DNA of 64,000 nucleotides, taken from the NCBI RefSeq assembly GCF_022808775.1, contig NZ_JAKZLA010000001.1, positions 62,001 through 126,000 of the forward strand, written 5' to 3'. A model generated the notes under the pieces. That model did not search any database and had not been told where the DNA came from. It saw only the letters and a program-made list of their open reading frames with translations. Position 1 is the stretch's first letter, and each line of letters opens with the position of its first letter. The position numbers and the translations under genes are program-made. Source of the DNA: Geothrix terrae (lineage in GTDB: Bacteria; Acidobacteriota; Holophagae; Holophagales; Holophagaceae). Positions 1 to 64,000 of the stretch are shown piece by piece.

Positions 1-246
1 GTTGTACATCGTGAACGCCGCGACGGTGGTGGTGTGGTTCCAGTCCGGGATGAGCTTTGAGCTGCTTCCGCCACCGGGGTTGTGGACTGTGTGGCAGAAC
101 ACGCAGGACCTGGTCGCCAGGGTCACGGAGTTCAATCCCGTGATGCTCAGGTCATGGGCCGTTCCGTCCACTCCCATGGCGGGGGGAAGCGCCAGAAGAA
201 GGGTCGGTGCGAGGGCGATGGCAAAGGCACGCAGGCAGATGCGCAT
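1..246 (-). CDS. Secreted c-type cytochrome, N-terminal part only
   Basis: The gene begins at the ATG at 246 and runs off the left edge, leaving 82 codons. A GGAGA ribosome site lies five bases before the start. The first 25 or so residues form a Sec signal peptide (MRICLR, then a hydrophobic stretch ending near LPPAMG). A covalent haem-c site, CVFCH, appears at about residues 48-52 in the context SCVFCHTVHN, followed by a Gly/Ser-rich stretch. HDLS followed by CxxCHxxHN is typical of periplasmic or outer-surface multihaem cytochromes in Geobacter- and Geothrix-like bacteria (family knowledge). Only one haem motif lies inside the window, so haem number and partner are unknown. Electron transfer outside the inner membrane is the likely role. 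Confidence 0.8.
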   Translation of the reverse strand, partial: MRICLRAFAIALAPTLLLALPPAMGVDGTAHDLSITGLNSVTLATRSCVFCHTVHNPGGGSSSKLIPDWNHTTTVAAFTMYN

Positions 247-287
247 GGCGGTCTCCTTCAACCCTGCTATCGGCTCCTATGGGAATT

Positions 288-315
288 AAAATAATATGAA
301 AACTCGTTCAATCAA
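288..315 (-). promoter_or_regulatory. Putative sigma-70 promoter of the cytochrome gene
   Basis: On the minus strand TTGATT (310-315) and TATTTT (288-293) are separated by 16 bases, about 40 bases before the cytochrome start. The surroundings (about 285-345) are strikingly AT-rich for this chromosome, which supports a promoter. It was assigned by pattern only. Confidence 0.4.
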
Positions 316-514
316 AAAAATACAAGAATATCTGCTTTGGATGCAACGGGGCGCACACTGCGAAAGCCCCCTGGGATGGGTCCCCAGCGGGTCCTTCGAA
401 CCTGCATCCGAAATGGATGAGCTTTCCGTGTCTGTGAGCGGCTTTTCGACCATCTGCGCCGGCTTCTTTAATCAGCCGGGGTGCACGAAGGTGGCCTCGG
501 GGGGTGCCCCTGAG

Positions 515-568
515 TCACACCGCGTCGGCGATGGCCTTGCGGCCCATGTCGGGGGTGCGGGGCCGTGG
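515..568 (-). pseudogene. Scar copy of the 3' end of the neighbouring dehydrogenase gene
   Basis: On the minus strand these bases read PRTPDMGRKAIADAV and then a TGA stop. That is almost the exact end of the intact dehydrogenase at 2999-4054 (TPDMGGKASTSDMGKAIADAV, joined here as TPDMG then KAIADAV). Bases 515-532 match 2999-3016 and bases 533-562 match about 3041-3070. The 24 bases between those blocks in the intact gene are missing and are flanked by a short direct repeat (GCCTTGCC-like). The match ends at or near the stop codon. The fragment has no start and is not expressed as a gene. It is best read as a leftover of a duplication or rearrangement that brought in the NHL-repeat gene between the two copies. 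Confidence 0.75.
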
Positions 569-662
569 TCCAGACCCACGCCACGGGTCTGACGCCGAGA
601 CAGGGAACCCTCCGGCCGCGCTGAATCTCCAGAACTCGGCTGTTGTGCGGGTGTCGGATGGA

Positions 663-2888
663 TCAGTCGAGGTTCAGCTGCATGACACCCCAGGCGGAAG
701 CCGTATAGAGGGTGCCTCCACGGAGGGTGATGCCCGAGCCGAGGAAGTTCAGGGTTTCGGGGGTGTTGAAGACCGGAACCCGGCAGGCCACGCCGATGGG
801 TGAGATCTGCAATGGATCGTTCCTGCCGAAGTCCTGGACGTAGACGTTGCCGTTGCCGTCCACCGCGATGCCGCTCGGCGAGTGGATGAGCTGGCCCACA
901 TCCGCCACGCTGGCGCTGCCCGCGCTTCCGAGTGTGAAGTGGAGGGTGGTCACCGCGCCATCGGGAGTCATCCGTCGAATGGCAGCGTTGTAGCAATCCG
1001 CCACGAAGATGGTTCCCGAAGGATCCACGGCGATGCCGTAGGGATGGTTGAATCTCGCCGAGGTGCCGGCGCCGTCCGTGAACCCAGCCTGCCCGGCTGT
1101 TCCCGCGAGGGTCGTGACCAGGCCATCGGGGCTCATGCGTCGAATGGCGTTGCCATCGGTCACATAAAGGTTGCCCGCGGCATCGGCGGTGATTCCCGAG
1201 GGTGCCGTGAGCCGGGCCTGGATGCCCAGTCCGTCCTGGGTTCCCTTCAGGCCGGCGGTTCCAGCCACCGTCGTGACCTCCCCGGCCGGGGTGATCTTCC
1301 GGAGGGTCGCATTCAGGCTATCCGTCACGAAGACGTTGCCGGACGCGTCGACAGCCGTGCTCACGACCGCGCCGAAGAGGGCCTGGGAAGCCGGGCCGTC
1401 GAGGGCTCCGCTCTGGTTGGGGACTCCGGCGTAGGTGCTGACGGTGCCCGTCGGTGTGATTTTCAGGATCGTGTTGTTGCTGGAGGGCACAAAGGCATTG
1501 CCGGCGGCGTCCATGCCGAAATTCACGGGGCCGAAACGGGCGGGTCTCTGCTGGCCCGCCAGGGTGGTCACCTCGCCATCCGGGCTGATGCAACGGATCG
1601 CACTGTTCTGGTAGTCGGCGACCAGCACCTGACCGGCGGCATCCACGGCCAATCCGGAGATGGTGGTGAACCTGGCCGTGGTTCCTGGACCGTCGATCCA
1701 GTCCAGGTGCCCCTCAGCGCCGGCAAGGATCGAAACCACGCCGGCCGGGGTGATCTTGGCGATGGCATTCTCCCCGCCCACGAACAGGCTGCCGTCGGAG
1801 CCGAGCGCCAAGGCGTTGGGGCCCCACAAGGGCAGGGTGGTCGGCCATGGCGCGCGGGTGGTGACGAGTCCTCCAGGGGTGATCGACCGGATGGCCCAGT
1901 TGCCGCTGTCCACCACCTGGAGGGTGCCTGAGGTGTCGACGACGAGCCCGCTCGGCCGGACGAATCGGGCCGAGGACCCGGACCCGTCGACGCGTCCAGC
2001 CATCCCGGGAGATCCGGCCAGGGTGCTCACCTGCCCCTGGGGGGTGACCAGCCGGATGGTGTGGTTTCCGGTGTCCGCCACGTACACATTCTCAGCGGCA
2101 TCCACCGCCAAGCCCCTGGGATAGTTGAACAGGGCCGAGGTTCCCATCCCGTCGGCACTTCCCGCCTGGTCGGAAACACCCGCAAGGGTGGTCAGTGTGC
2201 CTCCGGGCTTGAACCGGCACAGCGAGGATCCGACGAAGAAGTAGAGGTTCCCAGAGGGACCCATGGTCATGCAGGAGGGTCCTCCCTGAGGCAGAGATGG
2301 GAGGGGCGTCGACACCAGACCCTGGGGCGAGAGCATGCGGATGGCACGGTTCCCGTAGTCCGCGATGAACAGGTTGCCGGAGGAGTCGGACGCCACGGCT
2401 GAGGTGTAGTTGAACCTGGCGAAGGCCGCAGGTCCGTCGACGGCAGGTGAGTTTGGGATGCTGGCCAACAGGCTGGCCGAACCAGCGGTCGCCGGGAAGA
2501 CCGTCAGCGTGCAGGTGGCGCTGGCGCTTCCGCCGGCGTTGGTGGCCGTGAGGGTGTAGGTGGTGGTCTGGTACGGATGGACCCAGCAGGTGGAACCGGT
2601 GACGGTTCCGATGCCATGGTCGAGGCTCAGGCTGGTCGCCCCGGTGACGTGCCAGGCCAGCTGGGCGGAGGATGACGTCCCGAGAAGGTAGTCAGGGGCA
2701 CTGAAATAGCCGATGGTCGGGGCAGGCGTGGGAGCCGGGGCCGGGTTGGACGGGTGGTCGCCGCCTCCGCAGGCCAGGCTGCCCGCCAGAAGTCCCGCCA
2801 GGGCCACTCCCGGAACAAGGCGGCAGAAGAGCCTTCGAACGGGGCCGACCGCTCTGCCTTCGGATGGGATAAGAGTCCTCGTGAGCAC
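663..2888 (-). CDS. NHL-repeat lipoprotein with N-terminal Ig-like domain
   Basis: The GTG at 2888 is preferred over an upstream GTG at 3002 because a strong GGGGAGGA site sits four bases before it. This gives 741 residues. A basic N-terminus and hydrophobic segment end in GSLAC at Cys40, a plausible though imperfect lipobox followed by Gly-rich and Pro/Ala-rich linkers. Residues of about 60-135 look like a bacterial Ig-like domain. The rest is roughly ten NHL beta-propeller repeats built around phrases such as GVAVDSSGNLFIADYGN and TTLAG. NHL propellers bind proteins, glycans or other ligands; many secreted acidobacterial paralogues exist with no known role. No enzyme motif is visible. It lies between a dehydrogenase gene and the scar of that gene's end, so it may be a recent insertion. 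Confidence 0.8.
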   Translation of the reverse strand: MLTRTLIPSEGRAVGPVRRLFCRLVPGVALAGLLAGSLACGGGDHPSNPAPAPTPAPTIGYFSAPDYLLGTSSSAQLAWHVTGATSLSLDHGIGTVTGSTCWVHPYQTTTYTLTATNAGGSASATCTLTVFPATAGSASLLASIPNSPAVDGPAAFARFNYTSAVASDSSGNLFIADYGNRAIRMLSPQGLVSTPLPSLPQGGPSCMTMGPSGNLYFFVGSSLCRFKPGGTLTTLAGVSDQAGSADGMGTSALFNYPRGLAVDAAENVYVADTGNHTIRLVTPQGQVSTLAGSPGMAGRVDGSGSSARFVRPSGLVVDTSGTLQVVDSGNWAIRSITPGGLVTTRAPWPTTLPLWGPNALALGSDGSLFVGGENAIAKITPAGVVSILAGAEGHLDWIDGPGTTARFTTISGLAVDAAGQVLVADYQNSAIRCISPDGEVTTLAGQQRPARFGPVNFGMDAAGNAFVPSSNNTILKITPTGTVSTYAGVPNQSGALDGPASQALFGAVVSTAVDASGNVFVTDSLNATLRKITPAGEVTTVAGTAGLKGTQDGLGIQARLTAPSGITADAAGNLYVTDGNAIRRMSPDGLVTTLAGTAGQAGFTDGAGTSARFNHPYGIAVDPSGTIFVADCYNAAIRRMTPDGAVTTLHFTLGSAGSASVADVGQLIHSPSGIAVDGNGNVYVQDFGRNDPLQISPIGVACRVPVFNTPETLNFLGSGITLRGGTLYTASAWGVMQLNLD

Positions 2889-2998
2889 GTGGTCCTCCCC
2901 TGCGACTTTCGGTGGAATCACGGTCAGTATGTCGTCTATCCGGCCTGTCTGGGTAAAAAAAGCCGGTTTTGGGGCGATCCGGCCCGGTCTGAGGGGCG

Positions 2999-4054
2999 TC
3001 ACACCGCGTCGGCGATAGCCTTGCCCATGTCGGATGTGCTGGCCTTGCCGCCCATGTCGGGGGTGCGGGGACCCGTGGCCAGCACCTTCTCGATGGCGGC
3101 GGTGACGGAGGCGGCAGCTTCGGGGCAGCCGAGGTGGTCCAGCATCATGGCGCCGGCCCAGATCTGGCCGATGGGATTGGCGATGCCCTTGCCGTAGATG
3201 TCTGGCGCCGAGCCGTGGACGGGTTCGAACATGGAGGGGAACTCGCGCTCGGGGTTCAGGTTGGCGCTGGGGGCGATGGCGATGGTGCCCGTGCAGCCGG
3301 GGCCCAGGTCCGACAGGATGTCGCCGAAGAGGTTGGAGCCCACCACCACGTCGAACCAGTGCGGGTTGCGCACGAAGTGGGCGCAGAGGATGTCGATGTG
3401 GAACTGGTCCACCTTCACGTCGGGGTACTTCGCACCCATGGCCTTCACCCGCTCGTCCCAGTAGGGCATGGTGATGGCGATGCCGTTGGACTTGGTGGCC
3501 GAGGTGAGGTGCTTCTTCGGGCGCTTCTGGGCCAGGTCGAAGGCGTACTTCAGGATGCGGTCCACGCCCTGGCGGGTGAAGACGGTCTGCTGGACGGCCA
3601 TCTCCTGGTCGGTCCCTTCGTAGAGCCGGCCGCCGATGCTGGAGTACTCACCCTCGTTGTTCTCTCGCACCACGATGAAGTCGATGTCGCCTTCCTTGCG
3701 GCCCGCGAGGGGGCAGGGCACGCCGGGCATGAGCTTCACCGGGCGGACGTTGGCGTACTGCTTGAAGGCGCGTCGGATGGGGATGAGCAGGCCCCAGAGC
3801 GAGACGTGGTCGGGGACGCCGGGGAAGCCCACGGCCCCGAGGAAGATGGCGTCGTGGTGCCGGATGCGGTCCAGGCCGTCCTCGGGCATCATGCGGCCAG
3901 TCTCGAGGAAGTACTCGCAGCTCCAGGGGAACTGGTCCCACTGGAAACGGAGGCCATGTTTCGCCGCGGCGGCCTCCAGCACCCGGATGCCTTCGGGCAC
4001 CACTTCCTTGCCGATGCCATCACCAGGAATGACCGCGATCCTCAAGTCACGCAT
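2999..4054 (-). CDS. Tartrate / D-malate dehydrogenase (isopropylmalate dehydrogenase superfamily)
   Basis: Translation from the ATG at 4054, with GGAG seven bases upstream, gives 351 residues. The N-terminus carries IAVIPGDGIGKEV, the NAD-binding start typical of beta-decarboxylating dehydrogenases. FPWSCEYFLETGRMMP, GAVGFPGVPDHVSLWG and KQYANVRPVKLMPG are characteristic of the TtuC/DmlA branch rather than LeuB. The catalytic Lys and Asp regions (TSATKSNGI, VVGSNLFGDILSDL) and GSAPDIYGKGIANP are intact. The family oxidises D-malate or tartrate with NAD and may decarboxylate. Divergent from the DASS carrier at 4202, it could act on imported hydroxy-dicarboxylates. Substrate choice cannot be set from sequence, and a LeuB role cannot be excluded because leuC and leuD lie at the other end of the window. 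Its last codons are duplicated at 515-568. Confidence 0.85.
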   Translation of the reverse strand: MRDLRIAVIPGDGIGKEVVPEGIRVLEAAAAKHGLRFQWDQFPWSCEYFLETGRMMPEDGLDRIRHHDAIFLGAVGFPGVPDHVSLWGLLIPIRRAFKQYANVRPVKLMPGVPCPLAGRKEGDIDFIVVRENNEGEYSSIGGRLYEGTDQEMAVQQTVFTRQGVDRILKYAFDLAQKRPKKHLTSATKSNGIAITMPYWDERVKAMGAKYPDVKVDQFHIDILCAHFVRNPHWFDVVVGSNLFGDILSDLGPGCTGTIAIAPSANLNPEREFPSMFEPVHGSAPDIYGKGIANPIGQIWAGAMMLDHLGCPEAAASVTAAIEKVLATGPRTPDMGGKASTSDMGKAIADAV

Positions 4055-4201
4055 GGGGTGCTCCTGTGAAAAAGCTGCAAATGTATCTATTCGATGATGG
4101 TATGGGGCCGAAAGGCCGTGCAGATACCTCTTCACACTATGCGACTCAGGGGTAGACTACGCACCGAAATTCGACCCCCTTCCCACACATGGAGGCTCCT
4201 C

Positions 4202-5974
4202 ATGAGCCACGAACCCGTTTCAGGAACGGCCCCGGGCGGAGGCCTGTCCGGTTGGCAGGGCGCCAAGCCCATTCCGGCTTTGGCCACTTTGGTCCTCGGC
4301 CTGATCTTGTATTTCGGACTGCCTCAGATGGTGTCGGTGCCGGACGCCAAGCTCTTCACCGGCCAGCCCGCGGTCCCCAAGCCGGCCGCGGCGGCGCCCG
4401 CGAAACCCGCGGCCAAGCCCGCCGCCCCCACGGCCACGCCCGCTGCGCCAGCGGCTGCTCCCGTCGCTGCTCCGGCTCCCGCCAAACCCATGACGAAGGC
4501 CCAGCTGGAGGCCAAAGCGAAGGCGGAGGCGGACGCCAAGGCCAAGGTCGAGGCTGAGGCCAGGGCCAAGGCGGAAGGCGAGGCGAAGGTGAAGGCCGAG
4601 GCCGATGCCAAGGCCAAGGCAGACGCCGAGGTCAAACGGAAGGCCGACTGGGTGCGCGGGCTGCACCTCTTCGCCATCTTCGTGAGCACCATCGTGGGGA
4701 TCATCGTCAAGGCGCTGCCCATGGGGGCGGTGGCCATGGTCGGCATCGCAATCACGGCCCTGTCGGGCACCCTCGGCATCGCGGATTCCATCAGCGGGTT
4801 CTCCGATGTGACGATCTGGCTCATCGTCCTGGCCTTCTTCATTTCGCGGGGCTTCATCAAGACGGGGCTGGGCGCCCGCATCGCCTACAACTTCATGGCG
4901 CTGCTCGGCAAGCGCACGCTGGGCCTCAGCTACGGGCTGGCGGCCACGGACCTGGTGCTGGCACCGGCCATCCCCAGCAACACGGCCCGCGGCGGCGGCA
5001 TCGTCATGCCGGTCATGGCCTCGCTGGCCCGCGCCTACGGAAGCAACCCCGGGGATGGGAGCGCCCGCAAGATGGGCTCGTTCCTCACCCTCACGGCCTA
5101 CCAGGTGAACTGCATCACCAGCGCCATGTTCCTCACGGCCATGGCCGCCAACCCCCTGGCCCAGAAGCTGGCGGGCGACCTCAAGGTGAACATCACGTGG
5201 GTCGGCTGGGCGCTGGCGGCGGTGGTTCCCGGCGTCGTCGCGCTGTTGCTGATCCCGTTCATCATCTACCGCCTCCATCGGCCTGAGATCACGGAGACGC
5301 CAGAGGCCGTGGAAATGGCCAAGGGCCACCTGCGGGACCTCGGCCCTGTCAAACGCCAGGAATGGATGATGCTGGGCGTCTTCGTGCTGCTGCTGGTCCT
5401 CTGGATCTTCGCCAAGCAGCTGGGCGACCTCAATGCGACCACCTCGGCGCTCACGGGGCTGGCGGTGTTGTTGATCTCCGGCGTCCTCACCTGGGACGAC
5501 ATCAAGGCCGAAACCGGCGCCTGGGACACCCTGGTGTGGTTCGCGGCCCTGGTGATGATGGCCAGCTTCCTCAACAAGCTGGGCATGGTGCCCTGGTTCA
5601 GCAAGTCCATGGGCGGCATGGTGGCGGGCAAGGGCTGGATCGCGGCCTTCCTGGTGCTGGCCCTGGTCTACTTCTACAGCCACTACTTCTTCGCCAGCAA
5701 CACGGCCCACGTGGCCTCGATGTACGCGGCCTTCCTCGGCGTATCCATCGTGGCCGGCGCACCGCCCGTGCTGGCGGCCCTGGTGCTCGCGTTCTTCAGC
5801 AACCTCTTCGCCGGCATGACCCACTACGGGACGGGCCCGGCGCCGGTGCTCTTCGGCACCGGCTATGTGGAGCTCGGCACCTGGTGGCGGACGGGGCTCA
5901 TCGTGAGCGTCGTGAACATCGTCATCTGGGTGGGCCTCGGCGGCCTGTGGTGGAAGGTGCTGGGGCTCTGGTAG
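4202..5974 (+). CDS. DASS-family dicarboxylate carrier with a TolA-like periplasmic insert
   Basis: The ATG at 4202 follows GGAGG by seven bases and gives 590 residues. From about residue 150 it is a normal SLC13/DASS carrier: [24 protein letters not shown], the Na+/substrate signature [17 protein letters not shown] and a second half with [17 protein letters not shown] and [13 protein letters not shown]. These carriers import succinate, malate, tartrate or citrate with Na+ or exchange them. Unusually, residues of about 55-95 are Pro/Ala-rich and residues of about 97-148 form a charged Ala/Lys/Glu repeat ([11 protein letters not shown]-like) resembling TolA domain II, placed between TM1 (residues 23-45) and the rest of the carrier. 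By family topology this lies in the periplasm. It is divergent from the tartrate/D-malate dehydrogenase and ends at a shared terminator. Confidence 0.85.
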
Positions 5975-5987
5975 CGCCCGTGCAGCC

Positions 5988-6023
5988 ATGAGAAAGCCCC
6001 GCCAGCCGGCGGGGCTTTCTCAT
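5988..6023. terminator. Bidirectional Rho-independent terminator
   Basis: A GC-rich stem (AGCCCCGCC / GGCGGGGCT) extends into GAGAAA / TTTCTC arms, giving a T-rich end on both strands. It sits between the convergent DASS and dcu genes and can stop transcription from both sides. Confidence 0.85.
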
Positions 6024-6038
6024 GGCCGGGGAGCCGGC

Positions 6039-7376
6039 TCAGGCGAGGAGCTTCGACAACCCGAAGGCGACGCAGGTGGAGACGCTGACGCCGATGAGGC
6101 CGGGGATCATGAAGCTGTGGTTGAGGAGGTACTTGCCGATCCGCGTGGTGCCGGTGCGGTCCATGTTGATGGCGGCGAGGTCGCTGGGGTAGAAGGCGAA
6201 GAAGAAGTAGGCGTAGCTGGCGGGGATGAGGCCCAGCAGCAGGGGCGTGGGCAGGCCCAGGGCGTAGCCGAAGGGCAGCATGATGGTGAGCGTGGCGGCC
6301 TGGCTCTTCACGAAGGCGGACACGCAGAACATGGCGATGGCGAAGGTCCAGGGAGCCATCTGCACCATGGCCTTGATGTGGGCCACCAGGTAGCCCTCGT
6401 TGGCCTTGATGAAGGTCTCGCTCATCCAGGCGATGCCGAAGATGGAGACGACGGCGATCATGCCCGCGATGAAGACGCTGGAGCGGGCGATCTCGGGGGC
6501 CTTCACTTCCGTGGCGAACAGGATGAAGGCGCCGAAGGCCAGCATGATGACCTGCACGACTGTGGTCATGGGGATGGGCTTGCCGTTCGCCATGGGCAGC
6601 AGGCCGGGCTTGAGGGCGATGAGCACGATGGTGAGCACGCCGGCGAAGAAGAGGCCCACGGAGAGCTTGGCCTTGAAGGGGATCACCTTGTCCAGGGTGG
6701 TGACGTCGCCTTCCAGGCCCTTGGCGAAGTCGGGATCCTTCATGCGCTCAAGGAATTCGGGATCCTGGTCCAGCTCCTTGCCGCGGTTGAAGCTCCAGGC
6801 CGCGGCGGCCAGCACACCGATGATGCCGGCGGGCAGGGTGATGCGGACGATGTCGAAGAGGCCCACGGGGTGCCCGTTCTTGGCGGCCATGGCCAGGAAG
6901 GTGGTGACGGCGGCGGCCACGGGACTGGCGGTGATGCCCATCTGGGAGGCCACGCTGGAGATGGCCATGGGGCGCTCGGGCCGGATGCGAGTCTTCAGGG
7001 CCACGTCGGAGATGACCGGCAGCAGCGCGTAGACCGCGTGGCCCGTGCCCACGCAGACCGTGAGGAAGAAGGTGGAGAGCGGCGCCAGGATGGTCACGTA
7101 CTTGGGGTGGGCGCGGAGCAGCCGTTCGGTCAACTGCACCAGGTAGTCCAGGCCGCCCGCCACCTGGAGGGTGGCCGAAGCCGTCACCACCGCCAGGATG
7201 ATGAGCATGACGTCCACCGGCGGGGTGCCGGGGGCGACGCGGAACAACAGCACCAGCACGGCCACGCCCAGGCCGCCGATGAGGCCCAGGGCGACACCGC
7301 CCTTGCGGATGCCGATCAGGATGGCGCCCAGGACCAGGATGAATTGGATCCAGAACATCAACGCGGGGGACAACAT
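6039..7376 (-). CDS. Anaerobic C4-dicarboxylate transporter, Dcu family
   Basis: The start is the ATG at 7376, with AAGGAGA five bases upstream, giving 445 residues. The protein is almost entirely hydrophobic with ten or more membrane segments. The N-terminal MFWIQFILVLGAILIGIRKG, SSVASQMGITASPVAAA, GTGHAVYALLPVISDVA and the C-terminal FYPSDLAAINMDRTGTT are hallmarks of the DcuA/DcuB family. These inner-membrane carriers exchange fumarate, malate or aspartate for succinate during fumarate respiration, or take up C4 acids. DcuA and DcuB cannot be separated with certainty here. With the DASS carrier and the hydroxy-acid dehydrogenase it makes a small organic-acid locus. It is transcribed toward the DASS gene and ends at the shared terminator. 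Confidence 0.88.
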   Translation of the reverse strand: MLSPALMFWIQFILVLGAILIGIRKGGVALGLIGGLGVAVLVLLFRVAPGTPPVDVMLIILAVVTASATLQVAGGLDYLVQLTERLLRAHPKYVTILAPLSTFFLTVCVGTGHAVYALLPVISDVALKTRIRPERPMAISSVASQMGITASPVAAAVTTFLAMAAKNGHPVGLFDIVRITLPAGIIGVLAAAAWSFNRGKELDQDPEFLERMKDPDFAKGLEGDVTTLDKVIPFKAKLSVGLFFAGVLTIVLIALKPGLLPMANGKPIPMTTVVQVIMLAFGAFILFATEVKAPEIARSSVFIAGMIAVVSIFGIAWMSETFIKANEGYLVAHIKAMVQMAPWTFAIAMFCVSAFVKSQAATLTIMLPFGYALGLPTPLLLGLIPASYAYFFFAFYPSDLAAINMDRTGTTRIGKYLLNHSFMIPGLIGVSVSTCVAFGLSKLLA

Positions 7377-7549
7377 GCATTCTCCTTGAGATCGAGGGTG
7401 TTTGGTTTCTCCACCCCTCGCCCGGCGAGCGTAGCAGACCGATCGGTAGTTAATGGTCGCTGTCATCACTTTCTTTAGTTGGTAAACCTTCCCCCGGGGT
7501 GGAAGAAGGGCGCCGGGCCCGTCCCGCACCGGCTCCGGGGCAGGCTACG

Positions 7550-8938
7550 ATGACCTGTGAGCGCCTCCCGGTGATGCCCCTCCCCTTCCATCTGGTGACC
7601 TTGACCCACGCCACCTGGGACCAGGCCCTTGCCTGCGCCCGCAGCCTGGGTCCGGACGCGCTGCCTGAGCTGAGGCTGGATCTCTTCCCCGAGGCTGAGC
7701 CAGGGGAGCTGGTCCGGGCGCTCGGGGGCCGCTGCCTCGCGACCTGCCGGCGGCGATTCGAGGGCGGCCGCTGGCCGGACGAGGACGAGGCGGGACGGAT
7801 GACCCGCCTGCTGCAGGCCGTGACGGCCAAGCCGGCCTGGGTGGATCTGGAGTGGGACCTGCCGATTCCCGCCGCGCTCCGGGCCGCCCGGCCCGGGGTG
7901 GGCCTGTTGCGCTCGGTGCATGTGGCGCCCGGCGTCTTCGATCTGGATCAGCGGCTGGCGGCCCTCCCCGAGGGGGATGCCTTCAAGTGGGTGGGCTGGG
8001 CCGGACGCCTCGGAGATGGCGGCCGTCTCAGGCCGGCCCTCGCCCGGACCCGGGACCGCGGGATCACCCTGTCGGCCTTTCTCATGGGGCCCAAAGGCCT
8101 CGCCAGCCGGGCCCTGCAGGCTGCCTGGGGCGGCGCCTTCACCTACGCCGCTCCCGACGACGGGCCCGCGGCGGCCCCGGGCCAGCTCCCGCTCGCCACC
8201 CTCCGCGCATGGCGCTGCGCGGACCTGCCCCGAGACTGCGGCCTCTGCGGTGTCATCGGAGATCCGGTGCTGCACTCCCGGGGGCCGGCCTTCCACAATC
8301 CCCGGTTCCAGGCGGCGGGCCGGAACCTGCTGTATGTCCCGCTCCTGTGCGGGGAGGCCGCCGAGGCCGCGGAGGCCCTGGAGGCCCTCGACATCCTCGG
8401 CCTCAGCATCACCGCCCCCCTCAAGCTGTCCCTCCCCCGGGCCCTCGGCCTGGAAGGCCCGCTGAACACGCTGTGGCGCCGGGGACCGGACGGCCCATGG
8501 AGCGGCGCCAACACGGACGCCGAGGCGCTTGGACAGGCGCTGTCACATCTCGCCTCCGGACCGGTGCTGCTGCTCGGTGGGGGTGGGGTGGGACGCACGA
8601 GCCGCCAGGTTCTGGAGGCTGCCGGCCGGCCCGTGCTGCAGGCCTCCCGCCAGGCGCCGGCCAGTTCCGCGGCGGTGACCGCCTTCGCGCCCGTGGGCGT
8701 GGTGCAGGCCACCAGCCTGGGCATGGACCCCGACGATCCCGTCCCGTTCCCCGACCTCCTGGAGGCCTCCCGCCTCAGCGCCCGCTGGGCGGTGGAGTGG
8801 ATCTACAAGGAGGACACGGCCTTCGGGACCTGGGCCCGCCACGCCGGCCTGGCGCTGGTGTCCGGGGCCTCGCTCTTCGAGGCCCAGGCCGAGGCGCAGA
8901 GCCGCCGGTTCATCGCAGACTGCGGCCAAGCTGGCTGA
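7550..8938 (+). CDS. aroDE: Fused 3-dehydroquinate dehydratase - shikimate dehydrogenase
   Basis: Residues of about 1-200 are a type I dehydroquinase: PELRLDLFPEAE near the N-terminus, the His region SVHVAPGVF and the Schiff-base Lys region AFKWVGWAGR. Residues of about 215-460 are a shikimate dehydrogenase: GVIGDPVLHSRGPAFHNPRF, the catalytic Lys in GLSITAPLKLSLP, GANTDAEALGQAL and the NADP loop LLLGGGGVGRTS. Together they convert 3-dehydroquinate to shikimate in the cytoplasm. The HSxSP substrate motif reads HSRGP, a variant, and the dehydroquinase half is compact. The start is uncertain: ATG at 7550 or 7574, both with weak ribosome sites. AroD-AroE fusions are known in plants and some bacteria. 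A response-regulator gene follows after 33 bases. Confidence 0.85.
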   Translation: MTCERLPVMPLPFHLVTLTHATWDQALACARSLGPDALPELRLDLFPEAEPGELVRALGGRCLATCRRRFEGGRWPDEDEAGRMTRLLQAVTAKPAWVDLEWDLPIPAALRAARPGVGLLRSVHVAPGVFDLDQRLAALPEGDAFKWVGWAGRLGDGGRLRPALARTRDRGITLSAFLMGPKGLASRALQAAWGGAFTYAAPDDGPAAAPGQLPLATLRAWRCADLPRDCGLCGVIGDPVLHSRGPAFHNPRFQAAGRNLLYVPLLCGEAAEAAEALEALDILGLSITAPLKLSLPRALGLEGPLNTLWRRGPDGPWSGANTDAEALGQALSHLASGPVLLLGGGGVGRTSRQVLEAAGRPVLQASRQAPASSAAVTAFAPVGVVQATSLGMDPDDPVPFPDLLEASRLSARWAVEWIYKEDTAFGTWARHAGLALVSGASLFEAQAEAQSRRFIADCGQAG

Positions 8939-8971
8939 GAGCGGACGGCCGATAGCTGATAGCTTCTACTC

Positions 8972-10225
8972 ATGGACCTGCTGCTGGTCGAGGACAAGGA
9001 CAGCTTCCGGCGCCTGCTCATCCAGGCCCTGGAGGGTTCGGCCTGGTCCGTGCGGGCGGTGGCGGATCCGCAGGAGGCCCTGCGGGCCCTCGAGGTGGCA
9101 CCGTCCCATGTCCTGGTGACGGACCTGCGGCTGCCGGGCATGAGCGGGCTGGAGCTGATCCGGCGCGCCCGCCAGCTGCATCCCGCCCTGCGGGTGGTGC
9201 TGATGTCCGCCTTCGGGGAACCCCGGGACATCGTGGAGGCCATGCGCCTGGGGGCGGAGGACTTCCTGCCCAAGCCCTTCGACCTGGATGCCTTTCTGGC
9301 TCTCCTGGACCGCCTCCGGGCTCTGGTGGGCGCGCCCCCGCCGGACCCCGCGGAGCCCTGGGTCGCCCACAGCGCTGGCATGCAGGCCCTGGACCAGGCC
9401 CTGCGAAGGACCGCGGGCACGGCACTGCCGGTGCTCTTCGTGGGGGAACACGGGGCGGGGAAGGGCCGCTGCGCCCGTCGTCTGCACGCCCTCCGCCACC
9501 CCGGAGCCCCCTACCTGAGCCTGTCCGCCGCCACCCTCGGGCCAGAGGGCCCGGACCCCAACCTTCTTGAGCTTGTCCAGGGCGGGAGCCTCTACCTGGC
9601 GGGGCTGGAGCATCTGGCGCCGGAGGCCGTGGCGCCCCTGGCCCGGGCCATCGATGCGGCTGGCGCCGGGTTCCGCTGGATGGCCGGGTTGGACGAGGGC
9701 GCGGGGCTCTCGCCGGAGCTGGCCCAGCGCCTGGGTTCCCTCGAGCTCCGGGTGCCCCCGCTGCGGGAGCGCCGAGAGGATCTCCTGGCCCTGGCCCGGG
9801 CACTGCTCGAGCGGACCGCCCGCCTGGAAGGCCGGACCGCGCCATGGCTCGAGCGGACGGCGGAGCGCCAGCTGCTCGGCCATGCCTGGCCGGGGAACGT
9901 GCGGGAGCTGGAGGCGTTGCTGGCCCGGGCCCTGGGCCTCTCGGACGGACCCGCCATCCGGGCGTTTCCGGATCTGGAACTGGGTTGCTCGAACATCCTC
10001 AGCCTGCCCTGGCCCGAGCCGGGGCCGCTCGAGACCATGCTGCGGGCCGCCTCGCGCGCCGCCGAGGGCCAGCTGCTGCGGCGCGCCCTGGCCGAGGCCC
10101 ATGGGGACCTGCCGCGGGCGGCGGAGGGGCTCGGGCTCACCCTGCGCAGCCTGGCTCAGCGCTTGCGGGACCATGGCATCCCTCTGGAAGATAGAGACAA
10201 CCCCGTGCCCCGGAAGGCCCCATGA
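8972..10225 (+). CDS. Degenerate NtrC-like response regulator (REC, AAA, Fis-type HTH)
   Basis: This 417-residue protein has a normal receiver at 1-115 (LLVEDKDS, phospho-Asp in VTDLRLPG, Lys in LPKPFD). A central AAA+ domain follows with GEHGAGKG as Walker A, and a Fis-like HTH sits at about 360-405 (LPRAAEGLGLTLRSLAQRL). Two functions of sigma-54 activators are missing. The GAFTGA loop is absent, and the Walker B region reads GGSLYLAGLEHL without the Asp-Glu pair. The C-terminal part of the AAA domain (WPGNVRELEALL) is intact. It therefore probably binds DNA and responds to a kinase but cannot remodel sigma-54 polymerase by the usual route. No kinase gene adjoins. Its stop overlaps the moxR start by four bases (ATGA at 10222). 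Confidence 0.85.
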   Translation: MDLLLVEDKDSFRRLLIQALEGSAWSVRAVADPQEALRALEVAPSHVLVTDLRLPGMSGLELIRRARQLHPALRVVLMSAFGEPRDIVEAMRLGAEDFLPKPFDLDAFLALLDRLRALVGAPPPDPAEPWVAHSAGMQALDQALRRTAGTALPVLFVGEHGAGKGRCARRLHALRHPGAPYLSLSAATLGPEGPDPNLLELVQGGSLYLAGLEHLAPEAVAPLARAIDAAGAGFRWMAGLDEGAGLSPELAQRLGSLELRVPPLRERREDLLALARALLERTARLEGRTAPWLERTAERQLLGHAWPGNVRELEALLARALGLSDGPAIRAFPDLELGCSNILSLPWPEPGPLETMLRAASRAAEGQLLRRALAEAHGDLPRAAEGLGLTLRSLAQRLRDHGIPLEDRDNPVPRKAP

Positions 10226-11205
10226 TCCAGGATCCAGCCCAGGCCCCTCCCGTCGTCGCCCCTCCCGCGCGATCACTGGAAGCCGTCCGTCCCGCGGTGA
10301 GGGCCGGCCTGGCCGCGCTCCAGGCCGTGGTGGTGGGGAAGGACGCCCAGGTCCGGCGGGCCTTCGCGGCCCTGCTGGCGGGCGGCCACGTGCTGCTGGA
10401 GGACCTGCCGGGCGTGGGGAAGACCACGCTGGCCAAGGGCCTTTCGCGCATCCTGGGCGGCAGCTTCCAGCGGGTGCAGGGCACCAACGATCTGCTGCCC
10501 TCGGACCTGCTGGGCGTGCATCTGTGGGATGCCAAGGACCAGGCCTTCCGGTTCCAGCCCGGCCCGATCTTCTGCCAGGTGCTGCTTCTGGACGAGCTGA
10601 ACCGCATCGGCCCCAAGACCCAGAGCGCCATGCTCGAGGCCATGGTGGAAGGCCAGGTGACCCTGGATCGCAGCACCCACCGGCTGCCGGACCCCTTCTT
10701 CGTCATCGCCACGCAGAACCCCATGGATCACGCGGGCACCTTCCCCCTGCCGGAGAGCCAACTGGACCGCTTCTCCTGCTCCCTGCACCTGGGCTACCCC
10801 AACCGTGAGGCCGAGCGCCGGATCCTCAAGGGCGAGGCGGGCTCGGATCGCCTGGACGCCCTGCGCCCGGCCCTGGACCTGGACGGCTGGCGGCAGGCCC
10901 GGGCCGCCGTGCGGACCGTGCGGGTGTCCGACGCGGTGATGGACTATGCGGAGCGGATGGTGGACCGCATCCGGACGGGCGGCGGCTTCTGCTCCACCCG
11001 CGCGGTCAAGCACTGGCTGGGCCTGGCCCAGGCCGAAGCCTGGCTGGAGGGGCGCGATTTCATCACGCCGGATGACCTGCAGGCCACCCTGGCGGACACC
11101 ATGGCCCATCGGGGCAGCCTGGACGACCGGCGCCTCAACCGCGCCGAGCGCCGGGAGCAGCTGGCCCGCCTGCTGAAGGACCTGCCCGTGGGATGGACGG
11201 GATGA
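10222..11205 (+). CDS. MoxR-family AAA+ ATPase
   Basis: This 327-residue ATPase has Walker A LPGVGKTTLAKGL, Walker B VLLLDELNRIGPKTQSAM, sensor 1 in VIATQNPMDHAGTFPLPES and the arginine-finger region QLDRFSCSLHLGYP, all standard for MoxR. MoxR proteins act as chaperone-like ATPases that mature or activate partner proteins, usually next to DUF58/VWA genes; none is present here. It is coupled by ATGA overlaps to a regulator gene before it and a RodZ-like gene after it, so all three are probably made together. The N-terminal 20 residues are a Pro/Ala-rich extension. Confidence 0.9.
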   Translation: MIQDPAQAPPVVAPPARSLEAVRPAVRAGLAALQAVVVGKDAQVRRAFAALLAGGHVLLEDLPGVGKTTLAKGLSRILGGSFQRVQGTNDLLPSDLLGVHLWDAKDQAFRFQPGPIFCQVLLLDELNRIGPKTQSAMLEAMVEGQVTLDRSTHRLPDPFFVIATQNPMDHAGTFPLPESQLDRFSCSLHLGYPNREAERRILKGEAGSDRLDALRPALDLDGWRQARAAVRTVRVSDAVMDYAERMVDRIRTGGGFCSTRAVKHWLGLAQAEAWLEGRDFITPDDLQATLADTMAHRGSLDDRRLNRAERREQLARLLKDLPVGWTG

Positions 11206-12020
11206 GAGACGACGAGACCGTAGGCCAGATCCTGCGGGACGCGCGCGTGGCCAAGGGGCTGTCCCGCGAGATCCTGGCGGTGGAGCTGAAGCTGCCCCTG
11301 CGCCACATCGAAGCCATCGAATCCGACGACTGGGCCTCCCTGCCGCCGGGACGCCCCCGGCCTCTGGCCCGCCAGCTGGCCGAGCGCCTGGGGGTGGATC
11401 TGGATTTCCACACGAGCGCCTTCCAGATCGTGCCCGGGGCCCAGGAACTGCCGGCTCCGGACCCCCGGCAGGAGCGGCTGGAGCGCATCGTCATGGGCCT
11501 CCTCACCGTCGCCTCGATCCTGGTGGCGGCCTGGCTGGTGGTGCCTGGTCCCAGCCTCGGCCGGAAGCTGGCCCCCAGCTACCTGACCACCTTGCCCAAG
11601 GCCACTTTGCCGCCTCCGCCGCCCCCGTCCACCTCCCCCTATCCCGTGCTGGGCGAGCTCCTGCCCGAGGCCCCCCTCAACGATCAGGGGATCCTGATCA
11701 GCCTGCGCGCCATGGACACCTGCGAGGTGCGCCTGGAACCCGTGCCGGAGGCCGGCGGGCAGGTTCAGACCCACACGCTGCGGGTCTCCGAACCCTGGCG
11801 GCTGCGCGCGAAGGGCCCCTTCACCCTCAGCCTCGACAACGCGGGCGTGGTCAACGTGGAGGTGGCCGGGGTGCGGATCGCCCACGGCCAGAATGTGGGC
11901 GAGGCCTGGTCCGGCCGGTTCGATGCCGAAGGGCATTGGCTGCGCCCGCCCGCCGCACCCGCCCCCCCGCCGGCGGAACCCCAGCCGCCCGATGACCAGG
12001 AAGACGGAACCGAGCCATGA
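11202..12020 (+). CDS. RodZ-like HTH membrane protein (HTH_25, one TM, DUF4115-type domain)
   Basis: The start is taken at 11202, where ATGA overlaps the moxR stop; an in-frame ATG at 11193 is possible. Residues of about 5-75 form a lambda-repressor-type HTH (VGQILRDARVAKGLSREILA, IEAIESDDW). A membrane segment follows at about 95-120, then a Pro-rich linker and a periplasmic beta-domain of DUF4115 type (RLEPVPEAGG, AKGPFTLSLDNAGVVNVEVAG). The C-terminal tail is again Pro/acidic-rich. RodZ links MreB to the cell wall machinery, and many shorter paralogues have unknown function. No mre genes are nearby. Membership of an operon with a regulator and MoxR suggests an envelope-linked regulatory role, which is inference. 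Its stop overlaps the next start by four bases. Confidence 0.8.
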   Translation: MRDDETVGQILRDARVAKGLSREILAVELKLPLRHIEAIESDDWASLPPGRPRPLARQLAERLGVDLDFHTSAFQIVPGAQELPAPDPRQERLERIVMGLLTVASILVAAWLVVPGPSLGRKLAPSYLTTLPKATLPPPPPPSTSPYPVLGELLPEAPLNDQGILISLRAMDTCEVRLEPVPEAGGQVQTHTLRVSEPWRLRAKGPFTLSLDNAGVVNVEVAGVRIAHGQNVGEAWSGRFDAEGHWLRPPAAPAPPPAEPQPPDDQEDGTEP

Positions 12021-13126
12021 GCATGAACCCCATCGTCGAACGCTTCCTTCAGGGCACCCTGCCCGAGACCATGGCCATGGCCCTGGTGGGCGGAAGCCTG
12101 CCGGTTCCCACGAAGGACCTCCTCCAGGCCCTGGCCCATGCCGCGATCCAGGAGACCCCCTACACGGCCAGGGCCCTCGAATGCCTCGCCTCCATGCCGG
12201 AATCCATGCTCGCGGGAGCCCTCCTGGGTCCTGTGGACCCTCCTGGGCCCCTGCAGCTGGTGCTCTGCCACCGGAAAGAGCCGGCCCTGCTGGAAGAGGC
12301 CCTGCTGAATCCATCCCTGTCCGCGGCGATCGTGGAGGCCTCGGTGCCCAGCCTGCCGGGCTCGGTGCTGGAGATCGTGCTGAACAACCAGGTGCTGTGG
12401 ATGGAGCGGCCGAGGATCCTCGACCTGCTGGAGGAGCACCCCGAGGGCGAGTACGTCATCAAGCGCCGGGTGAACGAGTACCGCTTCGATGTGCTGCGCC
12501 TGGTCCCGGAGGAGGTCAAGAAGGAGCGCCTGGAGATCCTCGACGAAGTGCAGGCCGGGCACCTGGACAAGGCCTGGGCCGAGCTGCCCCTGCCGAAGGA
12601 GACGTCCAAGGAGGAGGAGGAGGCGGAGATCGAATCCGAGGAAATGGCCGCCGAGCGGCGCCTGCTGGCGCAGAAGCCTCTGGTGGATGACCAGGGCCAG
12701 GAGATCGTCCTCACCCTCTCCCAGCGGGTGGCGAGGCTCCGGACCAACCAGAAGATCATGCTCGCCATCAAGGGCGGCAAGGAGGAGCGCACCATCCTCA
12801 TCCGCGAGGCCAACCGCCTCATCCAGGTGAACGTCATGCGGAACGGCCGCATCACGGAAGGGGAGGTGGCCTACATCGCCCAGATGCGCACCGTGAACGA
12901 CGAGGTGCTCCGGATCATCGCGGGCAACCGCGAGTGGATGAAGAAGTACACCATCACCAAGGCCCTGGTCCTGAACCCACGCACGCCGCTCCCCCTGGCC
13001 ATGACCCACTTCAAGCGCCTGCTCGAAAGCGACATGAAGCTGCTCATGAAGGACCGCAACGTGGCCGAGCTCCTCCGCCGCGAAGCCAAGCGGTTCCTGG
13101 AGATGAAGTCGCAGGGGAAGGGCTAG
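12017..13126 (+). CDS. Unknown soluble protein with helical-repeat character
   Basis: This 369-residue protein has no signal peptide or membrane segment. Residues 1-170 look like short alpha-helical repeats (LEECALLNPSLSAAIV-like phrases, VLEIVLNNQVLWMERPRIL). A highly acidic linker lies at about 195-215 (KEEEEAEIESEEMAAE). A basic helical region runs from about 235 to 365, with KIMLAIKGGKEERTILIREA and VNDEVLRIIAGNREWMKK. Similar proteins of unknown function occur in acidobacteria and myxobacteria (recollection, not a search). I do not recognise a named domain. It is the last gene of the regulator-MoxR-RodZ-like run, joined by an ATGA overlap. Its stop codon shares bases with the stop of the convergent peroxiredoxin gene. 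Confidence 0.8.
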   Translation: MSMNPIVERFLQGTLPETMAMALVGGSLPVPTKDLLQALAHAAIQETPYTARALECLASMPESMLAGALLGPVDPPGPLQLVLCHRKEPALLEEALLNPSLSAAIVEASVPSLPGSVLEIVLNNQVLWMERPRILDLLEEHPEGEYVIKRRVNEYRFDVLRLVPEEVKKERLEILDEVQAGHLDKAWAELPLPKETSKEEEEAEIESEEMAAERRLLAQKPLVDDQGQEIVLTLSQRVARLRTNQKIMLAIKGGKEERTILIREANRLIQVNVMRNGRITEGEVAYIAQMRTVNDEVLRIIAGNREWMKKYTITKALVLNPRTPLPLAMTHFKRLLESDMKLLMKDRNVAELLRREAKRFLEMKSQGKG

Positions 13127-13680
13127 GGCGCGGGCTGCTTGCCGGCCTGGGCCTTCCACAGCCGCAGGGCGGCCAGGGCGTTGGCCACGTGCTGGTCGGG
13201 CTTGAGGTCCGTGAAGGTGTGGATGATCCGGCCATCCGGGGCGATGACGTAGGATGTGCGATTGGCGAGCTGCGGCTTGGCGGCCAGGACAGCGTCGTAG
13301 GCCTTCATGATGGCCTGGTCGGAATCCGACAGCACCGCGAACTTGCCCCGGCACTCGCTCACGGAGAACTTGTTGAGCTTGTCGATGTCGTCATGGGACA
13401 CGCCGACGACGGTGGCGCCGAGCTGGTGGAACGTGCCCACCGCTTCGGCGAACAAGTGGGCCTCGGTGGTGCAGCCGGGGGTGAAGGCCGCCGGGTAGAA
13501 ATAGAGGACCACCGGGCCTTTCTGGAGGGCCGCGGCCAGCGAAAAGGATGAAACCTGGCCCCCGAGCGAGGCCTGGGCTTGGAAATCCGGGGCCTTGTCT
13601 CCGACCTTCAGGGCCGCGGAGGCCGGAAGGACCGAGACCAGCGAAACCAGGGCCAGGGTGGGCAGCTTCAGCCGGGACAT
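13123..13680 (-). CDS. Exported peroxiredoxin (BCP/AhpC-TSA type)
   Basis: Translation from the ATG at 13680, with GGAGG seven bases before it, gives 185 residues. An N-terminal signal peptide (MSRLKLPTLALVSLVSVL, cleavage near ASA) is followed by a thioredoxin-fold peroxidase: VGDKAPDFQAQASLGG, then YPAAFTPGCTTEA with the peroxidatic Cys, and VVGVSHDDIDKLNKF. The Cys is followed by TTEA as in BCP/PrxQ proteins; a CxxxxC resolving Cys is absent. It should reduce hydroperoxides in the periplasm with an exported thiol donor that is not encoded here. It is convergent with, and overlaps by four bases, the unknown gene ending at 13126. Confidence 0.88.
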   Translation of the reverse strand: MSRLKLPTLALVSLVSVLPASAALKVGDKAPDFQAQASLGGQVSSFSLAAALQKGPVVLYFYPAAFTPGCTTEAHLFAEAVGTFHQLGATVVGVSHDDIDKLNKFSVSECRGKFAVLSDSDQAIMKAYDAVLAAKPQLANRTSYVIAPDGRIIHTFTDLKPDQHVANALAALRLWKAQAGKQPAP

Positions 13681-14032
13681 CGGAACCTCCTTTGCTGGTG
13701 GATCTTGCGTGGCCTCAGGCCCGGGTGACCTGGACCTACGGATCGTTGGATTCCACAAGGTGAGTGTTGTGACATGGGAAATGGTTCCGGCCGGGGAAGG
13801 GAGTCAGCCTGCCAGCGATTCAGCCTCGTTCATACCCACGGGCGATGGGGATTCCTGCGCGCCGCCTGCGGCGCCGCGCAGGCCGCGCGAATCGCTGGCA
13901 CGCCGCTTGACGCCTGCGGCAGCCCCCCGGGCTGCCTTCGGCTGCGGCTACCTGCCAGCGATTCAGCGATTTCAATCCCCGTCTTTCTCTATCTCCAAAA
14001 CCGAAGGGGCCCCTCTGGGACCCCTTCGGTTT
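13681..14032. other. Gene-free interval between the peroxiredoxin and tRNA-Gly
   Basis: About 350 bases hold the peroxiredoxin leader, three copies of the 11-mer TGCCAGCGATT in mixed orientation, short pieces resembling the 3' part of tRNA-Gly, and the tRNA terminator at the right. No coding frame with a ribosome site or family resemblance was found. Confidence 0.6.
13808..13967. repeat. Short dispersed repeats and tRNA-Gly-like scraps
   Basis: CCTGCCAGCGATTCAGC occurs at 13808-13824 and 13951-13967, and its core occurs inverted at 13890-13900. Between them, GGGCGATGGGGATT at 13840-13853 equals the 3' acceptor/T-arm stretch of the tRNA-Gly gene at 14039-14052. Just beyond, TTCAATCCCC at 13971-13980 repeats the T-loop in the opposite orientation. 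These are short matches, and this may be a decayed element or tRNA duplication. Confidence 0.45.
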
Positions 14033-14036
14033 TGGA
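13994..14036 (-). terminator. Terminator of tRNA-Gly
   Basis: A long near-perfect inverted repeat (TCCAAAACCGAAGGGG paired with CCCCTTCGGTTTTGGA) starts at the encoded CCA end of the tRNA. On the minus strand it forms a GC-rich stem followed by a T-rich arm. It probably ends transcription and sets the tRNA precursor 3' end. Confidence 0.7.
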
Positions 14037-14107
14037 GCGGGCGATGGGGATTGAACCCACGACATCAAGCTTGGGAAGCTTGCGTTCTACCACTGAACTA
14101 CGCCCGC
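14033..14107 (-). tRNA. tRNA-Gly (anticodon CCC)
   Basis: On the minus strand a GCGGGCG acceptor arm pairs with CGCCCGC. TAGTTCAGTGGTAGAACG forms the D arm. The anticodon arm CAAGC-TTCCCAA-GCTTG gives CCC, and GTGGGTTCAATCCCCAT forms the T arm. CCA is encoded (14033-14035). Anticodon CCC reads GGG glycine codons. Confidence 0.95.
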
Positions 14108-14154
14108 GGCAGGGGTTCATGCTAGCGCAAGGCAGGGCCGGAGGCCAGCCCTGC

Positions 14155-14871
14155 TCAGCCCAGATAGGCCGCGATGACGCGCTCGTTCCGCCCCAGCTCC
14201 TCGGGCGTGCCTTCGACGGCGATGCGGCCGCGCTCCATGACGTAGGCGTAGTCGGCCACCTCGAGGGCGCTCTTCGCGAACTGCTCGACGAGGAGGAGCG
14301 TGATGCCCTCCTCCTTCAGGCGGCGGATGGTGCGGAAGACCTCCTGCACGATGACCGGGGCGAGGCCCATGGAGGGCTCGTCCAGCAGCATCACCTTGGG
14401 CCGGGCCATGAGGGCGCGGCCGATGGCGAGCATCTGCTGCTCGCCGCCCGAGAGGGTGCCAGAGGCCTGCTTCGCCCGGTCCTTCAGGCGGGGGAAGAGC
14501 CCATAGACGCGGTCCAGATCGGCCTGGGCGCCCGACTTGAACCCCAGGAACTTGGGCAGCCGGCCGTAGGCGCCCAGCAGCAGGTTGTCCTCCACCGAGA
14601 GGGGGCCGAAGACCTTGCGGCCTTCCGGGGAATGGGCGAGGCCCAGCCGCGCGATGCGGGAGGCGTCGAGTCCCTGCACATCCTTGCCATCGAGCACGAC
14701 GCGTCCGCGGGAGGGGCGGAGCATCCCGGAGACGGCGCGCATGGTCGTGGTCTTGCCCGCGCCGTTGGCGCCGATGAGCGCCACCACCGCGCCGGGTTTC
14801 ACGGTGAGGGTGGTGCCCACGAGCACCTCGCTGGCGCCGTAGCCTGCATGAAGGTCATCCACGATGAGCAT
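14155..14871 (-). CDS. livF: Branched-chain amino acid ABC transporter, ATPase LivF
   Basis: The start is the ATG at 14871 with AAGGAG six bases upstream, giving 238 residues. Walker A is GANGAGKTT, the ABC signature is LSGGEQQMLAIGRALM and Walker B is VMLLDEPSMGLAP; the H-loop His is replaced in LLLVEQFA, as is normal for LivF. LivF is one of two cytoplasmic ATPases that drive import of Leu, Ile and Val or related substrates. It follows the livM-livG fusion by 11 bases and closes a livK-livH-livMG-livF operon. The related amide and urea systems (FmdDEF, UrtABCDE) are alternatives, but nothing here points to them. Confidence 0.92.
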   Translation of the reverse strand: MLIVDDLHAGYGASEVLVGTTLTVKPGAVVALIGANGAGKTTTMRAVSGMLRPSRGRVVLDGKDVQGLDASRIARLGLAHSPEGRKVFGPLSVEDNLLLGAYGRLPKFLGFKSGAQADLDRVYGLFPRLKDRAKQASGTLSGGEQQMLAIGRALMARPKVMLLDEPSMGLAPVIVQEVFRTIRRLKEEGITLLLVEQFAKSALEVADYAYVMERGRIAVEGTPEELGRNERVIAAYLG

Positions 14872-14882
14872 GCCGGTCTCCT

Positions 14883-16838
14883 TCACGCGGGCAGGGGTTC
14901 GGCGCCGCTGGAAGGCGCGGAATCGCTGGCCTGGCCCAGGTAGGCCTCGATGACTTTGGGATGGCGCTTGACGTCCTCCGGGGCCCCTTCGGCGATGACC
15001 TTGCCGCCGTCCAGCACCGTCACCTGGTCGCAGAGCTCGCTCACCACATCCATGTGGTGCTCGATGAGGATGATGGTGACGCCCCGGGCGTGGACCCGCT
15101 TGATGATCTCGATCTGCTGGAGGACGTCCGGATGGGAGAGTCCCGCCGCGGGCTCGTCGAGGATCAGCAGGTCTGGCTTGCGGGCCAGGGCCCGCGCGAT
15201 CTCCAGGAAGCGTTGGGCGCCATAGGTGAGATCCTTCGCCCGGGTGCGCGCCTGGTCCTTGAGGCCGATGAGGTCCAGCAGGGCGAGGGCGTCCGCCTGC
15301 GCGCGCCGCTCCTGTGCGCGGGCGAAGCCCAGCAGCACGAGGGGGAGGGGCATCTTGTAGACGTTCTTCAGCGCGACCATCACGTTCTCGATGGCCGTGA
15401 GTTCGCTGAAGAGCTGGAGGTTCTGGAAGGTGCGGGCCACGCCGGCCCGGGCCACCCCGGTGAGGCTCCCCTGGGGGAGTGGGGCACCCCGGAGGGTCAC
15501 GCCGCCCGAGGAGGGTGTGTAGAGACCGGAGATCACGTTCACCACGGTGCTCTTGCCGGAGCCGTTCGGCCCGATGAGGCCGTGGATCGTGCTGGCGCGC
15601 ACCTGCATGGACAGCCCGTCGACGGCTTTCACGCCGCCGAAGTGCCGCTTGAGGTCCTCCAGGACGAGCAGGGAGCCGTCGCCCTGGGTGCGCTGCGGAA
15701 GGACCGCCTCCAGGTCCGAAGGCTCCGGCAGGGGGGAGGGGGGCACGCGGAACAGCTTGGCGAGGAAGATGGCCAGGAAGCCCATCAGGCCCTCGGGCAG
15801 GCCCACCACCACGGAGAAGAGCATCAAGGCGAAGATGCCCTTGCGCCAATCTTCGGTGTTCTCCACGAAGAAGCCGCCGATGGCCAGGATGCCCATGGCG
15901 ACCACGGGCGCGAGAGCCTGGAAGGGGCGGGTGGTCTTCTTGAGCAGGCCCCGCAGGCCCGCCGCCAGGGCCAGGGCGAACCCGGCTCCGCTGAAGATGT
16001 GGAAAAGGAGGGCATTGGAGAGCAGGTTCGGCAGCAGGACCACCACCGTGGCCCCCACGAAGGCGCCCCAGAGGCTCTTGCGGCCGCCCAGCACCACGCC
16101 CAGCAGGAGGATGATCATCAGCTCGTAGACGAAGCTCTGGGGCTGGAGGTACTGGAAGTTGAAAGCGTACAGCCCCCCCGCGAGCCCGCCAAGGCCGGAG
16201 CCCAGCGAGAACGCGGCGACCTTGTGGTAGTAGGTGCCCACGCCCATGGCGTCCGTGGCGATGGGGCTGTCACGCAGCGCCTCGAAGGCTCGGCCCCACT
16301 GGGAGGCCAGCAGGTTCCGCATCACCATCCAGACCATGGCCAGCAGGACCAGACACAGCCAGAAGAAGATGGGCGGGGTGAGCGTGAGCCCGAACAGGGG
16401 AGGCCGCGTCAGGCTGAGGCCCTGCGCCCCCCCGGTGAGGCTCTCCAGCTCGTTGAGGGCCGTGGTGCTGAGGGCGGCGAAGCTGAGGGTGGCCAGGGCG
16501 AACTGGGGTCCTTCGAGGCGCAGGGCGGGCAGCGCGAGGAGGCCGCCCAGGGCCAGGCCCACGGCCGTGGCTGCGGCGAGGGCCGGCACCAGGCCGAGGC
16601 CCAGCTTGGTGACGACCAGGCCGGCGGTGTAGGCGCCCAGGCCCAGGAAGGCCACGTGGGCGAGGTTCACCTGGCCCAGGTAGCCGACGGTGACGTCGAG
16701 CCCGATGAGCAGGATGCCGTAGATGGCCAGCAGCGTCAGCAGGCCCAGGGCGTAGGGGTTGACCACCATCAGCGGGATGGTGGCGAGGAAGGCGAAGACG
16801 AGGAGCTCCGCGCCGCGGAGGAAGAGGATGCGCTTCAT
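14883..16838 (-). CDS. Fused LivM permease - LivG ATPase
   Basis: This is one uninterrupted 651-residue frame. Residues 1-300 are a LivM permease (GLDVTVGYLGQVNLAHVAF, RAFEALRDSPIATDAMGV, LLGVVLGGRKSLWGAFVG). Residues of about 310-375 add a further hydrophobic stretch. Residues of about 395-635 are LivG, with Walker A GPNGSGKST, the signature region LTYGAQRFLEIARALA in which the usual SGGQ is replaced, Walker B LLILDEPAAGLSHPD and the H-loop IEHHMDVV. LivM and LivG are separate genes in the classic system, so the fusion fixes a 1:1 ratio. The livH stop lies one base upstream of its start codon. LYGAQ or TYGxQ signatures are common in LivG (family knowledge). Confidence 0.92.
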   Translation of the reverse strand: MKRILFLRGAELLVFAFLATIPLMVVNPYALGLLTLLAIYGILLIGLDVTVGYLGQVNLAHVAFLGLGAYTAGLVVTKLGLGLVPALAAATAVGLALGGLLALPALRLEGPQFALATLSFAALSTTALNELESLTGGAQGLSLTRPPLFGLTLTPPIFFWLCLVLLAMVWMVMRNLLASQWGRAFEALRDSPIATDAMGVGTYYHKVAAFSLGSGLGGLAGGLYAFNFQYLQPQSFVYELMIILLLGVVLGGRKSLWGAFVGATVVVLLPNLLSNALLFHIFSGAGFALALAAGLRGLLKKTTRPFQALAPVVAMGILAIGGFFVENTEDWRKGIFALMLFSVVVGLPEGLMGFLAIFLAKLFRVPPSPLPEPSDLEAVLPQRTQGDGSLLVLEDLKRHFGGVKAVDGLSMQVRASTIHGLIGPNGSGKSTVVNVISGLYTPSSGGVTLRGAPLPQGSLTGVARAGVARTFQNLQLFSELTAIENVMVALKNVYKMPLPLVLLGFARAQERRAQADALALLDLIGLKDQARTRAKDLTYGAQRFLEIARALARKPDLLILDEPAAGLSHPDVLQQIEIIKRVHARGVTIILIEHHMDVVSELCDQVTVLDGGKVIAEGAPEDVKRHPKVIEAYLGQASDSAPSSGAEPLPA

Positions 16839-16839
16839 C

Positions 16840-17718
16840 TCATACCTTCCGGATGACGGCCTTGCCGAAGACGCCGGTGGGACGGACGGCCAGCGCGAGG
16901 ATCAGCAGGGTGAGGCCGGGCGCTTCGCGCCAGCCGCTGCCGAGGTAGAAGCTGGCCAGGCTCTCCAGCGCGCCCAGGGCCATGCCGATGAGCACCACGC
17001 CGAAGCCCGAGTCCAGGCCCGCCACCACGGCCACGGAGAAGGCCTTGAGAATGAGGGCGGAGGCCATGGTGGGGCCGACGGTGGTGATGGGGGAGACGAG
17101 GATGCCCGCCAGGGCCGCGACGGCGCCCGAAAGTGCGTAGGAGAGCATCACCGTCCGCGTGGCGCTGATACCCATGAGCTCGGCGGCGTCCCGGTCGGCG
17201 GAGACGGCCTCGAAGGCCTTGCCCAGCAGGGTGCGGCGCTTGAACAGCTCGATGAGGCCCATGATGGCGAGGACACCCACGGCCACGGAGAGCTCCAACC
17301 GCGTGACATCCACTCCGAATACATGGATGGGATCGGCGGAGATGGGGGTGGGGAAGGGGCGGTCGTCGCGCCCCCAGATGTTCTCGGCGGCGGAGAAGAA
17401 GAAGAGGCCCAGGATGATCGAGAGCAGGATCCAGCCCTCGCTCTTCTGCTCGAGGGCCAGCCGGACACCGGCCCGCTCCACGACCAGGCCCAGCAAGGCG
17501 CCGAAGAGCAGGCCCCCCGGCACCATCAGCCAGTAGGGCAGGCCCAGGTTGGTGAGGGTGAGGCTGAAGAAGGCGGACACCATCACCAGCTCGCCCTGGC
17601 CGAAGTTGATGCTCTTGCTGGTGGCGTAGGTGAGCTGGAAGCCGTAGGCGATGAGGGCGTAGACGAGGCCCATGAGGGCGCCGCTGACGGCCATCTGTCC
17701 AATGATCGAAGGGTTCAT
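16840..17718 (-). CDS. livH: Branched-chain amino acid ABC transporter permease LivH
   Basis: This 292-residue inner-membrane permease has eight or so hydrophobic segments. Family phrases include GLVYALIAYGFQLTYATSKSI, NFGQGELVMVSAFFS, the EAA-like SADRDAAELMGISATRT and SALILKAFSVAVVAGLDS. It pairs with the LivM half of the fusion to form the membrane channel. A stable UUCG hairpin separates it from livK upstream, which usually lets the binding protein be made in excess. Confidence 0.92.
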   Translation of the reverse strand: MNPSIIGQMAVSGALMGLVYALIAYGFQLTYATSKSINFGQGELVMVSAFFSLTLTNLGLPYWLMVPGGLLFGALLGLVVERAGVRLALEQKSEGWILLSIILGLFFFSAAENIWGRDDRPFPTPISADPIHVFGVDVTRLELSVAVGVLAIMGLIELFKRRTLLGKAFEAVSADRDAAELMGISATRTVMLSYALSGAVAALAGILVSPITTVGPTMASALILKAFSVAVVAGLDSGFGVVLIGMALGALESLASFYLGSGWREAPGLTLLILALAVRPTGVFGKAVIRKV

Positions 17719-17748
17719 GTCGGGGCCCTCGGTGCGGGGCGGAAAAGG

Positions 17749-17768
17749 CGGGGGGCCGAAGCCCCCCG
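17749..17768 (-). promoter_or_regulatory. UUCG-capped hairpin between livK and livH
   Basis: On the minus strand eight perfect base pairs (CGGGGGGC / GCCCCCCG) close a C-UUCG-G tetraloop, an exceptionally stable RNA hairpin. It lies after the livK stop, followed by only a short T run. It could protect the livK message from 3' decay or partially terminate, giving more LivK than permease. This is inferred from position. Confidence 0.6.
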
Positions 17769-17790
17769 GGATGTGGCGGTGGTGGATTGG

Positions 17791-19065
17791 CTACTTGGTC
17801 TTGCCCTTGGCCTTGGCGGCCGGCTTGGCGGCGGGCTTCGCCGGGGTGCCGGCGGCCTCCTTGATGAGGCGGGCCTTGTCCGAGGCATTGCCGAAGACCA
17901 CGCGGCCGTCCTGCACCATGCCCATCACGACCTGCTCGCGGCGGAAGGCTTCGTGGGTGGTCACGTCTGCGGGATTCCACTTGGTGTAGGGGTGGTTCCA
18001 GGTGGCGATGACGCCCTTCACGGGCTCTTTCAGGTCCTCCAGGGCCTCCTTGATCTTGTGGGTGTCCGTGGTGCCAGCCTGCTTCACGGCGGCGGCGAAG
18101 ATGTAGACCGCGTCGTAGCCCTGGGCGGCGGCCACGGCGGAGGGGATGCGGTCCACCTTGTAGGCCTTGTGGTAGCCGTCGATGAAGGCCTTCGCCTTGG
18201 GCGTGATGGGCTCCTCGATGAAGGTCTGGGGCATCAGGGTGCCGTTGCCGTTCTTGCCGGCGTTGTCGATGTAGTTGGACATGGAGAGCGTCCAGCCGCC
18301 GATCAGCGGCGCCTTCAAGCCGATCTTGGCCATGCCGTTGGACACGGCGGCCAGCTCGGGGCCGATGGCCCAGATCAGGACGGCCTGGGCGCCGGCGGCC
18401 TTGGCGCGGAGCAGCTGGGCGGTCATGTCCTTGTCGCCGATGTTGAACTTCTCCTGGGCCACCACCTGGAGCTTGTTCCCCTGGAGCTTGATCTGGTTCA
18501 GCATGTCGTCGCGGCCGGACACGCCGTAGTTGGTGGAATCGAAGATCACGGCCACCTTGGTGAACTTGCGGTTGATGGCCTCCTCGACCACCATGGCGGC
18601 CTGGATGCCGTCGTGGGCGGCGAAGCGGAAGATGGAGAGGTCCTTCACGCCGGCCTTGCTCCACTGGGTCATGGAGGCGGAGCCCGCGGCGGGGCAGATG
18701 ATCTTGGTGACTCCCTTCTCCTGGAGGTGCTTGTCGCCGGCCATGCAGACGCCGGTGTTCACGGTGCCGATGACGCCGGAGAGGTCGCCCATGGCGGCCA
18801 GCTCCTGGGCGATGAGGGCGCCGCGCTCGTTCTTGGCCTCGTCATCGCGTTCGATGATCTCGATCTTCATCTTCCTGCCGCCGACCTGGATGCCGCCGGT
18901 GGCGTTGATCTCCGCGATGGCCAGCTTGGCGCCGTCCCGCGTGGAGGTGCCCATGGGGGCGGAGCCGCCGGTGAAGGGGCCCGTGATGGCGAGCTTGACG
19001 GTGTCCCCGGCGTGGAGGCCGAAGGCTGCCAAGAGAAGGGATCCATAGAGGGTCTGCCTGAGCAT
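17791..19065 (-). CDS. livK: Periplasmic branched-chain amino acid-binding protein LivK
   Basis: This 424-residue protein has an N-terminal signal peptide (MLRQTLYGSLLLAAFGLHAG) and a type I periplasmic-binding fold: VKLAITGPFTGGSAPMG, IIERDDEAKNERGA, VIFDSTNYGVSG and GYDAVYIFAAAV. It captures substrate for the Liv permease. The last 25 residues form an Ala/Lys/Pro-rich basic tail ([19 protein letters not shown]) that binding proteins normally lack. The binding pocket cannot be read in enough detail to name the substrate, and aromatic or amide ligands are also bound by this family. It is the first gene of the operon. Confidence 0.9.
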   Translation of the reverse strand: MLRQTLYGSLLLAAFGLHAGDTVKLAITGPFTGGSAPMGTSTRDGAKLAIAEINATGGIQVGGRKMKIEIIERDDEAKNERGALIAQELAAMGDLSGVIGTVNTGVCMAGDKHLQEKGVTKIICPAAGSASMTQWSKAGVKDLSIFRFAAHDGIQAAMVVEEAINRKFTKVAVIFDSTNYGVSGRDDMLNQIKLQGNKLQVVAQEKFNIGDKDMTAQLLRAKAAGAQAVLIWAIGPELAAVSNGMAKIGLKAPLIGGWTLSMSNYIDNAGKNGNGTLMPQTFIEEPITPKAKAFIDGYHKAYKVDRIPSAVAAAQGYDAVYIFAAAVKQAGTTDTHKIKEALEDLKEPVKGVIATWNHPYTKWNPADVTTHEAFRREQVVMGMVQDGRVVFGNASDKARLIKEAAGTPAKPAAKPAAKAKGKTK

Positions 19066-19412
19066 GGGGGTCTCCTAGGAAGCAGGTTGTGGGGAATTGG
19101 GACGGATTATGGCAGGTTGCGCCGGGGGGTGGGGTCCCAGACGGCCTGCGGTGGCGCCTTGATTTCCGCAGGGCCGGGAGGCCGGTCGCGCAGGGTTGGC
19201 GCGCGGGGCTGGAAGGGGTGATCTGCCACCCATGTTCGTACGGTCCCCAGGACGGGAAGGGCGGAAAATCGGTCCACCGGTTCCAGGAGGTTCCCGTCCG
19301 GTTGGAAACCGGTCCGGAGCGGTCGGAACGGCATGCCGAACGCGATCCGCGGGCGGCTCTGGGGCGGCGGGAACCCGGTATCGTAGGGGACACCCACAGG
19401 AAAGGGGGGACC
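19066..19412. other. Divergent intergenic region between livK and the LytS-type kinase
   Basis: This 347-base, GC-rich interval must hold promoters for both divergent units. I see no convincing -35/-10 pair. A cluster of CCGGTTCCAGG / GTTGGAAACCGG / GTCCGGTTGG related words at about 19278-19320 could be an operator or a small hairpin. Confidence 0.45.
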
Positions 19413-21095
19413 GTGAAGCTGCTGTTTTCCCTCATCCAGGTGGCGTCTTTTTTCTTGTTCGTGGCTTACGCCTACTGCAACTCACCCATGTTCCGGATGC
19501 GCCGCCTGGAAACCGCCTCGCGCCGGGACCTGGCCGTCATGTACCTCTTCTTCTCGGTGATCTCCATCGGGGGAACTTACCTCGGCCTCCCGGTGCATGG
19601 GGCCCTGGCCAATACCCGCGCCATCGGGCCCGTCCTGGCCGGGCTCGTGGGGGGGCCGTACCTGGGGCTGGCGGTGGGGCTCACGGGGGGCCTGCACCGG
19701 TACTTCTACGGGGGGTTCACGGCCCTCGCCTGCGGGGTGTCCACCACGGTGGAGGGCCTGGTGGGTGGGATCGTCCACACCTACCTGGCGCGGCGGTACG
19801 GGGCGGAACGCCCCCTCAGCCCCCTGACGGCCCTGGTCACGATGATGGTGGCGGAATCCCTGCAGATGATCATCATCCTGCTGGTGGCCCGGCCCTTCCC
19901 GGACGCCCTCCAGCTCGTGGAGGCCATCGCCTTCCCCATGATCGCCGCCAATTCGCTGGGGGCCGCGATCTTCATGAGCATCCTCCGGGACCGCCGCGAT
20001 CTCTACGACCAGGTGGGGGCCGCCTCGACGGCCCGGGCCCTGCGCATCGCGGGGCGGACCCTGGGGCCGCTGGCCAAGGGGTTCACGCCCGACGTGGCCC
20101 CGGAGCTCGCGAAGATCATCCTGGAGGAGACGGGGGTCGGAGCCGTGGCCATCACGGACACCCAGACCGTGCTCGCCTTCGTCGGCCTCGGATCTGATCA
20201 CCACAAGCCGGGCATGACCCTCGCGCCCGAGTGCCACCGTGCCATCCTCCAGCGGGATGTCCAGTTCATGGACGGCGCGCACGAGGCTTATCACTGCGGA
20301 TATTCGGACCAGTGCCCCCTGGGCTCGGTGCTGGTGATCCCGCTGCAGGTGGACGGCGAGGTGATCGGGACCATCAAGCTCTTCGAGCCCGCCAGCAAGC
20401 GCTTCCTGAGCATCAACCGCACCCTGGGCGAAGGGCTCGCGCAGCTCCTGGCCACGCAGCTGCTCCGGGCGCGCTACGAGGAGCAGAAGAACCTGCTGGT
20501 GCTGGCGGAGCTGAAGCTCGCCCACGCCCAGATCAATCCCCACTTCCTGTTCAACTCGCTGACCACCATCCAGGCCATCATGCGGCGCGACGCGAACCGG
20601 GCCCGGGAGCTGCTGAACCACCTCTCCACCTTCTTCCGCATGAACCTCAAGCGCAGCCCCGAGTTCTCCACCCTGGAGGAGGAGCTCACCCACGTGAACG
20701 CCTACCTGGAGATCGAGAAGGCCCGCTTCCAGGAGCGGCTGACCGTGGCGATCGACGTGGATCCCACCCTGCTCCAGGTGAAGCTGCCCACCTTCACCCT
20801 CCAGCCCCTCCTGGAGAACGCCATCAAGCACGGCATCGCCGACAAGCTGGAGCCCGGTGCGGCGCGCATCCATGCCTTCTGGGAGGATGGCGCCGCCCGG
20901 ATCGACGTGGAGGACGACGCGGGCACCTATTTCGAGCGCAAGGAGCGCGGGAAGGATGGGCTCGGGCTCGGGATCGTGGAGAAGCGCATCCGGAACCTCC
21001 TGAAGGGGGGATCCGGCCTGACCGTGACCTGCGACCCTCACGTGCGGACCTGCGTGTCGATCCGCATCCCCGCGGAGGAGGCCCGGGCATCATGA
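19413..21095 (+). CDS. LytS-type sensor histidine kinase
   Basis: The start is the GTG at 19413, preceded by GGGGGGA, giving 560 residues. Residues 1-180 form a 5TM-5TMR_LYT membrane sensor (GTYLGLPVHGALANTRAIGP, VGLTGGLHRYFYGGFTA). A GAF domain covers about 215-345 (GVGAVAITDTQTVLAFVG, the Cys-bearing YHCGYSDQCPLGSVLVIPL). A His_kinase domain follows with INPHFLFNSLTTIQAI, then a HATPase with LLENAIKHGI and GLGLGIVEKRI. The CGYSDQC pair in the GAF domain could bind a metal or sense redox. Related kinases (BtsS/YpdA) sense pyruvate, and LytS of Firmicutes responds to membrane state. It overlaps its response-regulator gene by four bases. Confidence 0.92.
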   Translation: MKLLFSLIQVASFFLFVAYAYCNSPMFRMRRLETASRRDLAVMYLFFSVISIGGTYLGLPVHGALANTRAIGPVLAGLVGGPYLGLAVGLTGGLHRYFYGGFTALACGVSTTVEGLVGGIVHTYLARRYGAERPLSPLTALVTMMVAESLQMIIILLVARPFPDALQLVEAIAFPMIAANSLGAAIFMSILRDRRDLYDQVGAASTARALRIAGRTLGPLAKGFTPDVAPELAKIILEETGVGAVAITDTQTVLAFVGLGSDHHKPGMTLAPECHRAILQRDVQFMDGAHEAYHCGYSDQCPLGSVLVIPLQVDGEVIGTIKLFEPASKRFLSINRTLGEGLAQLLATQLLRARYEEQKNLLVLAELKLAHAQINPHFLFNSLTTIQAIMRRDANRARELLNHLSTFFRMNLKRSPEFSTLEEELTHVNAYLEIEKARFQERLTVAIDVDPTLLQVKLPTFTLQPLLENAIKHGIADKLEPGAARIHAFWEDGAARIDVEDDAGTYFERKERGKDGLGLGIVEKRIRNLLKGGSGLTVTCDPHVRTCVSIRIPAEEARAS

Positions 21096-21805
21096 TGCGG
21101 ACCTTGATCGTCGATGACGAGATGCACGTGCGGGAGGAGCTGGAGACGCTGCTCTCCGAGACCGGGGAATACCTGGTGCTGGGGACCTGCTCCAACGCGA
21201 TCCAGGCCCTGCGCGCGGTGAAGGCCATGCGGCCCGAGGTGATGTTCCTGGACATCCACATGCCCAAGGTGGACGGCTTCCAGTTCCTGGGGATGCTCGA
21301 TCCGGAGGTGATGCCCCTGGTGGTGTTCGTGACGGCCTATGACGAGTACGCCCTCAAGGCCTTCGAGGAGAGCGCCCTCGACTACCTGCTCAAGCCCGTC
21401 CAGGCGGACCGGCTCGCCCGCACCACCGAGAAGCTGAAGCGGTTCCTCCGGGAGGGGGGCCGGCCGGCCTACGACAGCCCTTCCATCGAGCGGATCCCCT
21501 GTATTTCGGGACACGGCATCAAGCTCGTCGACGTGGCGGAGATCGAGTTCGTGCGCTCCAGCGGAAGCGGCGTCCACCTGGTGACCGAGAAGGGCGAGTT
21601 CCTCACGGAACTCACCCTGGCGGTCCTGGAGGCCAAGGTGCCCTCCCTGGCCCGGTGCCACAAGCAGGTGCTGGTGAACCTCCGCCAGATCGATGAGATC
21701 CTCCGCCAGGACGCTTCGTCCCTCATCCGGACCCGGTCAGGGAAGCTCGTGCCCGTCAGCCGCCGCTTCCTGCCCCAGCTCAAGGAGCGGCTGCTGATCC
21801 GCTGA
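21092..21805 (+). CDS. LytTR-family response regulator
   Basis: This 237-residue protein starts at the ATGA overlap with the kinase; a second ATG follows at once. The receiver at 1-120 has TLIVDDEMHVREEL, phospho-Asp in VMFLDIHMPKVDG, the T-A pair VVFVTAYDEYALKAFE and Lys in YLLKPVQ. The DNA-binding LytTR domain at about 135-235 has ISGHGIKLVDVAEIEFVRS and LARCHKQVLVNLRQI. It is the partner of the LytS-type kinase. Likely targets include carbon-source transport or autolysis genes by analogy with YpdB/BtsR and LytR. The last 69 bases lie opposite the end of lpxK, so the two genes overlap tail to tail. Confidence 0.92.
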   Translation: MMRTLIVDDEMHVREELETLLSETGEYLVLGTCSNAIQALRAVKAMRPEVMFLDIHMPKVDGFQFLGMLDPEVMPLVVFVTAYDEYALKAFEESALDYLLKPVQADRLARTTEKLKRFLREGGRPAYDSPSIERIPCISGHGIKLVDVAEIEFVRSSGSGVHLVTEKGEFLTELTLAVLEAKVPSLARCHKQVLVNLRQIDEILRQDASSLIRTRSGKLVPVSRRFLPQLKERLLIR

Positions 21806-22843
21806 GGTCGATGGGGCGGCCAGGCCGGCCAGGACCCAGGCCAACAGGGGCTCCCCGCCAGCCACGTGCTGCTCCGCCACGTACAGGGGAAGCTCCAGCG
21901 CGGAGCGATGCCCCGGGCCCAGCTTGACCGCGTCCTTCTCCGTGCAGACGAGCCAGGCCGCGCCGGCTTCCCGCGCCTTGGCCTGGAGCCAGGCCAGTCC
22001 GCTGGGTGAGGGGCCCTGGTGGTCCGGATAGCTGTGGGTTCCGGCCCAGGGCTGGCCGGCCACCAGCAGGTCGGCGTAGAAGGCTTCCGGGTGGCCGAGG
22101 CCGCACCAGGCGAATGCGGGCCCGAGACCCGGAAGGGGAAGGGGGCTGTGGTCGTCCGTGCCCCACCGGCGCAGCGCCCCCAGGGTGAAATCCACCCAGA
22201 AGAGGGGACCGCCGCTGCCGTGGTGGGCCCACCAGGCCTCGACCATCGCGCGATCCTTCACCCGGGCGGCCCTCGTGATCACCAGCGCATGGGCCCGGCG
22301 GGCGCTGTCCACGGGTTCCCGCAGATCGCCCAGGGGCAGCATCCGCCCGTTTCCCCAGAGCCTCACGCCATCGAGCACCAGCACGTCCAGGTCCCGGTGG
22401 AGGGCGCGGTGCTGGAAGCCGTCGTCCAGCAGCAGGCAGCGCAGGCCCGGGCGCTGGGCCAGGGCCCGGAGGGCGGCCGCATGCCGCTTCCGCCCCACCA
22501 CCATCCGTTCAGGGCCCAGGCGCCGGGCCATGAGCAGGGGCTCGTCTCCGGTCTGACGGGGGTTGGAATCCGCCTCCACGCTCATGGGGTCGATGTCCCG
22601 CCGCCCACCATAGCCCCGGGACAGCACGGCGTTGGTCCACCCGGCGGCCTCCAGACCTTCGGCCAGGAACAGGGTGAGGGGTGTCTTCCCGGTCCCCCCG
22701 GCGCTGAGGTTGCCGATGGACACCACCGGGACGGGGACGCGGGAGATCCGCTCGGGATGGGCGTCGAAGCTGCGGTTCCGGGCGCGCACGACGATCCCGT
22801 ACAAGGGGGACAGCGGGGCGGCCAGATGACGCAGAATGGACAT
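21737..22843 (-). CDS. lpxK: Tetraacyldisaccharide 4'-kinase LpxK
   Basis: This protein of about 368 residues has the LpxK start PVPVVSIGNLSAGGTGKTP, in which GGTGKT is the P-loop, followed by SRGYGG, GDEPLLMARR, VVVGRKRHAAA, LLLDDGFQHRAL and the catalytic DxD-like LVLDGVRLWGNGRMLPLG. LpxK phosphorylates lipid A disaccharide at the inner membrane using ATP, so the organism makes lipid A and is a diderm. The final 69 bases overlap the antisense end of the LytTR regulator gene. The C-terminus (LLELGQEAAADGHELP) is encoded entirely in this overlap and may be an extension. Confidence 0.93.
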   Translation of the reverse strand: MSILRHLAAPLSPLYGIVVRARNRSFDAHPERISRVPVPVVSIGNLSAGGTGKTPLTLFLAEGLEAAGWTNAVLSRGYGGRRDIDPMSVEADSNPRQTGDEPLLMARRLGPERMVVGRKRHAAALRALAQRPGLRCLLLDDGFQHRALHRDLDVLVLDGVRLWGNGRMLPLGDLREPVDSARRAHALVITRAARVKDRAMVEAWWAHHGSGGPLFWVDFTLGALRRWGTDDHSPLPLPGLGPAFAWCGLGHPEAFYADLLVAGQPWAGTHSYPDHQGPSPSGLAWLQAKAREAGAAWLVCTEKDAVKLGPGHRSALELPLYVAEQHVAGGEPLLAWVLAGLAAPSTSADQQPLLELGQEAAADGHELP

Positions 22844-22906
22844 GGATCAGAGTGTCCAACAAAACCCCCACGGGGTCACGCAAGGGACCAGGGTAGCGGA
22901 GGAGAG

Positions 22907-23443
22907 ATGAGCGAGGGGATCCTGCTGGAGCCGGTGACGCGAGGCACGCTGCTGCCTGAATCCGCGCGGGTGGAGCGCCTCCGGACGGCCGTTCCGCAGA
23001 TCCTGGCGGCCCTGGAGGGCGAGACGGACGAGGTGGCCGTCCAGGCGACCCTGGCCTGCCTCCTCTGGGAGACGCTGCCCCAGGCCAACTGGTGCGGGTT
23101 CTACCGCCGCGTGGCCGACCGGATGCTGGCGGTCGGTCCCTATCAGGGCGGCATGGGTTGCCTCCGCATCTCGTTTGAACGGGGTGTGTGCGGGGCCTGC
23201 GCGCGGACGGGCGCCACCCAGCTCGTGCCCGACGTCCATGCCTTTCCCGGCCACATCGCCTGCGATGACGCGACCCGCTCAGAGCTCGTGATACCCATCA
23301 CGGTCAGCGGCCGCCTCCGGGCCGTTCTTGACCTGGATTCACCCCACACCGGGGGTTTTTCGGCGGCCGAGGCCCGGATCCTCGAAGACCTGATGGCCCG
23401 GGTCTTCTCGGAGGCGGTTCACCCATCGCCTGGCATGGGTTAA
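22907..23443 (+). CDS. msrC: Free methionine-(R)-sulfoxide reductase (GAF family)
   Basis: This 178-residue protein has GGAGG five bases before its ATG. It is a single GAF domain with the fRMsr signature: ANWCGFYR, GPYQGGMGCLRI, GVCGACARTGATQLV, HIACDDATRSELVIPI. The conserved redox Cys residues in GMGC, GVCGAC and HIACD are all present. It reduces free methionine-R-sulfoxide in the cytoplasm using thioredoxin. It is divergent from lpxK and followed by a cNMP/FHA gene; no functional link is apparent. GAF-only signalling proteins are the alternative, but the Cys set argues against them. Confidence 0.88.
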   Translation: MSEGILLEPVTRGTLLPESARVERLRTAVPQILAALEGETDEVAVQATLACLLWETLPQANWCGFYRRVADRMLAVGPYQGGMGCLRISFERGVCGACARTGATQLVPDVHAFPGHIACDDATRSELVIPITVSGRLRAVLDLDSPHTGGFSAAEARILEDLMARVFSEAVHPSPGMG

Positions 23444-23467
23444 CCTAAGGCACTCCCCGGGATCTGC

Positions 23468-24190
23468 ATGGCTGAACCCAGCTTCATCGATCAAAGCAAG
23501 CTGCGCTTCCGCGAAGGCGAGGTCATCTTCCGCAAGGGGGAGATGGCCCAGCAGATGTATATCATCCTCGCGGGCCGGGTCCGGCTTTACGTCTCAGAGG
23601 AGCCGAAGGGCGAATGGACGGAAGAGCTGTCCAAGGGGGACTTCTTCGGAGAGGGAAGCCTGCTGGAGGCCCTGCCGCGTCAGCACACGGCCCTGGCGCT
23701 CGAGGATTCGGATCTCATCGCCATCAACCGCGGCACCTTCATGCGCATGATCCGTCAGAACCCCGAAGTGTCCGTGAAGATGATGCAGCGCCTCGCGCAG
23801 CGGCACCGGGAGCTGGGCGAGCGGGTGGAAGAACTGGATGCCAGCCGCCCGGCCAAGGCCGCGGGCACTCCCGTGGCGAACCTGGTGTCCGTGCTCAGCG
23901 GCAAGCCCCATCCCATCCTGGCCCACGGCTCGCTCATCGGCCGTTTCGACCCCACCACGGGCGTGCATCCCGACATCGACCTGACCGAAGAGGACCACAA
24001 CCTCAGCGTGTCCCGGCGCCATGCCCGCATCCTCTGCGAACACGGCCGCTACTTCCTGCTGGAGGAGCCGGGCGTGGCGAACGGCACCTTCGTGCGGGGG
24101 GAGCGCATCCAGCCCGGCGAGCCCCGGGAGCTCAAGCACGGGGACCGCGTGGGCTTCGGCATGGTGGTGCTCTTCTTCGAAAAGAGCTAA
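23468..24190 (+). CDS. Cyclic-nucleotide-binding and FHA domain protein
   Basis: This 240-residue cytoplasmic protein joins two signalling domains. Residues of about 12-125 are a cNMP-binding beta-barrel (FREGEVIFRKGEMAQQMYII, LSKGDFFGEGSLLEALPRQH, the phosphate cassette region). Residues of about 140-240 are an FHA phosphothreonine-binding domain (GSLIGRFDPTTG, NLSVSRRHARI, GVANGTFVRGERI, LKHGDRVGFG). A CRP-type HTH is absent, so it is not a transcription factor. It probably couples a nucleotide signal to docking of a Thr-phosphorylated partner. No kinase is encoded nearby. FEGSLLE lacks the strict RTA motif (reads RQHTA), so cAMP binding is plausible but unproven. Confidence 0.88.
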   Translation: MAEPSFIDQSKLRFREGEVIFRKGEMAQQMYIILAGRVRLYVSEEPKGEWTEELSKGDFFGEGSLLEALPRQHTALALEDSDLIAINRGTFMRMIRQNPEVSVKMMQRLAQRHRELGERVEELDASRPAKAAGTPVANLVSVLSGKPHPILAHGSLIGRFDPTTGVHPDIDLTEEDHNLSVSRRHARILCEHGRYFLLEEPGVANGTFVRGERIQPGEPRELKHGDRVGFGMVVLFFEKS

Positions 24191-24221
24191 CTTTCCACCG
24201 GACGGAGCGCGGGAGGTGGCC

Positions 24222-24449
24222 ATGGGTACGGACCTGCACGTCGAATTGTGGCGGGATGAGCACGGCGTCATCCGGGAGCTGGTGCAGTTCGGCCTGGACG
24301 AGATCGGCGGCGCCTGCGTCATCCGGGAGCGGAACAGCCTGGACGCCTTGGACGGCGACGTGAACGAGGGTGACATGGTCGTCGCCCGGTTCGGCGACCC
24401 CGAGGACGCCCGGGACTTCCTGCGCGATGAGGGGTTTGAACCGATCTAG
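24222..24449 (+). CDS. Small acidic protein of unknown function
   Basis: This 75-residue frame starts at an ATG seven bases after GGGAGG. It encodes MGTDLHVELWRDEHGVIREL, then GGACVIRERNSLDALDGDV and an acidic end (EDARDFLRDEGFEPI). It has a predicted alpha/beta pattern, no signal peptide and no membrane segment. I recognise no family. It lies 31 bases after the cNMP-FHA gene and before a hairpin, so it may be its operon partner. Codon use matches the neighbours. Confidence 0.7.
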   Translation: MGTDLHVELWRDEHGVIRELVQFGLDEIGGACVIRERNSLDALDGDVNEGDMVVARFGDPEDARDFLRDEGFEPI

Positions 24450-24460
24450 CTTTTTACTCA

Positions 24461-24501
24461 CTCCAGAACATCCCCCGGCGTCGCCGGGCGATGTCCTGGA
24501 G
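24461..24501 (+). terminator. Hairpin after the small acidic gene
   Basis: CTCCAGAACATCCCCCGGCG pairs with CGCCGGGCGATGTCCTGGAG with small bulges, 12 bases after the TAG stop. A run TTTTT precedes it rather than follows it on the plus strand, so it may act as an RNA-stabilising or weak terminating element. Confidence 0.55.
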
Positions 24502-24534
24502 CGATGAACGGCATTCTGAGAAAGGAAAACGACG

Positions 24535-24984
24535 ATGAATTCCCTGTTCAACCCCGCCGACCGGGATGCCTTGGCCCGGCGGTTCGCGGAGCTGGAGCCG
24601 GGTGCCCAGCGTCAGTGGGGGAAGATGGATCCCGCCCAGATGATGAAGCACTGCTCCCTCGCCCTGGGCGATCCCCTGGGTGACCGCCAGGTGAAGCAGC
24701 TCCTCCTCGGAAAGCTGATCACGCCCTTCATCCGGAGCCAGGTCTTCGGAGAGAAGCCCTTCCGCCGCAACTCCCCCACCGACCCCATCTATGTGGTGTC
24801 CAGCCCCCAGGACTTCGAGACCGAGCGCACCCGGCTGGCCACGCTCATCGACCGCGTCGTCCAGCGCGGCACCGCGAAGACCGAAGGCAGGATCCACCCC
24901 TTCTTCGGACGGCTCAGCGGCGACCAGTGGGGGTGCCTGATCTACAAGCACTTCGACCACCATTTGAGGCAGTTCGGGGTTTGA
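24535..24984 (+). CDS. DUF1569 (DinB-like fold) protein
   Basis: This 149-residue protein has GAAAGG close before its start. WGKMDPAQMMKHCSLALG near the N-terminus and LIYKHFDHHLRQFGV at the C-terminus match DUF1569, a member of the DinB/YfiT four-helix superfamily. The spaced His residues (KHC, KHFDHH) are the expected metal ligands. Members are stress-associated or thiol-transferase-like, and no specific reaction is known for DUF1569. It is flanked on both sides by hairpins, so it is probably a single-gene unit. Confidence 0.82.
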   Translation: MNSLFNPADRDALARRFAELEPGAQRQWGKMDPAQMMKHCSLALGDPLGDRQVKQLLLGKLITPFIRSQVFGEKPFRRNSPTDPIYVVSSPQDFETERTRLATLIDRVVQRGTAKTEGRIHPFFGRLSGDQWGCLIYKHFDHHLRQFGV

Positions 24985-24994
24985 ATCCTTTCTT

Positions 24995-25036
24995 ATCTGC
25001 AGAATCGCCCGGCATTCGCCGGGCGATTCTGCAGAT
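24995..25036. terminator. Bidirectional terminator between DUF1569 gene and etfA
   Basis: A perfect 19-bp inverted repeat (ATCTGCAGAATCGCCCGGC with its complement) closes a four-base loop ATTC between convergent genes. The long uninterrupted stem would work in either direction. Confidence 0.75.
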
Positions 25037-25050
25037 GGGAACGGCGCTGG

Positions 25051-26022
25051 TCAGTTCTGGCCGATGCCCATGGCCTTGGCGGCCTTGGTGAGCTCAGGGA
25101 CGACCTCGAACAGGTCCCCCACGATCCCGTAGTTCGCCAGCTTGAAGATGGGCGCCTCGGGATCCTTGTTGATGGCGACGATGAACTTCGAGCCGCTCAT
25201 GCCGGCGATGTGCTGGATGGCGCCGCTGATGCCGCAGGCGATGTAGAGGGTCGGGCTCACGACCTTGCCGGTCTGGCCCACCTGCATGCTGTGGGGCAGG
25301 CCCCAGCCGGCGTCCACGGCCGCGCGGGAGGCGCCGACCACGCCACCGAGGGCGTCCGCCAACTCCTCCAGGATCTTGAAGTTGGCGCCGTCCTTCATGC
25401 CGCGGCCGCCGCTGACGATGACATTGGCTTCGCTGAGGTCCACCTTGCCGCCGGCCTTGGCGAGGATCTCCTTCACCACGGACTTGAAGTCCCCGGCGGG
25501 GGCCGCCAGCGTCTCCACGGCGCCAGCGCCAGCCTTCTCGGCAGCGGGGAACACGTTGGGACGGGTGGTGGCCGTCTGCACGGCGCTGGAGAAGGTGGTG
25601 GTGGCGAAGGCTTTGCCGGCGTAGACCGGGCGCACGGCCTGGAGCTTGCCGTCCGCCATGGAGAGGCCGGTGACGTCGGAGGCATAGCCGGCGCCCAGGC
25701 GCGCGGCGGCGCGGGGCAGCACGTCCTTGCCCACCGCGGTGGCGGCGGCGAGCAGCACCGTGGCGCCCTTGGCCTTCACGGCGTCCGCCAGCAGCTGCGC
25801 GAAGGCGTCACTGGAATAGGAGGCCAGGGTGGCGCCTTCGGCGGTGAGGATCACGTCTGCGCCGAACTTGGCGGCTTCGGCGGCCCCGGCACAGGAGGCG
25901 CCAGCGAACAGGGCGCCGACCTTCTTGCCGGACGCGTCAGCCAGGCGGCGGCCTTCGCTGAGGGCCTCGGCGCTGGGCTTGCGGATCTGGCCGTCCTTCA
26001 GTTCACAGAACACGAGAATCAT
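25051..26022 (-). CDS. etfA: Electron transfer flavoprotein alpha subunit
   Basis: This 323-residue subunit has the N-terminal ETF fold ([21 protein letters not shown]) and the C-terminal FAD-binding half: [79 protein letters not shown]. It accepts electrons from acyl-CoA or other dehydrogenases and passes them to the quinone pool. It is downstream of etfB with a short gap. No bifurcation-type insertion is visible and no dehydrogenase gene is adjacent. Confidence 0.95.
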
Positions 26023-26069
26023 GGATGTCGTCCTTTCGAATATCGGATCAGTCAGCGGAGGAGGACCGG

Positions 26070-26819
26070 CTAGAAGACCTTGGCTTCATCCTTGAGGGCC
26101 TGGAGCAGCGCCTGGGCCTGCTGGGCGGCGTCGCCCTGCAGCAGGCGGCCGGCGGGGCGCTCGGGGGGCAGGGCCAGGGCGCTCACCTGCGCGCCGGCGG
26201 TGACGGCGGCGGCATCCAGCTCCTCGATGGTCTTCTTCTTGGCCGCCATGATGCCCTTGAGGCTGGCATAGCGGGGCTCATTGAGGCCCTTCTGGGCGGT
26301 GATCACGGCGGGCAGGGCGCCCTCGACGATCTCCGAGCCGCCTTCGATCTCGCGCTCGGCCTTGAAGGTGCCTTCGCCGAGCTCGAGCTTCACGATGACG
26401 TTGGCCTGGGCGATGCCGAGCAGCTCCGCGAGCATGGGGCCCATGGCCGCGTTGTCGCCTCCCAGGCCCTTGTTGCCGCAGAGGATCAAGTCGAAGCCCT
26501 TGTCCTTGGCATAGGCGGCGATCATCTGGGCCACGGCGAAGGCATCACCCTGGCCGTCGCCCTTCAGCAGCACGGCGCTGTCGGCGCCCAGCGCCAGGGC
26601 GTTCTTCAGCACGTCCTTGGCGGTGTCGCCTCCCACGGAGAGCGCCACCACTTCGGCGCCCTTGCCCTCCTTCAGACGAATGGCCTCCTCCAGCGCGTAC
26701 TCGTCGTAGGGGCTGGTGATCCACTTGACGTCCGCAGGATCGAGGGACTTGCCATCCGCGGCGACTTTGATCTTGGTCTCAGTATCGGGGACCTGTTTGA
26801 GGGCGACGAGGATCTTCAT
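26070..26819 (-). CDS. etfB: Electron transfer flavoprotein beta subunit
   Basis: The start is the ATG at 26819, preceded by GGGAGC, giving 249 residues. MKILVALKQVPDTETKIKVA, PYDEYALEEAIRLKEG, VVALSVGGDTAKDVLKNAL and ILCGNKGLGGDNAAMGPMLAE are standard EtfB motifs, including the AMP-binding region. With EtfA it forms the soluble heterodimer. It is the first gene of the etfBA pair, and the leader before it is about 190 bases shared with the divergent murG. Confidence 0.95.
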   Translation of the reverse strand: MKILVALKQVPDTETKIKVAADGKSLDPADVKWITSPYDEYALEEAIRLKEGKGAEVVALSVGGDTAKDVLKNALALGADSAVLLKGDGQGDAFAVAQMIAAYAKDKGFDLILCGNKGLGGDNAAMGPMLAELLGIAQANVIVKLELGEGTFKAEREIEGGSEIVEGALPAVITAQKGLNEPRYASLKGIMAAKKKTIEELDAAAVTAGAQVSALALPPERPAGRLLQGDAAQQAQALLQALKDEAKVF

Positions 26820-27006
26820 GGGCGCTCCCTGATGCGTCATGGATAAGCCGGTGGGGACCGGCGGAAAAATGGATTCTAGCGCGGCGTGACCTTCCACTTT
26901 ACCGGCCTTTGAGGATCTTTGTGCCTGGAATCACGTGTCTGTCTCCAGGTAAGTTGCGCTTGCCTTTGGGTAGGAACGGGGCGCCTTCCGGTATGGTGGT
27001 CGGATC

Positions 27007-28134
27007 ATGAGCGATCGCATGCCGAGCTTCGATGGAGCCCTCGTCCTCACCGGTGGGGGGACGGGGGGGCATTTCTTCCCAGCCATGGCCTTGGCGGAAG
27101 GCGCACACCGCCGATGGCCGCAGCGGGCCATCGCCTTCGTGGGGGCCCGCCGGGGTATCGAGGCCCGGGAGCTGCCGGCCAGCCCCTGGCCGCACTTGCT
27201 GCTTGATGTGGAGGGGTTCTTGGGCCGGTCGCCCCTGCGCGCCGCGAGATCCGCCTGGAAGCTCTGGCGCGCCACGGCCCACCTGAAGGCCCTGTGGCGC
27301 TCCGCCCGGCCGTGGGCGGTGATCGGCACCGGCGGCTACGGCGCGGCTCCGGCCCTGCTCGCCGCGCGGGCCTTGGGCATCCCCTACTTCCTGCATGAGA
27401 GCAACGCCGCGCCGGGCGCCCTGGTGAAGCTCCTCGCCCCGAAGGCCCGGCGGGTCTGGTGCGGCCTCGAAGGCGTGCATTCCCTGCTGCCCGGGGCGGA
27501 CTGTCGGGTGGTGGGCACGCCGGTGAGGGAGGCTTTCCTGCGGGACTTCCGGGCGGCATCGGCGCTGGAGCCGCCCTTCCGGCTGCTGGTCCTGGGAGGG
27601 AGCGGCGGGGCGCGGGCCCTCAATGAAGCGCTGCTGGAGATCGCGCCTTCACTGCTGGAGGAGGCCACCGGGTGGGAGGTGCTCCATCAGGCCGGCCCCG
27701 CCGAGTTCGAGCGGCTGAAGGACCGCCCGCGCCATCCGCGCCATGCGCTGGTCCCCTTCATCCACCGCATGGACGAGGCCATGGAGGCGGCCAGCCTCGT
27801 CCTGAGCCGGTCCGGGGCCAGCACCTGCGCCGAGCTGAAGGCCGCGGGGCGGGGGGCGATCCTGGTGCCCCTGCCGACCAGCGCCAATGATCACCAGCGG
27901 ATGAACGCTTTGGCCCTGGCCTCGGAGGGCCGCGCCATCGTGGTCGAGCAGGGCCCTGAGTTCCCGGCGCGGCTCGGCGCGTCCCTCGCGCTCCGCATGA
28001 CCGACGCGGAGGCGCGGAGGCACCTGTCCGCTCCGCCTGAACCCAACCAGGCCGTGGACCTCAGCCTGGACGACCTGGGGGCCTACTTCGCGCGGGGCTC
28101 CGCGGCCCAGGCCACCAGCACGGAGATGAAGTAG
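27007..28134 (+). CDS. murG: UDP-GlcNAc transferase MurG
   Basis: This 375-residue glycosyltransferase has the lipid-binding LTGGGTGGHFFPAMALAE loop, GARRGIEARELP, GTGGYGAAPALLAARALGIP, HESNAAPGALVKLLA, and the nucleotide-sugar half with VLGGSGGARALNEALLEIAP, LSRSGASTCAELKAAGRGAI and ANDHQRMNALALA. It adds GlcNAc to lipid I to give lipid II on the inner face of the inner membrane. It lies apart from the usual mur/dcw cluster. Its last 52 bases overlap the antisense end of tatC, and the C-terminal residues encoded there (ARGSAAQATSTEMK) are low in conservation. Confidence 0.94.
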   Translation: MSDRMPSFDGALVLTGGGTGGHFFPAMALAEGAHRRWPQRAIAFVGARRGIEARELPASPWPHLLLDVEGFLGRSPLRAARSAWKLWRATAHLKALWRSARPWAVIGTGGYGAAPALLAARALGIPYFLHESNAAPGALVKLLAPKARRVWCGLEGVHSLLPGADCRVVGTPVREAFLRDFRAASALEPPFRLLVLGGSGGARALNEALLEIAPSLLEEATGWEVLHQAGPAEFERLKDRPRHPRHALVPFIHRMDEAMEAASLVLSRSGASTCAELKAAGRGAILVPLPTSANDHQRMNALALASEGRAIVVEQGPEFPARLGASLALRMTDAEARRHLSAPPEPNQAVDLSLDDLGAYFARGSAAQATSTEMK

Positions 28135-28850
28135 AGGCCCAGCAGGACGACGCTGAAGAAGATGGTGGTCACCACCACGTCGCCCGGCGTGAAGAACGCG
28201 CTGAAGATGAGGATCGCGATGGTGGCGTGGCGCCAGTACTTCAGCATGAGCCGCGCGGTCACGATGCGGAACTTCGCCAGGAAGAAGAACAGGACCGGCA
28301 GCTCGAACATCACGCCCGTGATGAGCGTGGTGGAGATGAACAGGTCCAGGTAGTCCGAGGCGTGCAGGTTGGCGCGCAGGCCCGCCTGGGCGGCCTCCTG
28401 GAAGAGGATGTCCCCCAGGAACTTGAAGGCCTGGAAGTAGGCGAAAGCGGAGCCGGCCAGGAAACAGGCCGAGGTGACGAAGACGAAGGGGATGACGAGG
28501 CGGCGTTCCTTGGGCAGCAGACCCGGTCGGATGAAGGCCCAGAGCTGGTAGAAGAGGAAGGGGGCGCAGAACACGGCCGCGGCCCATAGCGAGAGCCGCA
28601 TCATGCTGAAGAAGGGCTCGGTGAGGTCCGTGAAGGCGAAGGGGTCCAGGCTTCCGACGGGCTTGCCTGTCTGGCGCGCCATGGCTTCGAGGAAGGGCTT
28701 CTGCGCCCAGGCCCAGAGCTTGAAGCGGTAGGCATAGGTGATGGCGAAGCCCACGGCCACGATGCCGAGGGATCTGACGATCCGCACCCGCAGTTCCTGC
28801 AGGTGCTCCCAGAAGCTCATCTTGTCGGGCGGCGTGGCCGGAAGCGCCAT
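28083..28850 (-). CDS. tatC: Twin-arginine translocase subunit TatC
   Basis: The ATG at 28850 is preferred to a TTG three codons upstream. The product has 255 residues and six membrane segments. Diagnostic phrases are FWEHLQELRVRIVRSLG at the N-terminus, PFFSMMRLSLWAAAVFCAPF, LWAFIRPGLLPKERR, FELPVLFFFLAKF and FSAFFTPGDVVVTTIFF. TatC recognises twin-Arg signal peptides and moves folded proteins across the inner membrane. tatA lies upstream in the same direction, with a hairpin between. It overlaps the convergent murG end by 52 bases. Confidence 0.94.
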   Translation of the reverse strand: MALPATPPDKMSFWEHLQELRVRIVRSLGIVAVGFAITYAYRFKLWAWAQKPFLEAMARQTGKPVGSLDPFAFTDLTEPFFSMMRLSLWAAAVFCAPFLFYQLWAFIRPGLLPKERRLVIPFVFVTSACFLAGSAFAYFQAFKFLGDILFQEAAQAGLRANLHASDYLDLFISTTLITGVMFELPVLFFFLAKFRIVTARLMLKYWRHATIAILIFSAFFTPGDVVVTTIFFSVVLLGLYFISVLVAWAAEPRAK

Positions 28851-28870
28851 GGTCCTCAACGGGGAGAAAA

Positions 28871-28896
28871 GGCCGGTCTCCCCAGGGAGACCGGCC
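28871..28896 (-). terminator. Hairpin between tatA and tatC
   Basis: On the minus strand GGCCGGTCTCCC-type arms form a stem of about eleven pairs followed by TTTTCTCC, the shape of a Rho-independent terminator. Located between two co-directional tat genes, it may be leaky and lower TatC relative to TatA. Confidence 0.65.
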
Positions 28897-28914
28897 GGTG
28901 GAGGGCCTGGAGGC

Positions 28915-29121
28915 CTACTGCTTGTCCTTGTCGGAGGAAGAGGAGGCCGGCGGGGTGGTGACGTCCTCCTTCACGGAATCCGTCAGCTCGCGGCTGGCCT
29001 TCTTGAATTCCTGGATGCCCTTGCCGAGGCTCTTGCCCAGTTCCGGCAGGCGGGAGGGGCCGAAGAAGATCAGCAGCGCGATGCCGATCAGCAGGATTTC
29101 CATCATTCCGAGATTGCCCAT
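28915..29121 (-). CDS. tatA: Twin-arginine translocase subunit TatA/E
   Basis: This 68-residue protein has one N-terminal membrane helix (MMEILLIGIALLIFFG), the conserved FGPSRLPELGKSLGKGIQEF amphipathic region and a charged, Ser-rich tail. The length and the FGP hinge fit TatA rather than TatB. TatA oligomers form the transport pore with TatC. It is the next gene after the AtuA-like domain gene, 32 bases away, and upstream of tatC. Confidence 0.93.
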   Translation of the reverse strand: MGNLGMMEILLIGIALLIFFGPSRLPELGKSLGKGIQEFKKASRELTDSVKEDVTTPPASSSSDKDKQ

Positions 29122-29153
29122 GTTGTTGCTCCTTGGCAGGGTGGGAATGCCCT

Positions 29154-29501
29154 TCAGGGTTTGAGATCCGCCAGCGTCAGGCCGGCCGGAAGGTCCAGTT
29201 CCATTCTAAGCAGGGCCTGCCCGTGGGTCTTGCCCTGAGCATCGGTTTTCACGCTTTCGCTGCCGCCCCCGCCCAGGGAGTCGTGCAGGATGAAGTTGAG
29301 GGCCTTGAGGTTAGGGACCTCGAAACGTTCAACACTACCTTTGCATATGGTTGAAAAGTGATGCTTGACACACTCGGGCGTAAGTTCTTGTTGTAACAGG
29401 CTATAGCCGGTCTCCGTGTAGGCGATGACGCCCACGTTGGAACCGTCCCCCTTGTCGCCGCTCCGGGCGTGGGCGATGTCCTCAAGGCGGATGAGGGTCA
29501 T
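29154..29501 (-). CDS. Stand-alone AtuA-like C-terminal domain protein
   Basis: The 115-residue product starts at an ATGA overlap with the ugd stop. IAHARSGDKGDGSNVGVIA, FEVPNLKALNFILHDSLGGG and DAQGKTHGQALLRMELDLP match the C-terminal ferredoxin-like domain of AtuA (acyclic terpene utilisation) proteins, in which it follows a DUF1446 domain. Here the DUF1446 part is missing, and no other atu or acyl-CoA carboxylase gene is near. In other genomes a separate small protein of this type accompanies AtuA. Its function alone is unknown. Base composition in its middle (about 29310-29400) is lower in GC than its neighbours. Confidence 0.8.
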   Translation of the reverse strand: MTLIRLEDIAHARSGDKGDGSNVGVIAYTETGYSLLQQELTPECVKHHFSTICKGSVERFEVPNLKALNFILHDSLGGGGSESVKTDAQGKTHGQALLRMELDLPAGLTLADLKP

Positions 29502-30853
29502 TTGACCTCCACGGAACGGCGTCCCAGGGAATGGTACGTCCAGCCCTTGGCCTCCATGGCCTCCGGCCGGAAGAGGTTGCGGCCGTCGAACATGCAGCGT
29601 GACTTGAGGGCCTTGGCGACGACCTCGAGGTCGGCCGCCTTGTAATCCGCCCACTCGGTGGCGATGAGCAGGGCGTCCGCGCCCTCGCAGGCCGCCAGCG
29701 GGGTCTCTGCGTAGCGGACCTTGTCGCCGACCTTCGCCTTCACGGCCTCCATGGCGGCGAAGTCATGCACCACCACGTCCGCTCCGAGGTTCACCAGGCC
29801 GTCGATGAGCTCCAGGGCCATGCTCTCCCGAATGTCATCGGTGTTGGCCTTGAAGGCCAGGCCCCACAGGGCGAAGCGCTTGCCCTTCAGAGGAGCGGGC
29901 ACGCCCGGCTTCACCCCGAAGTGGGCTTTCACCTTCCGGAGGAGCACCTGCTTCTGATGCCGGTTGGCCTCCACCGTGGTGGCCAGGGTCATCATGGGAT
30001 GGCCGTGCTCGCGCCCCACCTTCAGGAGCGCCTGCAGATCCTTGGGGAAGCAGGAACCACCGAAGCCGGGTCCCGGGTTGAGGAAGGCGGGGCCGATGCG
30101 GTGGTCCGCGCCGATGGCGGTCTTCACGTGGTCGATGTCCGCGCCCACGCACTCGGCCAGGTTGGCGATCTCGTTGATGAAGCTGATGCGCAGGGCCAGC
30201 ATGGCGTTGGCGGCATACTTGGTGAGCTCGGCGCTGGGGGGATCCATGCGGAACCACTTGCCGCCGCTGCGATCCAGGAAGGACTGGTAGAGCCCCTTCA
30301 TCACCTTCTCGGCGTGGTCCGTGTGGCAGCCCACCACCACGCGGTCCGGCTCCAGGAAGTCGCCGATGGCCGAGCCTTCGCGGAGGAACTCGGGGTTGCT
30401 CACGACTTCGAAGGCGCGATCTGTATGGGATGCGATTTCCGCGTGGACCCGCGCCGCCGTGCCCACCGGCACCGTGCTCTTGTCCACCACGATGAGGGGG
30501 GCGGCGTCCTTGGCGCGCAGGGTCATGGCTCCACCGATCTGGCCCGCCACGGCCAGCACATACTTCATGTCCGCGCTGCCGTCCTCGCTCTGGGGGGTGC
30601 CGACGCAGATGAAGGCCGCGGCGGCCTCCGCGATGCCCTCTTTGAGGTCAGTGGTGAACCGCAGAGCGCCTGACGCGAGATGCCTCCGGAGCAGATCATC
30701 CAGGCCCGGCTCGAAGATGGGGGATTCGCCCCGGCTGAGCGCGGCGACCTTGGCGGCATCCACATCCACGCCGAGGACGCGGTGCCCCGCCTCGGCGAAA
30801 CAGGCGGCGGCCACCAGCCCCACGTATCCCGACCCGATGACCAGCACCTGCAT
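29498..30853 (-). CDS. ugd: UDP-glucose 6-dehydrogenase
   Basis: Translation from the ATG at 30853 gives 451 residues. The N-terminal NAD fold has MQVLVIGSGYVGLVAAACFAE, VGVDVDxxK-like GVDVDAAKVAAL and FICVGTPQSEDGSAD. The centre has STVPVGTA, NPEFLREGSAIGDFLEPDR and ELTKYAANAMLALRISFINE. The catalytic Cys lies in FGGSCFPKDLQAL. The C-terminal UDP-binding part has LWGLAFKANTDDIRESMALEL. It makes UDP-glucuronate for capsule, LPS or exopolysaccharide. It is the first gene of a unit with the AtuA-like gene and tatA, a mix with no obvious shared pathway. Confidence 0.94.
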   Translation of the reverse strand: MQVLVIGSGYVGLVAAACFAEAGHRVLGVDVDAAKVAALSRGESPIFEPGLDDLLRRHLASGALRFTTDLKEGIAEAAAAFICVGTPQSEDGSADMKYVLAVAGQIGGAMTLRAKDAAPLIVVDKSTVPVGTAARVHAEIASHTDRAFEVVSNPEFLREGSAIGDFLEPDRVVVGCHTDHAEKVMKGLYQSFLDRSGGKWFRMDPPSAELTKYAANAMLALRISFINEIANLAECVGADIDHVKTAIGADHRIGPAFLNPGPGFGGSCFPKDLQALLKVGREHGHPMMTLATTVEANRHQKQVLLRKVKAHFGVKPGVPAPLKGKRFALWGLAFKANTDDIRESMALELIDGLVNLGADVVVHDFAAMEAVKAKVGDKVRYAETPLAACEGADALLIATEWADYKAADLEVVAKALKSRCMFDGRNLFRPEAMEAKGWTYHSLGRRSVEVK

Positions 30854-30925
30854 GGCGTCCTCGCGCAAAGCATCCAGTGTAGCCACATCCCCGCTTGCTA
30901 TCATTTCCCGGACGGAGGCAGCAGC

Positions 30926-31621
30926 ATGGCGATCCTGGCGGCACCCACGGGCAATGAAGTCAACCTGCTGGAGGTCATGCTCCATGCGGGCCCCGTCGCC
31001 AAGTCGGTGTTGACGATCCTCTTCACCTTCTCGCTCCTGAGCTGGGTCGTGATCATCCGCAAGGCGCTGCTCTACCGCCGCAGCCGCGAGGTGTCCGAGC
31101 GCTTCCGCGGCGCCTTCAAGCGGGCCACGGACTGGCGCGACCTCAAGCAGCAGGTGGAGCGGTTCGCCATGAGTCCCCTGGTGGGCCTGTTCGTGGCGGG
31201 CTACGGCGAAGTCACCTACCAGCTCCGCCAGGTCGGGCCCGACGGCCGGCCCCAGCTCCGCAGCATGGAGGCGGTGGAGCGCAGCCTCCAGCGCGCCAGC
31301 GTGGTGGAGATGGGCCGGCTGGAGCGCTCCCTGGGCGGCCTGGCGACGGTGGCGGCCGTGAGCCCCTTCATCGGCCTCTTCGGCACGGTGTGGGGCATCA
31401 TCGATGCCTTCCGCGGCATTGGCGCCACGGGCAATGCGAACCTCGCCACCGTGGCTCCCGGCATCTCCGAAGCCCTGGTGGCCACGGCCATCGGTCTGGT
31501 GGCGGCCATCCCCGCGCTCATGGCCTACAACTTCTTCCAGGGCCAGCTGAAGCAGTTCCAGACCGAGCTCGATGACTTCTCCCTGGAGTTCATCAGCCTC
31601 TCGGAACGGAACTTCACCTGA
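30926..31621 (+). CDS. TolQ/ExbB/MotA-family proton channel protein
   Basis: This 231-residue protein has GGAGG seven bases before its ATG. It has three membrane segments: about 25-45 (SVLTILFTFSLLSWVVIIRK), about 135-160 and about 175-200. The conserved core reads LGGLATVAAVSPFIGLFGTVWGII and ATVAPGISEALVATAIGLVAAIPALM, which contains the channel Thr/Pro residues. It should form the proton-driven motor with an ExbD/TolR partner, but none follows. Instead it heads a run of unrelated genes joined by four-base overlaps. TolQ is more likely than ExbB from the loop length. Confidence 0.88.
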   Translation: MAILAAPTGNEVNLLEVMLHAGPVAKSVLTILFTFSLLSWVVIIRKALLYRRSREVSERFRGAFKRATDWRDLKQQVERFAMSPLVGLFVAGYGEVTYQLRQVGPDGRPQLRSMEAVERSLQRASVVEMGRLERSLGGLATVAAVSPFIGLFGTVWGIIDAFRGIGATGNANLATVAPGISEALVATAIGLVAAIPALMAYNFFQGQLKQFQTELDDFSLEFISLSERNFT

Positions 31622-32436
31622 GACGCCCACGCCTGCCGCTCTCCCTCGACTGGGAGGACTGGTTCCAGCTCTGCTGCCCGCCCTACGACCAGCCCGAGGC
31701 CCTGGACCGCTTCGAGTGCCGCCTTCCGCGGGCCACGGAGCTGTCGCTGGCCCTCTGCGCGGACCTGGGCGCCAAGGCCACCTGGTTCTGCCTGGGTGAC
31801 CAGGCCCGCCGGCACCCGGCGCTGCTGCGGCGCATCGTGGCGGAAGGTCACGCGGTTGGCCTGCATGGGCTCACGCACCGCCGGGCCTTCGAGATGGATC
31901 GGGCCATATGGCGCGCCTCTGTGCGCGACGGCAGGGCCCTGCTGGAGGATCTCACCGGGCAGCTCGTGGTGGGCTATCGGGCCCCGGAATGGAGCCTTCG
32001 CGGTCCTGCCGCGGACTGGTGGCGGGACCTGCCGGAGCTGGGCTTCCGCTACGATTCCAGCCGCGCGCCCCTCGCCGTCATCGGCGATCCCGGCTGGCCC
32101 CGGCGTCCCCACCTGCTGATGGAAGGGCTCTGGGAGCTGCCGCCGCCCGTCCTCTGGTCTGGTCCGCCCCGCTCGCCCCTCTGGGGTTGGGGGCCGCGCG
32201 TGCTGCCTTTCAGCCTGGTCCGCCGGGCCCTGGAGGCCCTGGCTCTGGACGATGCCGGCACCCCGCTGACGCTGCATCCCTGGGAACTCGACGAAGGCCA
32301 GCCGGAACTGCCCGGCGCACCCTTCGGCCACCGGTTTGCCCACAGTGCGGGCCTGAAGGGGCACGGGGCGCACTTCCGCGACCTGCTCGCGGGTTTCCGC
32401 CTGACGACCCTCGAGGCCTGGGTGGAGGAGCGATGA
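31618..32436 (+). CDS. Polysaccharide deacetylase with a probable CTG start
   Basis: The family-like reading extends upstream from the GTG at 31837 to LRRPRLPLSLDWEDWFQLCC, with the metal-site phrase SLDWEDW near the very N-terminus. No ATG, GTG or TTG is in frame between the stop at about 31573 and residue 73. The only plausible start is the CTG at 31618, whose CTGA overlaps the preceding stop exactly as ATGA does for the following genes. This gives 272 residues. Downstream are HAVGLHGLTHRRAFEM with the HxxTH metal motif, VGYRAPEWSLRG, LGFRYDSSRAP and TLHPWELDEGQPEL. Such enzymes remove N-acetyl groups from cell-surface or peptidoglycan sugars. A cytoplasmic form without signal peptide matches those of exopolysaccharide loci. 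Confidence 0.82.
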   Translation: MRRPRLPLSLDWEDWFQLCCPPYDQPEALDRFECRLPRATELSLALCADLGAKATWFCLGDQARRHPALLRRIVAEGHAVGLHGLTHRRAFEMDRAIWRASVRDGRALLEDLTGQLVVGYRAPEWSLRGPAADWWRDLPELGFRYDSSRAPLAVIGDPGWPRRPHLLMEGLWELPPPVLWSGPPRSPLWGWGPRVLPFSLVRRALEALALDDAGTPLTLHPWELDEGQPELPGAPFGHRFAHSAGLKGHGAHFRDLLAGFRLTTLEAWVEER

Positions 32437-33155
32437 CCGGGACTCCCCTCGTCCTTCTCGCCCCGTCCGAGGACAAGGCCTCCGGAGGGATCCGCGCACG
32501 CATGCCCGAGACGCCCGCCCAACGATGGGTGCGCGAGCGCCTCGTGGCCCTGGCGAAGACCGGCTCGCCAGAGGCGCTGAAGAAGGCCTTCGACGTGAAG
32601 GACCTGGCCCTGGACAAGGCCCGGACCGAAGCGCTGGCGCTGGCCCGGCCCGTGCCGTTGCTGCCGGCCCTGGCGCGCTACACGGGCGTGGCCTTCCAGG
32701 CGCTGGGTGCGGGGTCCCTGCCACCGGAGGTCTGGCGCCAGGTGTTCATCCTGTCCAACCTGCGGGGCCTGGTGCGCGGCGACGAGCCGGTGCCGCCCTA
32801 CAAGCTCAAGCTGGCGGCCATCCCGGGGTTGAAGGCCCACTGGCGGAAAGCGCTGCCGGCGCAGCTGGAGGCGCTGCCGGAAGGCTCTGTGTGGGAGCTG
32901 CTTCCGGGCGATTCCGCCGATCTGCTCAAGGGCTGGACTCGCCCCCGGCACACGGTGGAGATTCTCGATGCCCGGGGAAAGGCCATCAGCCATTTCGCGA
33001 AGAAGTACCGGGGACTGGTGGCGCGGTGGATCCTGCTCCACGGGCAGGGCGATCCCAGGAAGGTCCTGAAGGGACGCATTCCCGGGTGCCAGTGGGCGGG
33101 AGTGGACGAGAACGACCGGGGTGGACTGGCCCTCCGGCTGCTGGTGGAACCATGA
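32433..33155 (+). CDS. yaaA: YaaA-family peroxide stress protein
   Basis: This 240-residue protein starts at an ATGA overlap. LVLLAPSEDKASGG at the N-terminus, ALARYTGVAFQALGAGSLP, VFILSNLRGLVRGDEPVPPYKLKL in the centre and ISHFAKKYRGLVARWIL toward the C-terminus are the DUF328/UPF0246 signatures. E. coli YaaA limits DNA damage during peroxide stress by lowering free iron and binds DNA. It sits in a run with a deacetylase, a DUF309 gene and nadB, an arrangement with no evident common theme. Confidence 0.85.
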   Translation: MTGTPLVLLAPSEDKASGGIRARMPETPAQRWVRERLVALAKTGSPEALKKAFDVKDLALDKARTEALALARPVPLLPALARYTGVAFQALGAGSLPPEVWRQVFILSNLRGLVRGDEPVPPYKLKLAAIPGLKAHWRKALPAQLEALPEGSVWELLPGDSADLLKGWTRPRHTVEILDARGKAISHFAKKYRGLVARWILLHGQGDPRKVLKGRIPGCQWAGVDENDRGGLALRLLVEP

Positions 33156-33928
33156 GCGACGATTGCAACCGCACCCCCTTCTGGCAGCGCCAGCCCCAGC
33201 TTCCCCTGGAGATCCAGCGGTTCTTCCAGGCCCGCATGGAGGCGGCCCTGGGCGATCCGGAGGCCCGCCAGGTCCTGGCCTGGCCCACGATCCTCGGCGC
33301 ACCGGGCCTGCGAAAAGCCCACCCCGACGGACTCCCCGAGGCTGAGCTGCTGACCCACGCCGTCCGCATGCTGGGCGCCCTGGGCCATCACGACCCGACC
33401 GCCGCCTGGCAGGCCCACCTGGGCGCCTGGCCGGACACGGCGGAAGGCGGGCCCAGCGGCTGGCGCCCAGCTGAGGTCTGGGGTGCCTGGGGTCCCCTGG
33501 TGAGCCTGCGCTGCGGCTGGCAGCTGGCGGCCCTCACGCCGCTGCCCCTGGGCGCCCGGTACCCGCTGGCCTGCGGCGTGTCCCTCTTCAATCACGGCCT
33601 CTACCACGAGTGCCACGACGCCCTAGAGCCACTGTGGGACGCGGCGGAGGGCGACCTGAAGGGGCAGCTCCAGGGGCTCATCCTGCTGACGGGCGGGTAC
33701 CACCACCTCCAGCAGCACAACCTGCCGGGCATGGTGGCCCTGTGGGAGGAAGCCGTCGGCCGCCTGGAGGCCTGCGGCGGGCGCGTCTCCACGCCCTGGG
33801 GCGAGGTGCGGGCCGAGGTTGCGCTGGACCTGACGGTGCGGCGGCTGGACCATGGAAGGCGCACGAAGGATGGCGGGGACCTGTCGGCCTTGTGGGCCCT
33901 GGATCGCCCTACCTGGGAGCTGGCATGA
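33152..33928 (+). CDS. DUF309 domain protein
   Basis: The 258-residue product starts at an ATGA overlap with yaaA. Residues of about 140-220 hold DUF309: GVSLFNHGLYHECHDALEPLW, KGQLQGLILLTGGYHHLQQHN and GMVALWEEAVGRLEAC. The conserved H/E/C residues of the FxxGxYxExHxxLE motif are present (FNHGLYHECHDALE). The N-terminal 130 residues are an extra Trp/Pro-rich region not usual for DUF309. The domain has no known reaction; a helical, possibly metal-binding bundle is likely. Confidence 0.82.
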   Translation: MSDDCNRTPFWQRQPQLPLEIQRFFQARMEAALGDPEARQVLAWPTILGAPGLRKAHPDGLPEAELLTHAVRMLGALGHHDPTAAWQAHLGAWPDTAEGGPSGWRPAEVWGAWGPLVSLRCGWQLAALTPLPLGARYPLACGVSLFNHGLYHECHDALEPLWDAAEGDLKGQLQGLILLTGGYHHLQQHNLPGMVALWEEAVGRLEACGGRVSTPWGEVRAEVALDLTVRRLDHGRRTKDGGDLSALWALDRPTWELA

Positions 33929-35499
33929 AGGATAGGGTCGATCTGCTGGTGCTGGGCGCGGGGATCGCGGGCTGCTCCGCGGCCCTGCGCGCGGCGGATC
34001 AGGGCATCTCCGTGGTGCTGGTGGCCAAGGACGAGCTGGGGGGGAGCAACACCGCCTGGGCCCAGGGCGGCATCATCGGCCAGCCGCCGCCGGAGGAAGG
34101 CGATTCCGCGGACTTGCTGGCCGCGGACATCGAGGCCGCGGGCGCGGGCCTCTGCCGGCCCGAGGCCGTGCGCCAGCTGGCCGAGGAGGGGCCGAAGCTC
34201 TGCCGGAGCTTCCTCTGGGAGCGGCTGGGCGTGCCTTTCGACCTCGGGACCGGCGGGACGCCGGATCCCACGGCCGAAGCCGCCCACAGCGCGCGCCGCA
34301 TCTACCACGCCAAGGACGCCACCGGGCTGGCCATCCAGACGGCGCTCAGCGAGGCCGTCCGGAAGCACCCGAACATCCGCCTGCGGGAGGGGCTCTGTCT
34401 GGTGGACCTCATCACCAGCCCCCACCACAGCCTCAGCCCGGTACGGGTCTATGAGCCCATCCGCGTCCACGGCGCCTACCTCTTCGACCCCACCACGGGC
34501 GAGGTGGAAGGCCTCCTGGCCCGCCGCACGATCCTGGCCACCGGCGGCCTGGGCTACCTGTACCTGCACACCACGAACCCCCCCGGGGCGACGGGAGACG
34601 GCCTGGCGGCGGCCTACCGGGCCAGCGCTCGCATCGTGAACTGCGAGTACCTCCAGTTCCACCCCACGACCCTCTACGTCCCCGGCAAGCCGCGGACGTT
34701 GCTGACCGAAGCCCTCCGGGGCGAAGGGGCTCAGCTGCTCAACCGCAAGGGCGAGCGGTTCATGTCCAAGTACGCCCCGGATCAGATGGAGCTGGCACCC
34801 CGCGATGTGGTGAGCCGGGCGATCTTCCAAGAGATGGCGGTCAGCGGGGAATCCTGCGCCTACCTGGATCTGGCCCCGGTGGCGGCGAAGCTGGATCTGG
34901 ATGAGCACTTCCCCACGATCATGGCGGCCTGCCGGGCCGAGGACATCGATCCGCACCGCCACCCCATCCCCGTGGTGCCCGCCGCCCACTATTTCTGCGG
35001 CGGCGTGCTGGTGGACCTGGAGGGCCGTACCAGCCTGCCGGGCCTCTTCGCGGCCGGAGAGGTGGCCTGCACGGGGCTCCATGGCGCCAACCGCCTGGCC
35101 TCCACCAGCCTTCTGGAGGGCCTGGTGTGGGGCTTCCACAGTGCCGACGCCGCCGCGCGGGAGCTGCGGGAGACCGTGGATCCGGATCCCGGCGAGCTGG
35201 CCGCCTGGCGCATGCCGGAGGAACCGGAGGAGACCGACCCCCTCCTCATCGACCAGGACTGGCGCCTCATCCGCAGCACTCTCTGGAACTACGCGGGCAT
35301 CGTCCGCAGCAGCGCCCGCCTGGAGCGGGCGCGGTCGGACCTGCACTACCTGGCCCACCGCATCGAGCGCTTCTACCACCAGACACCCCTCAGCCGGGAG
35401 CTGCTGGAGCTGCGCAGCGGCATCCTCTGCGCCCGGCTGATCCTCAACGCCGCCCTCCAGAACCCTGAAAGCCGCGGCTGCCATTACCGCATCGATTGA
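33925..35499 (+). CDS. nadB: L-aspartate oxidase NadB
   Basis: This 524-residue flavoprotein starts at an ATGA overlap with the DUF309 gene. FAD binding is at LLVLGAGIAGCSAALRAADQG, with GGSNTAWAQGGI, GTGGxPDP-like sequence and EAAHSARRIYHAKDATG. The catalytic region has LATGGLGYLYLHTTNPPGATG, LQFHPTTLY, LLTEALRGEGAQLLN and GEVACTGLHGANRLASTSLLE. NadB oxidises aspartate to iminoaspartate, the first step of NAD synthesis, using oxygen or fumarate as acceptor. nadA and nadC are not in the window. It is shorter at the C-terminus than fumarate reductase flavoproteins, which supports NadB. Confidence 0.93.
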   Translation: MKDRVDLLVLGAGIAGCSAALRAADQGISVVLVAKDELGGSNTAWAQGGIIGQPPPEEGDSADLLAADIEAAGAGLCRPEAVRQLAEEGPKLCRSFLWERLGVPFDLGTGGTPDPTAEAAHSARRIYHAKDATGLAIQTALSEAVRKHPNIRLREGLCLVDLITSPHHSLSPVRVYEPIRVHGAYLFDPTTGEVEGLLARRTILATGGLGYLYLHTTNPPGATGDGLAAAYRASARIVNCEYLQFHPTTLYVPGKPRTLLTEALRGEGAQLLNRKGERFMSKYAPDQMELAPRDVVSRAIFQEMAVSGESCAYLDLAPVAAKLDLDEHFPTIMAACRAEDIDPHRHPIPVVPAAHYFCGGVLVDLEGRTSLPGLFAAGEVACTGLHGANRLASTSLLEGLVWGFHSADAAARELRETVDPDPGELAAWRMPEEPEETDPLLIDQDWRLIRSTLWNYAGIVRSSARLERARSDLHYLAHRIERFYHQTPLSRELLELRSGILCARLILNAALQNPESRGCHYRID

Positions 35500-35523
35500 T
35501 TGCCGGTCGCGGGACAATGGGGC

Positions 35524-36924
35524 ATGGTGCTGTCCGTCTTCGACCTCTTCCGCATCGGCATTGGACCGAGCTCCTCGCACACCGTGGGGCCCATGCGGGC
35601 CGCCCGCGGCTTCGCCCTCGGACTGGAGGCCTCGGGCCTGCTCGAAGCCACGGGTGAGGTGCGGGTGGAGCTGTTCGGCAGCCTGGGCGCCACGGGGAGG
35701 GGCCACGGCAGCGACAAGGCGGTGATCCTCGGCCTGCTGGGAGAGACCCCGGAAGGGGTTGATGTGGAGGCCGTGGAGGGCCTGGTGGCGCGGGTCCGCG
35801 ACTCGGGGCGGCTGGCCCTCCTCGGGAAGCAAGAAGTCCCCTTTCGCGAGGCGGACCACTTGCATCTGCTCCACAAGAGCCTGCCCTTCCATCCGAACGG
35901 GATGCGCTTCACGGCCCTGGACGCGGCCGGCGGGGTGCTCCACGCCCGGGTCTACTACTCCGTGGGCGGCGGCTTCGTGGTGGAGGAGGGCCTCCCCGTG
36001 CAGGTGGCCACCGGTCCGGAGCCACCGTTCCCCTTCCACACGGCCAAGGGCCTGCTGGACCACTGCCGGGCGCAGGGCCTGCCCGTCAGCCAGGTCATGC
36101 TGGCGAACGAGCGGGCCTGGCGCTCCGAGGCGGCGATCCAGTCGGGCCTCCAGGAGCTCTGGTCGGTGATGCAGGCCTGCGTGCGGCGCGGCTGCGCCAC
36201 CGAGGGATCGCTGCCCGGCGGCCTGAAGGTGCCGCGCCGCGCCCCGGCGCTGTTCCGCCGCCTGACCGAATCCCCGGAGGCGGGCCTCAAGGATCCCCTC
36301 ACGGCCCTGGACTTCGTGAGCCTCTACGCATTGGCGGTGAACGAGGAGAACGCGGCCGGGGGCCGGGTGGTGACGGCCCCGACCAACGGCGCCGCGGGCA
36401 TCATCCCGGCCGTCCTGCACTATTACCGGCGCTTCGTGCCCGGGGCCACGGACGAGGGGGTGGCGCGGTTCCTCCTGACGGCTGGGGCCATCGGCGCCCT
36501 CTACAAGGAGAACGCCTCCATCAGTGGCGCCGAGGTGGGCTGCCAGGGCGAGGTGGGCGTGGCCTGCTCCATGGCCGCCGGGGCCCTGGCCGAAGTGATG
36601 GGCGGCACGCCGGACCAGGTGGAGAACGCCGCGGAGATCGGCATGGAGCACAACCTGGGCCTCACCTGCGATCCCATCGGCGGCCTGGTGCAGGTGCCCT
36701 GCATCGAGCGCAACGCCATGGCCAGCGTGAAGGCCATCAACGCCGCCCGCATGTCCCTGCACGGCGATGGCCACCACTTCGTGAGCCTGGACAAGGTCAT
36801 CAAGACCATGCGCGACACCGGCGCCGACATGAAGAGCAAGTACAAGGAGACGGCCCGTGGCGGCCTGGCGGTGAATGTGCTCGAGATCCCGCTAGACTTC
36901 ACGGTGAACCTGCCGGAGTGCTGA
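35524..36924 (+). CDS. sdaA: Iron-sulfur L-serine dehydratase, single chain
   Basis: The ATG at 35524 gives 466 residues; a TTG eight codons earlier is less likely. The N-terminal domain has [20 protein letters not shown] and [17 protein letters not shown]. The catalytic domain has [20 protein letters not shown], the cluster Cys residues in [20 protein letters not shown] and [20 protein letters not shown], and [21 protein letters not shown] at the end. The [4Fe-4S] enzyme deaminates serine to pyruvate and is oxygen-sensitive. The terminal Cys of this class, proposed to occupy the active site as an autoinhibitory tail, is present. Its stop and the next start share bases (TGATG). Confidence 0.93.
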
Positions 36925-37703
36925 TGCGACCGTCCGCTGCCCTGCTGTTGCTGGTCCCCGCCCTTCTCTCGGCCCAGGCCGGAGGCCTGGACGGGGGACG
37001 GCTCGACTCCTCCTGGTTCGGTCCTGGCGCCGCATTCCAGGCGTCGAAGGCCCTGGGCTTCCAGTGGCTGAAGCCCGGCCTGGACCTGCGGGGCAGGGCG
37101 GTCCAGCTGAGATCCTGGGAGGCGCCCGCGTGGGTTCTGGGCAAGCGGGACCTCAAGGACCAGACCTTCCTGACCCGCGTCGAAGGGGCCCTTCCCGCAG
37201 CCCTGGAGCGGGGCCTCCGCCGGGGCCTGAAGGGGAGCCTGCCCGTTTCGGCCGGTGCCGGGGACGTCCACCTGGTGGGGCGGATCGTGGACGCCATCGG
37301 CCAGGCGGATGACTACATGGCCGCGGGGAGAGTCGCCCTGTCCTTCGACCTCAAGCTCGTGGACGGGAAGACGGGCGAGCTGCTGGGCGCCTTCCATGAC
37401 ACCCTCGAAAGCGGGGCCCCCGATTACATGTCTGCTCGCTTCGAACGCTGGAGCGAGGATCTGGGCTGGCTGCTCGCCGCTCCTGCGGTCCCGAAGGAAC
37501 TAGCCAAGCCCGCTCTGGGGCCCGCCGTTCCGCCGGCTTTTCCGGCGCCCGCCGTCACCAGGCCCGTCACGGCGACGCCTCCCTTCGACCTGCCGGGCGC
37601 GCTGAGCCGCATCGAGGGCCTCCGGCGCGACGGCCTCCTCAGCGACGAGGAATATCAGGCCCTGCGCAAGAAGGCCGAGGAGAAGGCCGGATCGCCTAGA
37701 TAG
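36924..37703 (+). CDS. Secreted protein with C-terminal SHOCT domain, unknown role
   Basis: This 259-residue protein has a signal peptide ([20 protein letters not shown]). The body (about 25-190) has an alpha/beta pattern with AVQLRSWEAPAWVLGKRDL, VHLVGRIVDAIGQADDYMAAG and LVDGKTGELLGAFHDTLES, resembling DUF3313-like or CsgG-neighbour lipoproteins that compute a membrane-linked value; no named match is certain. A Pro/Ala linker leads to a SHOCT motif at about 228-252 (LSRIEGLRRDGLLSDEEYQAL), an oligomerisation helix pair. It is translationally coupled to sdaA but need not share its pathway. Its end overlaps the antisense tsaC end by eight bases. Confidence 0.8.
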   Translation: MRPSAALLLLVPALLSAQAGGLDGGRLDSSWFGPGAAFQASKALGFQWLKPGLDLRGRAVQLRSWEAPAWVLGKRDLKDQTFLTRVEGALPAALERGLRRGLKGSLPVSAGAGDVHLVGRIVDAIGQADDYMAAGRVALSFDLKLVDGKTGELLGAFHDTLESGAPDYMSARFERWSEDLGWLLAAPAVPKELAKPALGPAVPPAFPAPAVTRPVTATPPFDLPGALSRIEGLRRDGLLSDEEYQALRKKAEEKAGSPR

Positions 37704-38298
37704 GCCATTCCCCCGCGCCTTCGCGCAGGAGGACGGGCTCCTCGGCGCTGAGATCCAGGATGGTGCTGGGGATGCCCAGGGGCTGGCCGCAGTCCACCAC
37801 CATGTCCAGGGCGTGGCCCAGCTCTTCCTCGATCTCCCAGGCCGTGTTCAGGATGGGCTGGTCCGGCAGCGCGACGCTGGTGGTGATGATGGGCTCGCCG
37901 AGCATCGCCACCAGCGCGTGGCAGAACGGCTGGTCCGGGATGCGGAGGCCCACCACCTGCTTGTTCTGGAGGTAGCGCGGCACTTCGCGGCTGGCAGGCA
38001 GGAGCACGGTGTAGGGCCCGGGCAGCAGCTGTTTGAGGATGCGGAAGGTGGGCGTGTCCAGGTGGCGGGTGTAGCGGCAGAGCATCTCCATGTCCGAGCA
38101 CATGATCGACATGGGCTTCTTCGGATCGCGACCCTTGATCTGGTGGATGCGGTCCACGGCCTTCTTGTGGGATACCAGGCAACCCAGCCCGAACAGCGTA
38201 TCCGTCGGGTAGGCGATGACGCCATCCTTCCGTAGCAGCTCCGCGAGGCGCTCGAGCTGACGCACCTGGGGTGTCTCGGGGTGCAGGGTGAGGATCAT
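37696..38298 (-). CDS. L-threonylcarbamoyladenylate synthase (YrdC/Sua5/YciO family)
   Basis: This 200-residue protein has the YrdC fold: ERLAELLRKDGVIAYPTDTLFGLGC with the KxR-type substrate pocket continued by IHQIKGRDPKKPMSIMC, FRILKQLLPGPYTVLLPAS, VGLRIPDQPFCHALV and IITTSVALPDQPI. The family makes threonylcarbamoyl-AMP for the t6A base of tRNA. The MSIMC and PLGIPSTILDLS phrases are closer to the YciO subgroup, whose activity is less certain. It overlaps the upstream Nudix gene by four bases (ATGA). Confidence 0.87.
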   Translation of the reverse strand: MILTLHPETPQVRQLERLAELLRKDGVIAYPTDTLFGLGCLVSHKKAVDRIHQIKGRDPKKPMSIMCSDMEMLCRYTRHLDTPTFRILKQLLPGPYTVLLPASREVPRYLQNKQVVGLRIPDQPFCHALVAMLGEPIITTSVALPDQPILNTAWEIEEELGHALDMVVDCGQPLGIPSTILDLSAEEPVLLREGAGEWPI

Positions 38299-38969
38299 GG
38301 CGTGTCCAGCTCACCCCAGCGGGCGCGACCGGCGGAGGGATGATCCTGGGGCCGCTGGAAGAAGCGTTCCGCCAGCGTCGGATCCAGGGCCGCGGCCACC
38401 CCGGTCCGCCGGCCCTGGAGGGCCAGCAGGGCCACCACCGTGAGGCTGTCGGTGATCTCGCCCGCGAGCACGCGGCGGAGGCAGTCCTGGAAGGGCTCGC
38501 GGTGGAGCATTAGCTCTTCGTCGTCCTCCGGGTGATGGCCATCCGCGGAACTGAGGTCCGTGGCCAGGAAGAGGAAGGCCTCCTCCTCCGTGGATGAGTT
38601 GCTGGTGTGGAAGAAGGCCAGGGGCTTCCACACCTGGGCCGCGAGGCCGGCTTCCTCCGCCAGCTCCCGGCGCATGGCCTCAAAGGGGCTCTCCGAGACA
38701 TCGCCGCCGCCCTCGGGGATCTCCCAGGAATAGGCCTCCAGCGGATAGCGCCATTGGCCCACGAGCACCACGCGGTCCTGATCGTCCAGCGCCAGGACCC
38801 CGCAGGCGGTGCGGTGGAATCCGCAGACGGCATAGCGGCCTTCGGCGCCCTTGCGATGGCTGAAGCGGTCCTCGCGGATGCGGATCCAGGGCGAGTCGTA
38901 GACGAAACGGCGGCCGAGGACCGTGTAGGGGTCCGGGTGTTCGGGCCGGGGCAGGGGCTTCAGTTCCAT
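38295..38969 (-). CDS. Nudix hydrolase, ADP-ribose pyrophosphatase type
   Basis: The start at 38969 (MELKPLPRPEHPDPYTVLG) gives 224 residues. The Nudix box is exact: GGGDVSE, seven residues, then RELAEEAGL (Gx5Ex7REUxEExGU). WRYPLEAYSWEIPEGGGDVSE and the upstream YDSPWIRIREDRF and VVLVGQWRYP phrases are those of ADP-ribose or sugar-nucleotide pyrophosphatases such as NudF. It removes ADP-ribose, which can otherwise modify proteins. The downstream tsaC/yciO gene is coupled to it, and repeated terminators behind rpsO lie upstream. Confidence 0.88.
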   Translation of the reverse strand: MELKPLPRPEHPDPYTVLGRRFVYDSPWIRIREDRFSHRKGAEGRYAVCGFHRTACGVLALDDQDRVVLVGQWRYPLEAYSWEIPEGGGDVSESPFEAMRRELAEEAGLAAQVWKPLAFFHTSNSSTEEEAFLFLATDLSSADGHHPEDDEELMLHREPFQDCLRRVLAGEITDSLTVVALLALQGRRTGVAAALDPTLAERFFQRPQDHPSAGRARWGELDTP

Positions 38970-39024
38970 GTTCTGAACATAGCAAAACGCCCGCGGGTGT
39001 GTGACCTCTCTCCGAGTGGAGAAA

Positions 39025-39055
39025 CGAAGAAGCCCGGCTTTGCCGGGCTTCTTCG
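39025..39055 (-). terminator. Copy 1 of the rpsO-distal terminator
   Basis: CGAAGAAGCCCGGC and its complement form a 14-bp stem around loop TTT. It is the most distal of three related hairpins and is surrounded by a diverged repeat arm (GTGGGGGTCCGGGG). Confidence 0.7.
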
Positions 39056-39161
39056 TGGGGGTCCGGGGGGAGGCTCCATGTCCACGAGCCGTTGGGCGAG
39101 TGGGAGCCACGCATCGCGGGGCGTCACATGGAGGCGCACAGCGCGAAACCTCCGGAGAAAA

Positions 39162-39191
39162 GAAGAAGCCCGGCTTTTGCCGGGCTTCTTC
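39162..39191 (-). terminator. Copy 2 of the rpsO terminator
   Basis: GAAGAAGCCCGGC with its complement forms a 13-bp stem around a four-base loop. On the minus strand it is followed by TTCTTTTCTCC, a good U-rich tail. It lies inside repeat unit 1. Confidence 0.85.
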
Positions 39192-39237
39192 GTGGGGGTC
39201 CGGGGGTATGCGCGCAGCACGGAACCTCCGGAGAAAA

Positions 39238-39267
39238 GAAGAAGCCCGGCTTTTGCCGGGCTTCTTC
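39238..39267 (-). terminator. Copy 3 of the rpsO terminator, nearest the gene
   Basis: This hairpin is identical to copy 2 and lies 76 bases away. It starts about 48 bases beyond the rpsO stop and is followed by the same U-rich tail on the minus strand. It is probably the primary rpsO terminator. Confidence 0.85.
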
Positions 39268-39314
39268 GTGGGGGCCCGGGGGTATGCGCGCAGCGCGGAA
39301 CCCCCGGAGAATAT

Positions 39315-39584
39315 TTACCGACGGAGGCCGAGGCGATCGATCAGCGTGGCGTAGCGCTCCTTGCTCTTCTTCTTGAGGTAGTCGAGCAGGCGGCGGCGCT
39401 GGCCGACCATGATCATGAGACCGCGGCGGCTGTGGTAGTCCTTGGTGTGGGTCTTGAAGTGCTCGGTCAGGTCGTTGATCCGCTTGGTCAGGATCGCGAC
39501 CTGCACCTCGGGCGAACCCGTGTCCGACTCGTGCTGCTTGTAGTCGTCGATGATGATCTTCTTCTGTTCCACGTTCAGGGCCAT
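39315..39584 (-). CDS. rpsO: Ribosomal protein S15
   Basis: The 89-residue protein is full length for S15: [81 protein letters not shown] strong AAAAGGAG ribosome site precedes the ATG. S15 binds 16S rRNA helix 22 early in 30S assembly. Many rpsO leaders carry an autoregulatory S15 site; the leader here (39585 onward) has small hairpins but I cannot assign a class. pnp, its usual neighbour, is absent. Confidence 0.97.
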
Positions 39585-39823
39585 GCTGGCTCCTTTTCGG
39601 GGGATCGCCCGTCACCCGTTCCTCAGTCCCGTACCGAGGATGGGTCGAACTTGGAGGAGGCCAAGTGCCTTTATCAAGGTTGCTTCGCGCCAGGTCATTC
39701 GTCGTGGTGACGGCCTCTGGCCGTCATCCTTGGCTTCGCTGGCGCTCAGCCTGCGGACCGCAATGCTCCCGTTGGTCGCATTCGGCCCTATTCTCCACAT
39801 CGCCTGCGGCGTGTGTCAAATGG

Positions 39824-39909
39824 TGGTGCGGATAGAGGGACTCGAACCCCCACGTCTTGTGAACACTAGTACCTGAAACTAGCGCGTCTACCAATTCCGC
39901 CATATCCGC
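39824..39909 (-). tRNA. tRNA-Leu (anticodon CAG)
   Basis: On the minus strand the acceptor GCGGATA pairs with TATCCGC. The D arm is GGCGGAATTGGTAGACGCG. The anticodon arm CTAGT-TTCAGGT-ACTAG gives CAG. A long class II variable arm (TGTTCACAAGACG) and T arm GGGGGTTCGAGTCCCTC follow. CCA is encoded (39824-39826). It reads CUG leucine codons. Confidence 0.95.
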
Positions 39910-40008
39910 TTGAAAGAACGATCCGGGGCCCGCAGGTTCCGGATGTGCCGAACACCAAGCCTAGCGTGGTCCACGCTTCGAGGCAACAGAGATTCTCGGC
40001 AGACGCCC

Positions 40009-40467
40009 CTACCACTCGCGATAGGGGATGCCGTTCATGCCGGTCCCCGGGGCGAGGCTGTAGACATCGTAGACGTGGCCGCCCCCCCAGCTGGAGCTGT
40101 TGGCGTCGTCGTTGGTGTTCCGGAGGCCCCATTCCGCCTTCCCCGTGAAGGGATCCACGGGGACGCGGCGGAGGAAACGCACTTTGCGGCTGAGAGAGCC
40201 GGCCGCGGGGACGCCTTCCACCAGGACTTCCAGGCTCTCGGGATAGCCGTTGGCCTCCGCCGGCGGGGCCTTGATCTTCTGCTGATCCGCCTGCTTCTTG
40301 TACTCGTCGATGGCCAGCCGCATCTCGCGCAGATCTCGGCGCAATTCCAGCTCCTTTTCGCGCTTGAGCCCGTTGCGGGCCAGCGGCACGGTCACGGAGG
40401 CGAGGATCAGCAGCACGGTGGCCGTGACCACCAGCTCCAGCAGGGTGAAACCCCTCTGGCGGCTCAC
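40009..40467 (-). CDS. Type II secretion / type IV pilus pseudopilin (GspG-like)
   Basis: This 152-residue protein has a prepilin leader MSRQRG, cleaved before FTLLELVVTATVLLILASVT with Glu5 of the mature chain, the class III signature processed by prepilin peptidase. The remainder resembles the GspG globular domain (REMRLAIDEYKKQADQQKI, FLRRVPVDPFTGKAEWGL, SSSWGGGHVYDVYSLAPGTG). It would be part of a pseudopilus that drives export through the secretin encoded just upstream, whose stop it overlaps by four bases. A GspG-type Ca2+ site is plausible in the DVYS region. Confidence 0.88.
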   Translation of the reverse strand: MSRQRGFTLLELVVTATVLLILASVTVPLARNGLKREKELELRRDLREMRLAIDEYKKQADQQKIKAPPAEANGYPESLEVLVEGVPAAGSLSRKVRFLRRVPVDPFTGKAEWGLRNTNDDANSSSWGGGHVYDVYSLAPGTGMNGIPYREW

Positions 40468-42752
40468 TGCACCGTCACAAGCGCGTTGGACCAGCGCCCG
40501 GAGATGGGGCTGGTGCCCGCCAGGAACTGCCCGCTCTGGATGAGCACGGGCGCGTTGCCGGGGGTGAGGCCCGTCAGCTCGAGGGTGGCGAGCTGTCCGC
40601 TGTCCACCTCGGGGCTGTTGCGCTTGAAGACGAGCTTCAGCGTGCCGTCCTTCCCCGGGACCTGTTCCAGGCTGCCGCCCTCCGTGGTGATGAAATCGCC
40701 AGGCGCTACAGAGCCGAGCTTCAGGCCCGCGGGCAGGCGGAGTTCCACCGTGCCCGAGCTGAGCCCCTTGCCACCGCTGACCGTGAGGCCGATCTGGACG
40801 CGCTCGCCGACCTTGATCTCGGAGGCCACCGGCGTCATGAAGATCACCAGATCGGAGGCTGCGGGGGCGCCCTGGTCGATGGGTGCGGTGTCGGGTTTCT
40901 TTTCCTGGATCGCGGTGGAAGGCGCGGGCGGGACCGGCACAGGCGCAGCGGGAGCGGCGGCGGAACCGGGCTGCGCGGGGGCAGGCTGGCCGGGCGCAGG
41001 AGCTGCGGCTCCAGCCGGGGCGGGCTTGGGGGGCTTGGGCGCGAACATCCCCGTCTGGGACGCGGCGTCATCGGGGTTGAATGCGGCGAGATCCTGCTCC
41101 GTGAGCACCGGCTTCCGCACCAGCACGGCCCGGATGGTGAGGATCACGTCGGTCTTGGCCTTGCTGTTGCGTGTGTTCCCGGTCAGGCGGCCGATGAGGG
41201 GGATGTCGGCGAGGCCCCAGATGCCCTGGAGGCTCTTCTGCTCTTCGTCCTTCAGCAGGCCGCCGAAGATCGCGGTCTCACCGTCACGGAGACGGGCGGA
41301 GGTGATGATCTCCCGCTTTCCGAGGTCCGGTCGGCCCGGCGTGGAGCCGGATTTCAGCGTGGTGACGAGGCTGTTGATCTTGAGGGTGATCTCACCGTTG
41401 TGGTGGACGCGGGGCTCCACCTTGATCTTCACGCCCACATCCTCGTAGGAGAACGAGGTCTGGCCGACTCCGCCAAGGAGCGAGGAAGCCGAGGTGGTGC
41501 TGGTGGTGCCCGTCGTGGGCAGGGACAGCTGGCTCTGCGTGGTGGAGATCTTCTCGCCGATGTTCACTTCGCCGGTCTCGCCCGAAAGCACCCGGACGTT
41601 CGGGCTCGCCACCAGGCGGGCGTCACCGTTGCCCTTCAGGAAGTCCAGGGCCAGGTTCGGGAAGAGCACGCGGATGTCGGCGGTGTGGATCTTGGTGAAG
41701 CCTGAATTCGTGTTGAGGCCCGAGGTGTTGTTCACCGTGGTGGCGCCCATCCGGAAGGTCCCCGAAGTGTCAGAGGCGTTGATCACCGGCAGCAGACCCA
41801 CCTGTTCCAGGCTGTTCTCCGTGACTTCCATCAGCTCCATGTAGACCATCACCTCGGCCTTGGCCTTGTCGAGGCTGCGGATCACCTGGTCCACGACGGC
41901 CAGTTCCAGGGGCTTGGCCTTCACGATGATGGCGTTGATGCGCTTGTCGGTGAACACGCGCAGCTGGGGGTTGAGCGTGGTGAGGGTGGAGCGCAGCTCC
42001 GTGGGATCGGCGTTGGACAGGTAGTAGGTCTTGAGGAGCTGGTTCTCGTACAGGTCGCGGTTCTGCGGGGTGGCCTTGAAGACCATGATGGTGTTCTTGT
42101 CGATCACCTTGTAGAACAGGTCGTTCTGCAGCATCAGGGTGTCCAGGATGCGCTGGAAGGGCAGCCCCCGCAGGTCGATGGAGATGTTCTGATCCTGGAA
42201 GGACGAGTGGGTGATGATGTTCACCCCCGAGGCGCGGCTGAGGGTGGCGAAGATCTCGCGCAGGCTGGTCCGGCGGCTGAAGTTCAGGTCGAGGCCCTCC
42301 AGGGACCGCGGGTTCAGCTGCACGGCGTTCACGGTGTCGGCCTTGGCCTTCAGGACTTCGAGGTCATCGGCGGCGTCCGCCTCGGCCTTGTCCTGGGCGA
42401 CTTTCTGCTCCAGCCGGATCAGCCAGTCCTGGGCGATCTGGTTGTCCGGGTCCAGCACCAGCGCCTTCTTGACTTCCATCAGCACGGTGTCGGTCAGGCC
42501 CCGCTGCTCCGCCTGGCGGGCGAGCGCGATGTGCCCCTCCGCCGCGCGCTGGGAGGCCCGCTTGATGCCGATGCGGGCCTTGGTGTTCGAGGGATCCCGG
42601 CGCAGCACCTCGCGGTAGGAGGCCACGGCATCGTCGTAGCGGCCTTCGTCATAGGCCTGGTTGGCCTTGTGGAGGCTGCAGCCGAGGACCAGGAGCAGCA
42701 TCGCGGCGGCGGCGATGATCTTGCGGGCGGGTGCGAAGGAGGAGAGCGGCAT
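40464..42752 (-). CDS. Secretin (GspD/PilQ family) with TPR N-terminus and cohesin-like C-terminus
   Basis: The ATG at 42752 is preferred, with AAGGA eight bases upstream; another ATG lies three codons earlier. The protein has 762 residues. A lipoprotein signal ends at Cys25 (LLLVLGC). TPR-like helices cover about 28-115 (YDEGRYDDAVASYREVLRRD). N-domains and the STN-like short domain follow (LNFSRRTSLREIFATLSRAS, ISIDLRGLPFQRILDTLML). The secretin core covers about 280-560 (NINIGEKI-like EVNIGEKISTTQ, DVGVKIKVEPRVHHNGEITL, ETAIFGGLLKDEEQKSLQGI, IPLIGRLTGNT). A Pro/Ala linker leads to a C-terminal cohesin-like beta domain (about 645-760). It should form an outer-membrane gate. Confidence 0.88.
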   Translation of the reverse strand: MPLSSFAPARKIIAAAAMLLLVLGCSLHKANQAYDEGRYDDAVASYREVLRRDPSNTKARIGIKRASQRAAEGHIALARQAEQRGLTDTVLMEVKKALVLDPDNQIAQDWLIRLEQKVAQDKAEADAADDLEVLKAKADTVNAVQLNPRSLEGLDLNFSRRTSLREIFATLSRASGVNIITHSSFQDQNISIDLRGLPFQRILDTLMLQNDLFYKVIDKNTIMVFKATPQNRDLYENQLLKTYYLSNADPTELRSTLTTLNPQLRVFTDKRINAIIVKAKPLELAVVDQVIRSLDKAKAEVMVYMELMEVTENSLEQVGLLPVINASDTSGTFRMGATTVNNTSGLNTNSGFTKIHTADIRVLFPNLALDFLKGNGDARLVASPNVRVLSGETGEVNIGEKISTTQSQLSLPTTGTTSTTSASSLLGGVGQTSFSYEDVGVKIKVEPRVHHNGEITLKINSLVTTLKSGSTPGRPDLGKREIITSARLRDGETAIFGGLLKDEEQKSLQGIWGLADIPLIGRLTGNTRNSKAKTDVILTIRAVLVRKPVLTEQDLAAFNPDDAASQTGMFAPKPPKPAPAGAAAPAPGQPAPAQPGSAAAPAAPVPVPPAPSTAIQEKKPDTAPIDQGAPAASDLVIFMTPVASEIKVGERVQIGLTVSGGKGLSSGTVELRLPAGLKLGSVAPGDFITTEGGSLEQVPGKDGTLKLVFKRNSPEVDSGQLATLELTGLTPGNAPVLIQSGQFLAGTSPISGRWSNALVTVQ

Positions 42753-42769
42753 CGGTGGCATCCTTCGGA

Positions 42770-43267
42770 TCAGAATTGATTGACGGGTGCGCCGCCGGAG
42801 GCGTCGCGGGCCTCCAGGACCATCCGCAGGTCTGGATACTTGGTGTTCTGGAATTCAGCCCGGGTATCGAGGATGGACACCAGCTTCCAGCGGTCCCCGA
42901 CGAGGGTTCCCTGGACCAGGGTCACGGGCTCCTCGCCCTTCATGAAGGCGCCCACCACGCCGGCGGGGTTGCCTTTGAAGAAGCCGAGGTAGCGGAGGTT
43001 CTGGGGCCTGCCGGCAAATTCCGCGGCCTTCTCCTGGGCCAGTCGCTGGCGCTCCAGCTCCTCGGGCGTGGGGGGCGGCGGGGGCGGGGGCGGCTTGACG
43101 GGCTTGGGCGGGGGCGGCCCCCGGGGCGCTAGCGCCGCGCGACGCTCCAGGTTGGCGCTGCAAAGGCAGCGCCAACCTGGAGCGTCGATGGGCCGGATAT
43201 CATGTAGAAGTAGCCAGGGAGATGATCCCGGCGATAGCGGCTGGGAGCGCCTCCCTCCGCCCCGCAC
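42770..43267 (-). CDS. PilP/GspC-like protein, apparently truncated at its 5' end
   Basis: The last 90 residues are a coherent small beta-domain (LRYLGFFKGNPAGVVGAFMK, VTLVQGTLVGDRWKLVSILD, FQNTKYPDLRMVLEARD) after a Pro/Lys linker, as in PilP or GspC partners of secretins. Upstream of the linker the reading frame continues only through a 48-bp palindrome (43140-43187) and then into a Gly/Arg/Pro-rich stretch that looks non-coding. No ATG, GTG or TTG lies between the palindrome and the linker. The only formal start is a GTG at 43267 with no good ribosome site and no signal peptide. Members of the family normally begin with a membrane anchor. It is upstream of the secretin gene in the same direction. 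Confidence 0.65.
   Translation of the reverse strand: MRGGGRRSQPLSPGSSPWLLLHDIRPIDAPGWRCLCSANLERRAALAPRGPPPPKPVKPPPPPPPPTPEELERQRLAQEKAAEFAGRPQNLRYLGFFKGNPAGVVGAFMKGEEPVTLVQGTLVGDRWKLVSILDTRAEFQNTKYPDLRMVLEARDASGGAPVNQF
43140..43187. repeat. Perfect 22-bp palindrome with a 4-base loop
   Basis: CGACGCTCCAGGTTGGCGCTG and the following C pair perfectly with the complementary right arm (43166-43187) around AAAG. It interrupts the start of the PilP-like gene and lies about 190 bases from the divergent oxidoreductase start. The pairing is too long and exact for chance. It could be a strong hairpin, a REP-like element or an inversion scar. Confidence 0.85.
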
Positions 43268-43374
43268 CTTTTTCCCATCACAGATTCCAACGGTTCCATT
43301 CGCGGTCGCCTCAGGCAGTCCGGCATTTCGTCATGCCCACATCGCGTGGGGTTCACGAAAGAGGAGGGGAGCCC

Positions 43375-44427
43375 ATGAGACAGAAGCGGGTCGTTGTCTC
43401 CCACTACGGCGGGCCTGAGGCGCTCCAGGTGATCGAAGAGGCGTGCCCCGAACCAGCGGCCGGCGAAGTGCGGGTGAAGGTGCTGGCCGCAGGGGTCGCC
43501 ATGCCCGACATCATGGCGCGCGAGGGCATCCACCCCGAAACACCCCCGGTGCCTTACACGCCGGGCTGGGATCTGGTCGGAGTGGTGGACCTCCCCGGCC
43601 CGGGCGTTTCGGGGTTCGCGCCGGGCCAGGTGGTTGCCGCGATGCCGATTCATGGCGCCTATGCGGAGTTCATCTGCCTGCCGGAGCGCGAGCTCGTCCC
43701 GGTGCCTTCCGGGTTGGACCCGGCGGAAGCCGTGAGCCTCATCCTCAACTACATCACGGCCTACCAGATGCTTCATCGTTCCGCCAAGGTCAAGCCGGGC
43801 CAGCGCGCGTTGATCCATGGCGCCTCCGGTGGCGTGGGAACGGCGCTTCTGCAGCTCGGCCGCTTGGCCGGGCTGGAGTTGTACGGCACCTGCTCTCTGC
43901 GCTCCGCTCCGGCCGTGTCCGAGCTGGGCGCCACCCCGATCGACTACCAGCATCAGGACTTCGTGGCCGAAACCCGGCGCCTCGCGGGCGGCGGTGTCGA
44001 CGCCGTTTTCGATCCCTTTGGGGGCGCCCACCTCTGGCAATCCCGGGGGGCATTGCGGTCCGGGGGAAAAGTGGTGGGCTACGGCAACACCACGACACTG
44101 CGCGGAGAGGGACTGGGTGCCGGCCGCGCCGGTCGTCGCAATCGGCTCCATGGAATCCCCATCTACCTGCTCTACATCCTCGGGGGCTGGGTCCTCCCTG
44201 GCCGGAGGCGGGTGGTCCCCTACAGCATCCAGACGCTCAAGCGGCTGCGACCGGCTCTGTTCCGCCAGGACCTCATCACCCTGCTGGACCTGCTTCAGCA
44301 GCAGAAAATCAGGCCGCTCGTCGCACAGCGGCTGCCGCTTTCCGGCGCGAGAGAAGCCCAGGAACTGCTGGAAAGGGGCGGCGTGATCGGGAAGATCGTC
44401 CTGATCTGCGCCGATTCGAGGACTTGA
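43375..44427 (+). CDS. Zinc-free quinone oxidoreductase-like (MDR superfamily)
   Basis: This 350-residue protein has a very strong GGAGGGGA ribosome site before its ATG. GVAMPDIMAREGIHPETPPV, PYTPGWDLVGVV, LNYITAYQML, GQRALIHGASGGVGTALLQLG and FDPFGGAHLWQSRGALRSGG are typical of the quinone oxidoreductase branch of medium-chain dehydrogenases. Zinc-ligand Cys residues are absent. NADPH binding is expected at the GASGGVG loop. A C-terminal stretch of about 240-275 (RRNRLHGIPIYLLYILGGWV) is more hydrophobic than usual. Its substrate is unknown. dusB follows after 83 bases. Confidence 0.85.
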   Translation: MRQKRVVVSHYGGPEALQVIEEACPEPAAGEVRVKVLAAGVAMPDIMAREGIHPETPPVPYTPGWDLVGVVDLPGPGVSGFAPGQVVAAMPIHGAYAEFICLPERELVPVPSGLDPAEAVSLILNYITAYQMLHRSAKVKPGQRALIHGASGGVGTALLQLGRLAGLELYGTCSLRSAPAVSELGATPIDYQHQDFVAETRRLAGGGVDAVFDPFGGAHLWQSRGALRSGGKVVGYGNTTTLRGEGLGAGRAGRRNRLHGIPIYLLYILGGWVLPGRRRVVPYSIQTLKRLRPALFRQDLITLLDLLQQQKIRPLVAQRLPLSGAREAQELLERGGVIGKIVLICADSRT

Positions 44428-44510
44428 GGAGAGGCCCTCCGCCTCAGAATTTGGCCGCAGGCCAGATTCCGAGCCCCCGCTACACTGGAAGGTCGTCAGA
44501 AAGCCCGCCC

Positions 44511-45491
44511 GTGACCTTCCCCCATTCGCCCTTCCACATCCGCGACGTCGAGGTGCCCAACCGCCTCGTCATGGCGCCGCTGCATGAGATCACCGACCAA
44601 CCCTTCCGGAAGTTCATCCGGGAGGTCGGCGGGGTGGGCCTCACGGTCTCGGAGATGATCAGCAGCGAGGCGCTGATCCGGCACGCGGTGAAGGCGGAGA
44701 AGATGATGGCCGCCACAGGCGAACGGCCGCTTTCCATGCAGATCTCCGGCGGGCGGCCCGAGGCGCTGGCCGAGAGCGCGGCCCTGTGCGAGGCCGCCGG
44801 CGCCGACCTGGTGGACCTGAACATGGGCTGCCCGGCCAGCAACGTGACCAAGGGCGGGGCCGGGTCGGCGCTGCTCAAGGACATCCGTCTGGCGGAGCGC
44901 TGCGTCACTTCCATGGTGAAGGCGGTGAAGGTGCCCGTCACCGTGAAGATGCGGGCGGGCTGGGACGCCTCCCAGAAGGAGCGGGGCGAGTTCCTGGACT
45001 TCCTGCGCATGTTCGAGGCCGCGGGCGTGCAGGCCCTGGCCATCCACCCCCGGACCCGGGCCCAGCAGTACGAGGGTCACGCGGACTGGAGCATCATCGC
45101 CCGGGCCGTGGAGGCGGGTACCTCATACCCCATCATCGGCAACGGCGACGTAAACGTGCGGGCGGACGCCTTCCGCATGGTTGAGGAGACGGGCTGCGCC
45201 GCCGTGATGATCGGGCGCGGGGCGCTCTACAATCCGTTCCTCTTCCGGCAGATCCTGGAGCCGGAATTCATCGTGACCACGGACATGCGCATCGACGCCA
45301 CCCTGCGGCTCTTCCAGATCCTCCTGGACCTGCTGGAGCCCCGCGAGGCCCTGCACAAGATCAAGAAGATCGGCGCCTGGTTCACCAAGGGCGTGCCCGG
45401 CGGCCATGGCTTCCGCCAGAACCTCCACGCCGCCAGCGATCCCCAGGCCCTCATGGCCGCCATCGACGCCCTGAGGCACCAGGCCGCCTGA
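44511..45491 (+). CDS. dusB: tRNA-dihydrouridine synthase (DusB-like)
   Basis: This 326-residue flavoenzyme starts at GTG 44511. FMN-barrel motifs are MAPLHEITDQPFRKFIREVG, VSEMISSEAL and LSMQISGGRPE. The catalytic Cys is in DLNMGCPASNVTKGGAGSAL. VTVKMRAGWD, IHPRTRAQQYEGHADW and IGNGDVN follow. It reduces uridines in tRNA D-loops with NADPH. The subclass assignment to DusB (bacterial U17) rests on the short C-terminal helical domain (KIKKIGAWFTKGVPGGHGFR). The convergent ATPase gene begins its stop one base after this gene ends. Confidence 0.9.
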   Translation: MTFPHSPFHIRDVEVPNRLVMAPLHEITDQPFRKFIREVGGVGLTVSEMISSEALIRHAVKAEKMMAATGERPLSMQISGGRPEALAESAALCEAAGADLVDLNMGCPASNVTKGGAGSALLKDIRLAERCVTSMVKAVKVPVTVKMRAGWDASQKERGEFLDFLRMFEAAGVQALAIHPRTRAQQYEGHADWSIIARAVEAGTSYPIIGNGDVNVRADAFRMVEETGCAAVMIGRGALYNPFLFRQILEPEFIVTTDMRIDATLRLFQILLDLLEPREALHKIKKIGAWFTKGVPGGHGFRQNLHAASDPQALMAAIDALRHQAA

Positions 45492-45492
45492 T

Positions 45493-46965
<1,473 letters not shown>

Positions 46966-47003
46966 GGGGGCCTCGTGATGGTGATGGAGAAGAGTCTAGC
47001 GGC

Positions 47004-47993
47004 TCAGGCTGGCCCGGCGGCCGTGGCCTCCTCCAGGCCGAAAGCCGCATTGTCGGTGTGGGGGGCGCGCCGGATGGCGCAGGCCTCTGCGGGGCAGCGC
47101 TCGCAGTACAGGCGGCCGCAGGGGTCCACGTGCGTGTGCACCTCACCTTCGATGTCGGCCTCTTCCAGCGCGCGCTTGCCGAAGCCTTCGCAGAGGTCGT
47201 GGGCCTGCCGCACGGGGTAGTACTCGGGCACCACCATGTGCACGTCCACGTGGGTGTAGCGGCCCGAGCGGAAGGTGCGCATCTCGTGGACGGCGATGAT
47301 GTCCCAGGTCCGCACCCGGTTCATGGAGGCGAGCACCCGGGCCAGCACCTTGGGATCCTCCATGTCCAGCAGGGCCTGGGAGGATTCCTTCACCAGGCGG
47401 AAGCCCGTGCGGGCCAGCAGCAGGCCCACGATCATGGCCATGACGGGGTCGAGCCACTTGATGCCGGTGAGCTTCACGGCCAGCAGGCCGGCGACGATGC
47501 CCACGGTGGTCCAGAAGTCCGAGAGGATGTGGTGTCCATCCGCCTCCAGGGCCTTCGACCGGGTCTTCCGGCCCTGGGCGAGCAGGAACCAGCCCAGCAG
47601 GCCGTTCAGGGCGCCAGCCACCAGGTTCACCGCCAGGCCCAGCCCCAGGTTCTTCAGCTCCACCCCGTGGATGAGCCCGTGGGCAGCCTCGAACAGGATG
47701 AAGGCCGCGGCCAGGGAGATGAGGCCCCCTTCGAAGGCGGCGCTGAAGTGCTCGATCTTGCCGTGTCCGTAGGGGTGCTCCTTGTCCGCGGGCTTGCCGG
47801 CGAAGACCACGGCGCCCAGGGCGAAGATGGCGGCCACCACGTTCACCACGCTCTCGATGGCGTCGGATTTCAGGGCCACCGAGCCCGACAGGATGTAGGA
47901 CAGGTACTTCAGCCCCAGGACGGCCACGCCCGCCGTGATGGACAGCAGGGCGATGCGGACTCGGGAACGCTGTTCGAGGTGTTCGGCGGACAT
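47004..47993 (-). CDS. Cation diffusion facilitator metal exporter with a Cys-rich tail
   Basis: The ATG at 47993 gives 329 residues. Six membrane segments carry the CDF metal sites: LKSDAIESVVNVVAAIFALG (with Asp but DxxxH-type spacing altered to DAIES), HPYGHGKIEHFSA and DGHHILSDFWTTVGI. The cytoplasmic domain has MRTFRSGRYTHVDVHMVVPE. After it comes EVHTHVDPCGRLYCERCPAEAC, in which four Cys are spaced CxxxxCxxCxxxxC, an extra metal site that ordinary CDFs lack. It exports Zn2+, Fe2+ or similar. The set of site residues suggests an Fe/Mn-type rather than a classical Zn-type exporter, but this is uncertain. Confidence 0.88.
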   Translation of the reverse strand: MSAEHLEQRSRVRIALLSITAGVAVLGLKYLSYILSGSVALKSDAIESVVNVVAAIFALGAVVFAGKPADKEHPYGHGKIEHFSAAFEGGLISLAAAFILFEAAHGLIHGVELKNLGLGLAVNLVAGALNGLLGWFLLAQGRKTRSKALEADGHHILSDFWTTVGIVAGLLAVKLTGIKWLDPVMAMIVGLLLARTGFRLVKESSQALLDMEDPKVLARVLASMNRVRTWDIIAVHEMRTFRSGRYTHVDVHMVVPEYYPVRQAHDLCEGFGKRALEEADIEGEVHTHVDPCGRLYCERCPAEACAIRRAPHTDNAAFGLEEATAAGPA

Positions 47994-48030
47994 GGCGGCT
48001 CCGGGTTCCACGGTACCAGCCGAGAGGAAG

Positions 48031-48128
48031 AAAGGACTCCACGAAGGGCACGAAGTGGGAAACGAAAACACGAAGACACAGACTCATCCTTCGTGGTCTG
48101 GCTCTATTCTTCGCACCCTTCGCGGAGA
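48031..48128. repeat. Intergenic CACGAAG-iterated element, degenerate palindrome
   Basis: CCACGAAGGGCACGAAG, CACGAAGACAC and the partly complementary CCTTCGTGG and TTCGCACCCTTCGCGG occupy the interval between the exporter and an unknown gene. Composition and layout are like the exact element at 61332-61397. Such short-word intergenic repeats are known in acidobacteria and planctomycetes (recollection). Confidence 0.5.
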
Positions 48129-48142
48129 TCCTTTTCGCGGGT

Positions 48143-49330
48143 CTATTCGAATTCCTCGAAGAGCCCCCGCTGCACTCCGTTGCCGGGATCGGCCGGGAAG
48201 GGGAAGGCCGCGGGCGGGGACCAGGGGCGGTCGGGATCGAAGGGCGATGGCGGCGGGAGATCCGGCGGAAGCCAGCGGAGGGCGGGGGCGGGCTGGATCT
48301 GGGCCAGCATCGCCTGCGCTCCGGCTTCGGGAGGCACCGCGGGTACCCGCAGCAGGATCGTGGGCGGGTGGTCCAGGGTCTCGGGCCAGCCGGCGGGCTG
48401 GAGGGCGCGAGCCTCGATGGGCGCGGGATCACGGGGGTCCGCGGCCAGGCCGGGGGTGAAGGCCCCGGGCGCTGGAGGAAGCGGCAGGCTCGCCCGCCAG
48501 GGCAGGCCCTCCCGTAGGGCCTGGCGTCCAAGCAGAGCCGCCGTGACGGGATCGCCGCAGGCGCCCAGGTGGATCGGTGTCCGCAGGCGCTCCTGGAGCA
48601 GGGCCTTGAGGGCGCGCAGCTGGCCGAAGGCCGCGGGCCAGGCGCCACCGGCGCGCTGGAACTCGATACCACCCGCCAGGGCCAGGCGCCAGCCCGCCGC
48701 GCGGCGCAGGAAGGGCAGGTCCACCCATGCATTCGCTGACATGCGCTGGGCCAGGCCCCGTTCTGCCGCCCCCTGGGCTTCGGACATGGCGGCGATGAGC
48801 GCCTCGCCCGAGGCCAGCGTGGAAAGCGCGCCGAGAGGCAGGACCACCTCGCCCCAGAGCCAGCCGGGCGGCACCTCGTCGCCGGGGGCGGGTGTGCCCA
48901 GGTCTGGCAGGTGCCAGGCGGTCCCGGTTCGCGGCGCCCAGCCGATGACCCCCTGGCGCCAGGCTTCGCCCAAGGGGCCTTCCGGCGCCTCCGGGGCATG
49001 CAGCCAGGCGCGGAAGGCCCCGCCCGGGAGCTGGACCGCCGCCTCCGGGCCCAGGTGCAGGGTGAGGCCGGGGATGGCGGAGATGGCCTCCCACCAGCCC
49101 TGGCGGGACTCGGCGGGCAGGGCTTCCATCCAGGCGGGGGGATGGTCCCAGACCAGTCCGAAGCCCCCCGGAAGCAGTGACACCAGGTTCATGAGCCGGG
49201 CCAGGGCGCGTCCGGGCGCCGCATTGACCGAGGCCAGGCCCTCCTCGAGGAAGCGCGACCCGGCCCAGCCGGCCCAGGGTCCGTCCGTCGCCGTGCGCAG
49301 GATGAAGCCCCGGCCTTCGTGCTCCGTCAC
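48143..49330 (-). CDS. Protein of unknown function
   Basis: This 395-residue product starts at an ATGA overlap with the thiD stop. It begins MTEHEGRGFILRTATDGPWA and contains ARLMNLVSLLPGGFGLVWDH, ISAIPGLTLHLGPEAAVQLP and LQERLRTPIHLGACGDPVTA. It is rich in Ala, Pro, Trp and Gly, with no signal peptide, no clear membrane segment and no nucleotide loop. The C-terminus is Pro-rich and ends LFEEFE. I recognise no family. Long open frame, clean start overlap and codon use like its neighbours show it is a real gene. Coupling to thiD is probably chance or weak. Confidence 0.75.
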   Translation of the reverse strand: MTEHEGRGFILRTATDGPWAGWAGSRFLEEGLASVNAAPGRALARLMNLVSLLPGGFGLVWDHPPAWMEALPAESRQGWWEAISAIPGLTLHLGPEAAVQLPGGAFRAWLHAPEAPEGPLGEAWRQGVIGWAPRTGTAWHLPDLGTPAPGDEVPPGWLWGEVVLPLGALSTLASGEALIAAMSEAQGAAERGLAQRMSANAWVDLPFLRRAAGWRLALAGGIEFQRAGGAWPAAFGQLRALKALLQERLRTPIHLGACGDPVTAALLGRQALREGLPWRASLPLPPAPGAFTPGLAADPRDPAPIEARALQPAGWPETLDHPPTILLRVPAVPPEAGAQAMLAQIQPAPALRWLPPDLPPPSPFDPDRPWSPPAAFPFPADPGNGVQRGLFEEFE

Positions 49331-50190
49331 CGGGCCTCCCTGGCAGCGGATTCAAGGGAGGCGGACCCAAGGTAGGTGGATACGGGCGCGAACATGGGCC
49401 GTCCCATCCCGCCCGGGGTGAAGGCATGATCCCAGCGCTCCCGCAGACGGCGGGCGGCTTCCCGGGCCGCGGCATGGTCATCCCGTCCCCGCAGTCGCAG
49501 GCCCAGCCAGGAAGCCGACAAGAGGCAGCCGGTGCCCCGGCGCTGGCCCGGCAGCCGGGGCGCGGCATCCAGGGCCTCGGTCCCGTCCCGGGTGATCCAC
49601 AGGTCCTGCACCACGTCACCGGCGGCGTGTCCGCCCTTGAGCCATACGGCGGCGGCCCCGGCCTCGAGCCAGGGGGTCGCGAGGGCCGAGGGGTCCGCCG
49701 CGCGGATGGCCTCCGGAGGCAGGCCGGCGAAAGCGGCGGCCTCGCCCCGGTTGGGGCTCACCACCCAGCCGCCCATGGGCAGCAGGTCCGCGGCCAGGCG
49801 ACGGAGGTCCCCGCCATCGTGCAGACCCACGCCGGCGCTGGGGGCGAGGATGGGATCCCAGATCCGGACAGGCGGGGCGAGGTGGCGCAGGGTGGCGCAG
49901 AGGCGGCGGAAGGTGTCCGCTTCCAGGGCGCAGAGGCCGACCTTCACGCCCCAGCGGCCCGCCAGGTGGGGGGCGAGGGTTTCCAGGCGCTGGACCGGGT
50001 CCATGGCAGGCGCGTCGATCCGTGAGCAGCCCAGGCCATTCTGGAGGGTCTCCGCCAGGCTCACCGCCATGGGCTGGCACCCCAGCTCCGCCAGGGCCAG
50101 GGCATCACGCAGCAGGCCTGCTCCGCCGGACGGATCCATCCCGCCCAGGCACAGGGCGACGGGCGGGGCGCTGGGGTGGGTGGCATCCAT
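49327..50190 (-). CDS. thiD: Hydroxymethylpyrimidine (phosphate) kinase
   Basis: The ATG at 50190 is taken, although the ribosome site is weak and a further in-frame start lies at 50211. About 287 residues form a ribokinase fold: ALCLGGMDPSGGAGLLRDAL, MAVSLAETLQNGLG, VKVGLCALEADTFRRL, IWDPILAPSAGVGLHDGGDL, WVVSPNRGEAAAFAGLP, AVWLKGGHAAGDVVQDLW and the catalytic anion hole RRGTGCLLSASWLG. It phosphorylates HMP to HMP-PP for thiamine synthesis. The pocket lacks some consensus residues, so it could be a ThiD-like relative with another vitamin substrate. HU is encoded upstream and divided from it by a terminator. Confidence 0.85.
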   Translation of the reverse strand: MDATHPSAPPVALCLGGMDPSGGAGLLRDALALAELGCQPMAVSLAETLQNGLGCSRIDAPAMDPVQRLETLAPHLAGRWGVKVGLCALEADTFRRLCATLRHLAPPVRIWDPILAPSAGVGLHDGGDLRRLAADLLPMGGWVVSPNRGEAAAFAGLPPEAIRAADPSALATPWLEAGAAAVWLKGGHAAGDVVQDLWITRDGTEALDAAPRLPGQRRGTGCLLSASWLGLRLRGRDDHAAAREAARRLRERWDHAFTPGGMGRPMFAPVSTYLGSASLESAAREAR

Positions 50191-50369
50191 GGCGAAATTC
50201 CAGGATGACACAGGATGATCGCCTGGCGCTCTTCGATGGATTTGGCCGCATCACAAAGAGAAAAGGGGTTTACCGCCTGCCATCCACAGGAAACCGAGAA
50301 GGTTGGCCCGTTGTGGCCTCAGGAGCCTGCCTGACCATTAATAAATAAAAAAAGGCTTTTGGTACAAAA

Positions 50370-50393
50370 CAGGACCCGCCGGAGCGGGTCCTG
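50370..50393 (-). terminator. Terminator of the HU gene
   Basis: On the minus strand a ten-pair stem (CAGGACCCGC / GCGGGTCCTG) with loop TCCG is followed by TTTTGTACC and then a second T-rich run. It lies about 37 bases after the HU stop. Confidence 0.85.
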
Positions 50394-50429
50394 AGATCCT
50401 GGTGTCCGGCAGGGCCGGTCAGCCTGGTC

Positions 50430-50726
50430 CTACTTGCGCTTCTTGCCGCCCTTGCCGTTGACTTCGTCAGCCAGCTTCTTGCCGGGCTTGAACTTGGCGA
50501 CCTTCTTGGCAGCGATCTTGATGGGCTTGTTGTCGCGGGGGTTGCGGCCGGTGCGGGCGCCGCGGTTGGCGACGGAGAAGGTGCCGAAGCCGACGAGGGT
50601 GACCTTGTCGCCACTGCGCAGGGCGGAAGCGATACCACCGAGCACCTGATCGAGGGCGGCGGCAGCCTGGGCCTTGGTGATACCGGCCTTATCGGCAACG
50701 GCGCTGACCAGTTCAGCCTTGTTCAT
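50430..50726 (-). CDS. HU-family DNA-binding protein
   Basis: This 98-residue protein has the HU/IHF fold: MNKAELVSAVADKAGITKAQ, ALDQVLGGIASALRSGDKVT, LVGFGTFSVANRGARTGRNP and the beta-arm continuation. A basic tail KGGKKRK extends beyond the usual 90 residues. HU homodimers bend DNA and compact the nucleoid. GGAGG lies seven bases upstream of the ATG. A promoter 145 bases upstream implies a long untranslated leader. Confidence 0.95.
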   Translation of the reverse strand: MNKAELVSAVADKAGITKAQAAAALDQVLGGIASALRSGDKVTLVGFGTFSVANRGARTGRNPRDNKPIKIAAKKVAKFKPGKKLADEVNGKGGKKRK

Positions 50727-51087
50727 GGAAACCTCCGAATTTGGGGATCTGTGTCCCCGGGTTGAGGAAAACGGAATCGGCTCCGTGTGGAGACGACCGT
50801 ACCTATTGGGTTTTCGAATATCACTGGCCCGGAAAAGCCGATGAATACTGTATTTCCTAAACTGCCAAGAAGCTACGCCGCAGACGCAGCATGGTCAAGG
50901 TTTTTCTTTCAAAAAAATTCGCAGATCGGCCTCCCTGGGGATTCTTGGATGCCATGGAACACATGAATGGCCGGAAACGCTGGAGCCTAAGTGCCATGGA
51001 TGTCGCAGATCACCGTAGAACGGGCCATTGGGCCGGAGCCCCCCCGTGGAAGGGGCGCCAGAGGCGGTTCGCGGCCTATGATGTCCT
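50727..51087. other. Intergenic region between HU and truA
   Basis: This 361-base divergent interval holds the HU leader and promoter (50870-50898) on the left and the upstream zone of truA on the right. It is locally AT-richer (about 50810-50935) than the surrounding chromosome. No RNA gene or coding frame with support was seen. Confidence 0.6.
50870..50898 (-). promoter_or_regulatory. Putative sigma-70 promoter of the HU gene
   Basis: On the minus strand TTGACC (50893-50898) and TAGCTT (50870-50875) are 17 bases apart, with a T-rich stretch upstream. It would give an untranslated leader of about 135 bases. It was assigned by pattern and position only. Confidence 0.5.
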
Positions 51088-51879
51088 ATGGCACATCCCT
51101 ACTTCCTCACCGTGGCCTACGCGGGCGGGGGTTTCCACGGCTGGCAGATCCAGACGAGCCTGCGGAGCGGGCAGGGCGACCTGTGGAAGGCGCTGCGCGC
51201 CTTCGATCCGGAAGCACCCCTGCCCCAGGGCACGGGACGCACGGACGCGGGCGTGCATGCCCGCGCGCAGGGGGTGCTGATCCACACCACGCGGGTCTGG
51301 GACCCTTACCGGCTCCTGGCCGCGCTGAACGCGCATCTGCCGAAGGACATCCGGGTGATGGGAGCGCAACCGGCCCCGGAGGGTTTCTTCCCCCGGCAGC
51401 ACGCCGTGGCCAAGCGCTATGTCTACCGGCTGGGCCTGGGACCGTCGGAGGACCCGCTGATGGCGCCGTTCCGCTGGCATGTCCACCAGGCGGCGCCGCT
51501 CGACCTCGTGGCCATGGCGGAGGCCGCGAGCCAGATGCTGGGGACCCATGACTTCTCCAGCTTCCGCTGTGCCGAATGCGTGGCGAAGACGCCCGTGCGC
51601 ACCATCCACGCCCTTCGCCTGGAACCAATGGAAGGCGGCGTGGACCTCACCTTCGAAGGCAGCAGCTTCCTCATGCACCAGGTCCGCATCATGACCGGCA
51701 CGCTGGTGGAAGTGGGGAAGGGGAAGCGGAGCCCGACTTCTCTCAGCGCCTTGATCGCTGCGAGGGACCGCACTCAGGCCGGCCTCACCGCCCCGCCCGA
51801 GGGCCTCTGTCTGGAGAAGGTGTGGTACGAGGCCCGGTGGGCCATCGGTGAGCCCAGCCCCTGGGGTGAGCGGGAGTAA
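51088..51879 (+). CDS. truA: tRNA pseudouridine synthase A
   Basis: This 263-residue protein has the TruA catalytic motif GTGRTDAGVHARAQ with the catalytic Asp, preceded by YAGGGFHGWQIQTSLRSGQG and followed by AALNAHLPKDIRV, AVAKRYVYRLGLGPSEDPLM, THDFSSFRCAECVAKTPVRT and SFLMHQVRIMTGTLVEVGKG. It makes pseudouridine at positions 38-40 of the anticodon arm. It is divergent from HU. The length and all motifs are normal. Confidence 0.95.
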   Translation: MAHPYFLTVAYAGGGFHGWQIQTSLRSGQGDLWKALRAFDPEAPLPQGTGRTDAGVHARAQGVLIHTTRVWDPYRLLAALNAHLPKDIRVMGAQPAPEGFFPRQHAVAKRYVYRLGLGPSEDPLMAPFRWHVHQAAPLDLVAMAEAASQMLGTHDFSSFRCAECVAKTPVRTIHALRLEPMEGGVDLTFEGSSFLMHQVRIMTGTLVEVGKGKRSPTSLSALIAARDRTQAGLTAPPEGLCLEKVWYEARWAIGEPSPWGERE

Positions 51880-51893
51880 GCAGGCCTGAATCC

Positions 51894-52601
51894 TCAGTCC
51901 AGATAGAACCCCACGCCCTGCCAGACCTTGAAGCGGGTCTTGCCGTCCGTCGAGGCGGCCGGGTCGAAGACGAGCTTTTTCGCCGCTTCCACGCATGCCT
52001 CATCCGCTTCCCTCTCGTCGGGACCATCCCCGGGAAGGCCCTGGATCAGCCGCGAGGCGACCACTTCGCCCTTCTCGTTGACCAGGACGTTCACCACGAC
52101 GACCCCCTTGGGCCGGGCCTTGAAGAACCCCGAGGACTTCAGGCGCGGAACCACCCGGTTCAGGTTGATGGGGCGGGCAGGCTGGACATCCTGGCTCAGC
52201 ACCACCAGATCGCCCTCCGCCGGGACAGCGCTCGCCTTGGCACGAAGCTGCTCATTCTCCGCCCGGAGCTTCGCCGCTTCGGCCTTGGCCTCCTCGGCCT
52301 CCTGGCGGGCGGTCTTCACGTCCTTCAGGATGGCATCGCCGCCCCGCTCGTTCTCCTTGAGGGAGGCGCGGACGTCGTCCAGTTCCTTCCGGGCGGCCTC
52401 CGCCTCCGTCTTGGACAGGTCCCGGGCCTTCTGGGCCGCGGCCAGCTCCTGCTGGATGTCCTCGGTGGCTGCGAGCCGCTGCTTGAGGCTGTCCCGCTCT
52501 TCCGTGAGCCGCTTCACCTGGGCCTGGAGCTGGGCGGTGGTGGGCTTCTTCGCCGCGGCGAGGGGCAGGGCGATCAGCAGCAGGGCGATGGCTATGCGCA
52601 T
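51894..52601 (-). CDS. Exported coiled-coil protein with a TonB-C-like domain
   Basis: The ATG at 52601 follows GGAGG by five bases and gives 235 residues. A signal peptide (MRIAIALLLIALPLAAA) leads to a coiled coil at about 22-125, rich in Lys, Glu, Ala and Gln (QLQAQVKRLTEERDSLKQRL). Residues of about 140-235 resemble a TonB C-terminal domain (VVPRLKSSGFFKARPKGVVV, VLVNEKGEVVASRLIQGLPG, AAKKLVFDPAAS). No N-terminal TonB membrane anchor motif is present beyond the signal. It may be a periplasmic structural or gliding-type protein. It lies 22 bases after a DUF4388 gene. Confidence 0.82.
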   Translation of the reverse strand: MRIAIALLLIALPLAAAKKPTTAQLQAQVKRLTEERDSLKQRLAATEDIQQELAAAQKARDLSKTEAEAARKELDDVRASLKENERGGDAILKDVKTARQEAEEAKAEAAKLRAENEQLRAKASAVPAEGDLVVLSQDVQPARPINLNRVVPRLKSSGFFKARPKGVVVVNVLVNEKGEVVASRLIQGLPGDGPDEREADEACVEAAKKLVFDPAASTDGKTRFKVWQGVGFYLD

Positions 52602-52623
52602 GGCACCTCCGGATCCGGGGAGA

Positions 52624-53751
52624 TCAGCGCAGGGCGGCACCCGCCTGGTCGCTCCCCTTGATGGGTTTCGATGTCCTGAGAATCCCACGCTTGATGAGGC
52701 GGGAGAAGATGGCAAGGCACTCATCCTGCTCGAAGGGCGCGATGGACAGGATGTCGCGGATGGACCACAGTCCGTTCACGCGGGTGGCCAGGAAGGCCTC
52801 ATTGGATCCGAGATCGGTGGTCACCAGCTGATCCAGGCTCACCGCCAGCTCGGGCACCAGCTCCTGATCCAGCTTCTTGTCCTCCAGAAGGTTCTGGACC
52901 ACGGCCATCATCCGGCCTGCGTCCAGATGCCTCGGCTGATCCTGGAGGATGCGCCGGAGTTCCTCCTGGGCCTCCTGGAGCTTCTGCGTCTCCATGAAGG
53001 CGCGGGCCCGCTGGAGGTGGAGGCTCGGGTTCTCCCCCAGCCCGCCGCCTGGATCCACGATGCGCACCAGGCCCTTCTCGTGGAGGTCGAAGAGCAGCTT
53101 GTTGATCTTGTACTCGGGCATGCGGATGGTGAGCATGAGCTGGTCCACGCGGACCTGGCCATCCATGCGCGCCAGGATGTCCGCGTCCTCGGAGGCGAGG
53201 GGCAGGCACTCGGCGATGGCCTCCGGGATGGGCGCGAGCACGGCGTCGCCGCCCCGGATGACCCGCCGGATGCGCTTCCATTCATCCATCCGGCGCGCGC
53301 CCTCCAGCACGACGCCGGTGACGTCGAGGCTGAGCAGCATGGACTTCTGGTGGGAATCGACGCCGTCGTGGTACTCGAAGCTGCCCACGCTCCAGAGGAA
53401 CGTGTCGTAGATGCTCTCCTCGACCTTCACCTGGACGATGCGCCGGATCTCCGCCTCGGTGATCAAGTGGCGATCGACGAGGATGCGCCCGAGCAGCTGC
53501 TGCTCGTCCTCCTGGGTGGCCAGGGCCTCGCGCAGCTGGTCCTCGGTGATGCGGTTGAAGGCGAGCAGGTACTGGCCCAGGTACTCCCTGGGATCGGAGG
53601 ACCAGACGCTGGTGATGCGGCCCTCGTGGAGCGCCACGCGCTTGGTGTGCAGGGGACCGCGGAGCTCCAGCACGCCGGATTTCTTGCCGACGGCCAGCCA
53701 CTGGAAGAGATCTTCCAGGCCCATCGTCGCCAGATCACCGCTCAGGGCCAA
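52624..53751 (-). CDS. DUF4388 (PATAN-type) regulatory protein
   Basis: This 375-residue cytoplasmic protein begins MALSGDLATMGLEDLFQWLA followed by KSGVLELRGPLHTKRVALHEG and ITSVWSSDPREYLGQYLLA, the DUF4388/PATAN pattern found with response regulators in acidobacteria and myxobacteria. A second helical region of about 190-250 is winged-helix-like (MLTIRMPEYKINKLLFDLHE, KGLVRIVDPGG), then TPR-like helices (ARAFMETQKLQEAQEELRRI) and a C-terminal HTH-like end. It has no receiver or DNA-cleft motif of its own. Partner proteins are unknown. It is part of a minus-strand run that includes yvcK and a TPR gene. Confidence 0.85.
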   Translation of the reverse strand: MALSGDLATMGLEDLFQWLAVGKKSGVLELRGPLHTKRVALHEGRITSVWSSDPREYLGQYLLAFNRITEDQLREALATQEDEQQLLGRILVDRHLITEAEIRRIVQVKVEESIYDTFLWSVGSFEYHDGVDSHQKSMLLSLDVTGVVLEGARRMDEWKRIRRVIRGGDAVLAPIPEAIAECLPLASEDADILARMDGQVRVDQLMLTIRMPEYKINKLLFDLHEKGLVRIVDPGGGLGENPSLHLQRARAFMETQKLQEAQEELRRILQDQPRHLDAGRMMAVVQNLLEDKKLDQELVPELAVSLDQLVTTDLGSNEAFLATRVNGLWSIRDILSIAPFEQDECLAIFSRLIKRGILRTSKPIKGSDQAGAALR

Positions 53752-53860
53752 GACCTTGCCTCCCGTCCCGTCAAGAGTACCGCGATCCTTGGCTGGAACC
53801 CAGGATGATCAGGAATATCCAAGCTCCGTGCGGCCTGATCCGCGACCGCTCCGGCTTCGG

Positions 53861-54850
53861 TCAGAGCCGGTCCAGGGTGGCGCGGATGGCCTGGTTCAGC
53901 AGGTCGGGGTGGTGCCGCGCCATGGGGGCTTCCGGGTCCAGCAAGGGGAACCGGTGCACGGGGATGCCCAGGACCTCGTCGGCGGGCGCGGAGATGGGTT
54001 CGCCCCCCTCCTCCCGGTAGCGGGCGAGCATGTCGGGCCGGAGCGGCGCCGAATTGGCGATCACGGCCGAGATGCCGACGCGCCCGAAGGCGGCGATGGC
54101 GGCCACATGGTTCTCCAGGTCCATCCCGGAGGATTCCCCGGGCTCGGTCATGAGGTTGGCCACGTAGATCACCGGGGCCCGGGAGATGGCGACGGCCTCC
54201 TGCAACTCGGAGAGCAGGAGGTTGGAGATGGTGGAGGTGTACAGGCTGCCCGGGCTGAGGATCACCAGATCCGCCCGCAGGAGGGCCAGCACGGCCTCGG
54301 GCAGGGGCTCGGCGTCCGCGGGCTCCATCCAGAGGCGGGCCAGGGGAGGGCGGCAGGAGCCCACGGCGGTCTCGCCCTGATAGAGGCGCCCGTCCATGTC
54401 CTCGGCGCAGAGGGTGATGGGGACCACCGTGGAGGGGAAGAGGCGCCCCACCGTCACTAGCACGCCCGAGAGCTGGCGGATGGCGCGGACCCAATCTCCC
54501 GTGAGATCCGCCAGGGCCCAGAGCATCAGGTTCCCCAGGGAGTGCCCGGCCAGGCTGCCGTCCCCCTTGAAGCGGTAGTTCAGGAGGTCCGAGAGCGCCG
54601 AATCCTCCAGCGTCAGCGCCGAGAGGCAGTTGCGGAGGTCCCCGGGCGGGATGCCGCCCAGCTCGTCGCGGAGCCGGCCGGAGGATCCGCCGTTATCGGA
54701 CACGGTGACGATGCCCGTGAGCTTCCAGGGGTCGCGGCTCCGTCCCGCCTCGCGCTTCAGGGACCGCAACAGCGCGGCGAGGCCGGTGCCCCCGCCCAGG
54801 GCCACCACCTTCAGCGGCTGATCGGCATGGAGACCCAGGGGGCCCGGCAC
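53861..54850 (-). CDS. yvcK: YvcK/CofD-like gluconeogenesis factor
   Basis: This 329-residue protein starts at GTG 54850. KVVALGGGTGLAALLRSLKR, IVTVSDNGGSSGRLRDELGG, PPGDLRNCLSALTLEDSALS, LSPGSLYTSTISNLLLSELQ and VANLMTEPGESSGMDLENHV are the YvcK signatures (CofD superfamily, UDP-sugar binding). YvcK is needed for growth on gluconeogenic carbon sources and for cell shape in Bacillus. Binding of UDP-GlcNAc/UDP-Glc is known there. The start follows a TPR gene by 18 bases. The window's organic-acid carriers fit a gluconeogenic lifestyle, but this link is inference. Confidence 0.92.
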   Translation of the reverse strand: MPGPLGLHADQPLKVVALGGGTGLAALLRSLKREAGRSRDPWKLTGIVTVSDNGGSSGRLRDELGGIPPGDLRNCLSALTLEDSALSDLLNYRFKGDGSLAGHSLGNLMLWALADLTGDWVRAIRQLSGVLVTVGRLFPSTVVPITLCAEDMDGRLYQGETAVGSCRPPLARLWMEPADAEPLPEAVLALLRADLVILSPGSLYTSTISNLLLSELQEAVAISRAPVIYVANLMTEPGESSGMDLENHVAAIAAFGRVGISAVIANSAPLRPDMLARYREEGGEPISAPADEVLGIPVHRFPLLDPEAPMARHHPDLLNQAIRATLDRL

Positions 54851-54868
54851 GGGGATGATCCGGCTGGC

Positions 54869-55399
54869 CTAGCGGCCTTCGGTGAAGGCGAAGAGCGGCG
54901 ACTTCCGGACGGAGTTGAAGTCCGGCTCCATGTGCCACTGGAAGAGCAGGTCGCCGTCGAGCTCCACGGCCTTCTTCATGCTTTCCGCGGAGGCCTCGGC
55001 GTTCTCCGCCTGGGCGAAGGCCACCGCCCGCAGGTAATGCAGGTTGCCCTGCGCGGGGTGCGTCTTGATGGCTTTCTCCAGCAGCTTGAGGGCGCCATCC
55101 GCATCGCGCCGGTTGAGGCAGGCCTGGATCTCGGTGATGGCGTCGGCCGTGGCGGCCTTGGGGGGATGCAGCTTCGATTCGGCCAGGGCGCGATAGACCT
55201 CGGCCCGGCGCTTGACCGCCCAGTCGCCGGCGGCCCGGGCTTCTTCCATCAGCGTGTCCAGGGCCTTCACGGCCTCGGCGTACTTGCCGCCATCCACCAG
55301 CTTCACGGCCTTCGCGAACGCGTCCGCGAAGAGGTAGGGCTGGCCAGCCGGGGCGTGGGTGGACTTGGGAGCTTGTTCTGACTTGGCTTTCGTAGCCAT
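54869..55399 (-). CDS. TPR-like repeat protein
   Basis: The ATG at 55399 gives 176 residues. There is a Lys/Ala/Ser-rich N-terminus, then helical repeats: AFAKAVKLVDGGKYAEAVKA, ALDTLMEEARAAGDWAVKRR, CLNRRDADGALKLLEKAIKT, HPAQGNLHYLRAVAFAQAEN. The C-terminus LFQWHMEPDFNSVRKSPLFA matches the end seen in many short TPR proteins of acidobacteria. It has no signal peptide and is probably a cytoplasmic scaffold. It is coupled to yvcK, which starts 18 bases after its stop. Confidence 0.82.
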   Translation of the reverse strand: MATKAKSEQAPKSTHAPAGQPYLFADAFAKAVKLVDGGKYAEAVKALDTLMEEARAAGDWAVKRRAEVYRALAESKLHPPKAATADAITEIQACLNRRDADGALKLLEKAIKTHPAQGNLHYLRAVAFAQAENAEASAESMKKAVELDGDLLFQWHMEPDFNSVRKSPLFAFTEGR

Positions 55400-55483
55400 A
55401 CGGGATCCTCTGGAAGCCTTGGAGAAACTATAGGATGACAGCTTTTCCCGGGCAAATCCCATGGTGGTGCCCGGATTCGGCCA

Positions 55484-56674
55484 TCAAGCCTTGAACAAGG
55501 CCTTTTCGCGGTTGAGGAGCCGGGTGGAAACGTAGGTCATGAGCCCCGCCAGGCCCACCGTCATGGCGAAGGCCACGAGGTATTCCAGCTGGTCGAACTG
55601 CTGGCTGAAGAGCTTGCGGAGGGACAGGCAGACGTTCACCACGGGCACGTAGGTCAGGAAAGGCATCTTGTCCACGCCCGGGGCCATGGTGAACACGCCG
55701 AGGAACACCACCAGGAAGATGCCCGGCGTGATGGCGCTGCCCGCCTCGATGGTGTTCCGGGCCTGGATGCCCATGAGCAGGATGAAGTTCGAGAAGAAGA
55801 GGCCCAGCGGGACCATGATCATGAAGGTGAGGCCCAGGGTCATGGGGTTGGCCACAGCGGCCAGGGCCTGCATGGAATTCGTGGCCCCGCCGGTCATGAA
55901 GGGGATGGAGAGGCCCATGCTCAGCAGGTTCAGTAGGGCCGCGATCACGCCCATGCTGAAGATGTAGAGCAGCTTGCCGAGGATGATCTGGTTCCTCGGC
56001 AGGCGGGTGGCCATGAGGCTCAGGAGGGTGTGGCGCTCCTTCTCCCCCGCCGTGGCGTAGATCCCATGCTGCATCGATCCGGTGTACATCATGATCATCA
56101 GCAGGTAGGGGAGGATCCGCCCCATGACCTTGCCCATCTCCAGGGCCGGGTCCGCGGCGTTCTTCACTTCCAGCTTCAGAGGCTCCGCCAGCTGGGGGGA
56201 CGCGCCAAGGTCCTCAAGCCGGGTCTGGATCCAGCTCTTCTCCTGGTTTCGCAGGGCCTCCTTGACCCGCTTCAAGGCCAGCTCCGAGGTGTGTTCGCTT
56301 TCATCGACAGTGGCGGTCAGGGAAAAGGTCTCGTGCCGTTGAAGCGCCTCCATCGCGCCGGGATCCGCCTCCAGGGCCAGGTCCAGCTTCTGGTCCCGGA
56401 CGGCCTGCTTGAGGTCGCCCTCGGGTTTCGGCACCAGCTCGAAGCGTTTCGGGTCGGCCTGCAGCGTCCCGGTGAGGGCGCCGGATGGATCCGCCAGGTA
56501 GATGCGGCTGGCCTTGCCCCGGTTCTGGGCCTCGTCCCGCTTCGCCATCTTGGCCATCATGCCGAAGATGGCCGGGTAGAGGAGGAAGGGCAGCACGAAG
56601 GCGAAGAAGAGGGTCTTGCGGTCCTTGGACAGCTCCAGGAACTCCTTCTTGGCGATGAGCAGGGCGCCGCGCAT
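55484..56674 (-). CDS. ABC-2 type export permease (NatB-like)
   Basis: This 396-residue protein has an N-terminal membrane segment (TLFFAFVLPFLLYPAIFGMM), a large extracytoplasmic domain at about 45-195, then five or so membrane segments (LPYLLMIMMYTGSMQHGIYA, GIFLVVFLGVFTMAPGVDKM). YTGSMQHGIYATAGEKERHT is the ABC-2 family motif before the membrane bundle. Paired with the ATPase just upstream, it resembles NatAB Na+ exporters; the substrate is uncertain. Start and natA stop overlap in TGATG. Confidence 0.86.
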   Translation of the reverse strand: MRGALLIAKKEFLELSKDRKTLFFAFVLPFLLYPAIFGMMAKMAKRDEAQNRGKASRIYLADPSGALTGTLQADPKRFELVPKPEGDLKQAVRDQKLDLALEADPGAMEALQRHETFSLTATVDESEHTSELALKRVKEALRNQEKSWIQTRLEDLGASPQLAEPLKLEVKNAADPALEMGKVMGRILPYLLMIMMYTGSMQHGIYATAGEKERHTLLSLMATRLPRNQIILGKLLYIFSMGVIAALLNLLSMGLSIPFMTGGATNSMQALAAVANPMTLGLTFMIMVPLGLFFSNFILLMGIQARNTIEAGSAITPGIFLVVFLGVFTMAPGVDKMPFLTYVPVVNVCLSLRKLFSQQFDQLEYLVAFAMTVGLAGLMTYVSTRLLNREKALFKA

Positions 56675-57441
56675 CAGTGGCCTCCTTCGACTTCGGATTC
56701 GGCCGCCAGTTGGAAGAAGACCTCATCGAGGGTCTTCGCGCGCCGGGAGAGCAGCAGGTCCCTGGGCGGCGCGTCGCCATGCAGCTTGCCGTCGAAGATG
56801 ATGCCCACGCGGTCGCAGATGTCCTCCACCATGGGCATGACGTGCGTGGACACGATCACCGTGCGGCCCTCTTCCCGCATGATGCCGAGCAGGTCCAGGA
56901 CGGTCTTGGCGGTGAGGACGTCCAGGCCCGTGGTGGGCTCGTCGAAGATCACCACCTTGGGGTCGTGCAGCAGGGCCCGGGCGATGCTCACCTTCTGCTT
57001 CTGTCCGGAGGAGAACCCCTCCATCTTCACGTCGGCGAAATCCGCCAGCTGGAGCTTCTCCAGCAGGTGCATGCCCCGGCGCTCGGCGATCCGGGGATCC
57101 ACGTCCTGGAATTCGCCAAAGATCCGCAGCAGTTCCCTTGGGGTGAAGCGGGCGTACACTCCCATGTCCGTGCTGAGGTAGCCCAGGCACCCTCGCACCG
57201 CCTCCGGCGCCCGCCGGGTCTCGTGGCCGCAGACGTGGATGGAGCCCGCATCGGGGTCCATGAGCCCGGCGATCATGCGCAGGGTCGTGGACTTGCCGGC
57301 GCCGTTGGGCCCCAGCAGGCCGTAGATCTCACCCGGCCTCACTTCCAGCGAGATCCCGCGCACCGCGTCGATCCGCTTGGCGACGTGGGTTTTCCTGTCC
57401 TTCACCGAGAAGGATTTATGGACCTCGTGGAGCTGGATCAC
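56674..57441 (-). CDS. ABC transporter ATPase (NatA-like)
   Basis: The start is the GTG at 57441, with GGAGGT three bases upstream, giving 255 residues. Walker A is GLLGPNGAGKSTTLRMIAGL, the Q-loop region is GYLSTDMGVYARFT, the signature FSSGQKQKVSIARAL and Walker B VVIFDEPTTGLDVLTA, with H-loop VSTHVMPMVEDICDRVG. It powers the ABC-2 permease following it. STDMGVYxRxTPRE wording is shared with NatA. uppP lies 105 bases upstream in the same direction. Confidence 0.9.
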   Translation of the reverse strand: MIQLHEVHKSFSVKDRKTHVAKRIDAVRGISLEVRPGEIYGLLGPNGAGKSTTLRMIAGLMDPDAGSIHVCGHETRRAPEAVRGCLGYLSTDMGVYARFTPRELLRIFGEFQDVDPRIAERRGMHLLEKLQLADFADVKMEGFSSGQKQKVSIARALLHDPKVVIFDEPTTGLDVLTAKTVLDLLGIMREEGRTVIVSTHVMPMVEDICDRVGIIFDGKLHGDAPPRDLLLSRRAKTLDEVFFQLAAESEVEGGH

Positions 57442-57546
57442 CGGACCTCCGGAAGGACAGGCCCCAGTGTAGGGGGAAGCGCGCTCCCCTGGCCCCAGGA
57501 CCGGCGAACGGCCCAAACCGGCCGGCGAACGGGAGTAGCCGGACCT

Positions 57547-58428
57547 TCAGTGGTGGCCGAGGGCGCCCGTGGCGCTGAGCGCCAGCATCACCATGCCCAG
57601 ACCCAGGCAGTAGACCGCGAAGCCATTGAGCTTCGGCTTCCGCGTGAAGCGGTCCAGGAGGCCGATGGCCAGGTACCCCGAGATGGCTGCCGCCAGGACG
57701 CCGATCCCGCAGAGCAGGGCGGGAGAGGCCGATCCGGCGGGGAAGGCCAGGTCCGCGGGCAGAGGCTGGTGCTTCAGGATGGGTTTCAGCAGGCCCCGCA
57801 GCTCCACGGCCGCGGCGGCGGCGATGGTGGGCACGCCCAGGAGGAAGCTGAACCGCGCCGAGACCGGCAGGCGCAGGCCCTGGAACACGCCCATGGAGAT
57901 GGTGGAGCCAGAGCGCGACAGCCCGAATCCGCCGCCGATGCCCTGGATGGCGCCCACGGCGAGGGCGTCCGAGGCGCGCAGGTCGCTGATCCCCCGTCCC
58001 GCCTGGTCCTCATGGCGCAGGTTGTTCCGCTCGCGGCTCAGGCGGTTGGCCAGGTAGAGGAGGCCGGCGGTGCAGATCAGCCCGATCCCGTAGACCCACA
58101 AGTGCTCCTTCGCCGCCTCCTTGACCGCCTTGGTGGCCAGGCCGAAGACCCCCGTGGGGATCATGGCGATGAAGAGCCACAACGCCAGCTTCCGGCCTTC
58201 GGAATCCCGGCCCACGCAGCCCATGGCCACCTGGAGCAGCTCCCGACGGAAGTAGATGATCAGGGCGATCAGCGTCCCCCCGTGCAGCAGGACGTCAAAG
58301 GCCAGCGGCATGGGCCGCCCGTCGAACATCAGGTGCTCCGCCAACGTCAGGTGCGCCGTGGAGGACACCGGCAGGAATTCCGTCAGGCCCTGGATCAATC
58401 CCAGGAGGATGGCGTGCAGCAGGTTCAT
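57547..58428 (-). CDS. uppP: Undecaprenyl-diphosphatase UppP
   Basis: This 293-residue inner-membrane protein has the BacA/UppP motifs: GLIQGLTEFLPVSSTAHLTLAE at the N-terminus, FDVLLHGGTLIALIIYFRRE, GAIQGIGGGFGLSRSGSTISMG (the second catalytic loop) and RLPVSARFSFLLGVPTI. It dephosphorylates undecaprenyl pyrophosphate to recycle the cell-wall and LPS lipid carrier, and confers bacitracin resistance. The GG(G) variant in the second loop (IQGIGGGFGLSRSGS) differs slightly from the common PGxSRSG. Confidence 0.93.
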   Translation of the reverse strand: MNLLHAILLGLIQGLTEFLPVSSTAHLTLAEHLMFDGRPMPLAFDVLLHGGTLIALIIYFRRELLQVAMGCVGRDSEGRKLALWLFIAMIPTGVFGLATKAVKEAAKEHLWVYGIGLICTAGLLYLANRLSRERNNLRHEDQAGRGISDLRASDALAVGAIQGIGGGFGLSRSGSTISMGVFQGLRLPVSARFSFLLGVPTIAAAAAVELRGLLKPILKHQPLPADLAFPAGSASPALLCGIGVLAAAISGYLAIGLLDRFTRKPKLNGFAVYCLGLGMVMLALSATGALGHH

Positions 58429-58477
58429 TCATGCTCCTACGATTCATTGAGTGTGCCATGCATGGTTGAATCTTCTT

Positions 58478-59506
58478 ATGCGATCCATCGACCTCCGCTC
58501 CGACACCGTGACCCAGCCTTCGAAGGAGATGCGCGCCGCCATGGCGGCGGCGGAGGTGGGAGACGACGTGCTGGAGCGCGATCCCACCATGGTCCGGCTG
58601 GAGGGCTGGGTGGCCGAGCTGCTGGGCATGGAGGCGGCGCTCTGGGTGCCCTCGGGCTGCATGGGCAACCTCATCGCCCTGATGCTGCACCTCAAGCGGG
58701 GTGACCGGTTCCTGGCGCCGGCCCAGGCCCACGTGCTGGGGTCCGAGCTGGGCACGGCGGCCTGGCTGGCGGGCGGCATGCCCGAGGCCCTGGCCTGGGA
58801 AGGTGGCCCCGGCCGGCCCACCCCGGCCCAGGTGACGAAGGCCGCGGGAACCCCCGGCCCCTACTACACCCTGCACACCACCCTGCTCTGCCTGGAGAAC
58901 ACCCACAACTTCGCCGGCGGCACCGTGACGCCGCGGGAGGAGCACCGCGCCCTCGTGGCCGCGGCGAAGGCCGCGAAGCTGGCGGTGCATCTGGATGGGG
59001 CGAGGATCTGGCACGCCGCCGCGGCGCTTGGGCTCCCGCCGTCCGCCCTCACCGAGGGCGCGGACACGGTGCAGGTCTGCCTCAGCAAGGGTCTGGGCGC
59101 GCCCATGGGCTCCCTCGTCTGCGGGTCGAAGCCCGCCGTGGCCGAGGCCCGGCGGCTTCGCAAGATGCTGGGCGGCGGCGTGCGCCAGGGCGGCGTGGTG
59201 GCGGCCGCGGGCCTGGTGGCCCTGGACTACCTGCCCCGCATCGTCGAGGACCATGCCAAGACCCGGAGGCTGGCGGAGGGGATGCGGGCCTTCGGCATCG
59301 CGGCTCCCGTGCCCGAAACGAACATCCTGCTGGTGCCGGTGCCCAATGCGGCCGCGGCCCTGGCTGCCCTGGAGGCCGTCGGCGTCCGCGCCCTGCCGGT
59401 CGGATCGGCCGTCCGGTTCATCCCCCACCGGGATGTGGAGATGGCGGACATCGAGGAGGCCCTGCGCCGCATCGAGCCCCTGGCCTACCTGCTGCGGACC
59501 GCCTGA
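58478..59506 (+). CDS. Low-specificity L-threonine aldolase
   Basis: This 342-residue PLP enzyme starts at 58478. [73 protein letters not shown] and [19 protein letters not shown] (PLP Lys in the last) are diagnostic. It cleaves L-threonine to glycine and acetaldehyde. The N-terminal SDTVT motif and HLDGAR identify the ltaE type. A secreted protein gene follows two bases after the stop, so the two are probably co-transcribed. Confidence 0.93.
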
Positions 59507-59508
59507 CC

Positions 59509-60375
59509 ATGAAGCTCCGCCTGGCCCTCCTGACCCTCGCCTTGGCCGCCCTGGCGGCGGGCGGATACTGGCTGTACCAGGATGCGCTTGTGCCGGTGCC
59601 CCTGGCTCCGGGTGATGCCCTGTTCGTGCCCGGCCAGCCCGAGTTCGGCGAGGACGAGGCGGTGGTGGAGGCCCTGCTGCCCGCAGGCGCCGGCGTGGAG
59701 GCCTTCCTGGTCGCCCAGTCCGATCTCGCCTTGCTGGTGAGGGCGCCGGAAGGCGGCTGGACGGGACAGTTGCTGTCGACGCTTGAGGGGTCGCGGCATG
59801 GTCGCCGGTGGCGCCTCGTGGCGCGGCCCGGCTGGCGGATGCAGGACGGGACCGTGCTCGACGCGCCCCGGATGGCAAAGGCGCTCGAGCCCGAACTGGG
59901 AAAGCTCGGGGGGACCTCCCGCCTGATCGATGGCGCGACGCTGGACCTGCGCTTCAGGGCCCCCCAGAAGGGCCTGCCGGACCTGCTCACCCGCTGGCGG
60001 ATCCCCGGCAGCGGGCCCTTCGTGCGGCAGGGGATGACGCTGACCCGCTTCGAGCGCTTCACCCCCGGGCGCCCCGGGTTGGCGGGCGTGCGGATCAGCA
60101 CCGATCCGGCCCTGCTGGAGAGCCGTGCCTGGGCGGAAGGCCTGGCTGCTCGCCGCTGGGCCTGGGCCGCGTTCCCCGGGCAGGTTGCCCCGGAGGACAT
60201 GGCGAAGGCCCGCCTCGCCCCCTACGACGAATTCCGCCTGAAGGACGGCACCGTGTGGTTCCTCTCCCGCCGCATGCGGCGCCTGAGGCCGGATGCTTCG
60301 GACTGGACGCGCACCCGCCTCTTCGGTGCCTGGCGGAGCAGCACCGAGCTACCCTACGACCCGCTGGGATTCTGA
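59509..60375 (+). CDS. Exported protein, degenerate solute-binding (SBP_bac_5-like) candidate
   Basis: The 288-residue product has a signal or anchor at its N-terminus (MKLRLALLTLALAALAAGGYWL). The middle part lines up in order with family 5 binding proteins: WRMQDGTVLDAPRMAKALEP, LDLRFRAPQKGLPDLLTRWR, then GSGPF and a last segment ISTDPALLESRAWAEG. Typical family members are about 500 residues, so this is roughly half-size and lacks the second lobe. Whether it still binds a peptide or is decayed is unclear. The alternative is an unrelated exported protein. It is joined to the threonine aldolase gene by a two-base gap. Confidence 0.6.
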   Translation: MKLRLALLTLALAALAAGGYWLYQDALVPVPLAPGDALFVPGQPEFGEDEAVVEALLPAGAGVEAFLVAQSDLALLVRAPEGGWTGQLLSTLEGSRHGRRWRLVARPGWRMQDGTVLDAPRMAKALEPELGKLGGTSRLIDGATLDLRFRAPQKGLPDLLTRWRIPGSGPFVRQGMTLTRFERFTPGRPGLAGVRISTDPALLESRAWAEGLAARRWAWAAFPGQVAPEDMAKARLAPYDEFRLKDGTVWFLSRRMRRLRPDASDWTRTRLFGAWRSSTELPYDPLGF

Positions 60376-60376
60376 C

Positions 60377-61252
60377 CTACTCCAGATTTGCGGATTGCTC
60401 GCGGATCTGATCCAGGACGCCCTTGGCTTCCATGACGGCGCGGGTCATGGCGATGCGTTTGCACTTGCTGCCGGTGGTGTTGAGTTCGCGGAGGACTTCC
60501 TGGCACCACACGTCGATGGCCTTGCCTTCGAGGCGGCCGGCGGCAAGGCGCTCGGCGAAGTCGTCCAGGTGGGCGGCGAGGCGGGTCAGCTCTTCGCGCA
60601 CGTCCTGGCGCTCGGCGAGCACGCCCGCTTCGGCGAGCAGCCGCTCGGCGGGGAGCTGGCCCGTGAGGCGCGCGTCCTCCAGAAGCTGCTCGACGCGCTG
60701 GTGGTAGAGACCGGGGAGGTCGGCGGCCTGGAGCTCCGCTTCTGCCTGGAGCCGCTCCCGGAGGGACTGCAGCCGCGCGAGCGCATCCTCGAAGAACGGT
60801 CGCAGTCGCTCGGCTTCGCGGATCCGGCCCGCGTTCCAGAGCTCCAGAAGGGCGGCCATGGCCTCGCGCACGGGAGCCTCCAGCCGCTCCGCCAGGTCCG
60901 GATCTGGAGCCTGGAAGGCACCGGGCACCCGGAAGAAGGCCTCCGCCGTCATGGGCGGCAGGTTCAGCCATTCAGCGTCCTCCTGCCAGCCCTTGGCGAG
61001 GGCGCGCAGCAGGGCGCGGTTCAGGCGGGGCTCGAGGGAGGGGTCGTCCTGCACCTCCACCGCGAGGTCGAGCTTCCCGCGCGACCCTGCTTCGCGCACC
61101 TGCGCGCGGAGGCCCGCCTCCAGGGCGAAGAGGGCGGGGGGCAGGCGCAGGCTGAGATCCAGTGCCTTGTGGTTGACGCTGCGCAGCGTCAAGCGGAGCT
61201 GTCCGGCGGCCAGGGGCCGGACGACCTCGGCGAAGGCGGTCATGGATTTCAT
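60377..61252 (-). CDS. yicC: YicC-family endoribonuclease
   Basis: This 291-residue protein begins MKSMTAFAEVVRPLAAGQLR and contains LTLRSVNHKALDLSLRLP, EAGLRAQVREAGSRGKLDLA, and at the C-terminus LAAHLDDFAERLAAGRLEGK, CQEVLRELNTTGSKCKRIAM and TRAVMEAKGVLDQIREQSAN. Those are the DUF1732 catalytic elements (E/D-rich metal site plus HLD). YicC is an RNase that degrades small RNAs. It converges on the exported protein gene with only one base between the two stop codons. Confidence 0.9.
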   Translation of the reverse strand: MKSMTAFAEVVRPLAAGQLRLTLRSVNHKALDLSLRLPPALFALEAGLRAQVREAGSRGKLDLAVEVQDDPSLEPRLNRALLRALAKGWQEDAEWLNLPPMTAEAFFRVPGAFQAPDPDLAERLEAPVREAMAALLELWNAGRIREAERLRPFFEDALARLQSLRERLQAEAELQAADLPGLYHQRVEQLLEDARLTGQLPAERLLAEAGVLAERQDVREELTRLAAHLDDFAERLAAGRLEGKAIDVWCQEVLRELNTTGSKCKRIAMTRAVMEAKGVLDQIREQSANLE

Positions 61253-61331
61253 GGGGGACCCCGGATGTTGCAGTCATTCAGGGTAGCGCGACGCCAGGCT
61301 CGTGCTGATCGCCGTTGGAAAGCAAAGGAAC

Positions 61332-61397
61332 ACCACCAAGACGCCAAGGCACCAAGAAAAGCAAATGCAGGTCTTGGTGCCTTGGAGTCTTGGTGGT
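61332..61397. repeat. Intergenic inverted repeat built from CCAAG words
   Basis: ACCACCAAGACGCCAAGGCA and six further bases pair with the complementary 61372-61397 arm, with one mismatch in 26 pairs and a 14-base loop. The words CACCAAG and CCAAGG repeat within each arm. It sits alone between yicC and leuD and resembles a mobile-repeat family common in acidobacterial and planctomycete intergenes (recollection). Confidence 0.7.
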
Positions 61398-61423
61398 GGG
61401 GATTTCTTGAATCCTCGTCGAAT

Positions 61424-62026
61424 TCAGCGCCCGCCGATGGCCAGCCAGGGCGCCTCACCTCGCCGCCGGGTCTCGTAGGCCTCGATGTCGGGGAGGTTCG
61501 CCTCGCTGCGCTTGATCTCGTCCATGCCCTCCAGCAAGGTCGTCTTGCGCGCTGGCTCGATCTCGAAGCGGAAGGATCGCCCGCCGCCGGAGATGGTCTG
61601 GGCTGCGAGGTCCACGGTGAGGGAACCCTCCGCTTCCGCGAGCTGGGCGATGGCCTCCGCGGGCAGGACCACCGGGAGGATGCCGTTGGCGAAGCAGTTG
61701 TTGAAGAAGATGTCGGCGAAGCTGGGGGCGACGACGCAGCGGATGCCGAAGTCCAGCAGGGCCCATGGCGCGTGCTCGCGGCTGGAACCGCAGCCGAAGT
61801 TCGGTCCCGAGAGCAGGATGGTGGCCTGCCGGTAGGGCTCGCGGTTCAGCAGGAAGTCCGGCAGTTCCCGGCCCTCGGGGCTGTAGCGGATCTCGTGGAA
61901 GAGGTGGCGGCCCAGGCCCGAGCGCACCAGGGTCGTGAGGAACTGCTTGGGGATGATGAGGTCCGTGTCCACGTTGGCGCGGAGGAGGGGCGCGGCGATG
62001 CCCGTGAGGGTGGTGAAGGGGAGCAT
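61424..62026 (-). CDS. leuD: 3-isopropylmalate dehydratase small subunit
   Basis: The ATG at 62026 overlaps the leuC stop (TGATG), giving 200 residues. TLTGIAAPLLRANVDTDLII, PNFGCGSSREHAPWALLDFG, AVVAPSFADIFFNNCFANG and LPVVLPAEAIAQLAEAEG are standard swivel-domain motifs, including the GCGSSREH loop. With LeuC it isomerises 2- to 3-isopropylmalate in leucine synthesis. The YLRT-type loop reads VDTDLII, normal for LeuD. Confidence 0.94.
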   Translation of the reverse strand: MLPFTTLTGIAAPLLRANVDTDLIIPKQFLTTLVRSGLGRHLFHEIRYSPEGRELPDFLLNREPYRQATILLSGPNFGCGSSREHAPWALLDFGIRCVVAPSFADIFFNNCFANGILPVVLPAEAIAQLAEAEGSLTVDLAAQTISGGGRSFRFEIEPARKTTLLEGMDEIKRSEANLPDIEAYETRRRGEAPWLAIGGR

Positions 62027-63435
62027 CAGGCCTCCAGCAGACGGCGGACGTCGGTGAAGTGGCCCGCCACGGCGGCGGCGGCGGCCATGGCCGGGCTCAC
62101 GAGGTGGGTGCGGCTGCCGCGGCCCTGGCGGCCCTCGAAGTTGCGGTTGCTGGTGCTGGCACAGCGCACGCCGGCCTCGAGCCGGTCCTCGTTCATGCCG
62201 AGGCACATGCTGCAGCCGGGCTGGCGCCACTCGAAGCCAGCCTCGAGGAAGACGCGGTCCAGGCCCTCGGCCTCGGCCTGGCGCTTCACCAGGCCCGAGC
62301 CGGGCACCACCAGGGCCCGCACACCCGGAGCCACCTTCCGGCCCCGCGCCACGCCCGCGGCCTCGCGGAGATCCTCGATGCGGCCGTTGGTGCAGGAGCC
62401 GATGAACACGGCCTGGATGCCGATGGCCTCCATGGGCGTGCCCGGCTCCAGGCTCATGTACTCCAGGGCGCGGAGGATGGCCTCTCGTTCATCGGCGTTG
62501 CGGGCGTGGGCGGGGTCAGGCACGCGGCCCGTGATGTCCGTGACCCACTGGGGACTGGTGCCCCAGGTGACCTGGGGGGCCATGTCGCGGAGGTCGACGA
62601 CCACCTCCTGATCGAAGACCGCGTCGGGATCGGATGCGAGGGTGCGCCAGTGGGCGACGGCGGCGTCCCAGAGGGCCTCCTTCGGCGCCAGAGGCCGGCC
62701 GGCCACATAGGCGAAGGTGGTGTCGTCCGGGGCCACCAGGCCCGCCCGGGCGCCGCCCTCGATGCTCATGTTGCAGAGGGTCATGCGGCCCTCCATGGTG
62801 AGGGCGCGGACGGCGGGGCCCGTGTACTCCATCACGCAGCCCGTGCCGCCGGCGGTGCCGATCTGGCCGATGAGGCGCAGGGCCATGTCCTTGGCGCCAG
62901 TACCGGCGGGCAGGGTGCCCTCGAAGCGCACCCGCAGGTTCTTCGAGCGGCGCTGGGGCAGGGTCTGAGTGGCCATGACGTGCTCCACCTCGCTGGTGCC
63001 GATGCCGAAGGCCAGGGCCCCGAAGGCGCCGTGGGTGCTGGTGTGGCTGTCACCGCAGACCACGGTGGTGCCCGGCAGCGTGAAGCCCTGCTCCGGACCT
63101 ACCACGTGGACGATGCCCTGGCGGTCGTCCAGGAGGGGGATGTAGGGCACGCCGTGGGCCTTCACGTTGGCCTCAAGGGCTTCCACCTGGAGGCGGCAGG
63201 TCTCGTCGGAGATGCCCTTCTCCCGGTCCCGGGTGGGCACGTTGTGGTCCGCCACCGAGAGGATCTGCGCCGGCCGGCGCAGGGCGCGCCCGGCCAGGAC
63301 GAGACCTTCGAAGGCCTGGGGGCTGGTGACCTCGTGGACCAGGTGGCGGTCGATGTAGATCAGGCTGGTGCCGTCGGCGCGGGTGGCCACCAGGTGCTCG
63401 TCCCAGATCTTGTCGTAGAGGGTGCGCGGGCTCAT
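62026..63435 (-). CDS. leuC: 3-isopropylmalate dehydratase large subunit
   Basis: This 469-residue aconitase-family protein has [79 protein letters not shown] and the cluster Cys residues in [18 protein letters not shown] and [20 protein letters not shown]. It carries a [4Fe-4S] cluster and works with LeuD. The TGA overlap to leuD and ATGA overlap to the LysR gene place all three in one unit. Confidence 0.95.
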
Positions 63436-64000
63436 GGGCTCTTCCTTGCTGGAGCGGAGTCGGGGTGGTCGAAGTCGATGGCGCGGATCAGGTCGAGGAA
63501 GGCCCTCGTGGCGGGGGACAGGGCCGCCTCGCGGCGGGTGACGATGCGGATGAGCTTCTCCACCTGGAGCTCGCGGACGGGGATCTCCACCACCCGGCCC
63601 TCGCGGACGGCCGCTGTGGTGGTCATGCGGGGCAGGATGGCCAGCCCGGCCCCCAGACTCACGAATTCGAGGATGGTGGCGATGGAGGCCAGCTCCATGG
63701 TGAGACGGAGCGGGGTGTTGCAGCGGGCGAACAGCTCGATGATGGCGGTCCGGGTGGGCGTGGGCGCGTTGTGGGCCACGAAGCGCTCCTCCCCCAGGTC
63801 CGTGATGCTGACGTTCTTCCGCTTCGCCAGTCGATGCCCGGGCGGGACCACCAGCACCATGCGGTCCCGGTGGATCACCTCGCTCACCAGCTCAGGGTGG
63901 AGGGCGTCGTAGGAGACGAAGCCCACGTCCAGCCGGCGTTCCAGCACCTCGGTGGGGATGCGCTCTGATGTCTGGCGGTAGGCCTGGATCTTGATGGCGG
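63432..64000 (-). CDS. LysR-type regulator, C-terminal part only
   Basis: The frame enters from the right edge at codon two or three and ends at TGA 63432-63434, which overlaps the leuC start (ATGA). About 190 residues of the effector-binding domain are visible: [60 protein letters not shown] and [20 protein letters not shown], typical for LysR regulators. The N-terminal HTH lies outside the window. LysR regulators are usually divergent from their target; here it is upstream in the same strand and overlapping leuC, so it is likely to be autoregulated with leuCD. Confidence 0.9.

Follow-up and report, generated by a model that had tools for sequence, protein, structure and literature searches.

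A predicted charged helix of conserved length in the TM1-TM2 loop of a Geothrix DASS carrier as a possible stand-off rod

Why does an inner-membrane carrier of otherwise normal DASS type separate its first two transmembrane helices by a long Pro/Ala-rich and Ala/Lys/Glu segment? The question is raised by P0001, a protein encoded in a stretch of 64,000 nucleotides from Geothrix terrae (source genome of 14 contigs and 3.43 Mb), the whole of which is called the window here. The initial annotation had read the segment as a TolA-like repeat in the periplasm that might form a helical rod or spacer, possibly touching the wall or a binding protein.

The start of P0001 is supported by a GGAGG at positions 4191-4195 and by homologues that start at the same MSHE/MSQ motif. 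The Pfam profile Na_sulph_symp (PF00939) matched with 520 bits (cut-off 27, E-value 7.6e-156), from residue 153 only, and TIGR00785 matched with 418 bits (cut-off 199). A Foldseek search returned DASS structures, with 9mcr, 9mcu and 6wtw at E-values of 1e-25 or better. DASS carriers have two SNT motifs at hairpin tips (PMC9098524), and in P0001 such motifs are found at residues 259-261 and 499-501. DASS exchangers use Arg and His residues as cation surrogates, which in LaINDY are Arg159, His392 and His401 (PMC7553777). In our alignment these residues correspond to R263, H494 and H503 of P0001, suggesting that the protein is probably an exchanger of the DASS family. The strand opposite the carrier gene also contains an open frame of 589 codons (window positions 4220-5989, minus strand), a feature of high-GC DNA that we did not take as a gene.

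Table 1. Positions of the carrier gene, its parts and its neighbours in the window.
Feature	Position	Strand	Basis or remark
CDS of P0001, DASS/CitT-type carrier, 590 aa	4202..5974	+	stop included
TM1 (residues 23-43)	4268..4330	+	AF2 helix; alignment to TM1 of AtDiT1 and AtDiT2.1
Conserved post-TM1 segment VPDAKLFTG (46-54)	4337..4363	+	present in almost every insert carrier
Arm (55-97), Pro/Ala-rich, predicted disordered, length-variable	4364..4492	+	pLDDT, homologue lengths
Predicted rod helix (98-154), 57 residues; T98 as N-cap, followed by an (AKAKAEAE)-like repeat	4493..4663	+	AF2, length/charge conservation
TM2 (155-168), predicted continuous with rod helix	4664..4705	+	AF2
Conserved carrier core (155-590), with R263, H494, H503	4664..5971	+	Pfam, alignments, PMC7553777
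Tartrate dehydrogenase (TIGR02089)	2999..4057	-	adjoins carrier in most orthologues checked
Dcu-family anaerobic C4-dicarboxylate transporter	6039..7376	-	adjoins carrier in most Geothrix

The TM1-TM2 spacing of P0001 exceeds that of a normal DASS protein, with its loop of about 11 residues, by a net 104 residues. The insert is therefore present as first reported, but it is slightly larger than the estimate of about 95 residues. Its composition, Pro/Ala-rich and then Ala/Lys/Glu, had been described correctly. The view that canonical DASS loops are short also holds: in 9mcr, representing the closest solved structures, the TM1-TM2 gap is about 11 residues (residues 17-39 of the query correspond to 44-66 of the chain, and residue 155 to 78), and the loop is likewise short in the 55 listed insert-free relatives, where it typically reads PPPEGVDPKAWHLFAIF.

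The insert is composed of two separate modules and not of a single TolA-like repeat. The arm was delimited by the motif VPDAKxFxG and the N-cap box [ST]xx[EQ], and the helix by the N-cap and the HLFAIF of TM2; in the shortest forms the boundaries were placed by eye. The N-cap box is conserved in most insert carriers. In the AF2 model of P0001 (alignment of 72 sequences) the insert helix and TM2 form one helix, residues 99-168, with pLDDT values of 77-95, and values stay below 50 across residues 54-93 of the arm. The model of a paralogue from the same genome contains a helix at residues 106-175 (block means 57-94) and a low-confidence arm at residues 56-104. These models were computed without membrane and without dimer, and AF2 may over-predict helices made of Ala, Lys and Glu. 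They predict that the second half of the insert, previously taken for a free spacer, is instead an extension of TM2.

Charged residues make up 27 of the 57 positions of the P0001 helix (47%), and its hydrophobic moment is 0.05 at 100 degrees, 0.025 at 102.9 degrees and 0.91 at 180 degrees. Because the helical moment is near zero, neither a position along the membrane nor a classic coiled coil is expected of the helix, and an amphipathic helix at the membrane surface was ruled out on this ground. As for the side of the membrane, the insertion between TM3 and TM4 of LaINDY is periplasmic (PMC7553777), from which we infer that the TM1-TM2 loop would be periplasmic as well. DASS topology thus supports the placement in the initial annotation.

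Genome searches identified 47 distinct insert carriers, 32 orthologues of P0001 (group A) and 15 of the paralogue (group B), which is 61% identical to P0001 within the same genome. When the insert was queried against its own genome, the paralogue was the sole significant match (3.9e-8), the next matches having E-values of 0.1 to 9. A tree built from the core domain unites the insert carriers in one clade (support 0.63) that excludes the 14 outgroups. The insert was absent from the outgroup DASS proteins examined, and no insert-free close orthologue was seen within the bacterial family searched. Two distant matches with longer TM1-TM2 loops (G335 and G214) turned out to belong to another DASS type, one without repeats. 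Group A extends to a second family (f34) of the same phylum, where it was found in the two genomes G143 and G182. The occurrence of carrier and tartrate dehydrogenase together in this second family suggests that they were transferred horizontally between lineages. The carriers in question (L062, L064 and L066) adjoin a tartrate dehydrogenase and have a helix of 39 residues.

Among the 47 insert carriers the arm ranges from 19 to 64 residues, and it is Pro/Ala-rich in group A and Lys/Gly/Asp-rich in group B. The helix has 57 residues in 20 of the 32 group A proteins (61, 63, 64, 39, 24 or 22 in the remainder) and 56 residues in 14 of the 15 group B proteins, the exception being L144 with 29. 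By parsimony on the core-domain tree, arm length changed 32 times and helix length 9 times, even though it is the helix DNA that has the higher tandem repeat scores. Had the whole segment been a length-variable repeat with no conserved spacing, a function would have been doubtful; this description fits the arm, but the spacing set by the helix is conserved. Because the helix has only 22-39 residues in four lineages, its exact length cannot be indispensable in every case. In genome G092 both the orthologue L069 (24 residues) and the paralogue L144 (on C98, 29 residues) have short rods; the rod of the paralogue is long in G089 and G093, two other genomes of the same genus. Arm and helix lengths covary in independent contrasts (r = 0.41, p = 0.004; the sign agrees in 7 of the 13 contrasts with a helix change), which lends weak support to a hairpin-with-slack geometry. 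The ratio of arm span to helix span is at least 1.34, so that no homologue has an arm too short to reach along its helix. A shuffle test of this ratio (0/10,000) ignores phylogeny and was given no weight.

It is quite unlikely that the insert is a tolerated, functionless repeat expansion whose form was set by GC-rich repeat DNA and by protein-level constraints such as solubility. The insert DNA does have imperfect periods of 24 and 48 nt, arm length changes freely, and short forms exist. However, helix length was kept through duplication and speciation, and dN/dS of the helix is well under 1 (0.22 in group A and 0.28 in group B; the core has 0.10 and 0.14, and the arm, whose alignment is uncertain, 0.21 and 0.53). 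A change from K to E takes a single transition. Yet the helix substitutions mapped on the tree comprised 25 K/R swaps, 33 D/E swaps and 3 charge reversals only. Slippage-prone neutral DNA as the origin of the insert is thus disfavoured by the tests of length, charge and dN/dS. The conserved length and charge pattern, in carriers that form one clade, argue that the helix is under selection and is not free repeat DNA.

The P0001 helix has 23 pairs of opposite and no pairs of like charge at i,i+4 (z = 4.7). Over the 47 carriers the helices contain 841 opposite and 13 like pairs, as against 42 opposite and 120 like pairs in the arms used as control; since the sequences are related, these totals do not count independent events. 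Twelve of the 13 like pairs fall within six sequences with helix insertions of 4 or 6 residues. Together with the conserved length and the AF2 models of two paralogues, this pairing bears out the idea of a helical rod.

The same segment, nearly (AKAKAEAE)n and with a moment of 0.91 at 180 degrees, could in principle form beta-sheet assemblies that cluster carriers. Its eight-residue unit is nearly identical to that of EAK16-II, and EAK16 formed a stable beta-sheet despite expectations of a helix (PMC2387071). EAK16-II, however, is a free 16-mer that forms beta-sheet fibres, whereas the P0001 segment has 57 residues, is joined to TM2 and is predicted to be helical, with conserved N-cap boxes. 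Moreover, the alternation of alanine and charge is nearly strict in group A, but it is broken in group B and in L068. In L068 and the long group B helices, 4-7 of 23-28 charges are off phase and the number of like i,i+4 pairs is still zero. Because these alternation-breaking homologues continue to obey the salt-bridge rule of a helix, we regard beta assembly as highly improbable.

We favour, with a probability of roughly 0.6, the reading that the insert is a salt-bridged single-helix rod with a slack return strand, which sits on the static scaffold domain and acts as a stand-off. The TM1-TM2 periplasmic loop would have been elaborated within one lineage of DASS exchangers. Its second half would be a single alpha-helix of 57 residues that extends TM2 upward, by about 85 Å if straight, and the disordered arm, longer than needed, would lead the chain from TM1 out to the tip of the rod. 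Both TM1 and TM2 belong to the DASS scaffold domain, which is immobile during the elevator cycle. Since this scaffold stays still, the rod above the dimer would most likely be a fixed-length stand-off or spacer that takes no part in the movements of transport. The analysis computed directly the insertion, the limits of its clade, the conservation of helix length and charge, and the AF2 models of two paralogues; that the helix is real, stands upright on the periplasmic side and acts as a spacer is inferred.

Whether the rods stand alone is a separate matter. Designed Ala-rich helices of similar charge fraction (AEEAKKA and AAEAAKA) dimerised or oligomerised and failed as SAH (PMC5347031), and the P0001 helix, with 47% charged residues, may not stay a single monomeric rod. 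DASS proteins form dimers (PMC7553777), and a fixed helix length and register would suit an Ala-rich coiled coil between the two rods of a homodimer, or bundles of neighbouring dimers, by which the carrier would be stabilised or clustered. The high alanine content keeps pairing within the dimer in play, but the helix has no heptad hydrophobic seam and carries charges on all faces, and we consider this arrangement rather unlikely.

What such a stand-off might face was approached through the gene neighbours. Tartrate dehydrogenase and Dcu genes adjoin the carrier gene, suggesting that the substrate of P0001 is tartrate, a D-malate-type or a similar C4 acid. Further downstream lies a putative fused 3-dehydroquinate dehydratase/shikimate dehydrogenase (AroDE; window positions 7499-8938, plus strand), whose scores fall far short of the curated cut-offs of both enzymes. 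At loci L047 and L053 the Dcu gene was not found at its usual place, and AroDE directly follows the carrier. No gene for a binding protein or other candidate partner was found among the neighbours of the window's carrier gene or its family. Near the paralogue, in contrast, a TctE-like sensor kinase, a response regulator and an NMT1-like binding protein were present at all four loci inspected (L162:3198-9931, L163, L164 and L166); a porin was found in L162, L163 and L166 but not in L164, and no ABC permease was seen near these loci in the four genomes. The genes of this neighbourhood could form a set for sensing, or the binding protein could assist the DASS carrier. The neighbourhood also offers an argument for the rod as a docking mast for the wall, a porin of the outer membrane or a binding protein of the periplasm. 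We consider such docking very unlikely: the window's gene family lacks these neighbours and yet has the same rod, and the rod tip has no binding motif and no likeness to a binding domain. For the window's gene, no evidence was found that the rod touches the wall or a binding protein. In its broader form, a fixed-length mast, grown by extending a scaffold TM helix into the periplasm, that sets the spacing or register of the carrier relative to the wall, a porin, a binding protein or neighbouring carriers, the idea still seems doubtful.

If the stand-off reading is correct, P0001 and its relatives offer, on an elevator transporter of a well-studied kind, a stand-off that occurs in nature and can be deleted; natural variants with short and with long rods are available. 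The organisation of carriers in the envelope and the benefit of a rod of fixed length would then become directly testable. More generally, an insert classed as low-complexity can hold a strongly conserved length and charge. To our knowledge, and within a limited literature search, no DASS carrier with a transmembrane helix extended as a periplasmic rod has been described.

With TolA, the first comparison proposed, P0001 shares composition only. Profiles of TolA scored 19.8 bits (cut-off 213) and 19.3 bits (cut-off 59.45), and P0001 contains no domain I or III and no further domain, so TolA homology was ruled out. TolA domain II resembles the insert in its helical Ala/Lys/Glu make-up and periplasmic setting. 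However, TolA has a single TM, domain II and a C-terminal domain III, whereas P0001 is a polytopic carrier that has the insert in its TM1-TM2 loop. The copy number of the TolA repeat differs among E. coli strains (PMC3477136), whereas the helix length in the P0001 family is nearly fixed. Outside the gamma-proteobacteria TolA domain II is mostly Pro-rich (PMC12204202), and mixed Pro-rich and helical spacers are for this reason a recurrent periplasmic design and no mark of common descent.

The exchanger LaINDY and the chloroplast exchangers AtDiT1 and AtDiT2.1 share fold, family and exchanger residues with P0001, but the periplasmic insertion of LaINDY is a different one, between TM3 and TM4, and the TM1-TM2 loop of AtDiT1 has about 11 residues. 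For the rod itself the closest parallel may be with SAH (ER/K) domains, as in myosin-6 or the designed AEEEKKK, which are long charged helices with i,i+4 salt bridges and no hydrophobic seam and which serve as rigid connectors. The P0001 rod differs from these in having more alanine and in being fused end to end with a TM helix of a transporter, and the insert in being anchored at both ends in one membrane protein. Judged by its charge pattern, the P0001 helix would work like an SAH domain, a resemblance that does not prove SAH identity.
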